Positions 1-50,698 of a stretch of DNA of 50,698 bases are shown here, one piece after another (position 1 is the first letter of the stretch; each line of letters begins with the position of its first letter). Source of the stretch: Oscillospiraceae bacterium. GTDB lineage: Bacteria; Bacillota; Clostridia; Oscillospirales; SIG530. The notes under the pieces were generated by a model that ran no database searches, was not told the DNA's origin, and saw only the letters and a program-made list of their open reading frames with translations. The DNA lies in the NCBI GenBank assembly GCA_015067075.1, contig SVND01000013.1, positions 1 through 50,698 on the forward strand, written 5' to 3'. The position numbers were made by a program, and so were the translations under genes.

Positions 1-38
1 TGAAGTGAACCCCGTTTAGTTCACAAAAAAGAAAAAAG
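1..38 (+). repeat. Left terminal inverted repeat of the IS3-family element
   Basis: Bases 1-38 are the exact reverse complement of 1208-1245. It is an A-rich repeat with the core GTGAACCCCGTTTAGTTCAC, itself partly palindromic. This is the expected transposase-binding end. The repeat may extend beyond the window start. Confidence 0.93.
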
Positions 39-40
39 AC

Positions 41-78
41 AAAACCTCTTATGGTATAATGGTACCATAGGAGGTTTT
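41..78 (+). promoter_or_regulatory. Transposase promoter within a 16-bp hairpin that masks the orfA ribosome binding site
   Basis: An extended -10 (TGG followed by TATAAT at 55-60) has no recognisable -35. Bases 41-56 pair with 63-78 over 16 positions (one G-U), leaving the loop TAATGG. The AGGAGG that serves orfA lies at 69-74, inside the right arm. A transcript started at the internal promoter (about base 66) lacks the left arm, so its binding site is free. A transcript read in from outside would fold and hide it. This is the known logic by which several insertion sequences avoid activation by neighbouring promoters; its use here is inferred. Confidence 0.75.
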
Positions 79-82
79 TGTT

Positions 83-382
83 ATGGCTACAAAAGGACAA
101 AAGTTTAAGAACTACACACAAGGAATCAAAGAAGAAATTTTAAGGAAGTATTTTGAAGAATACGTTCCAACAACAGCATTAAGCGAAGAATATGGAATAT
201 CCAAAAAGACAATACAAAACTGGATATACAAATCAAAGCAAGGAAAAGATATTTTGGTAGATCATCGTCAATTCAGCTCTGGCAGACCAAAGAAAAATGA
301 CGAGGATATAGACTACAAGGAACGTTATGAAATACTAAAAAAATACCAAGCCTTCCTCAAGGCACAACGAGAGAAAAAGTAA
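83..382 (+). CDS. IS3-family OrfA, helix-turn-helix subunit of the transposase
   Basis: This 99-residue basic protein has a helix-turn-helix near residues 25-50 (ALSEEYGISKKTIQNWIYKS), the DNA-binding part that recognises the IS ends. The start ATG at 83 follows AGGAGG at 69-74 with 8-base spacing. Near the end, codons AAA AAA at 338-343, preceded by A337, form the canonical slippery heptamer A_AAA_AAA. The -1 frame is open from 331 through orfB, so ribosomes slipping here would make an OrfAB fusion. The C-terminal region is lysine-rich and probably helical, as expected for the multimerising part of OrfA. Confidence 0.9.
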   Translation: MATKGQKFKNYTQGIKEEILRKYFEEYVPTTALSEEYGISKKTIQNWIYKSKQGKDILVDHRQFSSGRPKKNDEDIDYKERYEILKKYQAFLKAQREKK

Positions 383-393
383 TATTTATCAAT

Positions 394-1182
394 ATGCACA
401 TTGAAAATTATTCTCTCGATAATATGTGCGAGGTGTTGGATATTTCGAAGAGAACATACTACAAATATCGTGCAGCAGAAGATAAAGATTACTACGACTA
501 CCTTTTGATTAAAGAAATATTTGATGAATCAAAAGGTACGTATGGATATCGTAGGATTTGTGAAGGCTTGTTGATTAAATATGGTGTAATATTTAATCAC
601 AAAAAGACGGCAAGAATCATGAAAAAATATGGCTTGAAGCCGGAATATATAAAGCGCATCAGACCAAACGTTGCTTATCAAAGAATTGAAAAGAACGTTA
701 AACCTAATCTTCTCAATAGGAATTTTAATGTTAGTGAACCCGATCGCGTGTGGGTTACAGATATTACATACCTGATATTCGGCAACAAGCGAGCTTATCT
801 ATCAACTATTCTTGATCTGTATGATAGAAAAATCGTTGCGTATCAGATATCGAAACGCAACGACATAAAACTAGTTATTGATACATTAAATCAAGCTATT
901 GCTAAAACGAAGGACGTATCAAACCTTATCATTCACAGTGATCAAGGTTTTCAATACACGTCCTTCGAGTACAAAGCCGTATGCGAATCCAACGGGATAC
1001 AAATATCCATGAGTCGGAAAGGCACTCCGATCGATGATTCTCCCATTGAGAGCTTCCATAGCATACTGAAAAAAGAAACTTTGTATAACAATTATATCAC
1101 ATCTTTTGAAGAATATCTACTACTTGTTGAAGATTGGTTGCTTTTTTACAATTCTTCAAGATTGAAAAACAGGAAGAGGTAA
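394..1182 (+). CDS. IS3-family OrfB, DDE integrase core (transposase)
   Basis: This is the rve-type catalytic domain of an IS3 transposase. The DDE residues sit in VWVTDITYL (first D), IIHSDQGFQYTS (second D) and IESFHSILKKE (E). An HTH_21-like segment precedes them (GTYGYRRICEGL). The frame is -1 relative to orfA and is open back to 331, so the natural product is probably an OrfAB fusion made at the 337-343 slippery site; the ATG at 394 has no good ribosome binding site. The end is short: after LLFYNSSRLKNRKR the usual conserved tail of about 15-20 residues is missing, and the stop lies in the stem of a terminator-like hairpin. It may be functional or slightly truncated. Confidence 0.9.
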   Translation: MHIENYSLDNMCEVLDISKRTYYKYRAAEDKDYYDYLLIKEIFDESKGTYGYRRICEGLLIKYGVIFNHKKTARIMKKYGLKPEYIKRIRPNVAYQRIEKNVKPNLLNRNFNVSEPDRVWVTDITYLIFGNKRAYLSTILDLYDRKIVAYQISKRNDIKLVIDTLNQAIAKTKDVSNLIIHSDQGFQYTSFEYKAVCESNGIQISMSRKGTPIDDSPIESFHSILKKETLYNNYITSFEEYLLLVEDWLLFYNSSRLKNRKR

Positions 1183-1200
1183 TTTCCTCTCCCTGCTTTT
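1170..1200 (+). terminator. Hairpin at the end of IS orfB
   Basis: Bases 1170-1179 pair with 1186-1195 at 9 of 10 positions around a 6-base loop that includes the orfB stop. T-rich sequence follows (1196-1221). It probably terminates transposase transcription inside the element. Confidence 0.5.
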
Positions 1201-1207
1201 CTTGCGC

Positions 1208-1245
1208 CTTTTTTCTTTTTTGTGAACTAAACGGGGTTCACTTCA
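1208..1245 (-). repeat. Right terminal inverted repeat of the IS3-family element
   Basis: Perfect 38-base inverted copy of positions 1-38. It ends at CACTTCA, immediately followed by the flanking AAAATCTCTGTCC. It fixes the right boundary of the element at 1245. Confidence 0.93.
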
Positions 1246-1266
1246 AAAATCTCTGTCCTTTTATGT
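1246..1266 (-). terminator. Half of a terminator hairpin interrupted by the IS
   Basis: The flank CTCTGTCCTT at 1251-1260 is the same arm as the intact terminator at 44536-44565 (AAGGACAGAG, loop, CTCTGTCCTT). Read on the minus strand it lies just after the HAD gene stop at 1273. It would be the first arm of that gene's terminator, with the second arm and T-tract displaced beyond the IS. This is inference; the other half is outside the window. Confidence 0.45.
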
Positions 1267-1272
1267 TAAATT

Positions 1273-2256
1273 TTACTGTCCGAGAATGATGGAAATGAGC
1301 GACATAAGGCTTTCGTTTTCGCGCTTATTGTAAAGGAAGGGAAGCATACCGCTGGGTCCGAGGTTGCCGTCAGCAACGCCGAGTGCGGCATAGCCTGCAA
1401 GACGGATGGACATTACACCGGCGGCAGAGTCTTCAATACCGATTATGCGGCTCTTATCCTTTTCGCCGAGTCCCATTGCAGTTTCAGCGTAAAGCCACGG
1501 ATGGGGCTTTGCTTCGATCTCGCCCAAAGTGCCTGCCTGACCTTTGCGGATGGCTGTACCTGCCGTAATGATGGCATCGTAAAAATCTACGGGATCACCC
1601 ATGTCAAGAGTTGTGAAAGCGTTGAGTATCTCGGGCCAAGCTTTTTGATAAAGACCTGATGTAACAAGACCTATCTTTACACCATTGTCCTTAAGTGTAT
1701 ATAAAAATTCCTTAAGGTCGGGGGCAGGAGTAAAAGCACCGGGCTTGCCTCGTCCTTGCATTATCTCGTTCATTTCATATTCCGTTATCTCGAAATATTT
1801 ATCAACAGCCTCGGCGAGAGGTGTTTTCGGAGAATATTTACGGATACAGTAGGAAAGATGCTCCGTTACGGAATAGCCTGAAACGTGGGGAAGGTCCTCG
1901 CTTTCAAAGCGGAAGTTCTTGTCGCCCAGCATATACTGCGTAACCTGCTCAATTATCCAGATCCAAAAGCTTTCGCTTCTGACGCTGGTGCCGTCGAGAT
2001 CCATCAAAACGGCTTTAGCAGGTGCTTGGAATTCGGGCTGTTTAAGCTCGTAGATAGCAGGATGACCTGCAGAGGATTTGACGTAAGTGAGCGTTTTATC
2101 CTCGAACTCAATAAGCTGAAGCTTTTTGTCGAGAGTGGAATAAATACCTGTTACGCCGTCCTTGCCGCTTGTGAACAAGCCGTTTTCCGATTGTTCAAGG
2201 GGAATGAGGCATTTTTGCTCCTGCTCGGAGAGAATGCCTATACCGTTAATTTTCAT
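1273..2256 (-). CDS. HAD-superfamily phosphatase, beta-phosphoglucomutase-like, with an N-terminal extension
   Basis: A 327-residue protein. The first 80 residues are not typical HAD sequence; the HAD fold starts at motif I, MDLDGT (D86 nucleophile, D88). The cap domain follows, then motif II (T199-S200 in GLVTSG), motif III lysine K250 in AKPHP, and motif IV IGIEDS (E275, D276). This order is that of HAD subfamily IA, whose members dephosphorylate or isomerise sugar phosphates. It starts 15 bases after the GH2 gene on the same strand, so the pair probably works together on a sugar released by that enzyme. A GAGGAG ribosome binding site precedes the ATG. The substrate is unknown. The N-terminal extension could bind a ligand or be structural. 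Confidence 0.85.
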   Translation of the reverse strand: MKINGIGILSEQEQKCLIPLEQSENGLFTSGKDGVTGIYSTLDKKLQLIEFEDKTLTYVKSSAGHPAIYELKQPEFQAPAKAVLMDLDGTSVRSESFWIWIIEQVTQYMLGDKNFRFESEDLPHVSGYSVTEHLSYCIRKYSPKTPLAEAVDKYFEITEYEMNEIMQGRGKPGAFTPAPDLKEFLYTLKDNGVKIGLVTSGLYQKAWPEILNAFTTLDMGDPVDFYDAIITAGTAIRKGQAGTLGEIEAKPHPWLYAETAMGLGEKDKSRIIGIEDSAAGVMSIRLAGYAALGVADGNLGPSGMLPFLYNKRENESLMSLISIILGQ

Positions 2257-2271
2257 TTTACTTCTCCTCGC

Positions 2272-4710
2272 TTATCTATCCCATTCGTCGAGCCATGTCT
2301 TTACAGCGATATCGGCTGTATCGAATGCTTCTGCAGCCTTGACTGTGATAACACGTGTTTCGCCCTTTTCCATGTCGAAGAAGTTGTCGGAGAAGCTTGT
2401 GTTAGCAAGATCGGGAGTGAGAATATTGACCATACGGGCGAAAGCAGATTTAGCTGTGATGGTGATAGTTGCACACTTGTCGCAGCAACGCTCGATCTTG
2501 ACGTCAAGCTCGGGCTCCTTCCACTGAACGTCCTTCCAAAGGTCTGGATAATAGAAGGTCTTTGTCTTTTCGTTGTTCGCATCGAATTCAGCAACGAGAA
2601 TGTGCTGTGTTCCGTACTCGATCATACCGTCCAAGGCTTCAACAAAAGTGGAAGCGTTGGCTCTTGCGGTGACGTTGATCGTCTTTATAGCGTGGATATT
2701 GCCGTCAACGTCTGTATATTTGAGAGTAAGAACGCCGCTGACGTCGCTTAACGTATCGTTTACAACGTAAAGACCGACGGTTTCCTTGATCTTTGTGATG
2801 ATAGGTGTTACTGGCTTGAATGCACGCTTGGATGCGTAGTAAGCTGCCTTGGGGATAAGGTAGTAGTCAACTATCGCCCATGTGCCGCTGGGCCAGATGT
2901 CGGAGAACATCCAGAACATTGCACCGCCGCAGCGAGCGCGTCTTGCACGGTGAAATTCAGAGTCAGCCTTTACAAATTCACTGTGCAAAGCCATGGACTT
3001 TTTGACAAATTCGTTAAGTCCGTCAAAGCTGCCGAAGAGTATCTCGGCTGCTTCCATCTGCTGTTCAACGAAGGTAGTGCCTGTACCGTCGTAGGGATTG
3101 CGTGTAAAGTGAAGGTCGTAAATATCGTTTACGGGCCAGAGCTTATCTTCGGGAATATACTTTTTGAGAGCTTCTACACGGCAGGAGCCCTGAAGACCGA
3201 CTTCGGACGCAAGAGAAGCGTCGAGATTTTTAAGAACCTCGCGGAAATCATGAAGCTGCTTGGAAGCGCGAGAGGACTGATAGCTGTTTGTATGTGTGTC
3301 GCCTGAACCGAAATCGTTACCGCTGTCGGTGAAGGAATAGGGAGAGGACGGCATATACGGTCTTGTACCGTCGATATGATCGCAAAGGCCGCGAAGGGTG
3401 TAATAAACAAGTCTGTCGCCGCGGCTCTTTGCCTTGCCGAATGCACCTGTCTTTTCGTTGCCGCCTGTGGTTACGAAGAAGGAGGGATGACACTGAAGTC
3501 TGCTTATCTGATATTCAGCTTCTTCGATCATGCGGTCTGCAAATCCGGGATAATCGTCGGGAATATCGGCGCAAGCAAGCTGGAAATCCTGCCAAACGAG
3601 CATACCCTTTTCGTCGCAGGTGTCAAAGAATATATCCTTTTCGTATATACCACCGCCCCAAACACGCAAGCAGTTGTAATTTGCGTCGAGAGCAATATCA
3701 ATTGCTTTTCTGTATTTTTCTTCGGCAATGGCACCTGTCATAATGTCAAGGGGAACCCAGTTTGCGCCCTTGAGGAATACCTTTTCGCCGTTTATCTTGA
3801 ATTGGCAAGCAAACTTGCCTTCATCAATGGGAGACTGGTCAAGCTCAACCGTACGGAAACCGAATCTGCCTGACTTAGCATATGTTTCAACGCCGTCTTC
3901 GATGAGGGTGACTTCGTAATTGTAAAGGTGAGCTTCGCCCATACCAACAGGCCACCAAAGCTTTGCGTTTTCGATGAAGAGGTTGTATGCATTCTTAATG
4001 CCTTCGACGGGGAAAGTCTTGATAACTGTCTGCTCGCCGTCCCAAACCTTAATGCGCAAGAACTTGCCATCTACGTGGTAGTTGTCGAAGTCTTTTGTCA
4101 TATGAATGAAGAAGGATGCTCTGCCGTCAAGGTAGGGGTGAATCATGACTTTGGAGATTTCAGAGCCGTTGCAAACTTCAATGGAAACGCCTTGCCAAAT
4201 ACCCATAGCGGGGAAGTTGGGAGCCCAGTCCCAAGAGAAGTGGCACTGTGCTTTACGCATGAAGATACGCTGTACGTTGAAGCATCCGAAATAGCCTTTG
4301 TCGGGGAACTGCTTTGCGGCTTCTTTTATGGAAATAAGACGGATGGTAAGAGTGTTTTCGCCGACGGAAACAAAATCGTTTATTGTATAGGCATAGCGAA
4401 GGAACATATTATCTGTGCTTCCGATGCTCTTGCCGTTTACAAAGATCTCGGAATATGTATCAATGCCTGCGAAAACCAAAGAAAGTCTGTTTTTAAGCAT
4501 TTCTTCGGTAACTTCAAATTTCTTTTCATAGATCCAATCCTGCTCCGTTACCCATCCGCAAGCATTTGCATTGTCGGAATAGTAGGGATTGGGGATCACG
4601 TTAGCTTCGAGAAGGTCATGATGAATATCACCGGGAACTGTTGCGGCGTATACTTCACCTGTCAAAGCGTTTTTAACTGTCCATTTGCCGTTCAAAGATA
4701 TTGTGTACAT
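2272..4710 (-). CDS. Glycoside hydrolase family 2, beta-mannosidase-like
   Basis: An 812-residue cytoplasmic enzyme with no signal peptide. It has the GH2 order: N-terminal jelly-roll domain (SLNGKW, then VPGDIHHDLL near residues 6-35), immunoglobulin-like domain, TIM barrel and C-terminal domains. The acid/base is probably E419 (TTGGNEKTG) and the nucleophile E503 (LASEVG), 84 residues apart as usual for the family. The VPGDIH motif and the WDWAPNF motif near residue 160 point to beta-mannosidase rather than beta-galactosidase. The ATG at 4710 was chosen because AAAGGA lies just upstream; a longer reading to 4791 would run through the promoter. It is cotranscribed with the HAD gene. The likely role is trimming exo-beta-mannosides from imported oligosaccharides. 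Confidence 0.9.
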   Translation of the reverse strand: MYTISLNGKWTVKNALTGEVYAATVPGDIHHDLLEANVIPNPYYSDNANACGWVTEQDWIYEKKFEVTEEMLKNRLSLVFAGIDTYSEIFVNGKSIGSTDNMFLRYAYTINDFVSVGENTLTIRLISIKEAAKQFPDKGYFGCFNVQRIFMRKAQCHFSWDWAPNFPAMGIWQGVSIEVCNGSEISKVMIHPYLDGRASFFIHMTKDFDNYHVDGKFLRIKVWDGEQTVIKTFPVEGIKNAYNLFIENAKLWWPVGMGEAHLYNYEVTLIEDGVETYAKSGRFGFRTVELDQSPIDEGKFACQFKINGEKVFLKGANWVPLDIMTGAIAEEKYRKAIDIALDANYNCLRVWGGGIYEKDIFFDTCDEKGMLVWQDFQLACADIPDDYPGFADRMIEEAEYQISRLQCHPSFFVTTGGNEKTGAFGKAKSRGDRLVYYTLRGLCDHIDGTRPYMPSSPYSFTDSGNDFGSGDTHTNSYQSSRASKQLHDFREVLKNLDASLASEVGLQGSCRVEALKKYIPEDKLWPVNDIYDLHFTRNPYDGTGTTFVEQQMEAAEILFGSFDGLNEFVKKSMALHSEFVKADSEFHRARRARCGGAMFWMFSDIWPSGTWAIVDYYLIPKAAYYASKRAFKPVTPIITKIKETVGLYVVNDTLSDVSGVLTLKYTDVDGNIHAIKTINVTARANASTFVEALDGMIEYGTQHILVAEFDANNEKTKTFYYPDLWKDVQWKEPELDVKIERCCDKCATITITAKSAFARMVNILTPDLANTSFSDNFFDMEKGETRVITVKAAEAFDTADIAVKTWLDEWDR

Positions 4711-4762
4711 AGCAAAATCCTTTCTCTTTTCGGACGGAGTTACCTGCCCGTAATTCTTTTTA

Positions 4763-4791
4763 ATTTTAACATAGCTACGAAGCTTTTGCAA
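4763..4791 (-). promoter_or_regulatory. SigA-type promoter for the GH2-HAD operon
   Basis: On the minus strand, TTGCAA (4786-4791), a 17-base spacer and TAAAAT (4763-4768) lie about 45 bases upstream of the ATG at 4710. Confidence 0.7.
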
Positions 4792-4917
4792 GTAATTTAT
4801 GGCTTTTTATAGTAGAAATTTGTTGTTTTTAAAAAAATAATGATGTCCACAGGAAAAATGAGGGCAAAGATATAAATAAAAATTCAAAAAAATATAGCTT
4901 TTTTATTTGTTATATGG

Positions 4918-4923
4918 TATAAT
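4918..4923 (+). promoter_or_regulatory. -10 element for the araC-type gene
   Basis: TATAAT lies 32 bases upstream of the ATG at 4955. No good -35 lies 17 bases upstream (TAGCTT-like), so the promoter may need an activator. The remaining divergent intergenic DNA (4792-4917) is A/T-rich and shows no clear palindrome. Confidence 0.5.
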
Positions 4924-4954
4924 AACTCTGTATACCTAATTGGAGTTGTTGAAT

Positions 4955-5818
4955 ATGAAAACAAAAACACCGGGAAGCTTCCATTTTGACAATGTTTTTC
5001 GCTTTCCGCCCACATACAACCAAATAGTTTTATATCAGGTTGGAGATCTTGCCTGCATGCCGGGAAACGTAGTCTTGCCCCATACGCAGTTTTGCTATGA
5101 GATATCATATATAGTATCAGGCAAAGGCGTATATATCGTTGACGGAAAAAGCTATGAGCTGAAAGCAGGCGACACTTTTGTAAATCTTCCGGGACAGGTG
5201 CATGAGATCCGTGCTGACAGCGAGGATCCGTTCAGATATTTTTATATCGGATTTGGTTTTTCCGACCCTGACGATACTTTCCGTGAAATAAGAAGCTTTT
5301 TTGACAGGCTTACAAATCCCGTAATGCCTGATATTTCGGAGCTTGAGCAGTCGTTTTTGGGACTTTGCGCTGAATTTGTCAACAATTCACCATTATCCGA
5401 GGTCATTATCCGCGCTTATATGGAGCAGATAATTGCATACACGTGGCGAGCATATTCCAAACTGAAAACAGCTAAATATAATCCAACGGGAACGACGCGT
5501 GACTGCTCACATCTCGTTTACGATGTTATAAGCTATATTGATGCCAATATTCTCACTATACGTGAGCTTGGCGATATTGCGGCTCATTTTGGTTACAGCT
5601 ATTCATACCTTTCCCATATCTTTTCACGAATAGTCGGCGTTTCCATAAAGGAGTATTACACGAGCAGACGGTTTGAAAAGGCATCGCTTATGCTTTTGAA
5701 AAATCATTGTACTATAACTGAAACGGCTGAAGCACTTGGTTATCAGTCCGTACACTCTTTCAGTAAAGCATTTAAAAATTATTACGGCGTTTCTCCTTCG
5801 GAGCATACAGCCAAATAG
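4955..5818 (+). CDS. AraC-family transcriptional regulator with cupin sensor domain
   Basis: A 287-residue regulator. The N-terminal half is a cupin-like ligand-binding domain (YIVDGKSYELKAGDTFVNLP near residue 65). The C-terminal 100 residues hold two helix-turn-helices, ending in the AraC signature (ALGYQSVHSFSKAFKNYYGV, then SPSEH). The ATG at 4955 is preferred because GGAG lies 9 bases upstream; an in-frame TTG at 4940 would fall on that site. It is divergent from the GH2-HAD operon and is followed after 18 bases by pncB. By position it probably controls the GH2 operon in response to a sugar. Confidence 0.9.
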   Translation: MKTKTPGSFHFDNVFRFPPTYNQIVLYQVGDLACMPGNVVLPHTQFCYEISYIVSGKGVYIVDGKSYELKAGDTFVNLPGQVHEIRADSEDPFRYFYIGFGFSDPDDTFREIRSFFDRLTNPVMPDISELEQSFLGLCAEFVNNSPLSEVIIRAYMEQIIAYTWRAYSKLKTAKYNPTGTTRDCSHLVYDVISYIDANILTIRELGDIAAHFGYSYSYLSHIFSRIVGVSIKEYYTSRRFEKASLMLLKNHCTITETAEALGYQSVHSFSKAFKNYYGVSPSEHTAK

Positions 5819-5836
5819 CATTCGGAGGAATGAACG

Positions 5837-7291
5837 ATGAAGTTTTTAAGTAAGATAGATAATATGTCCATGCTTTTTGATTTTTACGAGCTTACGATGG
5901 GCAACGGATATTTTGAAAAGGGCTTTTGCGATAAAATAGTCTATTTCGATGTTTTTTACAGAAAAGTTCCCGACGGCGGAGGATATGCCATTGCATGCGG
6001 ACTTGAACAGATAATAGACTATATGAGCGAGCTTCGGTTTGATGACGAGGATATTGCGTATCTTCGTACATTCAATCTTTTTTCCGAAGAGTTTCTCACG
6101 TATCTGAGAAATTTCAAATTCGAATGCGACGTTTGGGCTGTTCCCGAGGGGACTGTAATTTTCCCCGGAGAGCCCATACTTACGGTAAGAGGTCCCGTAA
6201 TACAGGCACAGCTTGTTGAAACGATGGTGCTTCTGTCCATAAACCATCAGTCACTTATCGCCACAAAGGCTAACAGAATAGTACGCGCCGCGGCAGGCAG
6301 ACCTGTAATGGAGTTCGGCGCACGCAGAGCGCAGGGTATACAAGGCGCCGTAATGGGAGCACGCGCCGCGTATATAGCAGGCTGTGCAGGCACGTCATGT
6401 ACAATAGCGGGTGAGGAGTTTAACATTCCTGCACTCGGAACAATGGCACACTCTTGGATACAGCTTTTTGAAAATGAATACGAGGCGTTCAAAGCATACG
6501 CGCAGGTTTATCCGTCATCGTGCAGCTTGCTTGTGGACACGTATAATGTGCTTAAAAGCGGTGTACCAAACGCCATAAAGGTATTTAACGAGATCGTTGT
6601 TCCTGCAGGATTCCGTCCACACAGTATAAGACTTGACTCAGGCGATATTGCGTATCTTACCATTAAAGCGAGAAAGATGCTTGATGAAGCGGGATTTTCC
6701 GATTGTAAGATAATTGTTTCAAACTCCCTTGATGAATTTATTATCAGAGATGCTATTGCGCAGGGCGCGAAGATAGACAGCTTCGGAGTCGGAGAAAGAC
6801 TTATTACGTCGAAGAGCGAGCCTGTTTTCGGCGGAGTATATAAGCTTTGCGCAGTAGAGGATGAAAAAGGAAATATTGCACCGAGAATAAAGGTGTCGGA
6901 GAACATTGAAAAGATAACGACGCCCCATTTCAAAAAGCTTTATAGATTGTATAACAAAAAGGAAAAGAAAGCTTTTGCTGATGTAATATGTATGCACGAT
7001 GAAACCATAGACGACACGAAGCCTTATGAGCTTTTTGACCCCAACTTTACATGGAAGCGAAAGGTAGTTACGGATTTTACGGCACGCGAGCTGCTTGTAC
7101 GTATTTTCGATAAGGGAGAGCTTGTGTATGAAATTCCCGATATACAAAAGGTTCGTGAGTATTGTCTTGAAGAGGTTGCCCGTCTTTGGGATGAGGTCAC
7201 ACGTTTTGAAAATCCCCACAGATATTACGTTGACCTTTCACAAAAGCTTTGGGACGTTAAAAATGATATGCTTACACAAATAAAGGCATAA
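5837..7291 (+). CDS. pncB: Nicotinate phosphoribosyltransferase
   Basis: This 484-residue enzyme converts nicotinate, PRPP and ATP to nicotinate mononucleotide in NAD salvage. The N-terminus (DFYELTMGNGYF) and the central part are characteristic: GARRAQG near residue 163, MAHSWIQ near 204 and SIRLDSGD near 264. The length fits the long, Firmicutes-type form. The ATG is preceded by GGAGGA. It lies 18 bases after the AraC gene and 29 before an alcohol dehydrogenase, so all may share a transcript. The link to NAD-dependent neighbours is only suggestive. Confidence 0.95.
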   Translation: MKFLSKIDNMSMLFDFYELTMGNGYFEKGFCDKIVYFDVFYRKVPDGGGYAIACGLEQIIDYMSELRFDDEDIAYLRTFNLFSEEFLTYLRNFKFECDVWAVPEGTVIFPGEPILTVRGPVIQAQLVETMVLLSINHQSLIATKANRIVRAAAGRPVMEFGARRAQGIQGAVMGARAAYIAGCAGTSCTIAGEEFNIPALGTMAHSWIQLFENEYEAFKAYAQVYPSSCSLLVDTYNVLKSGVPNAIKVFNEIVVPAGFRPHSIRLDSGDIAYLTIKARKMLDEAGFSDCKIIVSNSLDEFIIRDAIAQGAKIDSFGVGERLITSKSEPVFGGVYKLCAVEDEKGNIAPRIKVSENIEKITTPHFKKLYRLYNKKEKKAFADVICMHDETIDDTKPYELFDPNFTWKRKVVTDFTARELLVRIFDKGELVYEIPDIQKVREYCLEEVARLWDEVTRFENPHRYYVDLSQKLWDVKNDMLTQIKA

Positions 7292-7320
7292 TTGTATAAC
7301 ATTTTTGATAAGGTGTTTTT

Positions 7321-8421
7321 ATGGAAATGAATTTTTTTCTCCCCACAAGAATAATTTCAGGCGTGGGATGTGTTTCGGAAAGTTTTGCCCAGTATGGAAT
7401 ATTAGGCAAAAAAGCTATTATCGTTACGGGTAAGACGGGCGCAAAGCTTTCGGGTGCGCTTGACGATGTTACGGCGGTGCTCGATAAAAAAGCTGTGCCG
7501 TATATCGTATTTGATGAAATTATGGAAAATCCGAGCGTTGCTGTCTGCCATAAGGGCGGAAAGATCGCAAGAGAGTTTGGCGCTGATTTTATTATCGGCA
7601 TAGGCGGAGGCTCCGCCATAGATGCGGCAAAGGCTGTTTCGGCGTATGCGGTAAACGATATTGAGCCGATGCAGATATATTTGCCCTTGAATAATAAGCC
7701 GCTTCCTATAGTAGCCATAGGCACGACCTGCGGCACGGGAAGTGAAGTAACACCTGTTTCGGTGCTGACTACGGAGGACGGAGAGCATAAAAAGAGCTTT
7801 GGAAATGAACATACTATACCAAAGACGGCGTTTTGCGACCCGAAATATATAGCGACACTTCCCGATGCAACGACGGTAAGCACAGCCCTTGATGCTCTTT
7901 GCCACGGAATTGAGTCGTATTTTTCACCTAAATCCACGAAAATGACGCATATCCTTGCTACGAACGCAGTTGCAACGGTGTGGAATGCGCTGATGGAGTT
8001 TTCCATGGGTGACAGAAACATTGAAACCTATGGCAATCTGCTTTACGGCTCGGTTATGGCGGGTGGAGCGATAGCGATGACGGGAACGGGCTTTTGCCAT
8101 CCTATGGGATATAATTACACGCTGTTTAAGGGTATTCCCCACGGACGCGCCTGCGCATTTTTCTTGGCTGAATATCTGCGCAGAAACTGTGAGGAAATGC
8201 CTGAATATGCGGAAACGATTTTTTCCTTGCTTGAGGTAGACAGTATAGCTGAGTTTGAATTTGGCTTGCGTGTACTCACGGGGAAAGCCCCCAAGCTTAC
8301 AGAAAAAGAAATAGAAAAATACGTTGAGCTTATAGCTGATGCGAGAAATTTTAAAAATGCACAAGCTATCATAGATAAATCGGAAATGTATGAAATATAT
8401 CGCAAATGTTCTTCAAAATAG
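7321..8421 (+). CDS. Iron-containing alcohol dehydrogenase (group III)
   Basis: A 366-residue NAD(P)-dependent oxidoreductase of the Fe-ADH family. The nucleotide-binding loop GIGGGSAIDAAKAV lies near residues 91-105, followed by TTCGTGSEVTPVSV near 138-152. Metal-ligand histidines fall in DALCHGIESY and in GFCHPMGY and GIPHGRACA. It has a start ATG after AAGGTG and no signal peptide. The natural substrate (aldehyde, glycerol or butanol type) cannot be read from the sequence. It is followed after 15 bases by a sugar isomerase-like gene, which would fit reduction of a sugar-derived aldehyde. Confidence 0.92.
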   Translation: MEMNFFLPTRIISGVGCVSESFAQYGILGKKAIIVTGKTGAKLSGALDDVTAVLDKKAVPYIVFDEIMENPSVAVCHKGGKIAREFGADFIIGIGGGSAIDAAKAVSAYAVNDIEPMQIYLPLNNKPLPIVAIGTTCGTGSEVTPVSVLTTEDGEHKKSFGNEHTIPKTAFCDPKYIATLPDATTVSTALDALCHGIESYFSPKSTKMTHILATNAVATVWNALMEFSMGDRNIETYGNLLYGSVMAGGAIAMTGTGFCHPMGYNYTLFKGIPHGRACAFFLAEYLRRNCEEMPEYAETIFSLLEVDSIAEFEFGLRVLTGKAPKLTEKEIEKYVELIADARNFKNAQAIIDKSEMYEIYRKCSSK

Positions 8422-8436
8422 AAAGGAGTACTTAAA

Positions 8437-9276
8437 ATGATCTTAGGCGTTAGTAATTACAGTTATTTCAAACATATGAGAAACACAGGTGAAAGCAATT
8501 TCGACGTGTTTAAGCGTGCCAAGGAAATGGGCTTTGAATTTATGGATCTTCTCGACCTTTCCGCCAAGGAAGACCAAAGTGTCGAGGAGCTTGCAAAGGA
8601 AACAGCGGAAAAGCTGGCTGAAAACGGTCTTCGCATGGGTGCGTACACGGTTAGCGCAGATTTTTATAAGACAACTGCGGAGCAGGAGCTTGAAAGACTT
8701 AAAAAGTGCGTTGATATTGCGGAAATTCTCGGAGCTAAAAAGATGCGCCACGACGTTGTGTGGGCAGGTAAGGATCATCGCGCTTCCATAAAGGAGCTTG
8801 CACCTTTTATCCGTGAGCTTACGAAATATGCGGAGCAAAAGGGCATTTCAACAATGACGGAAAACCACGGATTTTATCTTCAGGCAAGCGACCGTATGGA
8901 GATGCTTGTAAATGAAGTAAACTGCGATAATTACGGCTTGCTTATAGATATGGGTAATTTCCTTTGCGCAGACGAAGCGCCAGAACACGCTGTTGCGGCG
9001 TTGGCAAAATATGCAAAGCACGTTCACGTAAAGGACTTTATCTACAAAAACGGCGGTATTCCTGTACCCAGCGGCGGATTTATTGAAACCACGGGCGCAA
9101 ACTATATCCGCGGCACTATCGCGGGCCATGGTATCGTGCCTATTGCAAAATGCCTTAAGATACTTAAAAAAGCAGGCTATGACGGCGATATCGCATATGA
9201 ATTTGAAGGACCTGAAGAAAATCTTGATGCCATTGCGGCGGGATATGAAAATATCCGTACAGCTATGTCCATTTAA
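8437..9276 (+). CDS. Sugar phosphate isomerase/epimerase (xylose isomerase-like TIM barrel)
   Basis: A 279-residue protein of the AP-endonuclease-2/xylose isomerase-like family. Metal-binding positions can be seen in TENHGFY (E near 142), LLIDMGNF (D near 169), HVHVKDF near 198 and AYEFEGPE near 251. This is the arrangement in IolE/IolI, tagatose epimerase and similar sugar enzymes. An AAAGGAG site precedes the ATG. Its position after an alcohol dehydrogenase suggests a sugar or polyol catabolic step, but the substrate is not known. Confidence 0.88.
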   Translation: MILGVSNYSYFKHMRNTGESNFDVFKRAKEMGFEFMDLLDLSAKEDQSVEELAKETAEKLAENGLRMGAYTVSADFYKTTAEQELERLKKCVDIAEILGAKKMRHDVVWAGKDHRASIKELAPFIRELTKYAEQKGISTMTENHGFYLQASDRMEMLVNEVNCDNYGLLIDMGNFLCADEAPEHAVAALAKYAKHVHVKDFIYKNGGIPVPSGGFIETTGANYIRGTIAGHGIVPIAKCLKILKKAGYDGDIAYEFEGPEENLDAIAAGYENIRTAMSI

Positions 9277-9300
9277 AGATTTTATAAGAGAGGATACAAA

Positions 9301-10191
9301 ATGCCATCACTTACAGCCCATTATTTGTTCGGAGAAGAAGTTTTAAAAAATTTGGATAATGGTGAAAAAAGCCTTATCGAAAGAAACCGAGCCTTTTACG
9401 ATTGGGGCACTTTAGGACCTGATATACTGTTTTTCACACCAAAAATGAAGGATATGTGGGGCGAGCTTCCCGTCAGAAAAATCGGTCAGCAAATGCACGA
9501 GCAGGGTGCAAAGCCCATGTTCGATGCTATGATGAAATATGCGGAAAAATCGGAGCAGATAAAGGCGTATTTGTACGGATTTTTGTGCCACATTGCTCTT
9601 GACGGCACGGTTCATCCGCTTGTTTATTCCGTGGTGGATGTCTGGAAGAAAAGCGACGAGAATGTTTCTGATTTCGAGCTTCATTTGAAAGTGGAGGCTG
9701 ACATGGAAACGGTAAGCATTCGCTGGCTCAAGGATGGTCTGCTCCCCCCTGAATTTAAGCTTTATAGAATATTTGAACAGCATATGTTTGCCGTAAAAAC
9801 GCTGGCGCAAATGTATGCCGAAGCCATAAAAGAGGTGTACGGCGGAGAGATTACAGCCCGGCAGGTGGAAAGCGCCGTAACGGGAACGTATTTTGTGATG
9901 AAAAAGTCTTATGACAGGACGGGACTTAAAAAGAATCTTGTTTACACGGTGGAAAGCATAAAGAAAATGCCCCATTTGGCATCGTCGTTTATCATGTCTG
10001 TTACGGAGGATACGGACAGGGATTATCTTAACTCCGAGGAGCGCGAATGGACGAATGTTTTTACAGGCGAAACGAGCGAGGACAGCTATTTTACGCTATT
10101 TGAAAAAGCGGTAGAAAAAGCGACGAAGCAGATAAAAGGCTTTGGCATGGATGTTGAAAATATAAGCCTTAAAACAGGCGAGAGAATATAG
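9301..10191 (+). CDS. Zinc-dependent phospholipase C-like domain protein
   Basis: A 296-residue protein with the pattern of the zinc-dependent phospholipase C / S1-P1 nuclease fold: H6 in SLTAHYLFG, WGTLGPD near residue 36 (Asp ligand) and GFLCHIALDGTVHPL near 93-107, supplying His and Asp ligands. Clostridia commonly encode such cytoplasmic proteins, without signal peptide and of unknown substrate. The start ATG follows GAGAGGA. It lies 11 bases before luxS and probably shares its transcript. No export signal is seen, so it is unlikely to be a secreted toxin. Confidence 0.82.
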   Translation: MPSLTAHYLFGEEVLKNLDNGEKSLIERNRAFYDWGTLGPDILFFTPKMKDMWGELPVRKIGQQMHEQGAKPMFDAMMKYAEKSEQIKAYLYGFLCHIALDGTVHPLVYSVVDVWKKSDENVSDFELHLKVEADMETVSIRWLKDGLLPPEFKLYRIFEQHMFAVKTLAQMYAEAIKEVYGGEITARQVESAVTGTYFVMKKSYDRTGLKKNLVYTVESIKKMPHLASSFIMSVTEDTDRDYLNSEEREWTNVFTGETSEDSYFTLFEKAVEKATKQIKGFGMDVENISLKTGERI

Positions 10192-10202
10192 GAGAAAATA
10201 CT

Positions 10203-10649
10203 TTGGAAAAGATAGCGAGCTTTACAGTTGACCATACAAAGCTTGAAAAGGGCTTGTATGTATCGCGTATAGACGGGGATGTTGTGACATATGATTTAAG
10301 AACGCGTGTGCCCAACAAGGATGAGGTAATGGGCAACGGTGCTATCCACACAGTTGAGCACCTTGCCGCAACGTATTTGAGAAATTCCGAGTACCGCGAC
10401 AGTATAATCTATTTTGGCCCTATGGGCTGCAGAACGGGTTTTTATTTTCTTTGCCGCGGAATGAACGATGAGCAGGTGCTTGCACTTTTGAAGGAATGCT
10501 TTACTTTTGTTGCCGCTTATGAAGGGGAAATTCCAGGGGCAACGGCTGTCGAATGTGGAAATTGGCGTGAGCATGACCTTGCGGGTGCGAAAAGCGATGC
10601 CGCAGATTATCGTAGGGTGCTTGATAAAGTCACATCTACATCGTATTAA
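10203..10649 (+). CDS. luxS: S-ribosylhomocysteine lyase LuxS
   Basis: This 148-residue enzyme cleaves S-ribosylhomocysteine to homocysteine and the AI-2 precursor DPD in the activated methyl cycle. The metal site is complete: H49 and H53 of HTVEH and C118 of ECGNWREHDL. The catalytic Cys is C76 in MGCRTGFY and the general base is E52. The start is TTG at 10203, preceded by GGAG with 9-base spacing; no in-frame ATG fits better. The upstream gene ends 11 bases earlier. No pfs/mtnN nucleosidase is adjacent. Confidence 0.97.
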   Translation: MEKIASFTVDHTKLEKGLYVSRIDGDVVTYDLRTRVPNKDEVMGNGAIHTVEHLAATYLRNSEYRDSIIYFGPMGCRTGFYFLCRGMNDEQVLALLKECFTFVAAYEGEIPGATAVECGNWREHDLAGAKSDAADYRRVLDKVTSTSY

Positions 10650-10667
10650 GAAACGGAGGGATCGTGT

Positions 10668-11927
10668 ATGCAGCCGCTGGCTGATATGATACGGCCGCAA
10701 ACGCTGGACGACGTTGTCGGTCAACCGCGTATAACGGGTAAAAACGGAATATTGCGCCGAATGCTGTCACAGGGCTTTGCATCAAACATGATCTTTTACG
10801 GTCCACCCGGCACAGGTAAAACGACGGTGGCAAATATTATTGCAAAAAGCACGGATAAGGAGCTTTTTAAACTCAACGGTACGACGGCTTCAATTTCCGA
10901 TATTCGTGAAATCGTTGATAAGATCGATACTTTTTTAGCGCCCGGCGGAATATTATTATATTTAGACGAGATACAATATTTCAATAAAAAACAGCAGCAG
11001 TCACTTTTGGAGTTCATGGAAAACGGTAAGCTTACGCTGATCGCTTCCACAACGGAAAATCCGTATTTTTACGTTTATCCCGCTATTTTATCGCGCTCTA
11101 CCGTTTTCGAGTTTGAGCCTGTTGGAGCGAAGGCGATAATTCCCGTTATTGAGCGCGGATTTGCCAAAATGAGCGAGCGAATGGGTATTGGCTATGAAAT
11201 AGAAAAGGGAGTTGCGCAGCTCATTGCAGAAAGATGCGGCGGCGACGTGCGAAAGGCTTTGAACGCGGTTGAGCTGATAAGTGTTTCGGCTGTAGGCGGA
11301 AAGATTACCGTGGCTGATGCCGACGAGGTGTCACAGCGTTCAGCCGTAAAATACGATAGGGACGGCGACAGCCATTTTGACGTTATGTCTGCGCTTCAAA
11401 AGTCGATCCGCGGCTCTGACCCTGATGCGGCGGTACATTATCTGGCAAGGCTTTTGACGGCAGACGATATGCTTGCCGCGTGCAGAAGGCTTTTGGTCAT
11501 TGCATCGGAGGATATTGGGCTTGCGTATCCGCAGGCTATAGCTATAACGAAAGCCTGCGTTGACTCGGCACTTCAGCTTGGATTGCCAGAGGCACGCATT
11601 CCCTTGGCGCAGGCGGCAATAATGCTTGCAACGGCGCCGAAATCCAACTCTGCCATATGCGCCATTGATGCGGCGATGGCTGATATAAGAAACGGAGTTG
11701 CAGGAGATATTCCGCGTCATTTGCGTGATGGTCACTATGGTGGTGCGGAAAAATTAGGCAACGCCATTGGGTATAAATATCCTCATGCATATAAAAATAA
11801 TTGGGTCGAGCAGCAATACTTGCCCGATGCTATTAAGAATAAGGAATATTATGAGTACGGTGAAAATAAAACGGAGCAAGCGGCGAAACGATATTGGGAG
11901 GAGATAAAGCGCAACGATGAAAATTAA
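10668..11927 (+). CDS. rarA: Replication-associated recombination protein RarA (MgsA), AAA+ ATPase
   Basis: A 419-residue AAA+ ATPase related to clamp-loader subunits that acts at stalled replication forks. Walker A is GPPGTGKTT (45-53) and Walker B is LLYLDEIQ (D100, E101), followed by sensor STTENPYF near 124. A C-terminal tetramerisation domain includes EDIGLAYPQA near 283. The N-terminal LADMIRPQTLDDVVGQ is the family hallmark. GGAGGG precedes the ATG. The last 11 bases overlap the following hydrolase gene, which suggests translational coupling. Confidence 0.95.
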   Translation: MQPLADMIRPQTLDDVVGQPRITGKNGILRRMLSQGFASNMIFYGPPGTGKTTVANIIAKSTDKELFKLNGTTASISDIREIVDKIDTFLAPGGILLYLDEIQYFNKKQQQSLLEFMENGKLTLIASTTENPYFYVYPAILSRSTVFEFEPVGAKAIIPVIERGFAKMSERMGIGYEIEKGVAQLIAERCGGDVRKALNAVELISVSAVGGKITVADADEVSQRSAVKYDRDGDSHFDVMSALQKSIRGSDPDAAVHYLARLLTADDMLAACRRLLVIASEDIGLAYPQAIAITKACVDSALQLGLPEARIPLAQAAIMLATAPKSNSAICAIDAAMADIRNGVAGDIPRHLRDGHYGGAEKLGNAIGYKYPHAYKNNWVEQQYLPDAIKNKEYYEYGENKTEQAAKRYWEEIKRNDEN

Positions 11928-12678
11928 GATCGGTAAGCTGAATATCAACTATATCTGCTGTGGCGAGGGAAAGCCACTTGTAATTATTCACGGCTGGGGC
12001 TGTAACATCGGAGTTTACGATGCGCTTATAAAGCATTTATCGAAAAATCACACGGTGTACGCGCTGGACCTGCCGGGCTTTGGCGAAAGCGACGAGCCTG
12101 AAAGCCCGTGGAGCGTGTCCGACTATGCAGATTTTATGTGCGAATTTTTGACGAAGCTCGGTATAGATAATCCCATACTTTTCGGTCATTCTTTTGGTGG
12201 CAGGGTAATAATAAAGCTTTTGACCTGCGGATATCCCGTATCTGCCGAGAAGGTAATACTTACGGGAAGCGCGGGGATATTGCGTAAAAAAACAGCGGGG
12301 AAAAAGCTTCGCGCGGCGATAGTTCGTGTGGCAAAGAGGTTTTTTGAGTCGAAAATTATAAAGAAGCTTTTGCCGACGGCGGCTGAAAAGCTTAAAAGGC
12401 GGTATGGCTCGCCCGACTATGTCAACTCAACGCCTGTAATGCGTGGTACGCTCGTCAAAACGGTGAATGAGGATCTGACACCGCTGTTGGAAAACATGAC
12501 GGCTGAAACGCTCCTTATATGGGGCGCAAACGATACGGAAACACCTCTTGCCGATGGACGGCTTATGGAGAAGCTGATGAAAAACGCAGGACTTGCCGTT
12601 ATACATAATGCAGGGCATTACGCTTTTTTAGAGCAAAGAGTACAGTTTACAAATATTTTGAACGTATTTCTTAAATAA
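11917..12678 (+). CDS. Alpha/beta-fold hydrolase
   Basis: A 253-residue cytoplasmic hydrolase. The oxyanion motif HGWG is at 25-28 and the nucleophile elbow GHSFGG has S92. The acid is probably D206 in WGANDTETP and the base H234 in NAGHYAFLE. It looks like the general esterase/lactonase/haloperoxidase group and the substrate cannot be inferred. It overlaps rarA by 11 bases and is followed 9 bases later by cmk. Confidence 0.9.
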   Translation: MKIKIGKLNINYICCGEGKPLVIIHGWGCNIGVYDALIKHLSKNHTVYALDLPGFGESDEPESPWSVSDYADFMCEFLTKLGIDNPILFGHSFGGRVIIKLLTCGYPVSAEKVILTGSAGILRKKTAGKKLRAAIVRVAKRFFESKIIKKLLPTAAEKLKRRYGSPDYVNSTPVMRGTLVKTVNEDLTPLLENMTAETLLIWGANDTETPLADGRLMEKLMKNAGLAVIHNAGHYAFLEQRVQFTNILNVFLK

Positions 12679-12687
12679 GGAGAGACG

Positions 12688-13371
12688 ATGATGATAAATA
12701 TTGCAATTGACGGCCCGTCAGGTGCGGGAAAAAGTACGATATCGCGCAGATTAGCTTCGGAATTCGGATATGTATATATTGATACGGGAGCGCTTTACAG
12801 AGCTGTAGGCTTGTATGCATTCAGAAACGGTATCGACTCAAAAAACGCTGAGGCGGTAGCAGGAACGCTTGATAAAATTGAAATTTCTTTTACCCATGAT
12901 GAAAATGGCGTTCAGCGCGTGTATCTGAACGGTGAGGACGTGTCTGCCGATATAAGACAGCACGAAATATCCATGTATGCGTCAAATGTGTCTGCCATAC
13001 CTTCGGTGAGAGCATTTTTGCTCGAGCTTCAGCGCAGTATTGCGGAAAAGCAAAACGTCGTTATGGACGGCAGAGATATCGGTACGGTTATTTTGCCTAA
13101 TGCACAGGTAAAGCTGTTTTTGACAGCGACCTGCGAGGACAGAGCAAGACGCAGATATGAGGAGCTTGTTTCACGCGGTCAGGAAGTGGATTATGAAAAG
13201 GTCCTTGCCGATATGCGCGAAAGAGATGAAAACGACAGCAAGCGTGCGGCGGCGCCGCTTAAGCAGGCTGACGATGCCGTTTTGGTGGATACTACGGGTT
13301 GCACTCTTGAAGAGGGCTATCTTTGTGTAAAAGCCGCTGTGGAACAGCGAATGAAGGAGAAGGCGTTATAA
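12688..13371 (+). CDS. cmk: Cytidylate kinase
   Basis: This 227-residue enzyme phosphorylates CMP and dCMP. The P-loop GPSGAGKST is at residues 9-17. Substrate-binding YIDTGALYRAVG is near 30-41 and VMDGRDIGTVI near 125. The C-terminal lid has RDENDSKRAAAPL near 185. The ATG is preceded by AAGGAGAG, with a second ATG immediately following. The stop overlaps the plsC ATG by one base (TAATG). The order cmk-plsC-ispH-rpsA is a familiar Clostridia arrangement. Confidence 0.96.
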   Translation: MMINIAIDGPSGAGKSTISRRLASEFGYVYIDTGALYRAVGLYAFRNGIDSKNAEAVAGTLDKIEISFTHDENGVQRVYLNGEDVSADIRQHEISMYASNVSAIPSVRAFLLELQRSIAEKQNVVMDGRDIGTVILPNAQVKLFLTATCEDRARRRYEELVSRGQEVDYEKVLADMRERDENDSKRAAAPLKQADDAVLVDTTGCTLEEGYLCVKAAVEQRMKEKAL

Positions 13372-13952
13372 TGTTTGTAAAGGTTATAAACGCAATCGTA
13401 CGGCCGCTGTTTTATCTGATTTTTACCTATAAATTTATAAATACGCAGAGTATTCCTAAGAGCGGCGCACTCATAGTATGCGCAAACCATTTGAACGCAC
13501 TCGACCCGCTGTTTATTGAAATGGCGATGCGACCGCGCCATGTGAGCTTTCTTGCAAAGATGGAGCTTTTCAAAAATGCTTTTTTAGCAAAGCTGTTTAC
13601 GGCGTATAAAATGATACCTATCGACAGGGACAAGCCTGATCTGTCATCAATAAAAAGTGTATTGAGCGTGCTTAAAAAGGGCAATATAATAGGTATATTT
13701 CCCGAGGGTACGCGCAGCAGAACGGGTGAGATGCTTGAGCCGAAGGACGGCGCGGCAATGTTTGCGGTGAAAACAGGTACTCCTGTGCTTCCCGCAAGGA
13801 TAGAATGGATAAAGCGTAAATTTTACTTTCCGAAGGTGGTCGTTCGCTTCGGTGAGGTTTTTGAGTGCAAGGAGCTCGAAATCGACCTTTCGGAAAAGAG
13901 CGCCCTTTCATCGGTAAGCCGCGAGATAATGAAAAGAATAAAGGAAGCTTGA
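13371..13952 (+). CDS. plsC: 1-acyl-sn-glycerol-3-phosphate acyltransferase
   Basis: This 193-residue membrane-associated enzyme makes phosphatidic acid. The acyltransferase motif I is NHLNALD (H40, D45), followed by the FPEGTRSRTG motif near 108-117. The N-terminal hydrophobic stretch (residues 8-20) anchors it to the membrane. The start ATG at 13371 overlaps the cmk stop and follows AAGGAG; upstream in-frame codons belong to the cmk reading region and are not used. The stop TGA overlaps a possible ispH ATG at 13952. Confidence 0.95.
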   Translation: MFVKVINAIVRPLFYLIFTYKFINTQSIPKSGALIVCANHLNALDPLFIEMAMRPRHVSFLAKMELFKNAFLAKLFTAYKMIPIDRDKPDLSSIKSVLSVLKKGNIIGIFPEGTRSRTGEMLEPKDGAAMFAVKTGTPVLPARIEWIKRKFYFPKVVVRFGEVFECKELEIDLSEKSALSSVSREIMKRIKEA

Positions 13953-13954
13953 TG

Positions 13955-15949
13955 ATGAATATAGTCGTAGCCGAAACGGCGGGCTTTTGCTTTGGAGTTG
14001 AACGCGCCGTTGATATAGCCATGAAGATTGCGGACGGAGAAAAAAACGGTCGTGTTTTTACATACGGAGAGCTGATACACAATCCGCAGGTGAATGCCAC
14101 GTTGGCGGAAAAGGATGTGACGGTCTGCACAGATGTATCTCTTTTGCAAAAGGGCGATACCGTTATAATCCGCTCCCACGGCGTACCGCCGCAAATTGTG
14201 GAGCAAATGGAAAACACGGGTGTTAATATCGTAGATGCTACGTGTCCGTATGTTAAAAAAATTCATAATATTGTAGCAAAGGCGTCACAGCAGGGACAAG
14301 CCGTTATAATTATAGGCAGTCACGATCATCCCGAGGTTTTAGGCATAAGGGGATGGGCAGGCGATAGATGCTTTGTGTGCGGAAACATCAAAGAGCTGGA
14401 AGAATGCTTGAAAGATAACCATTATTTTGAAGAAAATGGTGTAATAATGGTATCTCAGACCACAACAAACATAAATTTTTGGCAAGAATGCAGGAATTAT
14501 TTAAAAAAGGTCTGTACAAATGGCAAAATATTTGATACAATATGCAGTACAACCCATCGAAGACAAACTGAGGCAACGGCTCTTGCATCGAAATGCGATG
14601 CGATGATCGTTATCGGCGGGCGTAACAGCTCAAACACGACTAAGCTGTATGAGCTATGCAAGGAAAGGTGCGCGGACACTTACTTTGCGGAAACGACCTG
14701 CGAGCTCCGTGAAATATCGGAGATACTGAAACAGAAAAAAAAGCAAGGAATGACTGTCGGTATTACAGCCGGCGCATCAACACCTGCTTTTATTATTAGG
14801 GAGGCAATAAAAAACATGTCAGACAACAACACAAACCTTGGCGCAGAACTTGATTTTGCAACAGCACTTGAGGACAACCTCAAAACATTAACTTCGGGAA
14901 ACAGAGTAAAGGGCGTCATTGCCGCGATAGCTCCCAATGAGCTTCGTGTAGACCTCGGAACGAAATATGCCGGCTTTGTTCCGCTTTCCGAGGTTTCCGC
15001 AGACCCCACAGTAAAAATAGATGAGGCATTTAAGGTTGGCGATGAGATCGAGCTTTTCGTTGTTCGCGTAAACGATGATGAAGGCACAATTATGCTTTCT
15101 CGCAAGAAGATCGACCTTATCAACGGTTGGGACAACATTATGGCTGCAAGCGAAAGCCACGAAGTCCTTACAGGAACAGTCCGTCAGGTAGTAAAGGGCG
15201 GTATCGTTATCCTTTACAACGGATTTGATGTATTCGTACCCGCAACACTCGTTTCTTCCAACAAGAGCGCAGACCTTGAAGCATATGTCGGCAAGACAGT
15301 TTCCTTCAAGATCATCGAAGCAGGAATCAACCGCTCTCGCCGTCGCGTTCTCGGCTCTATCAGAGCTGTTGAGCGTGAAGAGCGCAAGGCTGCAAGAGAA
15401 AAATTCTGGAGCGAGATCGAAGTTGGTAAGAAGTATACAGGCCCCGTAAAGTCTCTTACTCAGTACGGTGCATTTGTTGATCTTGGCGGCGTAGACGGCA
15501 TGATCCACATCACAGAAATGTCCTGGGGCAGACTTAAGAATCCCGCTGAGATCTTCAATGTAGGCGACGAAGTTGAAGTTTACGTTAAGGCGTACGATCC
15601 TGAGAAGAAGCGCATTTCTCTTGGCTACAAGGATCCCAACGCTGATCCGTGGGAGCTTATCAAGCAGTACAACGTCGGCGATGTAGTGGCTGTTAAGATA
15701 GTTAAGCTTATGGAATACGGCGCATTTGCAGAAGTTATCCCCAACATCGACGGTCTTATCCACATTTCTCAGATAGCAGACCGCCGCATTAACAAGCCCT
15801 CTGACGTTCTTACAGAAGGCGAAACGGTTAATGCAAAGATCATAGAGCTTGACACAGAAAAGAAGCGCATCAGTCTTTCTATCCGTGCAACTCTTGAGCC
15901 GCAGGCTGAAGAAGCTGTAGAAGAAGCAACAGAAGAAGCTGCTGAATAA
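13955..15949 (+). CDS. ispH: Fused 4-hydroxy-3-methylbut-2-enyl diphosphate reductase and ribosomal protein S1
   Basis: A 664-residue two-part protein. Residues 1-285 are IspH, the 4Fe-4S enzyme ending the MEP isoprenoid pathway: cluster cysteines C12, C97 and C197, with SHG near 74 and GASTPAF near 276. Residues 300-650 hold four S1 RNA-binding repeats (starting near 311, 397, 482 and 569), then an acidic tail. Such fusions are known in Clostridia. AAGGAAG lies upstream of two adjacent ATGs (13952, 13955); 13955 is better spaced. An internal AGGGAGG followed by ATG at 14816 marks exactly the start of the S1 part and may give free S1. It follows plsC directly and ends before a strong terminator. 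Confidence 0.93.
   Translation: MNIVVAETAGFCFGVERAVDIAMKIADGEKNGRVFTYGELIHNPQVNATLAEKDVTVCTDVSLLQKGDTVIIRSHGVPPQIVEQMENTGVNIVDATCPYVKKIHNIVAKASQQGQAVIIIGSHDHPEVLGIRGWAGDRCFVCGNIKELEECLKDNHYFEENGVIMVSQTTTNINFWQECRNYLKKVCTNGKIFDTICSTTHRRQTEATALASKCDAMIVIGGRNSSNTTKLYELCKERCADTYFAETTCELREISEILKQKKKQGMTVGITAGASTPAFIIREAIKNMSDNNTNLGAELDFATALEDNLKTLTSGNRVKGVIAAIAPNELRVDLGTKYAGFVPLSEVSADPTVKIDEAFKVGDEIELFVVRVNDDEGTIMLSRKKIDLINGWDNIMAASESHEVLTGTVRQVVKGGIVILYNGFDVFVPATLVSSNKSADLEAYVGKTVSFKIIEAGINRSRRRVLGSIRAVEREERKAAREKFWSEIEVGKKYTGPVKSLTQYGAFVDLGGVDGMIHITEMSWGRLKNPAEIFNVGDEVEVYVKAYDPEKKRISLGYKDPNADPWELIKQYNVGDVVAVKIVKLMEYGAFAEVIPNIDGLIHISQIADRRINKPSDVLTEGETVNAKIIELDTEKKRISLSIRATLEPQAEEAVEEATEEAAE
14799..14818 (+). 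promoter_or_regulatory. Possible internal ribosome binding site and start for free S1
   Basis: GGGAGG (about 14799-14804) precedes an in-frame ATG at 14816 by 11 bases, at the exact junction of the IspH and S1 halves (residue 288, MSDNNTNLGAEL). Initiation here would give a 377-residue S1 protein. The spacing is slightly long, so use is uncertain. Confidence 0.45.
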
Positions 15950-15971
15950 TTTCGTAATACGAAAGAAGGTT

Positions 15972-16022
15972 AAACGGGAAGTGAAGAAATACAATAATTG
16001 TGTTTCGCGCTTCCCGTTTTTT
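15972..16022 (+). terminator. Rho-independent terminator after ispH-S1
   Basis: AAACGGGAAGTG (15972-15983) pairs with CGCTTCCCGTTT (16008-16019), including one G-U, around a 24-base loop, and is followed by T residues. Only 26 bases separate it from the next ATG, leaving no room for a promoter after it. Confidence 0.8.
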
Positions 16023-16048
16023 AAAAAAACAAAAAAGGAGCGATATTG

Positions 16049-18331
16049 ATGGCGATAAAAACAAGTCTTGACGGCGCATGGCGTATGTCATACATTCAAG
16101 AGCGTGATTATCTTAAGGGTGAATACTGTCCGACAACTGTAGCTGATGCTGAAAAAGCGGCTAATGTTATCGCGGCACAGGTGCCAGGCAACTATGAGCT
16201 TGATTTTATGAGAGCAGGCATAATTGAAGATCCGTTTTACGGCTTGAACATATACAAGCTTCGTGAATATGAAACGTGCCATTTCTGGTTCTGGCGTGAT
16301 TTTGAAGCGAAAGTAACTGACGATGATGCTTTCCTTGTTTTCGAGGGTATTGATACGATTGCAGATATTTACCTTAACGGAAAGCTCATTGCACATACGG
16401 AAAACCAGCTTATTATCCATGAAATAAACGTAACGGGCAAGCTTTTAGATGGTAAAAACGAGCTTCTCGTACATATTTATCCCACGGTTATTGAGGCTCG
16501 CAAATATGAATATTGTGCGTACGATCAGGCGTTGCCATACAACTTTGAGTCTATTTACATCCGTAAGGCAGGCTCAACATTCGGCTGGGACATTATGTGC
16601 CGTACAGTTTCAGCAGGTCTTTGGCGTCCTGTAAGATTGGAAATGCGACCTGTTGAACGCATCAAAGAGGTCTATCTTGAAGCGCTCAATCCCGGAAATG
16701 AAGGCGGACACGCATGGTGCTCCATGTTCTTCAGTCTTAATATTCCCACAAGTTCTATCGAGGATTATTATATTGAAACGGAAGGCGTTTGCGGCGACAG
16801 CAAATTCTATGACAAGCGTCAGGTCTTTTTCGTTGCAGGTAAGTTCCATTTCAGCGTTCCCAATGCAAAGCTTTGGTGGCCTCGCAACAAGGGTAATGCA
16901 AGCGTTTACGATGTAACGGTGCGCCTTATTAAAGCGGGCGAGGTTATCGACGAATACAAGACTATTTTCGGTATCCGTTCCATCAAGCTTGACCTTGAGG
17001 AAAACTTCTGCTTCTATGTAAACGGTGAAAAGTTCTTTGCTATGGGCTCTAACTGGGTGCCTGTTGACGGACTTCACTCCCGCGATGCAGAGCGCTTGCC
17101 TAAGTGCCTTGAAATGCTGGACGATATCGGCTGCAACATCGTAAGATGTTGGGGCGGTAACGTTTACGAAAACGATATTTTCTATGATTTCTGTGACAGA
17201 CACGGTATTCTTGTATGGCAGGATTTCGGCATGGCTTGCGGAAATTATCCCACAGATGAGGATTTCCAGAGCAGACTGCGCGAGGAAGCGATAAGCGTTG
17301 TAAAGCGTCTTCGTGCTCATCCCTGTATCGCAGTATGGTCAGGCGATAATGAAAACGATCAGGGCATGGTTCCTAACGGTATCGACCCCAACCGCAACCT
17401 GCTTACAAGAAAAGTATTGCCCGAAGTGCTGTTCAAGCACGACCCGCGCCGTCCTTATATCCCCAGCTCTCCCTTCTTTGATGAGGATATGTTCAAGGGC
17501 AAAAAGCGTATAACAGAGGATCACCTTTGGGGCCCCCGCGATTATTATAAGAACAAGTTCTATACAGATTCCGATTGCTATTTTGCCAGCGAAATGGGTT
17601 ATCACGGCTGCCCGTCTCCGTCCTCTATCCGTAAGTTCTGCCGTCCCGACAAGGTATGGCCGTATAAGGATAACATGGATTGGTTCGGTCACTGCACAAA
17701 TCCCATCGAAGATCCCAACGGTATGTTTAATTACCGTGTTGAGCTTATGGCAAATCAGATAGGTGAGCTGTTCGGCGAAATCCCCACGGATATCGACCGC
17801 TTTGCAAAGGCAAGCCAGATCTCTCAGGCTGAAGCGAAAAAATTCTTTATTGAATCTTTCCGTGTAAAGAAATGGCGCAAGACGGGTATAATCTGGTGGA
17901 ATCTTATCGACGGTTGGCCGCAGTTCTCCGATGCTGTAGTTGATTATTACTACTCCAAGAAGATAGCTTACGATTACATCAAGCGCTCACAGCAGCCTGT
18001 CTGCATGATCTTGGGCGAGCCTGAAAACTGGGGACAGCCCGTATATCTTTGCAACGAGTTTACACACGATGTATCCGTCAAGTTCAAGATTACAAACGTT
18101 CGCACAGGTGAAACGGTATGGCAGGGCGACGCAAGCGCACCTGCAAACACAAACGTAAGAATAGGTAACATCAAATACTTCCATGCACGTCATGAGTTCT
18201 ATCTCATTGAATGGACGACAAGCGATGGCGTAGAAGGCAAAAACCATTACCTTGCAGGTCATCCGGGCTTTGACCTCGATGAATATGTGGCACTTGCAGA
18301 AAAAGCAGGTCTTATCAATTACGTTGAATGA
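16049..18331 (+). CDS. Glycoside hydrolase family 2 (beta-mannosidase/beta-galactosidase-like)
   Basis: A 760-residue cytoplasmic enzyme without signal peptide. It has an N-terminal sugar-binding domain (SLDGAWRMSY at 5-14, QVPGNYELDF near 48), an immunoglobulin-like domain and a TIM barrel. The likely acid/base is E435 (WSGDNEND) and the nucleophile E515 (FASEMGYHG), 80 residues apart. It is a distant paralogue of the enzyme at 2272-4710 and lacks that protein's WDWAPNF motif. The ATG at 16049 has AAGGAG 8 bases upstream. A terminator precedes it closely, so transcription may come through a leaky hairpin. Exact sugar specificity is unknown. Confidence 0.9.
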   Translation: MAIKTSLDGAWRMSYIQERDYLKGEYCPTTVADAEKAANVIAAQVPGNYELDFMRAGIIEDPFYGLNIYKLREYETCHFWFWRDFEAKVTDDDAFLVFEGIDTIADIYLNGKLIAHTENQLIIHEINVTGKLLDGKNELLVHIYPTVIEARKYEYCAYDQALPYNFESIYIRKAGSTFGWDIMCRTVSAGLWRPVRLEMRPVERIKEVYLEALNPGNEGGHAWCSMFFSLNIPTSSIEDYYIETEGVCGDSKFYDKRQVFFVAGKFHFSVPNAKLWWPRNKGNASVYDVTVRLIKAGEVIDEYKTIFGIRSIKLDLEENFCFYVNGEKFFAMGSNWVPVDGLHSRDAERLPKCLEMLDDIGCNIVRCWGGNVYENDIFYDFCDRHGILVWQDFGMACGNYPTDEDFQSRLREEAISVVKRLRAHPCIAVWSGDNENDQGMVPNGIDPNRNLLTRKVLPEVLFKHDPRRPYIPSSPFFDEDMFKGKKRITEDHLWGPRDYYKNKFYTDSDCYFASEMGYHGCPSPSSIRKFCRPDKVWPYKDNMDWFGHCTNPIEDPNGMFNYRVELMANQIGELFGEIPTDIDRFAKASQISQAEAKKFFIESFRVKKWRKTGIIWWNLIDGWPQFSDAVVDYYYSKKIAYDYIKRSQQPVCMILGEPENWGQPVYLCNEFTHDVSVKFKITNVRTGETVWQGDASAPANTNVRIGNIKYFHARHEFYLIEWTTSDGVEGKNHYLAGHPGFDLDEYVALAEKAGLINYVE

Positions 18332-18338
18332 TAAAACG

Positions 18339-18376
18339 GCAGAGGCTTATCAAAAATGATGAGCCTCTGCTTTTTG
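18339..18376 (+). terminator. Rho-independent terminator after the second GH2 gene
   Basis: GCAGAGGCTTATC pairs with GATGAGCCTCTGC around a short A-rich loop, followed by TTTTTG. The stem is 13 bp with one G-U. Confidence 0.9.
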
Positions 18377-18396
18377 TTTGCATCTGTAAAGCAGGA

Positions 18397-18425
18397 TTGA
18401 CAAACGGACGGTATACGCTTATAAT
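18397..18425 (+). promoter_or_regulatory. Consensus SigA promoter for the WYL gene pair
   Basis: TTGACA (18397-18402), a 17-base spacer and TATAAT (18420-18425), 21 bases before the ATG at 18447. Both hexamers match consensus perfectly. Confidence 0.88.
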
Positions 18426-18446
18426 AATAGTAAAGGCGGTGAGATT

Positions 18447-19706
18447 ATGGCATACAGCGAGCTGGTAAAGAAATTTGAACGTGTACGCGAATATATGCGT
18501 GAATTTTATGTATACGGGTTTAAAAGCCGTGACGAATTTGATAATAAAAGCGCTCGTTCTTATGATGACGAGCGGCGCAGAATAGACAGCTGGCTCGGAG
18601 AATATCTGAGCTTTCGCCGGACACAGGAAGGGAAAAATGTTTTTTTATCCATTGACAGTCGTGCCATAGAACGTAATCCTTTATACAAAGCATGGAAAAC
18701 GTGTAGCTTTACCGATGGCGATATAACGTTGCATTTCATAATTTTTGATATTTTATATCACGAGAATATTGCTCTTACGCTGTCACAGATAACGGAGAAG
18801 ATAGACACGGAATACTTGGCTCACTTTGATGAACCGATGATTTTTGACGAGTCTACGGTGAGAAAAAAGCTTAAGGAATATGTGGATGAAGGGCTGATAC
18901 ACACGGAAAAATACGGCAAAAAGCTGATGTACAGCCGAATGCCAAGTGTAAAGACGGACGGTATGCAAGATGCAATCGACTTTTTTTCCGAAACAGCACC
19001 CTGCGGTATTGTAGGCTCTTTTCTCATAGACAAAATGAAAACGGCGCCGAGACGAAGCTTTTCTTTTAAACATCATTATATTACAAGCACACTTGACAGT
19101 CAGGTGCTTTGCGATATATTTGACGCGATGGCTGAAAAGCGTGCTATCAGAATAAAGAATAAAAATCCGAAGCTATCGCAGGAAATTGAGCTGACAGTAG
19201 TTCCCGTGCGAGTTTTTATAAGTGTACAAAGCGGACGTCAGTATCTTTTGGGAATACAAATGCAAACAGGCGTATTCAGATCATATAGATTGGATTATAT
19301 TACCGACGTAAAGCTTGAGAATGCTTGCGGAGCATTTGATGAATACAGAAGAAGGCTTGACGAGATACAAAAGCATACGTGGGGTGTTACCATATCCAAC
19401 AAGGGTGGAAAAACGGAGAAGGTCCGCTTCAGCGTTAAATTTGCGAAGAATGAACAGCACATATACGGACGGTTGTTGAGAGAAAAACGGTGCGGCAAGG
19501 TTACGCGCACATCGGAAACTACGGCAAGCTTCGAAGCTGATGTGTACGATATAAACGAAATGATACCTTGGATACGTACGTTTATATGCCGAATAACAGA
19601 GCTTAGCTTTTCAAACAGAGAGCTGGAAAAGCAATTCAAAGAAGATCTGCAAATGATGTATGAGCTTTACGGCGTGGAAGGGGATGAAGCTGATGATGTT
19701 CAGTGA
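18447..19706 (+). CDS. WYL-domain transcriptional regulator (first of a pair)
   Basis: A 419-residue protein. The N-terminal half has winged-helix character (LTLSQITEKI near 110, ESTVRKKLKEYVDEGLI near 132-148), consistent with DNA binding. The central WYL domain spans about 215-290 and contains VVPVRVFISVQSGRQYLLGI and YRLDYITDV; the classical Trp-Tyr-Leu is degenerate here. A C-terminal WCX-like domain follows. WYL proteins bind nucleic acid or nucleotide ligands and often control defence or RNA/DNA damage genes. It overlaps the second WYL gene by 23 bases at most, and the pair precedes the structured RNA, slipin and rtcB. The likely role is sensing RNA damage and switching that locus, which is inference. 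Confidence 0.85.
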   Translation: MAYSELVKKFERVREYMREFYVYGFKSRDEFDNKSARSYDDERRRIDSWLGEYLSFRRTQEGKNVFLSIDSRAIERNPLYKAWKTCSFTDGDITLHFIIFDILYHENIALTLSQITEKIDTEYLAHFDEPMIFDESTVRKKLKEYVDEGLIHTEKYGKKLMYSRMPSVKTDGMQDAIDFFSETAPCGIVGSFLIDKMKTAPRRSFSFKHHYITSTLDSQVLCDIFDAMAEKRAIRIKNKNPKLSQEIELTVVPVRVFISVQSGRQYLLGIQMQTGVFRSYRLDYITDVKLENACGAFDEYRRRLDEIQKHTWGVTISNKGGKTEKVRFSVKFAKNEQHIYGRLLREKRCGKVTRTSETTASFEADVYDINEMIPWIRTFICRITELSFSNRELEKQFKEDLQMMYELYGVEGDEADDVQ

Positions 19707-20598
19707 ACTTTACAGCGCATATTATAATGCAGTGGCGCAGATATTGTCGGAAGCTGTGGCGGAGAAAATGACACAGGACAGAATGAGAAGCATCGTTGAG
19801 GAAAAAGCCTTTTCAGAAAGCGCGATGACAGTTATTCCTGCGCTTAAAAGCGGCAAATGGCAGCTGCTAAACGGTGATATGACGACACCTATAAAGCGTG
19901 AGCCGACGATGCCGTTGACGTTGCTTGAAAAAAGATGGCTGAAAGCCATAATGGCAGATGCAAGAATAAAGTTATTTGACATATCATTGGACGGCTTAGA
20001 GGATGTTGAGCCGCTGTTTACCGCTGATGATATTTACATTTTTGATAAATATGCGGATGGAGATCCATTTGAGGATGAGCATTACATCGGTGTTTTCAAA
20101 ACGATCTTAAAAGCTATACACGAAAAAACGGCGTTAAAAATTGAAATTGAAAATAAAAGCAAAGGCAAAACCCTTATGGCTGTAATGCCGTTAAGGCTGG
20201 AGTTTTCAGAGAAGGATGACAAGTTCAGGCTGATAACTCAAGGCGATTACCGAGGAAACACGGTTAACGTGCGAAAAATACTGTCTTGTGAGCTTTATCA
20301 CGGCGAAATAACCGAGAAAAGATGGCACGACAGAAAGAAAACGCTTGTTTTGGAGCTTCAGGACAGACGTAATACCCTTGAAAGAGTTATGATGCACTTT
20401 GCTCATTTTGAAAAGCAGGCAAGACAGCTTGAAAACGGCAAGTATCGGCTTTCGGTTACATATCAAAAGAGTGACGAGACTGAAATGGTAATACGGGTAC
20501 TTTCTTTTGGACCGTTTGTAAAGGTCGTTGAGCCGAAAGAGTTTGAACAATTGATAAAAAGAAGATTGAAAGATCAAAAAAGTTGCGGACTTTTTTAA
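19684..20598 (+). CDS. WYL-domain protein (second of a pair)
   Basis: A protein of about 304 residues whose start is ambiguous: ATGs at 19684, 19693 and 19696 all follow AAGGGG at 19678. The WYL-like core spans about 145-215 (KIEIENKSKG, MAVMPLRLEFSEKDDKFRL). A C-terminal domain follows with RVMMHFAHFEKQA near 240, of the WCX kind. Unlike its partner it lacks an obvious N-terminal winged helix, so the two may act as a heteromeric regulator with the first supplying DNA binding. It is translationally coupled to the upstream gene and ends at a strong terminator. Paired WYL proteins of this kind are often annotated simply as transcriptional regulators. Confidence 0.8.
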   Translation: MKLMMFSELYSAYYNAVAQILSEAVAEKMTQDRMRSIVEEKAFSESAMTVIPALKSGKWQLLNGDMTTPIKREPTMPLTLLEKRWLKAIMADARIKLFDISLDGLEDVEPLFTADDIYIFDKYADGDPFEDEHYIGVFKTILKAIHEKTALKIEIENKSKGKTLMAVMPLRLEFSEKDDKFRLITQGDYRGNTVNVRKILSCELYHGEITEKRWHDRKKTLVLELQDRRNTLERVMMHFAHFEKQARQLENGKYRLSVTYQKSDETEMVIRVLSFGPFVKVVEPKEFEQLIKRRLKDQKSCGLF

Positions 20599-20616
20599 GT
20601 TCGCAACTTTTTTTCC
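20579..20616 (+). terminator. Rho-independent terminator after the WYL pair
   Basis: AGTTGCGGACTT (20581-20592) pairs with AAGTTCGCAACT (20597-20608), 12 bp with one G-U, followed by a T-run to 20614. It separates the WYL pair from the RNA-like region. Confidence 0.9.
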
Positions 20617-20645
20617 GTGAAAAAGCAGAAAAAATTTGGTAAGAT
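20617..20645 (+). promoter_or_regulatory. Weak candidate promoter for the structured RNA
   Basis: GTGAAA (20617-20622), a 17-base spacer and TAAGAT (20640-20645) each match four of six consensus bases. Transcription would begin near 20652, just before the first predicted helix. A weak core would suit activation by a regulator such as the neighbouring WYL proteins. This is a low-certainty assignment. Confidence 0.3.
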
Positions 20646-20650
20646 GTAAT

Positions 20651-20920
20651 TGCAGCAAGCCCTGTGCGAGTGTTTGATTCACCGCGGTGCGCCGGATGTT
20701 CCGAAGCGTATGCCGGGCATGACTGAGAAAAAGGTGCAATGTATCGATCTTTGCCCACAAATTGTTTTATTATTGCGGGTTCGAATCCTGCCTTGTGCAA
20801 GCCTTGTGTTAGCACAAGCCAATAGGCTGGTTGGTCGCAAGACCGCTCTCATGGGCGAAAGCCCGTTCTGTTCATTAAAGCTGTCACAAATGTACCGAGC
20901 GCCTTGTCTTACAGCAGATA
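20651..20920 (+). ncRNA. Candidate structured non-coding RNA with a tRNA-like T arm, upstream of slipin-rtcB
   Basis: A G/C-richer, gene-free stretch with many helices. A canonical T arm lies at 20775-20791: a 5-bp stem (GCGGG/CCTGC, one G-U) around TTCGAAT. The next seven bases CTTGTGC (20792-20798) can pair with GTGCGAG (20664-20670) as an acceptor-like stem, with three G-U pairs. No CCA is encoded. Downstream are hairpins CTTGTG-TTAG-CACAAG (20803-20818), GGTC-GCAA-GACC (20833-20844) and GGGC-GAAA-GCCC (20853-20864), the last two with GNRA loops, and GCTGT/ACAGC (20880-20915). A normal anticodon arm was not found, so this is tRNA-like rather than a tRNA. Linkage to rtcB recalls tRNA-mimicking Y-like RNAs, but identity is unproven and the ends are approximate. 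Confidence 0.6.
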
Positions 20921-21067
20921 CCGTGCGAGGGAGAAATATGCCAAAAGAATAGTCTTTCCGTATATTGATCCCGACACTTAAGCTTTGAGCCGCAAACGGT
21001 ACATGGCAGCAACAACAAAAATTATCGCAGAAAGCGAGAAATATATATTTTGAAAGGTGGAAAAACA
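20921..21067 (+). other. Leader between the candidate RNA and the slipin gene
   Basis: About 147 bases with no coding signal. No consensus promoter is seen; TATATT near 21043 lacks a -35. The RNA and slipin-rtcB may therefore share one transcript, with the RNA in the 5' leader. AAAGGTGG at 21053-21060 is the slipin ribosome binding site. Confidence 0.4.
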
Positions 21068-22174
21068 ATGAAGATCGTAGTAAATGAAAATGAAAAGGGA
21101 TTTCTTTTTAAAAACGGCCGTTTTGTTAAATTGCTTGACGCAGGTAAATATCATATTTTTGGGGACAATGCAGTTGAAAAGGTCCTGACAAAAGAAATGG
21201 TACATTCCGAAAAATGTACGCTCGAGCAGCTTCTCAAAAATGAAGATGTTTCTGCTCAAACAGATGTCGTAGAGGTAAAGGATGAACAAATTGCCATCCA
21301 TTTCGTTAACGGCAGATTTTTATCCGTTTTGAGACGGGGCAAATATGCGTTTTGGAATACGGATGATAAACATGAATTTCAAATCGTTGATATATCAACG
21401 CCTTACGTTGCTGACGATGTACCAAAGTATATTTTCGGAAAGATACCGCAGATGACGGAGTATATTAAGGTACAGGTCGAGCAGTATCAGAAAGGAAGAT
21501 TGTACTTCGACAAGAAGTTTGTGAAGCTTTTAGAGCCGGGTACATATTATTTTTGGAGAATGGGTGTAAACGTCGATGTAACATTTGTTGATACAAGGCT
21601 TATGCGCATGGATATTGTCGGTCAGGAGATACTTACACAGGATAAGGTATCTGTCCGCATCAATTTTATCTGTAATTACCGTATAACCGATTATATGAAA
21701 ATAGTTACGGAGATCGACGATTATCAGCAGCAAATTCACATCAGTGCGCAGCTTGCATTGCGTGAATTTGTAGGTAGATACAGGATCGACGAGATATTGG
21801 AAAACAAAGACAGACTTGCGCAGTATATGCTCGAGCGGCTCAAGGAAAAAGAAAAGACGCTTTTCGTTGAAATAACGGATGCGGGAGTAAAGGACATAAT
21901 TCTTCCGGGTGAAATACGCGATATAATGAACACGGTGCTTGTGGCTGAAAAGCGTGCACAGGCGAATGTAATAACACGCCGCGAAGAGGTTGCATCAACG
22001 AGATCGCTACTCAATACAGCAAAGCTTATGGATGAAAACAAAACGCTTTATAAGCTCAAGGAGCTTGAATATATGGAGCGTATATGCGAAAATGTGGGTA
22101 ATATCAACTTGAACGGAAACGTAGATGTGCTCACACAGCTTGCGGCTGTATTGCGTCCTTGTGAGACACAGTAA
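21068..22174 (+). CDS. Slipin-family SPFH/Band 7 protein
   Basis: A 368-residue protein. The SPFH domain covers roughly 140-300: VKLLEPGTYYFW, LTQDKVSVRINF and the long helix with LVAEKRAQANVITRREEVASTRSLLNTA (in pieces) typical of slipins and stomatins. Most slipins begin with a transmembrane helix; none is visible here. Instead the N-terminal 160 residues hold three versions of one short beta motif: GRFVKLLDAGKYHIF near 14, GRFLSVLRRGKYAFW near 84 and KKFVKLLEPGTYYFW near 149. The ATG at 21068 follows AAAGGTGG. It ends 12 bases before rtcB, with which it is surely cotranscribed. Slipins beside RtcB have been noted in bacterial genomes, with no settled role. Confidence 0.88.
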   Translation: MKIVVNENEKGFLFKNGRFVKLLDAGKYHIFGDNAVEKVLTKEMVHSEKCTLEQLLKNEDVSAQTDVVEVKDEQIAIHFVNGRFLSVLRRGKYAFWNTDDKHEFQIVDISTPYVADDVPKYIFGKIPQMTEYIKVQVEQYQKGRLYFDKKFVKLLEPGTYYFWRMGVNVDVTFVDTRLMRMDIVGQEILTQDKVSVRINFICNYRITDYMKIVTEIDDYQQQIHISAQLALREFVGRYRIDEILENKDRLAQYMLERLKEKEKTLFVEITDAGVKDIILPGEIRDIMNTVLVAEKRAQANVITRREEVASTRSLLNTAKLMDENKTLYKLKELEYMERICENVGNINLNGNVDVLTQLAAVLRPCETQ

Positions 22175-22186
22175 AAAGGAGGAAAA

Positions 22187-23395
22187 ATGATTAAAGTATC
22201 AGGTGAATATAACGAAGCCGTATGTTATTGCGGAGAGCTTGAACAAAAGGCTTACCGGCAGATTGAAAGCGTATGCAATATGAAGTGTTTTGCCGAAAGC
22301 AAGATAAGAATCATGCCCGATGTCCATGCGGGAATGGGATGCACTATCGGAACGACGATGACCGTTACGGATAAGGTCGTTCCGGGCATGGTAGGTGTTG
22401 ACATCGGGTGCGGTATGGAAACGGTAAAGCTCGCACAAAAAGAAGTGGACTTTGAAAAGCTCGATGCCATTATCCGCGAGAGGATCCCGTATGGCAGAGA
22501 AGTAAGAAGTGAACCTTACAAGCTTTGCGAAATGGTGGAATTGGAAAAGCTTCGCAGTGCTTCAAAGATGAATATTGAGCGTGCGTACAGAAGCGTTGGT
22601 ACGCTGGGCGGCGGAAATCATTTCATTGAAATTGACCGCGGTGAAGACGGCTCGCTTTATCTGGTGGTTCATTCAGGCAGCCGCCATTTGGGTACGGAGG
22701 TCGCAAAATACTATCAAGATGCGGGGTACAAGAAGCTAAAGGGGGATCTGCACCGTGAAATATGCGAAAAAATAGCTAAGATGAAGGAGAATGGGCAATA
22801 TTCAAACATTGCAGATACAGTTGCGCAGATGCGTGCAAACAGCGTAATGGCGACGGGAATACCACGCGATATGGCATTTGTGCAGGGTGAGATGTTTGAC
22901 GATTATATCCACGACATGAAGCTTACACAGCGATTTGCTTCGATAAACCGAGCAGCAATGACGCGTATCATCATGGAAGGAATGAATTTTGAGGAAGTTG
23001 AACGATTTACAACTGTCCATAACTATATTGATACTGATGAAATGATATTACGCAAGGGTGCCGTGTCGGCGAAGGCAGGGGAAAAACTGCTGATTCCGAT
23101 AAATATGCGTGACGGCGCGCTTATCTGCATAGGAAAGGGGAATGAGGATTGGAATTTTTCTGCACCTCATGGGGCGGGTCGGATCATGAGCCGAAACGAT
23201 GCGATGAAAACGCTGTCGTTGGAGCAATACAAGACGGAGATGCAAGGCATATATACAACGTGCGTTGATCGAAGAACGCTTGATGAAGCACCGATGGCGT
23301 ATAAGGATATGACGGATATTGTGGAGCGGATCGAACCGACGGCATATATAAGAGAAAGAGTGAGACCTATATATAATTTCAAAGCATCGGAATAA
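22187..23395 (+). CDS. rtcB: RNA-splicing ligase RtcB
   Basis: A 402-residue GTP- and manganese-dependent ligase that joins RNA 2',3'-cyclic phosphate or 3'-phosphate ends to 5'-OH ends. The family motifs are present: MPDVHAGMGCTIGTT near residue 43, GVDIGCG near 70 (metal-binding Asp and Cys), GGGNHFIE near 143, VHSGSRHLG near 162, TVHNYID near 277 and APHGAGR near 325, which carries the His that is guanylylated in the E. coli enzyme. The length matches the shorter RtcB2-like class. AAGGAGG precedes the ATG. It lies downstream of slipin and the tRNA-like RNA. With no archaeal-type tRNA introns expected, the job is probably repair of nuclease-cut RNA. Confidence 0.95.
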   Translation: MIKVSGEYNEAVCYCGELEQKAYRQIESVCNMKCFAESKIRIMPDVHAGMGCTIGTTMTVTDKVVPGMVGVDIGCGMETVKLAQKEVDFEKLDAIIRERIPYGREVRSEPYKLCEMVELEKLRSASKMNIERAYRSVGTLGGGNHFIEIDRGEDGSLYLVVHSGSRHLGTEVAKYYQDAGYKKLKGDLHREICEKIAKMKENGQYSNIADTVAQMRANSVMATGIPRDMAFVQGEMFDDYIHDMKLTQRFASINRAAMTRIIMEGMNFEEVERFTTVHNYIDTDEMILRKGAVSAKAGEKLLIPINMRDGALICIGKGNEDWNFSAPHGAGRIMSRNDAMKTLSLEQYKTEMQGIYTTCVDRRTLDEAPMAYKDMTDIVERIEPTAYIRERVRPIYNFKASE

Positions 23396-23445
23396 GGAAA
23401 GCTTTGCGGTAATGAATTATTGCGCGCAAAGCTTTCCTTTCTTTA
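23394..23445 (+). terminator. Rho-independent terminator after rtcB
   Basis: Bases 23394-23408 pair perfectly with 23425-23439 (15 bp, core GGAAAGCTTTGCG), overlapping the rtcB stop, followed by a T-rich tract. A strong end to the slipin-rtcB transcript. Confidence 0.92.
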
Positions 23446-23737
23446 TTATACATTATATATTAAAATGCAAATAGGAGGCATAAATTATAGAAATAAACAC
23501 CGTGAAAATCAGTTTATGCGGTATTTAAAGCATTCCACAGAAAACAAATTTTTATAGATTATATCTACAGTTTTTGTGCAAAAGTCACGATGAAACACGG
23601 CAAAAACGTGGCAAAACCGAGGCTAATCAGGGTGATAAAACGGCAGAACATCAAAAAAATATTCATTTTTTTTACTTTTAAGCAAAATATAAGAAAAAAG
23701 ATATTAAAAAAAGTTCGTAAAAAATTGAAATTTTCTG
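23446..23737. other. A/T-rich intergenic region without a gene
   Basis: About 290 bases with no credible reading frame. GCATAAA near 23479 and TTTATGC near 23513 form a loose inverted repeat, and CACGGCAAAAACGTGGCAAAA near 23595 has a small hairpin plus a repeated GGCAAAA. These could be regulator sites for the promoter at 23738, but nothing is firmly recognisable. Confidence 0.3.
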
Positions 23738-23767
23738 TTGACAAAAGGCATATAAATAGATTATAAT
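23738..23767 (+). promoter_or_regulatory. SigA promoter of the eight-gene transport operon
   Basis: TTGACA (23738-23743), an 18-base spacer and TATAAT (23762-23767). It lies about 220 bases upstream of the first start, leaving a long 5' leader. Confidence 0.85.
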
Positions 23768-23774
23768 ACATAAA

Positions 23775-23990
23775 GACAATTATATTTGCTTGTAAAATGG
23801 CAAAGAAATGTTTTAAATTTCAAATAAAACGCCCTGAAACACATGGGATCTGTCGGGATGTGATATTCGTATCAGAGGGTACGAATGGAGCATGCCTAAG
23901 TTTTCGTGTCTTTTTAGGGTTTTTGCTGTTTTTCGAAGTTATTTGTCAAAAAAAGCTTATCCGGCTACTATCATAGGAAGGGATGATTCT
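23775..23990 (+). other. Long 5' leader of the transport operon
   Basis: About 215 bases between promoter and start codon. The segment 23830-23900 can form hairpins: CACAT/ATGTG near 23842-23863 and ATTCGTA/TACGAAT near 23866-23887, enclosed by CCCT/AGGG. No known riboswitch consensus was recognised. In-frame ATG at 23892 is not a convincing start (GGAG only one base away). Confidence 0.35.
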
Positions 23991-26900
23991 ATGTCCAAAA
24001 ACAAAATTGTCAAGACGATTGCGACAATCCTTGTAGTTGTCCTCGTAGTTTTCGTTGCGTTGGTGTACTTCGAAATCTCCGTTATGGGCGACCCGTTTGA
24101 GATTCAGGCGTGGATGGTTGAACACTTGACGATTGATCCGAACGCATCACCTGAAGGTACTGAACCTGACGGTGAGACAACCGTGACACCTACTCCCGGT
24201 AAGTACAAGGATCCGGAAATGTTGTCTGACGAGCTTGTTGCTCAGATACTCAACAATAACGGAAACCGTAAGATCTACACGGAGTATGCCAAGGCTTATG
24301 CCGATGCGGACCGTCCTATCAAGGAGATCCTCATTGAAGGCGAAAGCGCAAAGATCGTTAGCGGTGATAAAGTTTCTGTTGTAAACAATTATAACGGTGC
24401 TGCCGCTGCTCTTAAATGGCAGGATGAAGGTGAAGTTGAATATACTTTCAATGTAGATAAAGCCGGTCTTTATCTTATTCGCATGAAATATTCTTCTTTC
24501 CCTGTTGAAGGCAAGACGACAAGCGGTAATATCGAGCTTAAGTTTAAGTTGAACGGCGAAATGCCCTTCGACTGCGCTGCTGAACTTGTTTTTACTAAGC
24601 TTTGGGCTGATGAAAAGGTTGAAGGCGCTAATGTTGATGACCGTGGCTTCGTTTCCGATTCCCGCGGCAACAATATCCGTCCTACTCAGATTCTTGTCGA
24701 AGATTGGCGTGAAGTTGATTTTACAGACAGCCAGGCTGTTTACACTGAAGAGCTCATGGTTTATTTCGAAGCCGGTGAAAATACCATTACGCTCAGCGGA
24801 ACAAAGACAAACTTCGCTATCGACTGGATCAAGGTCTACAATACAGATAAGACTCCTACTTACGATGAATACAGAGCATCCATCAGCAACTCCGGTGTTG
24901 CTACGGGCTTTGTAAAGACGATCGAAGCTGAAGTTACAGATCTCAAATCCATTTCCTCCATCACTCCCAACTGGGACAGAAGCGGCCCTGCTACTTCTCC
25001 GTCTCACCCCTCTGCTCTTATACTCAACCTTATCGGTGGTACAAACTGGCAGACAGTCGGTGAATGGGTAGAATGGTCCTTTGACGTTGAACAGGAAGGC
25101 GATTACAAGATCGCATTCCGTTACAGACAGAATTTCATTTCCGGTCTGTTCACTTCTCGTAGAGTTTACATCGACGGTGCAGTACCGTTTGAAGAGCTTG
25201 ACGGCGTTGCATTCCATTTCGGCAACGATTGGCAGACTCTTGAGCTCGCCGATGAAAACGGCGAAGCATATCTCATCCATTTTACACCCGGCAAGCACAC
25301 AATAAGACTTGAGGTTACGATGGGCGAACTTGCTCAGACTCTTCAGACTCTTGAAGAAAGCGTATATCTCCTTAACTACACCTACCGTGAGATCATCGCT
25401 ATCACAACTACATCTCCTGACCAATACCGTGACTATAAGCTTGAAAACGATATTGAGTATCTCGCAGATAAGTTCTTCACAGTTTCCAACTGGCTTGAAA
25501 CAGAAGCTCTCCGCCTTGCCGAAATAATCGGTAATAAGGGCGGTGAAATAAGCATCATGCTTAACGCAGCTGACCAGCTTAATGACTTCGCTGAAGATCC
25601 CGAAGAGATCGTAGAAAGAATGGCAGCTTATAAAGATACAGTTACAAGCCTTTCTTCTCTCATGATGCAGCTTCAGCAGCAGGCTCTTGAAATAGACGTT
25701 ATCTCTATCGCATCTGCCGACGCTGAAAACACATTCAATAAGGCAACTTGGGGCGAAAACTTCGTATTCCAGGTTCAGGCTTTCATCGGCTCCTTCACAA
25801 CTGACTACTCCACAGTCGGTGACGAAGCTGAAGGCGGCGAAAAGACTATCACAGTTTGGTTCCCGGGCTCTCGTGAACAGGCTGAAATCGTTAAGAGAAT
25901 GATAACCGATACTTTCACACCGAAGTACGGCATCAACGTAAACCTTGAGCTTGCTCAGATCGGTCTTGCTCAGGCTATCATTGCAGGCACGGCTCCTGAC
26001 GTTCTTACGTCTACAGGACGTGCTGACCCTGTAAACCTCGCAGCCAGAGGCGCACTCTATCCGCTTTCTGATTTCGAAGATTACGAGGAAACTCTTGCAT
26101 GGTTCAATGAAGGTGCTGCCGAACCGTATAAGTACAACGGCGACAACAAGTATTACGGTATTCCCGTAACGGAAAACTACCATATGATGTTCTACAGAAC
26201 AGACATATTTACAGACCTTGGTATTGAGCCGCCTGAAACATGGGAAGAGTTCTATAAGCTTATCCCTGTTATCCAGAGAAACAACATGGAGATCGGTTTG
26301 CCGTATACATCCATGGCTGCTGCAGGTATCAACACAGGTCTTGGTACAAGAGACTTGTACATCACTCTTCTTCTCCAGCAGGGCGGTCAGGTATTCAAGG
26401 ACGACCTTACAGCTGTTGACCTTGACTCAGCGATAGCTCTCGCAGCATTCAAGGAATGGACTGAGTTCTATAAGCTCTATTCCTTCCCGCTTGAATTCGA
26501 CTTCTACAACCGTTTCCGTACAGGTGAAATGCCCATCGGTATCACAGGCTACGGTACATACAACCTTCTCTCTGCTGCTGCTCCCGAAATCCGCGGTCTT
26601 TGGAAGATGGCTCCCATTCCGGGCACACTCAAAGAGGATGGTACTATAGACAGAACAGAAGCTACATCAGGTTCTGCGGCTGTTATCCCTGCCGATACGG
26701 AATATCCGGAAGAGGCTTGGACATTCGTTAAGTGGTGGGTATCCGCTGAGGCTCAGGCTCGTTACGGTAACGAACTTGAAATCCTTATGGGTGCGGCATC
26801 CAGATACGATACAGCTAACCTTGAAGCTTTGGAAATGCTTCCGTGGTCCACAACTGAGCTTGAAATACTTGCTGAGCAGCGTGAACACGTAGTTACAATT

Positions 26901-27059
26901 CCCGAAGTCGTCGGTGGCTACTATGTTTCCAGATCTATTGACAACGCATTCAGAGATGTTTACTTCAACGGCGAAAATACGCGTGACGCAGTTTATGAAC
27001 ATATGATCATCGCAAACTCCGAAATCACACGTAAGCGTGCCGAATTTGGTCTTGATTAA
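23991..27059 (+). CDS. Giant membrane-anchored extracellular solute-binding protein with two N-terminal carbohydrate-binding-like domains
   Basis: A 1022-residue protein. One transmembrane anchor (about 7-27, IVKTIATILVVVLVVFVALV) replaces the usual lipobox, followed by a Thr/Pro linker. Two jelly-roll, CBM6/35-like domains follow at about 100-290 (EVEYTFNVDKAGLYLIRMKY) and 305-460 (EWSFDVEQEGDYKIAFRYR), then a helical linker (465-610). From about 615 to the end there is a family 1 solute-binding fold (TITVWFPGSREQAEIV, APDVLTSTGRADPVNLAARG). The usual binding protein has about 420 residues. The ATG at 23991 has GGAAGGG 7 bases upstream. It leads an operon of permeases. It presumably captures an oligosaccharide outside the cell; the substrate is unknown. 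Confidence 0.88.
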   Translation: MSKNKIVKTIATILVVVLVVFVALVYFEISVMGDPFEIQAWMVEHLTIDPNASPEGTEPDGETTVTPTPGKYKDPEMLSDELVAQILNNNGNRKIYTEYAKAYADADRPIKEILIEGESAKIVSGDKVSVVNNYNGAAAALKWQDEGEVEYTFNVDKAGLYLIRMKYSSFPVEGKTTSGNIELKFKLNGEMPFDCAAELVFTKLWADEKVEGANVDDRGFVSDSRGNNIRPTQILVEDWREVDFTDSQAVYTEELMVYFEAGENTITLSGTKTNFAIDWIKVYNTDKTPTYDEYRASISNSGVATGFVKTIEAEVTDLKSISSITPNWDRSGPATSPSHPSALILNLIGGTNWQTVGEWVEWSFDVEQEGDYKIAFRYRQNFISGLFTSRRVYIDGAVPFEELDGVAFHFGNDWQTLELADENGEAYLIHFTPGKHTIRLEVTMGELAQTLQTLEESVYLLNYTYREIIAITTTSPDQYRDYKLENDIEYLADKFFTVSNWLETEALRLAEIIGNKGGEISIMLNAADQLNDFAEDPEEIVERMAAYKDTVTSLSSLMMQLQQQALEIDVISIASADAENTFNKATWGENFVFQVQAFIGSFTTDYSTVGDEAEGGEKTITVWFPGSREQAEIVKRMITDTFTPKYGINVNLELAQIGLAQAIIAGTAPDVLTSTGRADPVNLAARGALYPLSDFEDYEETLAWFNEGAAEPYKYNGDNKYYGIPVTENYHMMFYRTDIFTDLGIEPPETWEEFYKLIPVIQRNNMEIGLPYTSMAAAGINTGLGTRDLYITLLLQQGGQVFKDDLTAVDLDSAIALAAFKEWTEFYKLYSFPLEFDFYNRFRTGEMPIGITGYGTYNLLSAAAPEIRGLWKMAPIPGTLKEDGTIDRTEATSGSAAVIPADTEYPEEAWTFVKWWVSAEAQARYGNELEILMGAASRYDTANLEALEMLPWSTTELEILAEQREHVVTIPEVVGGYYVSRSIDNAFRDVYFNGENTRDAVYEHMIIANSEITRKRAEFGLD

Positions 27060-27073
27060 AGGAGGGGAAAGTA

Positions 27074-28003
27074 ATGAAAAAGCAAAATGCAGAAGTTCAA
27101 GAGAACGTCTATAAAGGCCCTAATCTCGGACAGAAAATATGGGCAAGCAGAAGTAGCTATTTATTCTTGGCTCCTTTCCTTCTGGCGTTCGTAATCTTTA
27201 CAGTTATTCCGATTCTCGCATCTATGGTTCTCAGCTTTACGGACTTCAACAGCGTATCCGTACCGAATTTTATCGGTGTTGAAAACTATATAAGAATGTT
27301 CCTTGACGATGATATCTTCATGATATCCGTCAAGAACACTCTCGTATTCGCGTTCATCACAGGCCCCGTTGCTTATTTGAGTGCTATCATCATTGCTTGG
27401 CTCGTTAACGAACTCGGCAGAACGGCAAGAACACTTCTTACGATCATGTTCTATGCTCCGTCTCTTGCAGGTAGCGCCATATTCATCTGGACATACATCT
27501 TCAGCGGTGACGCATACGGTCTTCTTAACTCCACACTTATGAGCCTTGGTATCCTTGATGACCCCATCAACTGGCTCATCAACGAAAACTACAACAAGAC
27601 GGTTGTTATCATCGTTCAGCTTTGGCTCAGCCTTGGTTCCGGCTTCCTTGCTTTGATAGCAGGTCTTCAGACCGTTAACACTTCAATGTATGAAGCAGGC
27701 GCTATCGACGGTATCAGAAACCGTTTCCAGGAGCTTTGGTTCCTTACATTGCCCTCCATCAAGCCTCAGCTTATGTTCGGTGCTGTTATGCAGATCGCTT
27801 CGTCGTTCTCTCTCGGCAGCGTTGCTGCTTCTCTTACAGGCTTCCCGTCAACCAACTATTCAACCCACACCGTCGTCTTGCATATTACCGATACAGGTTC
27901 TACCAAGATGGAAATGGGTTACGCTTGCGCAATGGCAACGGTTCTGTTCCTGTTCATGATTCTTCTCAGAAACGTAATTGCCTTGCTACTCAATCAGGAC
28001 TAA
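27074..28003 (+). CDS. Sugar ABC transporter permease (MalF/UgpA/LplB type)
   Basis: A 309-residue inner-membrane permease with six predicted helices. The first is FLAPFLLAFVIFTVIPILA near 33-52. The EAA loop that contacts the ATPase is EAGAIDGIRNRFQELWFLTL near 206-225. It follows the binding-protein gene by 14 bases with GGAGGGG upstream of its ATG. It pairs with the next gene as the two membrane subunits of a carbohydrate importer. Confidence 0.93.
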   Translation: MKKQNAEVQENVYKGPNLGQKIWASRSSYLFLAPFLLAFVIFTVIPILASMVLSFTDFNSVSVPNFIGVENYIRMFLDDDIFMISVKNTLVFAFITGPVAYLSAIIIAWLVNELGRTARTLLTIMFYAPSLAGSAIFIWTYIFSGDAYGLLNSTLMSLGILDDPINWLINENYNKTVVIIVQLWLSLGSGFLALIAGLQTVNTSMYEAGAIDGIRNRFQELWFLTLPSIKPQLMFGAVMQIASSFSLGSVAASLTGFPSTNYSTHTVVLHITDTGSTKMEMGYACAMATVLFLFMILLRNVIALLLNQD

Positions 28004-28018
28004 GGGAGGAGGATATAA

Positions 28019-28882
28019 ATGGCATCTATTGCAAAACACGGCCGTAAGGTCAACCGAAGCGGCGGCGGTAACGCGACTATTATCATCATCCTTTTCTTGA
28101 TGGGTATAATGATGGTTGTTCCGCTTTTCTACACAGTTATTCAGTCTCTTAAGCCGTTGGAAGAATTGTTCGTATATCCCCCGAGATTTTACGTTGTAAA
28201 CCCGACGCTTGACAACTTCACAATGCTGTTTACTCTTACTTCTAACCTGTGGGTACCTTTCTCCAGATACCTTTTCAACAGCTTGTTCATTAGTATCCTT
28301 TGTACAGCATTGCAGGTTATTCTTGCTTCCATGGCGGCATACCCCCTTGCAAAGCATGAATTCCCCGGCAGAAAATTCTTTTTCAGCCTTATCACTGTAG
28401 CGCTCCTTTTCACAGGTGACGTTACATTTATCCCGCAGTACATCATTATTTCGAGCATGAGACTTATCAATACATATTGGGCTCTCATTCTCCCGTCCCT
28501 TGCTTACGTATACGGTCTTTACCTTATGCGTCAGAATATGATCGACTTCCCGGCTGAAATTATTGAAGCGGCACGAGTTGACGGCGCCTCTGAATACAGA
28601 ATCTTCTGGGGCATCGTAATGCCCTCAATGAAGCCCGTTTGGCTCACGTTGGTCATCTTCTCGTTCAACGGTCTTTGGGGACGCAGCGATACAGCGTTTA
28701 TTTACAATGAATCGCTCAAAGGTTTGCCGACAGTTTTGTCACAGCTCGCAGCAGGCGGTATCGCCCGTGCTGGTGTTGGTGCGGCAGTTGGCTTGGTAAT
28801 GATCATTCCGCCTATCCTTACATTCATTATTGCTCAGAGTAATGTTATGGAAGCTATGGCGAATGCAGGTATGAAAGATTAA
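28019..28882 (+). CDS. Carbohydrate ABC transporter permease (MalG/UgpE/LplC type)
   Basis: A 287-residue permease with six helices. The N-terminus is polar with Gly/Ser; the EAA loop is EAARVDGASEYRIFWGIVMP near 181-200. GGGAGGAGG precedes the ATG. It forms the second half of the first permease pair. No ATPase gene is in the operon, so a shared MsmK-type ATPase elsewhere in the genome is likely. Confidence 0.93.
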   Translation: MASIAKHGRKVNRSGGGNATIIIILFLMGIMMVVPLFYTVIQSLKPLEELFVYPPRFYVVNPTLDNFTMLFTLTSNLWVPFSRYLFNSLFISILCTALQVILASMAAYPLAKHEFPGRKFFFSLITVALLFTGDVTFIPQYIIISSMRLINTYWALILPSLAYVYGLYLMRQNMIDFPAEIIEAARVDGASEYRIFWGIVMPSMKPVWLTLVIFSFNGLWGRSDTAFIYNESLKGLPTVLSQLAAGGIARAGVGAAVGLVMIIPPILTFIIAQSNVMEAMANAGMKD

Positions 28883-28903
28883 CGGCTGAAGGAGGTAACA
28901 CAG

Positions 28904-30586
28904 ATGAGAAAAAGCTTAAAACGCATTCTTGCAATCTTGGTTATGGCAGCCGTATTGCTCAGTCAGGGAGCTGTAGCATTTGCGGACGCTCCTTACAGAA
29001 GCTATGTACAGACTAAATGGAAGGTTGACGCAGCTTCTCCGGACTCTTATCTGGCGACAGGTTGGTTCAACGCTGTTACAGCGGGACTTGACCAGAGCTT
29101 CCTTGAGCCCGACGATATGCAGATAACTGATGACGGCGATATCTATATTCTTGATACGAAGAATAACAGAGTCGTTATAATCAACAATAAGAATGCAGAA
29201 GAAGAATACCGTGCAGTCAAGGTTATTGACCAGTTCTATTGGGCAAGTGCTGAGACATACATGGAGCCTCCCGCAGTTATTGCTACACCCGCTCCTGAAG
29301 AGGGTGACGCTGCTGAAGGTGAAGGCGAGGGCGAAGGCGATGCTACTGAAGCAGCCGAACAGCCTGAAACAGCAGAAGAAGCTCCCGCAGAAGAAGTTCC
29401 TGCAGATGAAGCTCCTGCTGAGGTTGACCCCCGCATCTATACTCCTCTTAACGAGGCAAAAGGCATTTTCGTAAAGGGTGAGTACATTTACATTGCCGAC
29501 TCTGGCAACAACAGAGTTATAAAGATCAATCACGACGGTGAGATCTCCATGGCTTTCTACAGACCGCTTGACAAAGCTTATACATCTGATACGTATAAGC
29601 CGAAGAAGGTCGTTGTAGACAACTCCGACATGGTATACGTAATTTCCGAAACAGTTTTCCAGGGCGCTGTACTTTTCAACCCCGACGGAACATTTAACTG
29701 CTTCTTCGGAAGTGCAAACGTTGAAGTAACGCTTAAGCTCCTTAACGACCGTTTCTGGAAAAAGATAATGAGTAAGGAACAGAAGGATGCTACAGCGAGA
29801 TACGTTCCCATCGAATACGATAACTTTGACATCGACGATGCAGGATTTATCTACACTTGCACAGACTTCTCCAACACAAACCTTGAACAGATCCGTAAGC
29901 TTAATCCCCTTGGAAAGAATATCTATCCCTTGGGTGCAACGATAAACTTCGGTGACAGACAAAGCATTTTCTACAAGCAGACATCAAAGGTAACAAAGTT
30001 CGTTGAAGTTTGCGTTGACGAAGACGATTTTATCTATGCTGTTGACCAGGAACGCAGACGTATTTACGTTTTCGACCAGGAAGGCAACACACTTATGACC
30101 TTCGGAACAGGTAGCGGTGCGCAGTTTGGAACACTTGAAAAGCCGACAGGTATCGATACTTACGACGGAAAAGTATTCGTTCTCGATGCTATGCAGGGAC
30201 GCGTCACTATCTTTGAACCCACTGAATACGGTGAAACGATCATTGAAGCTGTAAAGCTGTTTAATGACGGTCTTTATGAAGACGCTCTTGCACCGTGGTC
30301 CAAGGTTCTTGCTCTTAACTGCAACTACGAGCTTGCTTACGTAGGCATGGGCGAAGCTATGCTTAAGAGTGAAAAGTATGCAGAAGCCGTTGATTATTTC
30401 CGCAAGGGCTATGCATATGAAAAAGAATCTGATGCTTTTGAAAAGCTCAGAGACGAAGTTGTTCGTCAGAACTTCGGTTGGATCATCGTTATAGTTCTTA
30501 TCGTAATGATCGCCTTGCTTGTATTCACCAGCAAGGGCTTTAATGCGAAGCTTCAGGAAATGAAGCAAAGAAGAAAGAAGGGGTGA
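28904..30586 (+). CDS. Secreted, C-terminally anchored NHL-repeat/TPR protein
   Basis: A 560-residue protein with a signal peptide (1-29, ending AVAFADA). NHL beta-propeller blades can be read at about 70-90 (ITDDGDIYILDTKNNRVVII), 185-205 (VKGEYIYIADSGNNRVIKI), 365-395 and 405-430. An acidic Ala/Glu/Pro insertion (about 125-173) interrupts the first blades. TPR-like helices follow near 450-510, then a transmembrane segment near 525-543 and a basic tail. The propeller is probably outside the cell with the tail inside. It sits between a permease and a Yip1-family gene in the transport operon. NHL propellers bind ligands or carbohydrates; no enzymatic residues are recognised. Confidence 0.82.
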   Translation: MRKSLKRILAILVMAAVLLSQGAVAFADAPYRSYVQTKWKVDAASPDSYLATGWFNAVTAGLDQSFLEPDDMQITDDGDIYILDTKNNRVVIINNKNAEEEYRAVKVIDQFYWASAETYMEPPAVIATPAPEEGDAAEGEGEGEGDATEAAEQPETAEEAPAEEVPADEAPAEVDPRIYTPLNEAKGIFVKGEYIYIADSGNNRVIKINHDGEISMAFYRPLDKAYTSDTYKPKKVVVDNSDMVYVISETVFQGAVLFNPDGTFNCFFGSANVEVTLKLLNDRFWKKIMSKEQKDATARYVPIEYDNFDIDDAGFIYTCTDFSNTNLEQIRKLNPLGKNIYPLGATINFGDRQSIFYKQTSKVTKFVEVCVDEDDFIYAVDQERRRIYVFDQEGNTLMTFGTGSGAQFGTLEKPTGIDTYDGKVFVLDAMQGRVTIFEPTEYGETIIEAVKLFNDGLYEDALAPWSKVLALNCNYELAYVGMGEAMLKSEKYAEAVDYFRKGYAYEKESDAFEKLRDEVVRQNFGWIIVIVLIVMIALLVFTSKGFNAKLQEMKQRRKKG

Positions 30587-30592
30587 CGAAAA

Positions 30593-31222
30593 ATGAATGA
30601 ATTCAAAGAAGTAAGAAAAAATTTCAAGACACTCCTTGGTCATCCTATCGACACATTCGATGAGATGAAGTTTAAAAGGTATTACTCTTGGGGATTTGTA
30701 ATAGCTCTTATGATCGCCTGGATCATTATTGAGATCCTTTCAAAGCAGTATACCGGATTCAGATTTAATCTGTCAAGACCCGACGAGCTTAACGTAATCG
30801 TTATCGTTGCAAGAACGCTTGCACCGTTCTTCCTGTTCGCTATTTCTAACTGGTGCGTTTGCACCCTTATGGACGGCGAAGGAAAGCTTTGCGAAATTGC
30901 CACTTATATGGCATATGCGTTTACGCCGTACGTTTTGATGCGTCTTATCGAATTGATCGTATCAAATCTTATCATAATCGAAGAACAGGTGTTCCTTTCC
31001 TGGTTCGTAACGTTTATGACCTTCTATTGCGTCTGCTTGCTGTATCAGGCATTGCGTGTCGTACATCAGTACTCATTCACAAAAACACTTATCTCGATGC
31101 TTCTTACGATTGCAGTTCTCGCAATAATTCTTATCCTCGTGCTTCTCATTTATTCACTTTTCAATCAGATCATAATCTTCTTCCAGACAGTTTGGTCTGA
31201 AATCGCGTTCAGATATTTCTAA
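30593..31222 (+). CDS. Yip1-family integral membrane protein
   Basis: A 209-residue protein with five hydrophobic helices (about 32-50, 65-88, 102-127, 132-152, 162-195), matching the bacterial Yip1 domain, whose function is not known. The N-terminus is polar and probably cytoplasmic. It begins 6 bases after the NHL gene and precedes the DUF5696 gene by 20 bases. Its fixed place among sugar-transport genes suggests an accessory role in that importer. Confidence 0.82.
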   Translation: MNEFKEVRKNFKTLLGHPIDTFDEMKFKRYYSWGFVIALMIAWIIIEILSKQYTGFRFNLSRPDELNVIVIVARTLAPFFLFAISNWCVCTLMDGEGKLCEIATYMAYAFTPYVLMRLIELIVSNLIIIEEQVFLSWFVTFMTFYCVCLLYQALRVVHQYSFTKTLISMLLTIAVLAIILILVLLIYSLFNQIIIFFQTVWSEIAFRYF

Positions 31223-31242
31223 GAAAGGTAGGTGCACAATAA

Positions 31243-33915
31243 ATGAATAAGAAGTTTATACAGATAATTTCTACTATCCTTGCAGCAATTATGCTCATGA
31301 CATCATTTGGCGTCACCGTATCTGCCGAGGAAGCTGTAACGCTTGAAGGCAATGTAGGTGAGGACATCGTTCTTACGCAAGAGGATGTTGAACAGGCTCC
31401 CGAATATCTCAGCTATCAGAATGGTAGCGGATATCCGAAAATGAGCGTTGGCAAAGCTCCCGACGGCATGGAAAAGGTAGCTGAAAACGACAAGTACATT
31501 CTTTATGTCAACAAGTCGAACTGCTTTTTCTGCGTTGAGGAGAAGGCTACAGGCTATCGTCTGTACTCTAACCCGCCTGAAGATATAAAGATCAACCAGA
31601 GCGGTCAAACAACAAATAACCTTAAGTCTCAGTTAGTCGTTGGAACGGCTGTTCCCAGTGCAAAGAGCACAAAGAACCGTCCTTCCTTCACATTTGCTGT
31701 AAAGCCCGGTACTTTCACAGTTGAAGAGATTGAAAACGGTGTTAAGTTTGTATATACATCTTCTGAAGAAATAGGAATCATGCATTTCTACTATGCTCCG
31801 CTCGATGAAAAGGGCAAGCGCATAACTGCAGAAGAAGTTGAGATCACGATGGAAGAAGTCGCAAATTACGATTACGCTTGCATCAGATCTGAAGAAATCA
31901 AGGAAACTGTTGTTGACTTTTCCGTTCCTCTTTATGTAACAATTGATGAAAACGGTCTCGTTGCTCGCGTTCCTACCGCTGAGATCGAAGAAAGCGGCAC
32001 ACTCGAGAAGATGATCGAGGCTACAAATGCTGCAAACGTCAACAAGGACGTTAAGTACGCTCAGAACGTACAAAAGGTAAAGACAAAGCAGGATGAAATG
32101 AACGAGAAGGCTTGGGCAAAGGGCGAAACCCCGATGCAGCTTCCCACTCCTACTCCTCCTGTATACTCTGAACCTCCCACAAAGGAAGACCTGAATCTTG
32201 TATACAGCATTCAGCTTCTCCCCTTCATGGGAACAGTTATCGGTGACGGTGACGGATATATGGTCGTTCCTGACGGAAGCGGCTCTGTCATCGGCTTTAC
32301 AAACGAAAGCAAGATAAGCACAACTTACCATGCACGTTTGGCAGGCGGCGATGCAACTAAGTCTCAGGACGAAGTTATCAACGTTCACGAATCTCTCCTT
32401 CTTCCTGTTGTAGGTATCAAGGGTTATGATTATGGCTTTATCGCTATAGCAGAAGAAGGTATCGGTAATGCATGGGCTGACGCGGCTTACTGCGGACAGA
32501 CTGCTGATTGTAACCGTACTTATTTCCAATTCGACCTTCGTTATACCGATGTTTTCATGATTGGTGACACAGGTAACGGTTGGGGAACACAGGACGTTGC
32601 CGTATATCAAAGCGGTGATATTGATCTTGATGCTCTCTCTGTTCGTTATATGTTCGTTGGCGCTGAAGAAAACGACTATGTCGGTATGGCAAGAACATAC
32701 AGAGAATACCTTATCGCTCTCGACGGCTTCCGTGAAGAAGTTCCCGAAGAAGCTCCCTTCTTCCTCTCTCTTCAGGGCGCAGTTCGCGTAAAGCGTTCCG
32801 TTCTCGGTATTCCTGTTATCATTACCGAAACATACACAACGAATAAGCAGGCTTTAGATATTATCGACGAGCTCAATACAAACAACATTGGTTCGCTTTA
32901 CCTCATCCTTAACGGCTGGAGCGACAGTGAGATTCGCGGCAAGGTTCAGACCGGTTTTGATCCCATATCAAAAATCGGTGGAAAGAAGGGTCTCAAGGCC
33001 ATTTCCGAAGCTATTGCCAAGTACAATGACAAAGTATTTCTCAATATAGATAATGTTTACTACCGCAAGGGCGGTAACGGATTCTCTCTCGAATGGGATT
33101 CCGCACGTAATATCAACGCTGTATCAGCAGATATCTTCTATTACCGCCGTAACGTATTCCTCAAGGATGCTTCCAGAGGAATTGAAAAGCTTGTTTCTCC
33201 CACAAAGATTGCAGAAACACTTAATAAGACTACAACTGCTATAATGAAGTTTGACCAGTCTATGGGTATTTCTCTTTCCAAGGCAACTACAACGTTGTAC
33301 AACGACTTTGGAAACGCTAAGAACCCTGGTAACGCTCGTGACGATATGCGTACATACATTGATACAGCTCTTCGTGATCTGTCTTCAAAGATAAGCATTC
33401 TCGGCAGCGGCACTCTCGGCTCTTATCTTGGTCAGGTAACTGCGACTATAAATACACCTATGACAAACACAGGCTTTATGATCGCGCTTGAGTCTATCCC
33501 GTTCTATCAGATCGTTCTCCACGGCTATGTTCCTTATGCAACAAAGCCGCTCAACCAGTATGGTAACCATACTGAAATGTTCCTTAAAGCTATTGAAACC
33601 GGTTCATATTTGTACTACGCACTTATGGGCGGAAATCCCAGCATAATTAAGGATACAGAGCATGACGAGCTTTATTCACCTGACTACAGCTATTGGCTTC
33701 CCATTCTCCTTGAAGAACAGAAGCAGATCGCTGAGCTCCATGCACTTGTAGGTACAGCAACTATCTCTGCTCATGAAAACCTTGAGGATGGCGCTGTAAC
33801 AACATATGACAACGGTGTAAAGGTCGTTGTAAACTACAGCAAAAAAGATACACTTACATATAGCGGAAAGTCGGTCGAGCCGATGAGCTATGTGATTATC
33901 GAAGGAGGTAAATAA
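31243..33915 (+). CDS. Secreted DUF5696-type protein
   Basis: An 890-residue protein with a signal peptide (1-28, ending TVSAEE). The N-terminal domain includes GYRLYSNPPED near 103. A Pro/Thr linker is near 304-318 (PTPTPPVYSEPP), then a large C-terminal domain contains PFMGTVIGDGDGYMVVPDGSGSV (in pieces) near 328, GWSDSEIRGK near 560 and a barrel-like pattern of strands (LYLILNGW, VFLNIDNVYY). This matches proteins labelled DUF5696 in Firmicutes; the barrel suggests a glycosidase-like fold but catalytic residues are not established. No C-terminal anchor is seen. It overlaps functionally with the permeases on each side and ends 3 bases before the next gene. Confidence 0.75.
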   Translation: MNKKFIQIISTILAAIMLMTSFGVTVSAEEAVTLEGNVGEDIVLTQEDVEQAPEYLSYQNGSGYPKMSVGKAPDGMEKVAENDKYILYVNKSNCFFCVEEKATGYRLYSNPPEDIKINQSGQTTNNLKSQLVVGTAVPSAKSTKNRPSFTFAVKPGTFTVEEIENGVKFVYTSSEEIGIMHFYYAPLDEKGKRITAEEVEITMEEVANYDYACIRSEEIKETVVDFSVPLYVTIDENGLVARVPTAEIEESGTLEKMIEATNAANVNKDVKYAQNVQKVKTKQDEMNEKAWAKGETPMQLPTPTPPVYSEPPTKEDLNLVYSIQLLPFMGTVIGDGDGYMVVPDGSGSVIGFTNESKISTTYHARLAGGDATKSQDEVINVHESLLLPVVGIKGYDYGFIAIAEEGIGNAWADAAYCGQTADCNRTYFQFDLRYTDVFMIGDTGNGWGTQDVAVYQSGDIDLDALSVRYMFVGAEENDYVGMARTYREYLIALDGFREEVPEEAPFFLSLQGAVRVKRSVLGIPVIITETYTTNKQALDIIDELNTNNIGSLYLILNGWSDSEIRGKVQTGFDPISKIGGKKGLKAISEAIAKYNDKVFLNIDNVYYRKGGNGFSLEWDSARNINAVSADIFYYRRNVFLKDASRGIEKLVSPTKIAETLNKTTTAIMKFDQSMGISLSKATTTLYNDFGNAKNPGNARDDMRTYIDTALRDLSSKISILGSGTLGSYLGQVTATINTPMTNTGFMIALESIPFYQIVLHGYVPYATKPLNQYGNHTEMFLKAIETGSYLYYALMGGNPSIIKDTEHDELYSPDYSYWLPILLEEQKQIAELHALVGTATISAHENLEDGAVTTYDNGVKVVVNYSKKDTLTYSGKSVEPMSYVIIEGGK

Positions 33916-33918
33916 TCG

Positions 33919-34965
33919 ATGAGCAATACTCCGGACGATATCAGAGAAGTAGCAGTTGAGACTGAAGTTGCAGAAGTCACAGAAGTCGCAGAAGTTGCTA
34001 CAGTAGCTGAGCCGGTCGAAGAAAAGCCGGCAAAGAAAGCTAAAAAAGTTAAAGAGCCTAAAATGCGCAAGGAGCTCATTCCTTATGAGCGTAAAAAGCG
34101 TATTGTAGGTTGGGCATTCATGATTCACTGGATCATTGGTATGCTTGCCATTTTCCTTTATCCTCTTTTCCAGTCGCTGTATTACAGTATTATGAAGATG
34201 ACCTTCGAAACGGTTGAAGGCGTTTCAACGACTATTTTCCAGCCGGTTGGACTTAAGCATTATTTTGACCTGTTCATTTCTAATGCTACATTCCTTCCCC
34301 AGCTTACAACAACACTTAAGAACATGATCTATCAGGTACCGGTTATCGTTATCTTCAGCTTGTTCATGGCAATCATGCTTAATCAGAAGTTCCTTGGCAG
34401 ACTTATCGTTAGAGCTACCTTCTTCCTTCCGGTTATCGTTGCTTCCGGTGTTGTTATCAGCATCATGCAGGGTGACCAGCTTCAGCAGGCACTCCGCTCT
34501 CAGTCCAGCGTTAACACTCTTTTCTCCACGACATTCATGGATACCCTGTTGCGTGAAGCGAATATGGGTTCAGAACTAATAAATATTGTCACAGGCACGG
34601 TTGACTCAATGTTCAACTTGATTTGGAAGTCAGGTATTCAGATACTTATCTTCCTTGCCGGTTTGCAGACAATAAGCACATCCATGTATGAAGCGGCTAA
34701 GATGGAAGGCGCAACAGCGTGGGAAATTTTCTGGAAGATTACATTCCCGATGATCTCCCCCATGACAATTTTGAACCTTGTTTACACTATTATCGATACA
34801 TTCCGTGACTACTCCAACCCCATTATCAAGATGATTTCTGATGCGTCAAGCAATCTTCAGATCGAACAGAGTATGGCTATGTCCTGGACATACTTCCTCA
34901 TGGTTGGTGCTATAATCGCGATCGTATATGCGATAATCAACAAGTTCGTATTCTATCAGGTATAA
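33919..34965 (+). CDS. Sugar ABC transporter permease with an extended acidic/basic N-terminus (second pair, first subunit)
   Basis: A 348-residue permease. The first 60 residues are charged: an acidic Val/Glu/Ala run (VAETEVAEV-like) followed by a Lys-rich run. Six helices follow. The EAA loop is EAAKMEGATAWEIFWKITFP near 255-274. GGAGG upstream overlaps the end of the DUF5696 gene. It belongs to the MalF/UgpA class. The unusual N-terminal tail is cytoplasmic. Confidence 0.92.
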   Translation: MSNTPDDIREVAVETEVAEVTEVAEVATVAEPVEEKPAKKAKKVKEPKMRKELIPYERKKRIVGWAFMIHWIIGMLAIFLYPLFQSLYYSIMKMTFETVEGVSTTIFQPVGLKHYFDLFISNATFLPQLTTTLKNMIYQVPVIVIFSLFMAIMLNQKFLGRLIVRATFFLPVIVASGVVISIMQGDQLQQALRSQSSVNTLFSTTFMDTLLREANMGSELINIVTGTVDSMFNLIWKSGIQILIFLAGLQTISTSMYEAAKMEGATAWEIFWKITFPMISPMTILNLVYTIIDTFRDYSNPIIKMISDASSNLQIEQSMAMSWTYFLMVGAIIAIVYAIINKFVFYQV

Positions 34966-34978
34966 GGGAGGTATAATA

Positions 34979-35965
34979 ATGAGTACATTACTTGAAAAAG
35001 TTGTTTTAACTCCCGAAGAGGAAAGAAAAAAGTATCGAAATCAAAAAATTGCGACTAAGTTTGCAAGCATCGGATACAAGATTTTCCGTTTTGCATTGCT
35101 TTTCGGTCTTTGCTTCGTTCTTCTTTACCCCTTGCTTTACATGATCTCCATGTCATTTAGACCTCTTGATCAGATCTATGACCCGGCGGTTATCTGGATT
35201 CCAAAGTCCTTGACACTTCAAAACTTCAAGGACGTTATGGATCCCTTGGCAATGGATTATTGGAATTCTCTTAAGACTTCTCTGCTTGTAAACGTTGTTT
35301 CCTCCCTCATGCAGGTTTTAGCAACTTGCTTCGTTGGTTACGGTTTGGCACGTTTTAAGTTCAGAGGTAAGGGCTTGATGTTCGCACTCGTTGTTTTCTC
35401 GGCGATCGTTCCGCCTCAGCTTACGATCATCCCCATGTACCTTCAGTACAAGTCATTTGACCCGCTGGGAATATTCACTTTGATTACAGGTGCGCCAATC
35501 AACCTTCTTGACTCGGTATGGACATTCTTCCTTCCGGCAATTCTTGGTGTTGGACTTAACGCCAGCTTGTTCATCTTCATTTTCCGTCAGTTCTTTGCAG
35601 GACTTCCGAAGGAACTTGAAGACTCCGCGGCAATCGACGGATGCGGCTTCTTTAAGACATTTATCCGCATCATGATTCCCAACGCAGGCTCCGTTTTCCT
35701 TACAGCTATTATTCTTTCTATCGTATGGTATTGGAACGACTACAACCTTGGTATGATGTTCTTTACAAACCATAAGACAGTTATGACGGCTCTCGTTGAG
35801 CTTGAGGCAGGTCTTTTCAAGATCGACTCCTCCTTCGACCCGTATCGCCACTATACAAGAATGCAGGCAGGCAGCCTCTTGGCTATTGCTCCCGTTGTTT
35901 TGATGTATATCGTTTTACAGAAATACTTCATCAGCGGTGTAGAACGTTCCGGTATCGTTGGTTAA
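34979..35965 (+). CDS. Carbohydrate ABC transporter permease (second pair, second subunit)
   Basis: A 328-residue MalG/UgpE-type permease with six helices and the EAA loop DSAAIDGCGFFKTFIRIMIP near 219-238. GGGAGG lies just before the ATG. It ends the operon before a strong terminator. The second pair has no binding protein of its own, so either the giant binding protein serves both pairs or the subunits mix. Confidence 0.93.
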   Translation: MSTLLEKVVLTPEEERKKYRNQKIATKFASIGYKIFRFALLFGLCFVLLYPLLYMISMSFRPLDQIYDPAVIWIPKSLTLQNFKDVMDPLAMDYWNSLKTSLLVNVVSSLMQVLATCFVGYGLARFKFRGKGLMFALVVFSAIVPPQLTIIPMYLQYKSFDPLGIFTLITGAPINLLDSVWTFFLPAILGVGLNASLFIFIFRQFFAGLPKELEDSAAIDGCGFFKTFIRIMIPNAGSVFLTAIILSIVWYWNDYNLGMMFFTNHKTVMTALVELEAGLFKIDSSFDPYRHYTRMQAGSLLAIAPVVLMYIVLQKYFISGVERSGIVG

Positions 35966-35972
35966 AGCAAAT

Positions 35973-36009
35973 AAAAATGCGTATGCTCCAAGAGCGTACG
36001 CATTTTTTT
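35973..36009. terminator. Bidirectional terminator between the transport operon and the araC-type gene
   Basis: AAAAATGCGTATGCT pairs with AGCGTACGCATTTTT (one G-U), with T-runs when read on either strand. It serves the plus-strand operon and probably the convergent AraC gene that stops at 36025. Confidence 0.88.
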
Positions 36010-36024
36010 CTTTTACATTAGTAT

Positions 36025-36807
36025 TCAAGTTGCAGCTTTAATACTGCGTCTGTATTCACGAGGCGTTTGATTTGTAAACTGCTTAAAGACACGGTTAAAT
36101 GTTTTTTGGTTAGAAAAACCGCTTTTATACATTATATTACTGATGCTCAGATCAGAATGATGGAGAAGCGTCTTGGCGTGTTCTACGCGTAGCTCGTGAA
36201 TGTAGGTAAGAAAACCGCAGGAAAGACGGGAAGTAAACATTCTTGAAATGTGACATACATCAATGTAAAACTTTTTCGATAGCAGTTTTAAAGAAATATC
36301 TTCAGTATAGTGCTCGGAAATGTATTCAAGCATTGTGGAAAAAAGATCGCTGTTTAAGCTATCTTTATCGGGAGAGAAAGACAATTTTTTAAATGCAGTA
36401 CCGAATAAAATGTAAAGGTAGCCGACTATAATTTCATGACAGCAATCTGTATTGTACTCATGCAAAATGCTTTTGGTAAGGTCTAAAAAAGTGTTTCCGC
36501 AGTCAGAAATGTAATTTTCATATTTGCGGTCTGAAAGCGTTGCGGAAATAGCGGGAAGAATAGACGGATTTACCAAGATAATTATACCTTTTCCCTGGGA
36601 AGCAGAGCTGTAAGAGTGTATATCGTTTGAAAAGGCGATCATCATATCACCGCGATTAAGACTTTTTTGGCAAGAGGAGCAGGTAACGTCAAGAGTACCG
36701 TCCAAACAAACGAGAACCTCTATGTTGTGATGAACGTGGGCAATGAAATCAAAGTTTTGCATTTCAAAGACATTAATATCATCATTTCTTTTTTCATATA
36801 ACAGCAT
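36025..36807 (-). CDS. AraC-family transcriptional regulator
   Basis: A 260-residue regulator with an N-terminal cupin-like domain (HVHHNIEVLVCLDGTLDV near 24) and two C-terminal helix-turn-helices ending in SGFSNQKTFNRVFKQFTNQT and PREYRRS. The ATG follows GAGGTGG. It is divergent from the ThuA-like and Gfo/Idh/MocA genes. Back-to-back promoters with only 11 bases between their -35 elements suggest that it controls both itself and those genes. It could also act on the transport operon on its other side. Confidence 0.9.
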   Translation of the reverse strand: MLLYEKRNDDINVFEMQNFDFIAHVHHNIEVLVCLDGTLDVTCSSCQKSLNRGDMMIAFSNDIHSYSSASQGKGIIILVNPSILPAISATLSDRKYENYISDCGNTFLDLTKSILHEYNTDCCHEIIVGYLYILFGTAFKKLSFSPDKDSLNSDLFSTMLEYISEHYTEDISLKLLSKKFYIDVCHISRMFTSRLSCGFLTYIHELRVEHAKTLLHHSDLSISNIMYKSGFSNQKTFNRVFKQFTNQTPREYRRSIKAAT

Positions 36808-36824
36808 TATACCACCTCAAAAAA

Positions 36825-36853
36825 ATTATATCAAATTTTGAGTGGTTTTTCAA
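36825..36853 (-). promoter_or_regulatory. Promoter of the araC-type gene
   Basis: Minus strand: TTGAAA (36848-36853), a 17-base spacer and TATAAT (36825-36830), 17 bases before the ATG. Confidence 0.8.
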
Positions 36854-36864
36854 TATATATTTCC

Positions 36865-36893
36865 TTGAAAAAACAAAATGATTGATTTAAAAT
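36865..36893 (+). promoter_or_regulatory. Promoter of the ThuA-like/Gfo-Idh-MocA operon
   Basis: TTGAAA (36865-36870), a 17-base spacer and TAAAAT (36888-36893). Divergent from and close to the araC-type promoter. Confidence 0.78.
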
Positions 36894-36939
36894 TATTGTA
36901 GCGGCATTAGTTGCAAATAAAAAGGAAAAGGTGGAAAAT

Positions 36940-37590
36940 ATGAAACAGGCTCTTATTTTTTACGGCGGTTGGGAAGGTCATACTCCAAAAGAAACATCCA
37001 TCTTGTTCAAGGAGATTCTTGAAAAAAACAACTTTGAAGTAACGCTTTCCGACACGTTGGATGCACTTAACGATTATGAAAGTATTAAAAAATTTGACTT
37101 ATTTGTGCCGATGTGGACGATGGGAGAAATATCTAACGAGCAATGCAATAATATTTGCCGTGCCGTAGCAGCAGGCGCGGGTATTGCGGGATGTCACGGC
37201 GGAATGTGTGATTCATTCCGTAACAGCACGGAGTGGCAGTTCATGACCGGTGCCCAATGGGTAGCACATCCCGGAAATGACGGCACAAAATACATGGTGA
37301 ATCTGAAGAGTGATAATACATTTACCGAAGGCTTGCAGGATTTTACCGTGGAAAGCGAACAGTATTATATCCATGTTGACCCTGCTGTAAAGGTATATGC
37401 GACAACACGTTTCCCTGTTGCCGTGGGTGCATATGAAACAAACGGTATGGTGGATGTCCCTGTTATATTTACAAAAATGTGGGGTAAAGGAAGGGTGTTT
37501 TACAATTCTTTAGGTCACACATATAAGGTGTTTGATATTCCTCAGGCTCGCATAATGATGGAACGCGGTCTTGTTTGGGCGGCGAGATAA
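36940..37590 (+). CDS. ThuA-like trehalose-utilisation domain protein
   Basis: A 216-residue protein of the ThuA-like, glutamine-amidotransferase-like fold. LIFYGGWEGHTPKET is at 4-18, the GIAGCHGGMCDSFRNS segment near 80-95 and AHPGNDGTKYMV near 107. The ATG at 36940 is preferred; a GTG nine bases earlier lies in the ribosome binding site AAGGTGG. ThuA proteins act in disaccharide catabolism, usually next to Gfo/Idh/MocA dehydrogenases, as here, 15 bases upstream. The reaction is still uncertain in most members. Confidence 0.9.
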   Translation: MKQALIFYGGWEGHTPKETSILFKEILEKNNFEVTLSDTLDALNDYESIKKFDLFVPMWTMGEISNEQCNNICRAVAAGAGIAGCHGGMCDSFRNSTEWQFMTGAQWVAHPGNDGTKYMVNLKSDNTFTEGLQDFTVESEQYYIHVDPAVKVYATTRFPVAVGAYETNGMVDVPVIFTKMWGKGRVFYNSLGHTYKVFDIPQARIMMERGLVWAAR

Positions 37591-37605
37591 GGAAAGGGGC
37601 TTGCT

Positions 37606-38706
37606 ATGAAAAAAATCAATGTTGCAATAGTTGGATGCGGAAATATTAGCGATATTTATTTACATAATCTCACAAAGATCTTTAAAAACGTAAACGTATA
37701 CGCAGTTTCAGATCTTATTGAGGAAAATCGCAAAGAAAAGGCTGAGAAATACAGTGTTGAGCGAATTATGACATTTGAACAGATAATAGCTGACGAGCAA
37801 ATCGATATGGTGCTTAATATCACAACTCCGCCCGTGCATTTTGATATCTGCAGGGAGGCACTTTTGGCAGGTAAGCACGTATATGTGGAAAAGCCACTGT
37901 CGCTGACATTTGAACAAGGCGAGGAGCTTGTGAAAATCGCAAAGGAGCAGGATGTTTTGCTTGGATGCGCACCCGATACGTTCATGGGTGCAGGCATACA
38001 GACGTGCCGCAAAATAATAGACGACGGTCTTATCGGAGATGTTATCGGCGCAACCGCGTTTATGGTGTGCCATGGCCATGAAAGTTGGCATCCGAATCCT
38101 GAATTTTACTATAAAAAAGGCGGCGGCCCGATGTTCGACATGGGCCCGTACTATCTGACTGCACTTGTAAATTTAGTTGGCAACGTAAAAAGTGTATCGG
38201 GAATGACAGCCATAAGCCAGCCCACAAGAACCATAACGAGCCAGCCGAAATATGGTCAAATCATTGACGTTGAAGTGCCGACGCATGTAAATGGACTGCT
38301 CAGATTTGAAAATGGCGCTATCGGAAATATTATCACTTCCTTTGACGTGTGGGGCTCTGTGCTTCCGCGCATAGAGGTATACGGCACACACGGTGCACTT
38401 ATGGTGCCTGACCCCAACACATTCGACGGCGAGGTGCTGTTAAAACAGTCCTTCGATGGCGAATTCAGAAAGTATCCTTTAATAACACCGTACAGCAATA
38501 ATTGCAGAGGAATCGGACTTGCAGATATGGCAAATTGCGTGCTGGAGGGCAGAACGGATCATCGTGCTTCGGGTGACCTTGCTTTACACGTGCTCGAAAT
38601 TATGCAGGCAATACATACGAGTAGCGATACACATTGCGAAGTTGAGCTTACGACAAAATGCGCAAAGCCTGCGCCATGCTTAAAAACTGCTGATATTGAA
38701 AGATAA
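37606..38706 (+). CDS. Gfo/Idh/MocA-family NAD(P)-dependent sugar oxidoreductase
   Basis: A 366-residue protein. The Rossmann motif VGCGNISDIYLHN is near 9-21, the EKPLSLT motif near 93-99 (Lys of the catalytic set) and GGGPMFDMGPYY near 170-181, with catalytic Asp/Tyr. It oxidises or epimerises a sugar, probably with the ThuA-like partner. It is followed by a terminator. Confidence 0.93.
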   Translation: MKKINVAIVGCGNISDIYLHNLTKIFKNVNVYAVSDLIEENRKEKAEKYSVERIMTFEQIIADEQIDMVLNITTPPVHFDICREALLAGKHVYVEKPLSLTFEQGEELVKIAKEQDVLLGCAPDTFMGAGIQTCRKIIDDGLIGDVIGATAFMVCHGHESWHPNPEFYYKKGGGPMFDMGPYYLTALVNLVGNVKSVSGMTAISQPTRTITSQPKYGQIIDVEVPTHVNGLLRFENGAIGNIITSFDVWGSVLPRIEVYGTHGALMVPDPNTFDGEVLLKQSFDGEFRKYPLITPYSNNCRGIGLADMANCVLEGRTDHRASGDLALHVLEIMQAIHTSSDTHCEVELTTKCAKPAPCLKTADIER

Positions 38707-38713
38707 TTATTTT

Positions 38714-38746
38714 AAAGCTCCTTATTTTAAAAATAGGGAGCTTTTT
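38714..38746 (+). terminator. Rho-independent terminator after the Gfo/Idh/MocA gene
   Basis: AAAGCTCC (38714-38721) pairs with GGAGCTTT (38737-38744), extended by A/T pairs toward the loop, then T residues. Confidence 0.82.
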
Positions 38747-38780
38747 CACGTTAAAGTACAAAACTATGACTAAATTTTTA

Positions 38781-38809
38781 TTGACATTATTGAGAAAACA
38801 GTGTATAAT
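38781..38809 (+). promoter_or_regulatory. Perfect consensus SigA promoter of the Crp-family/ABC operon
   Basis: TTGACA (38781-38786), a 17-base spacer and TATAAT (38804-38809), the exact consensus. It abuts the palindrome at 38810. Confidence 0.92.
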
Positions 38810-38827
38810 GTGTATCAAATGATACAC
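38810..38827 (+). promoter_or_regulatory. Palindromic operator, GTGTATCA-AA-TGATACAC
   Basis: A perfect 18-base inverted repeat placed directly after the -10 and covering the expected transcription start. The half-site with ATCA/TGAT recalls Crp/Fnr-family sites. The next gene encodes a Crp-family regulator, so autorepression is the likely function. Confidence 0.78.
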
Positions 38828-38840
38828 TTTTGAGGTGATT

Positions 38841-39455
38841 TTGATAAAAAAGCATATTGATACGCTTGCTTCAATATTTTTGCTTAAGGGGGCAGGCGAG
38901 CAGACGATAAACCTTTTGCTTGAAAGCAAAGAGACTGAAATCAAAAAATACGCAAAAAATCAAATCATCTATGGTGAAAATGAATTCAAAAGATGTTTGG
39001 GTATCATATTAAAAGGTGAGGCGAATGTATACAAAGGTTCGGTACATATGAGCCGACTGCGAAAGGGCGAAATGTTCGGCGCAGTAACTCTGTACAGCGA
39101 GCGCACTTGCTTTGCCACTACCGTAAAAGCGGTGACCGATGTAACGGTAGCGTTTTTACCTAAAACGCTGATAGACGAGCTGATGAAAGCCGATATCACC
39201 GTGGCGCAAAACTATATTGCCTATCTTTCCGAGCGCGTTTACTACCTGAATGGAAAAATTGCGGGGTTTACAAAGCCTACGGCACTTCAGAAGCTTGAAA
39301 AATACATCACCGATACAGGTGATAGCGAGCTTACGGCGTATTCTGCGACGGAGCTTGCAAAGCATCTTGGAATAGGCAGGGCGTCGTTATACAGAGCTAT
39401 GGCGAAAATTAAGCAAAAAAGCGACAATGTCGCAGAAAATAAGGAGAATGATTAA
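38841..39455 (+). CDS. Crp/Fnr-family transcriptional regulator
   Basis: A regulator of about 204 residues. The N-terminal cyclic-nucleotide-binding-like barrel includes ILKGEANVYKG near 54 and LRKGEMFGAVTLYS near 71. A long dimer helix and a C-terminal helix-turn-helix follow (ATELAKHLGIGRASLYRAMAKI near 170-191). No cysteine set of the FNR iron-sulfur type is seen, nor a clear cAMP-binding motif. The start is uncertain: TTG at 38841 with GAGGTG just upstream, or GTG at 38835 within it. It stops one base before the lipoprotein gene of the transporter, so the regulator and transporter share a transcript. Confidence 0.88.
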   Translation: MIKKHIDTLASIFLLKGAGEQTINLLLESKETEIKKYAKNQIIYGENEFKRCLGIILKGEANVYKGSVHMSRLRKGEMFGAVTLYSERTCFATTVKAVTDVTVAFLPKTLIDELMKADITVAQNYIAYLSERVYYLNGKIAGFTKPTALQKLEKYITDTGDSELTAYSATELAKHLGIGRASLYRAMAKIKQKSDNVAENKEND

Positions 39456-39456
39456 A

Positions 39457-40437
39457 ATGAAAGTAAACTTTAAAAAAATCGGCGCGATTGCACTTGCGGT
39501 AGTGCTTGTTTTGATGGCGTTGTCCATGACCGCTTGCCAAAAAGCTGAAAAAACAAAGATCAACGTCGCTGCTATTAAAGGTCCCACAGGTATGGGTATG
39601 ACAAAGCTCATGTCCGACAGCGATAACGGAATGACGGCGAATGAGTATACCTTCCAAGTTGTATCTGCTCCCACTGAAATTCCGGGCAAGATAAATTCAG
39701 GCGAAGTCGATATTGCGGCAATGCCCACAAACCTTGCGGCAACGCTTTACGGCAAGGCGAAGAATATTTCAGTAATTGCGCTGAACACCAAGGGTGTTTT
39801 GTACATCCTTGAAAAGGGCAACGAGATAAACTCCGTTGCTGACCTTCGCGGTAAGACGATCTACACGGCAGGTCAGGGCTCTAACCCCGAGTATATTCTC
39901 AAGTATTTGCTTGAACAAGCAGGTCTTGTCGTCGGTACGGATGTTTTCGTTGAGTTTGCATCGGCTCACGATGAAGTAGCAACTCTATTTGCGGCAGGCA
40001 CGGCTGACGTGGTAATGCTTCCTGAGCCTAACGTATCTGCTACGCTTGCAAAGGTAGAAGGCGCGCACGTTGCCATAAATATGAGCGATGCGTGGGCTGA
40101 AAGCGGCAACGGCGAGCTTGTAATGGGATGCCTTGTCGTAAGAAACGATTTCCTTGCGGAAAACAAGGAGGCGGTAGATAAATTCCTCAGCGAATACAAA
40201 GCATCCGTTGAATTTGTAAACAGCAACGTTGAGGATGCATCATCACTTTGCGCTGAATACGGTATAATCCCCGCGCAGGCTATAGCTAAAGCGGCAATAC
40301 CGAGAAGTGCGCTTACTTATATTGCAGGCGCTGATATGCAGGCGGCGATAAACGGATATTTCGGCGTGCTGTTTGCGGCAAACGCATCTTCCGTGGGAGG
40401 AGCAATTCCCGATGAAGCTTTCTATTACAGCAAATAA
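39457..40437 (+). CDS. ABC transporter substrate-binding lipoprotein, NitT/TauT (SsuA/THI5-like) type
   Basis: A 326-residue lipoprotein. The signal peptide ends in the lipobox SMTAC, with C27. The mature domain reads like the NMT1/SsuA-like periplasmic fold: VAAIKGPTGMGMTKLM near 37, GKINSGEVDIAAMPTNLA near 76-93 and DLRGKTIYTAGQGS near 128. Ligands of this family include aliphatic sulfonates, nitrate, taurine and pyrimidine precursors of thiamine; none can be assigned here. The ATG at 39457 follows AAGGAG. It overlaps the permease gene by 23 bases. Confidence 0.9.
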   Translation: MKVNFKKIGAIALAVVLVLMALSMTACQKAEKTKINVAAIKGPTGMGMTKLMSDSDNGMTANEYTFQVVSAPTEIPGKINSGEVDIAAMPTNLAATLYGKAKNISVIALNTKGVLYILEKGNEINSVADLRGKTIYTAGQGSNPEYILKYLLEQAGLVVGTDVFVEFASAHDEVATLFAAGTADVVMLPEPNVSATLAKVEGAHVAINMSDAWAESGNGELVMGCLVVRNDFLAENKEAVDKFLSEYKASVEFVNSNVEDASSLCAEYGIIPAQAIAKAAIPRSALTYIAGADMQAAINGYFGVLFAANASSVGGAIPDEAFYYSK

Positions 40438-41173
40438 GCTTATCAATTTTGCAAAAAAACTTGCCGCTGTCCTTTTTTGGATAGCGGCATGGCAAATACT
40501 GTTTTTTGCGGTGAATAATGAATTTCTCATTGCATCGCCTATGAATGTAGCCGCACGGCTTTTTGAGCTTTGCGGTACATTGGCGTTCTGGCAATCGGCG
40601 CTAAGCTCCGTGCTTCGTGTGCTTTTAGGCTTTGCTGTGGGCGTTATAACGGGCGCGCTGCTTGCGTGGGCTGTTGTTTTTATACCTATTGCGGACGAGC
40701 TGATAAGTCCCGCTGTGCGTGTTATACGCTCTACACCTGTAGCGTCGTTTATTATTTTAGCGCTTATATGGATAAAAACAAACAGCGTCCCAGTGTTTAT
40801 TTCCTTTTTGATGGTGTTACCTGTCGTTTTTGAAAACGTGCGTGAAGGCTTTTTGCAAGCGCCTATACAGCTTTTGCAAACGGCAAAGGTATTTTCCTTA
40901 AGCCCCTGGAAGACGTTTATCACGGTGCGCATACCTGCGGTAAAACCCCATTTCGTATCGGCATTTATAAGTGCGCTGGGTCTTGCGTGGAAATCGGGAA
41001 TTGCGGCGGAGGTGCTGTGTTTGCCGAAGCAATCAATCGGATATGAGCTTTACAGCAGTAAGATATACCTTGAAACAACGGATCTTTTCGCGTGGACGGC
41101 GGTGGTTATACTGCTTAGTATGCTGATAGAGAAGGTACTTGTGACGCTTTTGAGGAGGGCTTTGATGAAATGA
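40415..41173 (+). CDS. ABC transporter permease, NitT/TauT (SsuC) type
   Basis: A 252-residue permease with about six helices, including AAVLFWIAAWQILFFAV near 16-32. The EAA-like loop is LLQTAKVFSLSPWKTFITVRIP near 153-174. The ATG at 40415, preceded by GGAGG, lies inside the end of the binding-protein gene. It overlaps the ATPase gene by ATGA. These overlaps indicate strict coupling. Confidence 0.9.
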   Translation, partial: KLSITANKLINFAKKLAAVLFWIAAWQILFFAVNNEFLIASPMNVAARLFELCGTLAFWQSALSSVLRVLLGFAVGVITGALLAWAVVFIPIADELISPAVRVIRSTPVASFIILALIWIKTNSVPVFISFLMVLPVVFENVREGFLQAPIQLLQTAKVFSLSPWKTFITVRIPAVKPHFVSAFISALGLAWKSGIAAEVLCLPKQSIGYELYSSKIYLETTDLFAWTAVVILLSMLIEKVLVTLLRRALMK

Positions 41174-41763
41174 TAAGGGCAGAAAAAATATCAAAAAGCT
41201 TCGATGGAAAAAAAGTCCTCAGCGATTTTACCAAAACCTTTCCCGATAGCGGTATAGTTTGTATTTCGGGACCGTCGGGTTGCGGTAAGACAACGATGCT
41301 AAACATTTTACTGGGGCTTATAAAGCAAGATAGCGGGAAGGTAATTCTGTCAAAGGGGCTTAAGCTATCCGCTGTTTTTCAGGAGGACAGACTGTTTGAG
41401 GAAATGACAGCGGCTAAAAATATTGAAGTTGTTCTTACGGGAAGCAAGGACGAAAAAAAGGCGCAGGCGGTAAAATGGCTTAAGGCTGTGGAGCTTGGCG
41501 AATGCGCCGATAAAAAGCCGAAAGAGCTTTCCGGCGGTATGCGCAGACGAGTTGCCATTGCGCGTGCTCTGGCGTACGACGCAGGGGCGGTGCTGATGGA
41601 TGAGCCGTTCAAGGGGCTTGACGACGAGCTGAAAATGCGTATTTTTGAAACGGTAAAACAGCAGGCGGAAAGCCGCCTTTTTATAATAGTGACCCATGAT
41701 AAAAGGGAAGCGGAGCTTTTGGGCGCGGAAAGCATGGAAATGACAAGCGCGGAAAATGATTAA
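41170..41763 (+). CDS. ABC transporter ATP-binding protein, NitT/TauT type (short form)
   Basis: A 197-residue ATPase. Walker A is GPSGCGKTT (34-42), the signature is LSGGMRRRVAIARAL near 112, Walker B is AVLMDEPFKGLDDEL near 136 and the H-loop is IVTHDKREAELL near 170. The family usual is about 240-260 residues; this one has a short C-terminus and a compact helical region but all catalytic motifs. It completes a binding protein-permease-ATPase importer under the Crp-family regulator. Confidence 0.92.
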   Translation: MIRAEKISKSFDGKKVLSDFTKTFPDSGIVCISGPSGCGKTTMLNILLGLIKQDSGKVILSKGLKLSAVFQEDRLFEEMTAAKNIEVVLTGSKDEKKAQAVKWLKAVELGECADKKPKELSGGMRRRVAIARALAYDAGAVLMDEPFKGLDDELKMRIFETVKQQAESRLFIIVTHDKREAELLGAESMEMTSAEND

Positions 41764-41906
41764 AATGGACGTTATTATGCGATTAAAGTCGTATTTTAAC
41801 GTCCTTTTTAAACATAAAAGAGTGTTTAAGTAAAACGAAACATAGTAATAGTGAATTATGACGAAAATGGTGTATTTTTTAAATGAAAAAATGTAGATTT
41901 TAATAA

Positions 41907-41935
41907 TTGACAAAAAAAGACACATATGTTAAAAT
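41907..41935 (+). promoter_or_regulatory. Promoter of the first paralogous lipoprotein gene
   Basis: TTGACA (41907-41912), a 17-base spacer and TAAAAT (41930-41935). It is part of a 67-base stretch repeated exactly at 43254-43320. Confidence 0.82.
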
Positions 41936-41973
41936 AAAATCATGAAAGGAGCGAGTAAAATGAAAAAGCTTGT
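41907..41973 (+). repeat. 67-base direct repeat, copy 1 (promoter, leader and start of lipoprotein gene)
   Basis: Identical to 43254-43320. It covers the promoter, ribosome binding site and first codons (MKKLV). It is evidence for recent duplication or for selection to keep both genes under the same control. Confidence 0.9.
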
Positions 41974-43204
41974 TGCAATTATTTTATCCATACTTTTTTG
42001 CATAACCTTGACCTGCTGCGGCACAGAAGATGTGCTTGCAGGCTTGCCCGAGATACCGCGTGATGAGCGCATTTACTATAATGGTACACGGGTAGAAAAA
42101 GGCGAGGGGCTTGACGAAGCGCGACCTGTAACAGAATGCCCTTATGATGAAGAGCCAACGCTTGAACAGGCGGAAAAAGATGGCGCATTTATAATAATAT
42201 CCGACTTCAGAAGCGAGGAAAAGGTAGTTAAAAATCCATCGGTCTTGGAGCGTTTTTCATCAAATGTTAATCGCGGTATTGATGATAGCTTGCTTGTTTT
42301 CAATGTGCGCTATGAAAAAAACGGAAAAAAGCGAGAATGGGCAGAGTACTATTATTATGTAAACGACGAATTGAGAGTTGTAACATATGGAAGCACGGGA
42401 ACTTCACCAGAGCAAAAGAATGAAAAGGTAGTTGCAGACGGAGAGTATATAAATTTAGCGTTATATCAAAAAAATCCGTTATTTGTCATGCCTTATGACG
42501 TGAGAGGAGTTTTTTTGCCGTATAAATATAAGGATATTTCTTCTGAGTATAATTTTTACATTCACAACTATACACCGTATAACTTTGTAGAGCTGACGGA
42601 GGCTTCAACCTTATATGAAGACGGCATAACGGAGAAATTTGTCAATGTGGCAGGTGTTCATGAGGGCAACGGCAAAGAAACAAAGCTTTATAAAAAATAT
42701 CCCTTTGAAGAATCTTTTCCGACGGCGATAGAGGTTTTTGACCTGGGCGGCGTCATTGTTTTAGACAACGATTTTGCAACAAAGGCGTATAATATAGCTG
42801 TGCTGGAGCAGTTCAGACAAAATCTACTCGACGGAATTCCAGACACGCTTTTCGTTTACACCGATGACGGCACTCCTGCATTGGTAATGTACAGCTATAC
42901 GGGCGACTCACTGCTGATTACAAATGATGAGCGTGGCGGAGACCCGAGAGCGTTGCTGTTTACAACGGAGCTTTTCGGAGACGAAATAAAGTTTGGGCGT
43001 TACGGTGGTGCGGAAAGCGAGAATTTTACAACAGGTTCGGAAAGCAAAATGTATGAACGGAAGGTTTTTTCTGTAAGTTATCAAGCCACAAAGGCGAATG
43101 GAGAAACGGTGAATTTTCGTGTTGATGACAGCGTTGAAATTCCCTCTGTATATTATGTGACGGAGCATATAGTTCCCGAAAGCGAAGCAAAAAATTTCAA
43201 ATAA
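41960..43204 (+). CDS. Lipoprotein of unknown function, tandem paralogue 1
   Basis: A 414-residue protein. The signal peptide has a lipobox near residue 19 (LTCCG). The mature start GLPEIPRDERIYYNGTRVEK is almost shared with the next gene. About two thirds of the way in, KYPFEESFPTAIEVFDLGGV and DNDFATKAYN are also conserved, as is the C-terminal VTEHIVPESEAKN. I do not recognise the domain; it reads as mixed alpha/beta with many Tyr/Phe and acidic residues. The ATG at 41960 follows AAAGGAG; the ATG at 41942 is within the ribosome binding region. It has its own promoter and terminator, so it is not in the same operon as its paralogue. Confidence 0.75.
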   Translation: MKKLVAIILSILFCITLTCCGTEDVLAGLPEIPRDERIYYNGTRVEKGEGLDEARPVTECPYDEEPTLEQAEKDGAFIIISDFRSEEKVVKNPSVLERFSSNVNRGIDDSLLVFNVRYEKNGKKREWAEYYYYVNDELRVVTYGSTGTSPEQKNEKVVADGEYINLALYQKNPLFVMPYDVRGVFLPYKYKDISSEYNFYIHNYTPYNFVELTEASTLYEDGITEKFVNVAGVHEGNGKETKLYKKYPFEESFPTAIEVFDLGGVIVLDNDFATKAYNIAVLEQFRQNLLDGIPDTLFVYTDDGTPALVMYSYTGDSLLITNDERGGDPRALLFTTELFGDEIKFGRYGGAESENFTTGSESKMYERKVFSVSYQATKANGETVNFRVDDSVEIPSVYYVTEHIVPESEAKNFK

Positions 43205-43209
43205 AAGCG

Positions 43210-43235
43210 AAAAGGCAGAGTTTATCTGCCTTTTT
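43210..43235 (+). terminator. Terminator after lipoprotein paralogue 1
   Basis: AAAAGGCAGA pairs with TCTGCCTTTT around GTTTA, followed by T. Located just downstream of the stop at 43204. Confidence 0.85.
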
Positions 43236-43253
43236 GTGCCTCGAATTTCACTG

Positions 43254-43282
43254 TTGACAAAAAAAGACACATATGTTAAAAT
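43254..43282 (+). promoter_or_regulatory. Promoter of the second paralogous lipoprotein gene
   Basis: TTGACA (43254-43259), a 17-base spacer and TAAAAT (43277-43282), identical to the promoter of paralogue 1. Confidence 0.82.
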
Positions 43283-43320
43283 AAAATCATGAAAGGAGCG
43301 AGTAAAATGAAAAAGCTTGT
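43254..43320 (+). repeat. 67-base direct repeat, copy 2
   Basis: Exact second copy of 41907-41973. Beyond this stretch the two genes differ substantially, so the identity of the control region stands out. Confidence 0.9.
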
Positions 43321-44530
43321 AGCTATAGCTTTATCCATACTTTTTTGCGTGAGCTTGACTTGCTGTGGAGCGGAAGATGCTCTTGCAGGCTTGCCTGAAA
43401 TACCGCGTGACGAGCGTATTTTCTATAACGGCACACGGGTCGAAAAAGGAGAAGGGCTTGACGAAGCGCGTCCTGTCACAGCTTGTCCTTATGATGAAGA
43501 GCCAACGCTTGAACAAGCGGAAAAAGATGGCGCGTTTATACAGATTATAAATTCGCTCGATTCGTATAACGTGGAAAGAACGGTAAAAAATACGTCTGCG
43601 ATGGAGCGATTTATCGGAAACGTAAATCGCGGAATTGACGACAGCCTGCTTACGTTTTATGTAACGCAGTATAAAGACAGAACGGATACAAGCGCGTATT
43701 TTTTGTATTATACAAATGGCGAGCTGAAATCTGTATACAACTTTGGTAAAAAGTATGCAGAAAGATTATATGTGGACGATGATGAAGTAAAGGTGATGCT
43801 TTACGGATTTCTTCCTTATTCAGATATACCTCGTCGAGGCTTGTTTATTGCAATGGAGCATGGATCTATTGACGCAAGCGGTACACAGTTCATTCACGAT
43901 TATTCGCCCTATAGCTTTATTGCGCTTACGGAAACAGCCGTTTTATATGAAGAAGGTGTGACTGAAAAGTTTGTCAATGTGGCAGGTATTTACGAAGGCG
44001 ACGGCGGAAAAACACAGTTTTATGAAAAATATCCCTTTGAAACAGCTTTTCCGACGGCGAAGGAGGTTTTTGACCTCGGCGGAGTCGTTGTTTTCGACAA
44101 CGATTTTGCCACAAAGGCGTATAATACTGCGGCAATAGAGCGTTTCAGGCAGAATATGAGGAAAAAAATTCCCGATACATTGATTGTTTATACGGATAAA
44201 GGTGATGTCTGTACGGTTATGTATAGCTACACGGGTGAATCGGTGATAATTTCGACCGACAGCCGTGCAGACGGACGGGGAGATATTTTTACAAACGAAA
44301 TTTTCGGAGAAACCATGGGATTTTCATGGTATGGCGATCCAATGGATTTTGCTACCGCTTCCAAGCAAAAAAAGTTTAACAGCCGAAGTATTTCAATAAG
44401 CTATAAAGCAACCGATGATAGAAGCGGAGAGATAGTGAAATACGAGATATCGGCTATGACAAAAATTCCGCCGATACAGTACGTGACCGAGCATATTGTT
44501 CCCGAAAGCGAAGCAAAAAACTACAAATAA
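43307..44530 (+). CDS. Lipoprotein of unknown function, tandem paralogue 2
   Basis: A 407-residue protein with the same signal peptide type (LTCCG) as its neighbour. The first 70 mature residues and the central KYPFETAFPTAKEVFDLGGV segment are near identical to paralogue 1. The region between about residues 75 and 190 has diverged most. It ends in VTEHIVPESEAKNYK. The ATG at 43307 follows AAAGGAG. Function unrecognised; surface location is expected from the lipobox. A terminator follows. Confidence 0.75.
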   Translation: MKKLVAIALSILFCVSLTCCGAEDALAGLPEIPRDERIFYNGTRVEKGEGLDEARPVTACPYDEEPTLEQAEKDGAFIQIINSLDSYNVERTVKNTSAMERFIGNVNRGIDDSLLTFYVTQYKDRTDTSAYFLYYTNGELKSVYNFGKKYAERLYVDDDEVKVMLYGFLPYSDIPRRGLFIAMEHGSIDASGTQFIHDYSPYSFIALTETAVLYEEGVTEKFVNVAGIYEGDGGKTQFYEKYPFETAFPTAKEVFDLGGVVVFDNDFATKAYNTAAIERFRQNMRKKIPDTLIVYTDKGDVCTVMYSYTGESVIISTDSRADGRGDIFTNEIFGETMGFSWYGDPMDFATASKQKKFNSRSISISYKATDDRSGEIVKYEISAMTKIPPIQYVTEHIVPESEAKNYK

Positions 44531-44535
44531 AAGCG

Positions 44536-44566
44536 AAGGACAGAGAAAACCTCTGTCCTTATTTTT
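44536..44566. terminator. Terminator after lipoprotein paralogue 2
   Basis: AAGGACAGAG pairs perfectly with CTCTGTCCTT around AAAAC, then a T-rich tract. It lies between convergent genes. The right arm matches the half-hairpin found next to the IS at 1251-1260. Confidence 0.9.
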
Positions 44567-44576
44567 GTTGTTGCGT

Positions 44577-46544
44577 TTACGCTAAAATTATATCAAAGCA
44601 ATGGGCAAAATCGGAGAAGCTATAGCAGGCGATAGAGCCGTTTTGCACAAAGCAGATAAGGTCGTCGATAAAGCATATTTTGCTGTCGGTGGAATAACTG
44701 CCCGTTGTGCCTGCTGTCAAAGCGGCAAGGAGCTCGATTTGGTGAAGATGTGCGTCATATCGGAACAGCAATACGCCTGTAAAGCCTGATATATCGGCAA
44801 TTGACTCGGGACGTTTTCCCTCGGGCTCATATGTCAATGGTATGGCAAAATATGTGTACGGTGAATCGGCAACGGTGTGTTCGGCTATTATACTCGTATC
44901 AGATATAGCCGGTGAAACGGTGTTTTGTCCGCGTAAAATAATGCTCGCAGGAGAAAAAGTACCGTCAATAAGGGATGAAATGAGATTTTTCTGCTCGAAT
45001 ATTTCAATGGCAAGACCGCTGTCGCGGACACCGACAGCAATGTCGCTTCCGTCATAATCCTTGATAAAGGTTGTCTGATAATTGCGGGAAAGTCCGAGAG
45101 CAAGACCGCTTTGGCTGAAATACAGCATATCGGGAATATCTGAAATATAGCTTATGTCGGTTATTTTAGGCGCGGAAACGTCAGTAAAATCGACCATCAG
45201 ATTATCTGCCGATGAAGATATAAAAGCCGTATCGCCGTTAAAGAAAACCCGTGCGTTGCTGTCGAGCAAGGAAGGAGATATCTGGGAAACAACGCCCATA
45301 TTGAAATCCAGCACATATAAGTACATTCCCTTATTGCTGTTCGATGTTGCAATGCGGATAAGGCTGTTATATTCATTCAAGCTGCTTGTGCTCATGGGCA
45401 AACCGTTGACTGTGCCGACGGTGGAAAATTCCACGCCCGATACGTTAAGGCGGAAGCGGAAAATATTCGTCTGAGCAATTCCGCTGTTCCAAATGGCGCG
45501 GGAAATATAAAGGTTGCTTTCGGAAAAGCTCGCGGAATCAGGTGAGCCTAAAATGACGTCGAGGTAAAGCGGTACGCTTTCGGCATCTGAAACGGAGGCA
45601 AAATCAACGGTAGCTATCATCGTGTAGCTTTTATCGATGCGCTCGGGAAAATATTTTATCTTCGTTATATCAACGCTTTTTAAGCTGTCGGAGCTTGCGG
45701 AATCGTAATATGTGGGGAGAAGAGAGTTAAGGTCTAAAGAGGAATCGCTGAAGCGTGAAACGGGAGAAACAGGTGCTTTCGATACGATGAAAATCTTTGC
45801 CCCTGAAATTCCACAGTTTTGCGGCAAGCCTTCAAAGGTACAGTTACGTATCAAAATGGGTTCTTGCGGTGTTGCCAAGTCGTAAATTGATACAAAAGTG
45901 TACTTTTTCGTGGGATTTTTTTCGTATGCGGTAATACCGATAACGGCAAGGCGATTGTCACGCAGGAAAATGGATGTGATAACGTCGTTTACGCCAAGGC
46001 TGATAACGGCGGTGTTGTAAAGCTGTTTTTCGCCGACAGCGGAAATGAATACTTTATTGCCGCCTGCGGCAGTGTAAATATAATTATCGTCGTACACAAC
46101 GGTTTCGCCCTTAAACGTGCTTATGGTTTCTGTGTCAGAGATATTGTTTTGAGCTTGGAACAGATCCGTATATCCGCAGGAGAGCAAAAGTCCCGCAAAT
46201 TCCTGCAAGGATAAAAATGTTGGAAGCTTTCCTGAGGAAGCAATGCTTGCCACTGAGGAAAGGGACGGCGCCTGCATAAGCTCAAGCTCTGAATACGTCG
46301 TACCCTCGGGAGCAGGTGAAACGGCGGGCGTTTCTTCGGCTATAGTAGGCACGGGAGTTAACGTTGCTACAATAGGCTCGTTTGTGGGCACGGGGGTAGG
46401 TGACGGCGCACGGGTGGGAGTTGTGAGCAAGGGGATCTCGTTTTGTTTTTGTATTATATCGTAAACAGATGCGCCGAAAAAGCCGAAAGCAATAAATGCC
46501 GCGGCACAAAGGATATATATGATAATTTTAACAGGCTTTTTCAT
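44577..46544 (-). CDS. Membrane-anchored beta-propeller domain protein
   Basis: A 655-residue protein. An N-terminal transmembrane anchor (about 6-28, IIIYILCAAAFIAFGFFGAS) is followed by a Pro/Thr-rich linker (PTRAPSPTPVPTNEP near 40-55). The rest has repeated strands resembling the C-terminal beta-propeller proteins of COG4880 type: VVYDDNYIYTAAGGNKVFI near 145, VISLGVNDVITSIFLRDNRL near 175 (in pieces) and TFVSIYDLATPQEPILI near 215. No catalytic residues are recognised. AGGAGA precedes the ATG at 46544. It is transcribed toward the lipoprotein genes from its own promoter. Confidence 0.78.
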   Translation of the reverse strand: MKKPVKIIIYILCAAAFIAFGFFGASVYDIIQKQNEIPLLTTPTRAPSPTPVPTNEPIVATLTPVPTIAEETPAVSPAPEGTTYSELELMQAPSLSSVASIASSGKLPTFLSLQEFAGLLLSCGYTDLFQAQNNISDTETISTFKGETVVYDDNYIYTAAGGNKVFISAVGEKQLYNTAVISLGVNDVITSIFLRDNRLAVIGITAYEKNPTKKYTFVSIYDLATPQEPILIRNCTFEGLPQNCGISGAKIFIVSKAPVSPVSRFSDSSLDLNSLLPTYYDSASSDSLKSVDITKIKYFPERIDKSYTMIATVDFASVSDAESVPLYLDVILGSPDSASFSESNLYISRAIWNSGIAQTNIFRFRLNVSGVEFSTVGTVNGLPMSTSSLNEYNSLIRIATSNSNKGMYLYVLDFNMGVVSQISPSLLDSNARVFFNGDTAFISSSADNLMVDFTDVSAPKITDISYISDIPDMLYFSQSGLALGLSRNYQTTFIKDYDGSDIAVGVRDSGLAIEIFEQKNLISSLIDGTFSPASIILRGQNTVSPAISDTSIIAEHTVADSPYTYFAIPLTYEPEGKRPESIADISGFTGVLLFRYDAHLHQIELLAALTAGTTGSYSTDSKICFIDDLICFVQNGSIACYSFSDFAHCFDIILA

Positions 46545-46578
46545 AATCTTCTCCTGAAAAATAAAATCCATCGTCTGT

Positions 46579-46607
46579 ATTATACATTAAAAAAATAAAA
46601 AAGTCTA
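46579..46607 (-). promoter_or_regulatory. Promoter of the beta-propeller gene
   Basis: Minus strand: TAGACT (46602-46607), a 17-base spacer and TATAAT (46579-46584), 34 bases upstream of the ATG. Confidence 0.6.
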
Positions 46608-46661
46608 CAAAAAAACGATGGAATATTATAAAGTTGCGAAAAAAGTAAAGGAAAACGGGTT

Positions 46662-47423
46662 TTACAGCGTAATTTCGGCGCAAACAGCGTTGTGGTCGGA
46701 ATAATATGCGCCGCCAATTCCCGAATCTTCGACGCGATATGCGCTTGAGCAGTTGGCATCGGTGAAAATATAGTCTATTTTCATCGGCTCGCTTTTACCG
46801 TAGCCGTGATAAGTGCCGCCAAGCTCCGCTGTGACATCCTTGCCGCCGCGATAAGATAAGCTTTTTTCAAAAAGCTTTATTTCGTCGCTGTCAGGCAATG
46901 CATTCATATCACCTGTACAGATGAAATTCAAGCTGCTTTGTGAAATGTGCTGGATGTTTTGCATCATGCCGAGATAGCGGGCAAGCTCACCCATATGGTC
47001 AAGGTGAGTGTTATAAAACATGAACGGCTTTTGACAGCTTTTGCTGAACAGCTTAAGAGCAACCGTACTGCGAGGGCAAAGGCTTTGGGAGTCGGGGTAT
47101 CTTGAACCGCATATATCGGGTGTGGGAGAAAGCCAGAAGTTTTCCATGGAGATAAGCTCAAACTTGCTGTGCTTATATGCAACGCAGGGGGACTCGCCGT
47201 CGTATTGCTTTTCTCGTCCGCATCCTAAAACAGTATATCCTGTAAGCGAGTCGGCAAGCCATGTGCGCATTTCGCTCGTTGCCTCCTGAAAGCCGATAAC
47301 GTCGGGGTTTTCGCCGTTTATTACGTTTAAAACGCGATCAGTACGGTTCCAAAAATAGTTTATACCGTCGTCTTTGCAGGGCGTACGGAGGTTGAAGGAC
47401 ATTACTTTGATCGTGTCGTTCAT
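46662..47423 (-). CDS. Endonuclease/exonuclease/phosphatase-family protein
   Basis: A 253-residue metal-dependent phosphodiesterase of the EEP (DNase I-like) fold. Motifs: VMSFNLR near 6-12, IGFQEAT near 43-49 (metal Glu), NTHLDHMG near 145 (catalytic His, Asp), CTGDMNALPDS near 174 (Asp, Asn), IDYIFTD near 222 and SDHNAV near 244. No signal peptide. The ATG at 47423 follows AGGTG; a GTG at 47432 overlaps that site. It is the second gene of a two-gene operon after trmB. The substrate (nucleic acid, phosphoinositide-like or sugar phosphate) is unknown. Confidence 0.9.
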   Translation of the reverse strand: MNDTIKVMSFNLRTPCKDDGINYFWNRTDRVLNVINGENPDVIGFQEATSEMRTWLADSLTGYTVLGCGREKQYDGESPCVAYKHSKFELISMENFWLSPTPDICGSRYPDSQSLCPRSTVALKLFSKSCQKPFMFYNTHLDHMGELARYLGMMQNIQHISQSSLNFICTGDMNALPDSDEIKLFEKSLSYRGGKDVTAELGGTYHGYGKSEPMKIDYIFTDANCSSAYRVEDSGIGGAYYSDHNAVCAEITL

Positions 47424-47432
47424 ACAGTTCAC

Positions 47433-48089
47433 CTATTTTTTGATCTTTCGTGCGACGAGACGGTAGATGGGCTGACCGCGCTCAGAAAACTGTTTTTCAT
47501 ATTCCGTCATGATGTTTCCTTCAAAATCGCTCGAATGCAGGTCCAGGGAAACGTCAAAAAGCGCATAGCCCGATTGGCTGAACTCCGATATGGAAAATTC
47601 AAAAAGACCGCGGTTGTCCGTTTTAAACTGGATCTCGCCGTCATCCTTCAAAATGCGGGCATAGTGGGCGAGAAAATCACGGTATGTAAGACGTCTGTCC
47701 GTGTGACGCTTTTTTGGCCAAGGGTCGCAAAAATTGATATAGAGCCTGTCGACCTCGCCGTCATCAAAGCTATCCAAAAGCTCCGTAATATCGCCCATAA
47801 CATAGTGAGCGTTGGTTAGGGAGGCGTTAACTGCCTTTTCCATTGCCATTACGATAACATCCTTGCATCTTTCAACGGCAAGGATAGCTGTATCGGGGTT
47901 TGCGGTGGCAAGCCCTGCTGTAAAAGCACCTTTCCCGCAACCAAATTCTACGAAAAACTGCGCATCTTCAGCCATATTAAAGCTTTTTCGCCAGCATCCG
48001 CGGCGAAGCTCAGGCTCTTTTTCCCAAACACAAGCGCAACGCTCCATGCGAATATCCGCATTTTTTTTGTGACGCATACGAACAGACAT
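47433..48089 (-). CDS. trmB: tRNA (guanine-N7)-methyltransferase
   Basis: This 218-residue SAM-dependent enzyme methylates G46 in tRNA variable loops. The SAM motif is VEFGCGKGAFTAGLA near 48-62. FCDPWPKKRHTDRRL near 121-135 is the diagnostic trmB motif, followed by the FKTDNRGLFEFS segment near 156. The ATG at 48089 is chosen because GGATGGAG lies upstream; a longer reading runs through the promoter. It is cotranscribed with the EEP gene. Confidence 0.96.
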   Translation of the reverse strand: MSVRMRHKKNADIRMERCACVWEKEPELRRGCWRKSFNMAEDAQFFVEFGCGKGAFTAGLATANPDTAILAVERCKDVIVMAMEKAVNASLTNAHYVMGDITELLDSFDDGEVDRLYINFCDPWPKKRHTDRRLTYRDFLAHYARILKDDGEIQFKTDNRGLFEFSISEFSQSGYALFDVSLDLHSSDFEGNIMTEYEKQFSERGQPIYRLVARKIKK

Positions 48090-48123
48090 AATATCTCCAT
48101 CCTGTAAAATAAAATTCGTTTGG

Positions 48124-48152
48124 ATTATACCATATTTACAAAGGATAGTCAA
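48124..48152 (-). promoter_or_regulatory. Promoter of the trmB operon
   Basis: Minus strand: TTGACT (48147-48152), a 17-base spacer and TATAAT (48124-48129), 34 bases before the trmB ATG. Confidence 0.85.
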
Positions 48153-48192
48153 GGGCTGTGTAAACGGAAAGTGAGAATTGTCCTGAAATGAG

Positions 48193-48222
48193 TTGACAAG
48201 CCGTTTTTGTATATGTTAAAAT
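48193..48222 (+). promoter_or_regulatory. Promoter of the beta-helix lipoprotein gene
   Basis: TTGACA (48193-48198), an 18-base spacer and TAAAAT (48217-48222). Divergent from the trmB promoter. Confidence 0.75.
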
Positions 48223-48246
48223 GTAATAAAAAGGGAGGTTCTCGCG

Positions 48247-50502
48247 ATGAAAGCAAAACTGTTTATGCTGTTTTTTACGTTGATATGCGTGGTTTTGATA
48301 CCGTCTTGTACACAGAACAATGAAAATACCGAAAAAAAAGAGACCGTTACTCCGACAAGTGTGCATACAGCGGCGTTGGTTGCGGAAGACGGAACATGTC
48401 CTTGGCGGATAATCCGTTCGGGAAAAAATGAAGAAGCCAACGGTGCGATGATGGATTTGGGTGCTGCCATAGAGCAAGAGACGGGAATCAAGCTGAAATA
48501 TGGCGGAGATAAAGTAAAAGAAGGCGAAAGTGAATATAAATATGAAATAATCGTAGGGCCGACGAATCGGAAGGAATCCGTTGAAGCGGCGATGGAAATA
48601 ACGAAAAGTCGCGACTTTTTGATTGCTCGAAAGGGCACAAAGGTAGTGATACATGCGACACAGGCCATTAACGAAGCGGTAGCTTATTTTATCGAAAATT
48701 ACATATATGACGGCAATATTTTTATAGCAGACGGAGAAAAATACATATTCAGAGATGAGTATGAGCTCAGCGAAATGACTGTCGCAGGAAACAGTATAAG
48801 TGAATACAGTATAGGATATACGGATTCAAATGCGGCGAATAAGGAAGCGTGCGAAGGTTTGAGTCAATGGATAAATGAAAAAACGGGATACAAGCTGCCG
48901 GTCAAGGAGACAGAACTTGATGGGGGAGAAAAAACAATTATTTTTCTAAAAAAAGACGAGATAGATTTTGCCGCAAGCTTTGGTATAAGGCTTTCGGGGG
49001 ATGATCTTTTGGTTGAGTTTGGAAAAATGATATCTGTTAATAGAGCATGCGAAGCTTTGTTGGAAGAATTAAATATGAAGATAAAGGACGGAAAACTTTC
49101 CGTAGACACCATAGATATGGTAAAAGAAGCAGAAGAGCGCATTAAGATTGCCACAGATGAGTATTTGGCGCAGCTTGATAAAAAAGCTGAAGAAATGAAA
49201 CAAAAAGTTCTTAATTCCCCATCGGAATACGAAACCGATGCGGGACGTAGATTTTTCTATTTTTCAGCCGACGGCGACGATAATAACTCAGGTACTTCCG
49301 AAGAAAAACCAAAAAAGAGCCTTGAAGCCCTTGCAGAACTTGAGCTTGAAGCGGGTGATATCGTTTTATTCAGACGAGGTGATATGTTCAGAGGAAAGAT
49401 CACGGCTGTAAGCGGTGTTACATATACGGCATACGGAGAAGGGGCAAAGCCGATTATCAATGCTTCTGTTAAAAACTACGCCAACACGTCCATTTGGGAA
49501 AAGACGGAATACGAAAACATCTGGAAACTCAGTGAACCCATTGTAAATGTGGGAATTATGGTGTTCGATCGCACATGGCAGATCGGCAATTACAAGGAGC
49601 TGACAGGCCAAAAGCAAGTTAAGGGCTTGTATGGGTTTGACCACATATCAATGATGGATGAGGACCTTGATTTTTATTCAGATCTTGACACAAACGAATT
49701 ATTCCTTTACTGTTCAAGGGGAAACCCCGGTCAAGTTTACAGTTCCATTGAGATCGGAACAATAGGCGGAGTAATAGGTATCGGCAATTCGAACTTTGTT
49801 ACGATAGATAACTTACATATAACGCTGACGGGATCTCACGGAGTAGGAGCAAGTTCGTGTGCGGGACTGACAGTGCGCAACTGCGTGTTTGATTGGCTTG
49901 GCGGATCTATTTTGAAAGGACATAACGGAAAGGATCTCACACGCTTCGGAAACGCAGTCGAGATATACGGTGCGGCAAAGGAATATACCGTATACAACAA
50001 TTGGATATATCAAATATATGACACGGGCATTACCAATCAGTACGGCAAGTCAAATATAAAAAGCAACATTCACGATCAAATTGAGTATTACGATAATTTG
50101 ATAGAATATTGCTTCTGGTCCATTGAGTATTACAACATGGGGTCCGAAGGAAAAGAACGCAAGACTATGAACGTAAGCGTCCATGATAATTTTTGCCGTT
50201 TCGGCGGTGAAGGCTGGGGTTGTGTGGGTCGAGAAACGAGAGCCCCCATGCATACGCTTCACTTCACAGGAGAGGAATGTGAAAATTACGTTGTAAAAGA
50301 CAATATTTTTGACCGATGCAAAGGACTTATGCTCCTTTATACGGGGGAAAAGGTTGAATTTTATGAAAACACATATATCCAAAATTATTTGGGTAATTTC
50401 GGACATCTTTGCGGTAAAGATCATAAATTCGATGAGAACATCATAGAAGAGTTGGCGAAAATCGGTGATACTTCATCGCGACTTGTATTTGTTGTTGAAT
50501 GA
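48247..50502 (+). CDS. Lipoprotein with right-handed beta-helix, probable carbohydrate-active protein
   Basis: A 751-residue lipoprotein (lipobox LIPSC, C19). Residues about 55-160 (YEIIVGPTNRKESVEAA, GTKVVIHATQAINEAVAYF) resemble the small N-terminal domain found before GH20 and GH67 catalytic domains. A second similar copy is near 178-282. A short coiled-coil segment follows, then from about 335 a DUF1565-like start (YFSADGDDNNSGTSEEKPKKS) and a parallel beta-helix with NFVTIDNLHITLTGSHGV near 518 and NCVFDWLGG near 548. Such proteins bind or cleave polysaccharides, but no lyase residues are firmly recognisable. GGGAGG lies 8 bases before the ATG. Confidence 0.8.
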   Translation: MKAKLFMLFFTLICVVLIPSCTQNNENTEKKETVTPTSVHTAALVAEDGTCPWRIIRSGKNEEANGAMMDLGAAIEQETGIKLKYGGDKVKEGESEYKYEIIVGPTNRKESVEAAMEITKSRDFLIARKGTKVVIHATQAINEAVAYFIENYIYDGNIFIADGEKYIFRDEYELSEMTVAGNSISEYSIGYTDSNAANKEACEGLSQWINEKTGYKLPVKETELDGGEKTIIFLKKDEIDFAASFGIRLSGDDLLVEFGKMISVNRACEALLEELNMKIKDGKLSVDTIDMVKEAEERIKIATDEYLAQLDKKAEEMKQKVLNSPSEYETDAGRRFFYFSADGDDNNSGTSEEKPKKSLEALAELELEAGDIVLFRRGDMFRGKITAVSGVTYTAYGEGAKPIINASVKNYANTSIWEKTEYENIWKLSEPIVNVGIMVFDRTWQIGNYKELTGQKQVKGLYGFDHISMMDEDLDFYSDLDTNELFLYCSRGNPGQVYSSIEIGTIGGVIGIGNSNFVTIDNLHITLTGSHGVGASSCAGLTVRNCVFDWLGGSILKGHNGKDLTRFGNAVEIYGAAKEYTVYNNWIYQIYDTGITNQYGKSNIKSNIHDQIEYYDNLIEYCFWSIEYYNMGSEGKERKTMNVSVHDNFCRFGGEGWGCVGRETRAPMHTLHFTGEECENYVVKDNIFDRCKGLMLLYTGEKVEFYENTYIQNYLGNFGHLCGKDHKFDENIIEELAKIGDTSSRLVFVVE

Positions 50503-50515
50503 AAAGAAAAAAGGA

Positions 50516-50568
50516 AGTTTTTTTCTCAAGCGGGAGTTTTTTTACCGAAAATTGAGAGAAAAAAGTTG
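50516..50568 (+). terminator. Possible weak terminator after the beta-helix gene
   Basis: TTTTTTCTCAA near 50519 can pair with TTGAGAGAAAAAA near 50552, with a two-base bulge. The stem is A/T-rich, so its strength is doubtful. Confidence 0.3.
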
Positions 50569-50610
50569 ATTTTGTTGTGATACAATTGATAGGTGACAAA
50601 TAAAAAAAGA

Positions 50611-50677
50611 GAAATAGCACCAAATGTGATATAATGGTAATAACCACACAACCAAAAAATCACAAAGGAGCTATTTC
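50611..50677 (+). promoter_or_regulatory. Extended -10 promoter flanked by an inverted repeat next to a ribosome binding site
   Basis: TGATATAAT (extended -10, hexamer 50630-50635) precedes AAGGAG (50665-50670). GAAATAGC (50611-50618) and GCTATTTC (50670-50677) are perfect complements. The left arm lies upstream of the promoter, so only read-through RNA could form the pairing that covers the binding site. It is the same logic as at the left IS. Confidence 0.5.
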
Positions 50678-50679
50678 CA

Positions 50680-50698
50680 ATGAGTATTATAACATCAG
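50680..50698 (+). CDS. Start of a further gene cut by the window end, probably a transposase
   Basis: ATG at 50680 with AAGGAG 9 bases upstream; only the first six residues (MSIITS) are in the window. The identity cannot be read. A transposase is suggested by the insulating inverted repeat upstream and by the window stopping here, as it starts at an insertion sequence. Confidence 0.4.

What the first reader, a model, noticed from the sequence alone, without database searches (positions are those of the whole stretch)
20651..20920. Structured, tRNA-like non-coding RNA candidate between WYL regulators and slipin-rtcB
The stretch contains a canonical T arm (20775-20791, loop TTCGAAT) with an adjacent possible acceptor stem (20664-20670 with 20792-20798). 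A series of short hairpins follows, two capped by GNRA loops (20833-20844, 20853-20864). No anticodon arm or encoded CCA was found, and no protein frame is credible. In enterobacteria the rtcB operon encodes tRNA-mimicking Y-like RNAs; a comparable RNA here, with slipin and WYL partners and without Ro60 in the window, may be undescribed. It could be a decoy or sensor of cut tRNAs, a substrate of RtcB, or a guide for a slipin complex.
Basis: partly seen in the sequence, partly recalled or inferred. Interest (0 to 1): 0.88.

Follow-up and report, generated by a model that had tools for sequence, protein, structure and literature searches.

The report
tRNA-mimicking RNA of slipin-RtcB repair operon
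Between a pair of regulator genes and an RNA-repair operon lies a real, roughly 355-nucleotide structured RNA that carries an inside-out (circularly permuted) copy of a tRNA; it accompanies one kind of slipin gene across many Firmicutes, and relatives occur in E. coli and other Proteobacteria, so it is probably the RNA part of a little-studied RNA-repair complex.

Summary
The finding is real, larger than reported and partly mis-drawn. Comparative analysis of 31 distinct clostridial slipin loci shows a conserved three-domain RNA (window about 20651-21004) starting at a conserved promoter/operator: (A) a three-way junction, (B) a circularly permuted tRNA-like module (T arm, closed 7-bp acceptor hairpin, D arm, hairpin in the anticodon-arm place), (C) a long irregular stem. 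All three show strong covariation (domain C: 25 of 32 pairs with double compensatory changes). A model of domain C alone found two further genomes in other classes, and both hits lie directly upstream of a slipin gene; no strong hit lies elsewhere in about 790 genomes. Distant members resemble bacterial Y RNA (YrlA) or even real tRNAs, but the window genome has no Ro60 or RtcA, and genomes with both systems keep a separate YrlA at Ro60. From memory, Burroughs & Aravind (2016) reported SPFH/Band-7 repair systems with a 'novel tRNA-like molecule', so this is a new, WYL-regulated, larger variant of a known kind, absent from Rfam. Best mechanism: RNA scaffold of a slipin(-RtcB) ribonucleoprotein, analogous to Y RNA in the Ro60 particle. 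Function is inferred, not shown.

The parts
18447..19706 (+). WYL regulator 1
   Evidence: Pfam WYL PF13280 E=1.4e-8
19660..20598 (+). WYL regulator 2
   Evidence: Pfam WCX PF25583 E=1.5e-5; 42-56% identical homologues beside the same RNA in most relatives
20600..20619 (+). Conserved operator-like element TTCGCAACTTTTTTTCCGTG upstream of the RNA; likely target of the WYL pair (inferred)
   Evidence: Same place in nearly all order-level loci; only site in the 2.26-Mb genome with up to 3 mismatches
20640..20645 (+). -10 box TAAGAT of the RNA promoter; start of transcription inferred near 20651
   Evidence: TANNNT at about the same distance from the operator in the relatives
20653..20725 (+). Domain A, three-way junction: P1 (20653-20662 with 20715-20725), P2 (20666-20672 with 20680-20685), P3 (20686-20692 with 20706-20714), P3a (20693-20696 with 20700-20703)
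   Evidence: P2/P3 covariation 0/500 shuffles; P1 cognate strands pair far better than swapped ones, z=-11.2; model R2 hits the window once, E=4e-22
20775..20844 (+). Domain B, circularly permuted tRNA-like module: T arm 20775-20791, acceptor helix 20792-20798 with 20812-20818, D arm 20819-20830, hairpin in the anticodon-arm place 20833-20844 (GCAA loop)
   Evidence: 91% of cells paired, 12 of 14 pairs with double changes, 0/500 shuffles; acceptor swap test z=-10.1; model R3 E=2.5e-10
20853..20864 (+). Second GNRA hairpin (GGGC GAAA GCCC)
   Evidence: sequence; variable among relatives
20890..21004 (+). Domain C, long irregular stem: Pc1 20890-20896 with 20998-21004; Pc2 20906-20915 with 20982-20990; Pc3 20923-20925 with 20975-20977; Pc4 20935-20947 with 20954-20966; conserved GCC, GATACCG and GCC/CCG loop motifs
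   Evidence: 32 pairs, 25 with compensatory double changes, 0/500 shuffles, slid controls collapse to 33-47% paired; model R1 E=7e-27
21068..22174 (+). Slipin (SPFH/Band-7 protein), 368 aa from this ATG, with three N-terminal beta units
   Evidence: Pfam Band_7 E=5e-30; AlphaFold2 models; fold search
22187..23395 (+). RNA ligase RtcB
   Evidence: Pfam RtcB E=2.7e-61; matches solved RtcB with the GCG, GNH, HSGSR/HTGSR-type and HGAGR motifs kept

Best explanation
Shown: a conserved, covarying three-domain RNA with a circularly permuted tRNA-like module is encoded immediately downstream of a conserved promoter and upstream of a particular slipin gene. Inferred: it is the RNA component of a slipin-centred RNA-repair ribonucleoprotein. 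Induced through the WYL pair (RtcR with sigma-54 in Proteobacteria), the RNA is made together with slipin and RtcB (or RlaP). Domain A, and in Firmicutes domain C, would anchor it to the slipin assembly, while the tRNA-like elbow would present a tRNA-shaped surface that recruits or positions tRNA-handling enzymes such as the RtcB ligase near damaged tRNAs. This is analogous to Y RNA, whose stem binds Ro60 and whose tRNA-like module binds an effector.
For: RNA-slipin linkage runs both ways: 19 of 22 slipin genomes in the order sample have domain C, and all 19 strong domain-C hits in 394 genomes are at slipin loci; an RNA-only search of 398 phylum genomes found two new hits in other classes, both directly upstream of slipin. 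The partner is slipin rather than RtcB: in E. coli and Citrobacter the RNA precedes slipin plus a nucleotidyltransferase (RlaP, PF10127 E=1.4e-96, in E. coli), with no RtcB beside it. RNA-repair context: RtcB here and in Burkholderia and Photobacterium; rtcR divergent in Burkholderia, Photobacterium and Citrobacter, with sigma-54-like sites just upstream of the RNA. The module order equals YrlA (RF02553 E=2.4e-6 in L040). Genomes with Ro60 as well carry a separate YrlA at Ro60, so this RNA has its own partner. Spacing from domain C to slipin varies from about 30 to 130 nt, and is about 690 nt with a gene in between in L026/L027/L030, which fits a trans-acting RNA.
Against: No expression or binding data exist here. 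The RNA is co-directional with slipin and no terminator was recognised between domain C and slipin, so a cis-acting leader is not excluded. One lineage (L028) lost the RNA and kept slipin and rtcB; L016 lacks the T arm; so neither is absolutely required. That slipin binds RNA, and that RtcB binds the module, are inferences.
Confidence: 0.55

Rival explanations
1. Cis-acting sensor leader: the RNA is the 5' leader of slipin-rtcB mRNA and its tRNA-like part reads tRNA or tRNA-fragment levels to control expression.
For: Directly downstream of the operon promoter, same strand, no terminator recognised between domain C and slipin.
Against: Spacing to slipin varies widely and a gene is inserted in one lineage; the operon already has dedicated regulators (WYL pair or RtcR); no alternative terminator or RBS-masking fold was seen, though none was searched for exhaustively.
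Confidence: 0.2
2. Decoy or bait for tRNA-cutting toxins or tRNA-binding enzymes, protecting cellular tRNA.
For: Faithful T-loop/D-loop elbow in nearly all members; anticodon-like loops in L049 (CTGTTAA) and L041 (CTTTTAA); RNA-repair operon.
Against: In the window and many order-level members the anticodon-place loop is a tetraloop, so there is no anticodon to cut; domains A and C would be superfluous.
Confidence: 0.15
3. A substrate of RtcB: the RNA is cut and religated (for example circularised) by the operon's ligase.
For: Genetic linkage to rtcB; permuted topology.
Against: The RNA persists beside slipin-nucleotidyltransferase pairs without rtcB in E. coli and Citrobacter; no conserved cleavage motif found.
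Confidence: 0.07
4. Degenerate tRNA remnants or chance structure with no function.
For: Single-sequence folding energy is not better than shuffles.
Against: Covariation 0/500 in all three domains with slid controls collapsing; conserved across classes and phyla.
Confidence: 0.02

Closest known systems
tRNA-like RNA of SPFH/Band-7 RNA-repair systems (Burroughs & Aravind 2016, NAR 44:8525; from memory of the abstract, text not held)
   Same: tRNA-like RNA next to an SPFH/Band-7 gene in an RtcB-type repair operon.
   Different: Here a roughly 355-nt three-domain RNA with a circularly permuted module, WYL operator and a domain C seen only in Firmicutes; whether the 2016 paper covers these features could not be checked.
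Bacterial Y RNA, YrlA (Rfam RF02553)
   Same: Module order T arm - closed acceptor hairpin - D arm; linkage to RtcB operons; weak model matches in distant relatives.
   Different: No Ro60 gene in the genome, no gathering-score match, several times larger, two extra domains, sometimes two tandem modules, slipin partner.
Salmonella rsr-yrlBA-rtcBA operon regulated by RtcR (Hughes et al. 2020, PMC7790460)
   Same: Damage-responsive RNA-repair operon encoding a tRNA-mimicking RNA and RtcB; the proteobacterial relatives here also sit beside rtcR and sigma-54-like sites.
   Different: Slipin instead of Ro60/Rsr, no RtcA, WYL pair instead of RtcR in Firmicutes.
tmRNA and two-piece (permuted) tmRNA
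   Same: tRNA-like domain with T arm; permutation of tRNA parts (two-piece tmRNA from own knowledge).
   Different: No tag frame, no CCA acceptor end, no gathering-score match.
Eukaryotic vault (major vault protein plus vault RNA)
   Same: The slipin model aligns to MVP from its repeats through the SPFH-like shoulder to the cap helix (model 1-324, Z 11-12.6) and has an RNA partner by genetics.
   Different: rmsd 7-8 A over that range, higher Z to stomatin and HflK, no Pfam vault match above cut-off, N-terminal units alone only Z 4-4.6 to MVP; vault RNA is not related in sequence as far as known.

Membership tests
Bacterial Y RNA / YrlA (RF02553) | tRNA-like module with T, acceptor and D arms in permuted order | tested here: met
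   Covarying T arm, acceptor hairpin, D arm; YrlA model aligns to this module in L040, L041, L039, L038, L008
Bacterial Y RNA / YrlA (RF02553) | Rfam gathering score of 69 bits | tested here: not met
   No match in the window at gathering or at E up to 5 in 20400-21200; best relative 42.7 bits
Bacterial Y RNA / YrlA (RF02553) | Cognate Ro60/Rsr (TROVE) protein in the genome | tested here: not met
   PF05731 absent from the window genome (genome 95.9% complete) and from 27 of 29 carriers; the other two have a separate YrlA at Ro60
Bacterial Y RNA / YrlA (RF02553) | Size 90-150 nt with a basal stem of the 5' and 3' ends (PMC8394870) | tested here: not met
   About 355 nt from the inferred start to the end of domain C; no such basal stem found; transcript ends not mapped
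SPFH/Band-7-associated tRNA-like RNA of RNA-repair operons | tRNA-like RNA adjacent to an SPFH gene in an operon with an RNA ligase | tested here: met
SPFH/Band-7-associated tRNA-like RNA of RNA-repair operons | Homology to the RNA reported in 2016 | not testable with these tools
   Paper and its alignments not held
tRNA gene (RF00005) | Cloverleaf with anticodon and free acceptor end | tested here: not met
   ARAGORN none; 15.2 of 29 bits; acceptor closed as a hairpin
tmRNA (RF00023) | tRNA-like domain plus tag frame; gathering score | tested here: not met
RtcB RNA ligase operon | RtcB with catalytic motifs | tested here: met
   RtcA absent from the genome
Major vault protein-like cage | Tandem MVP-type repeats, SPFH-like shoulder, cap helix | tested here: inconclusive

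The most novel reading that the evidence does not exclude
The slipin assembles a small vault-like cage or ring that holds this permuted-tRNA RNA and the RtcB ligase: a bacterial RNA-repair compartment, functionally parallel to both Ro60-Y RNA particles and eukaryotic vaults.
Probability: 0.18. Interest if true: 0.93.

Novelty: new variant of a known kind. Interest (0 to 1): 0.7.

Why it matters
It provides a defined, covariation-supported RNA family (not in Rfam 15) for the SPFH-type RNA-repair systems, with three working covariance models and a named clostridial host (Subdoligranulum variabile). The related locus in about 30% of complete E. coli genomes (1,624 of 5,426) makes the question testable: what is the RNA partner of slipin for, and why would a repair system carry an inside-out tRNA? 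Tandem permuted and normal-order tRNA-like modules in relatives also give a natural series for how tRNAs are recast as scaffold RNAs.

Tried and rejected
Single-sequence folding of 20640-20960: no better than shuffles. Rfam scans of the window and relatives: no family at gathering score for the clostridial RNA. Genome scan by peptide patterns gave only three loci; whole-genome searches replaced it. Phage search with slipin: no match at E 1e-8. mafft-qinsi gave no alignment in the box; alignments are plain MAFFT on trimmed domains, so P1 was tested without alignment by swapping strands. A separate test on 5-nt flanks of P3 was weak (z=-2.2); P3 rests. One row of alignment A3 (L021) was cut 9 nt short at its 5' end by mistake; it only lowers the counts. 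Hairpin energy in the anticodon-arm place is only weakly better than shuffles (mean z about -1.1), and region boundaries there were approximate. Vault hypothesis: whole model encouraging, N-terminal part alone weak, so kept as a lead. The domain C model finds nothing in the proteobacterial loci, and domain A is recovered by model there only in Photobacterium. Two weak domain-C hits (E about 0.003) are at chance level for 394 genomes and were not followed.

Full report
WHAT IS THERE. The window comes from a 2.26-Mb clostridial genome (relatives are Oscillospiraceae/Clostridia). The locus reads WYL1 - WYL2 - [RNA] - slipin - rtcB, all on the + strand. No Rfam family reaches its gathering score, ARAGORN finds no tRNA or tmRNA, and single-sequence folding is no better than shuffles (z = -0.02). 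The question therefore had to be settled by comparison.

CONSERVATION. Using the slipin as a hook, I collected relatives 45-69% identical from searches of 147, 394 and 391 genomes and one contig collection. Upstream of slipin, 32 loci (31 distinct; L017 and L035 are the same contig) hold the same layout: in most order-level loci the element TTCGCA(A/G)CTTTTTTTCCGTG, then TANNNT (-10), then a 350-450 nt RNA, then slipin. L028 is a natural precise deletion: promoter joined to the next gene, RNA gone. The operator-like element occurs once in the window genome, so the WYL pair may serve only this operon (inference).

STRUCTURE. Domain A is a three-way junction (P1, P2, P3 with P3a), visible in the individual folds of many sequences. 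P2/P3/P3a: 92.8% of cells paired, 9 of 16 pairs with double changes, 0/500 shuffles. P1 was tested without alignment: cognate strands pair at -13.95 kcal/mol against -7.4 for swapped strands, 0/20,000 permutations. Domain B is tRNA-like but permuted: T arm, then acceptor 3' strand, loop, acceptor 5' strand, then D arm, then a hairpin where the anticodon arm belongs. In the window the acceptor helix is 7 perfect pairs (20792-20798 with 20812-20818). 91% of cells are paired, 12 of 14 pairs have double changes, 0/500 shuffles. Domain C is a long irregular stem with invariant loop motifs: 32 pairs, 25 with double compensatory changes, 90.9% of cells paired against 33-47% when slid, 0/500 shuffles. 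All 49 pairs I list by hand for domains A and B plus the second GNRA hairpin are standard pairs in the window.

INDEPENDENT VALIDATION. A covariance model of domain C alone (R1), searched over 398 genomes of the phylum without any protein information, gave four hits: the window genome, one known carrier, and two new genomes from other classes; both new hits lie directly upstream of a slipin 43-45% identical. In 394 genomes of the order, all 19 strong hits are the slipin loci already known; two hits near E = 0.003 are at chance level. A held-out named locus, Subdoligranulum variabile (L052), is found by all three models: R1 9e-23, R2 1e-22, R3 3e-10.

REACH AND DIVERSITY. In L038-L041 there are two tandem permuted modules; the first has a canonical D arm (TAGCTCAGCGGCAGAGC in L038) and scores against YrlA RF02553 at up to E = 2.4e-6, below Rfam's cut-off. 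L049 carries a complete permuted tRNA including an anticodon arm CTCGA-CTGTTAA-TCGAG. Slipin homologues about 31-34% identical in Proteobacteria also have a related RNA upstream: the domain A model finds Photobacterium (E = 5e-7) and the module model finds E. coli (E = 1.6e-5). In Burkholderia and Photobacterium the tRNA-like parts stand in normal order and score 44-54 bits as tRNA. Those loci sit beside rtcR, slipin and rtcB; E. coli and Citrobacter have slipin followed by a nucleotidyltransferase (RlaP in E. coli), with rtcR divergent in Citrobacter. Sigma-54-like sites precede the RNA in E. coli, Burkholderia and Photobacterium (5 matches in 92.8 kb scanned, three of them at these places); Citrobacter has a near match that the pattern missed. 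RtcR is reported to respond to tRNA fragments (Hughes et al. 2020, PMC7790460).

PARTNER. TROVE/Ro60 is absent from the window genome and 27 of 29 carriers. The two carriers with Ro60 have a separate YrlA beside Ro60. RtcA is absent. Linkage is tighter to slipin than to RtcB. The slipin model (pLDDT 84.6) has three N-terminal beta units, an SPFH domain and a long helix. The SPFH part matches stomatin best (Z about 16); among families matched, major vault protein is the one aligned from the first repeat to the helix (model 1-324, Z 11-12.6, rmsd 7-8 A). The N-terminal part alone gives only Z 4-6, unit by unit, to the beta subdomain of SPFH proteins and to MVP repeats. This is a lead, not a membership.

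MECHANISM. Shown: a conserved RNA, its fold, its permuted tRNA module, its linkage to slipin, and the RNA-repair context. Inferred: it is the scaffold RNA of a slipin-centred repair particle, the non-tRNA domains binding slipin and the tRNA-like elbow recruiting or positioning tRNA enzymes, as YrlA does for Ro60 and PNPase (review PMC8394870). The variable distance to slipin and the inserted gene in L026/L027/L030 argue against pure cis control. A bait for anticodon nucleases is unlikely for this copy, which has a GNRA loop there, but possible for L049-like members.

PRIOR ART. From memory, the abstract of Burroughs & Aravind 2016 (NAR 44:8525) names SPFH/Band-7 modules with a cognate 'novel tRNA-like molecule'. 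The paper is not held, so I cannot say which of the present features it covers. Rfam 15 has no family for this RNA, and the held literature gave no account of it. I therefore rate it a new variant of a known kind.

Noticed in passing
L028 (G325), upstream of slipin: Natural precise loss of the whole RNA while operator, promoter, slipin and rtcB remain.
   Followed up: partly
L026, L027, L030, between the RNA and slipin; also L028: An extra open frame of about 212 aa with no Pfam match sits between the RNA and slipin in one lineage.
   Followed up: partly
L049 about 1692-1792 (- strand); L041 about 2971-3048 (- strand): Permuted tRNA modules with full anticodon-like loops (CTGTTAA, CTTTTAA), suggesting origin from real tRNAs.
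   Followed up: partly
L053 5662-5799; L051 5660-5729: Normal-order tRNA-like modules (44-54 bits as tRNA) inside the slipin RNA of Photobacterium and Burkholderia; one Photobacterium loop, TTCATAG, would read CAU.
   Followed up: partly
L054 6663-8416: In E. coli the slipin-RlaP pair is followed by a zeta-toxin-family gene on the opposite strand; locus present in about 30% of complete genomes.
   Followed up: no
L048 1682-3127: Slipin whose N-terminal beta-repeat part appears duplicated, i.e. more tandem units than in the window.
   Followed up: no
window 20576-20615: Terminator-like hairpin at the end of WYL2 overlaps the conserved operator-like element, so one sequence may serve both.
   Followed up: partly
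L017 1090-1140 and 3591-3615: Two copies of the operator-like element, one right after WYL2 and one upstream of the RNA, with about 2.5 kb between them.
   Followed up: no
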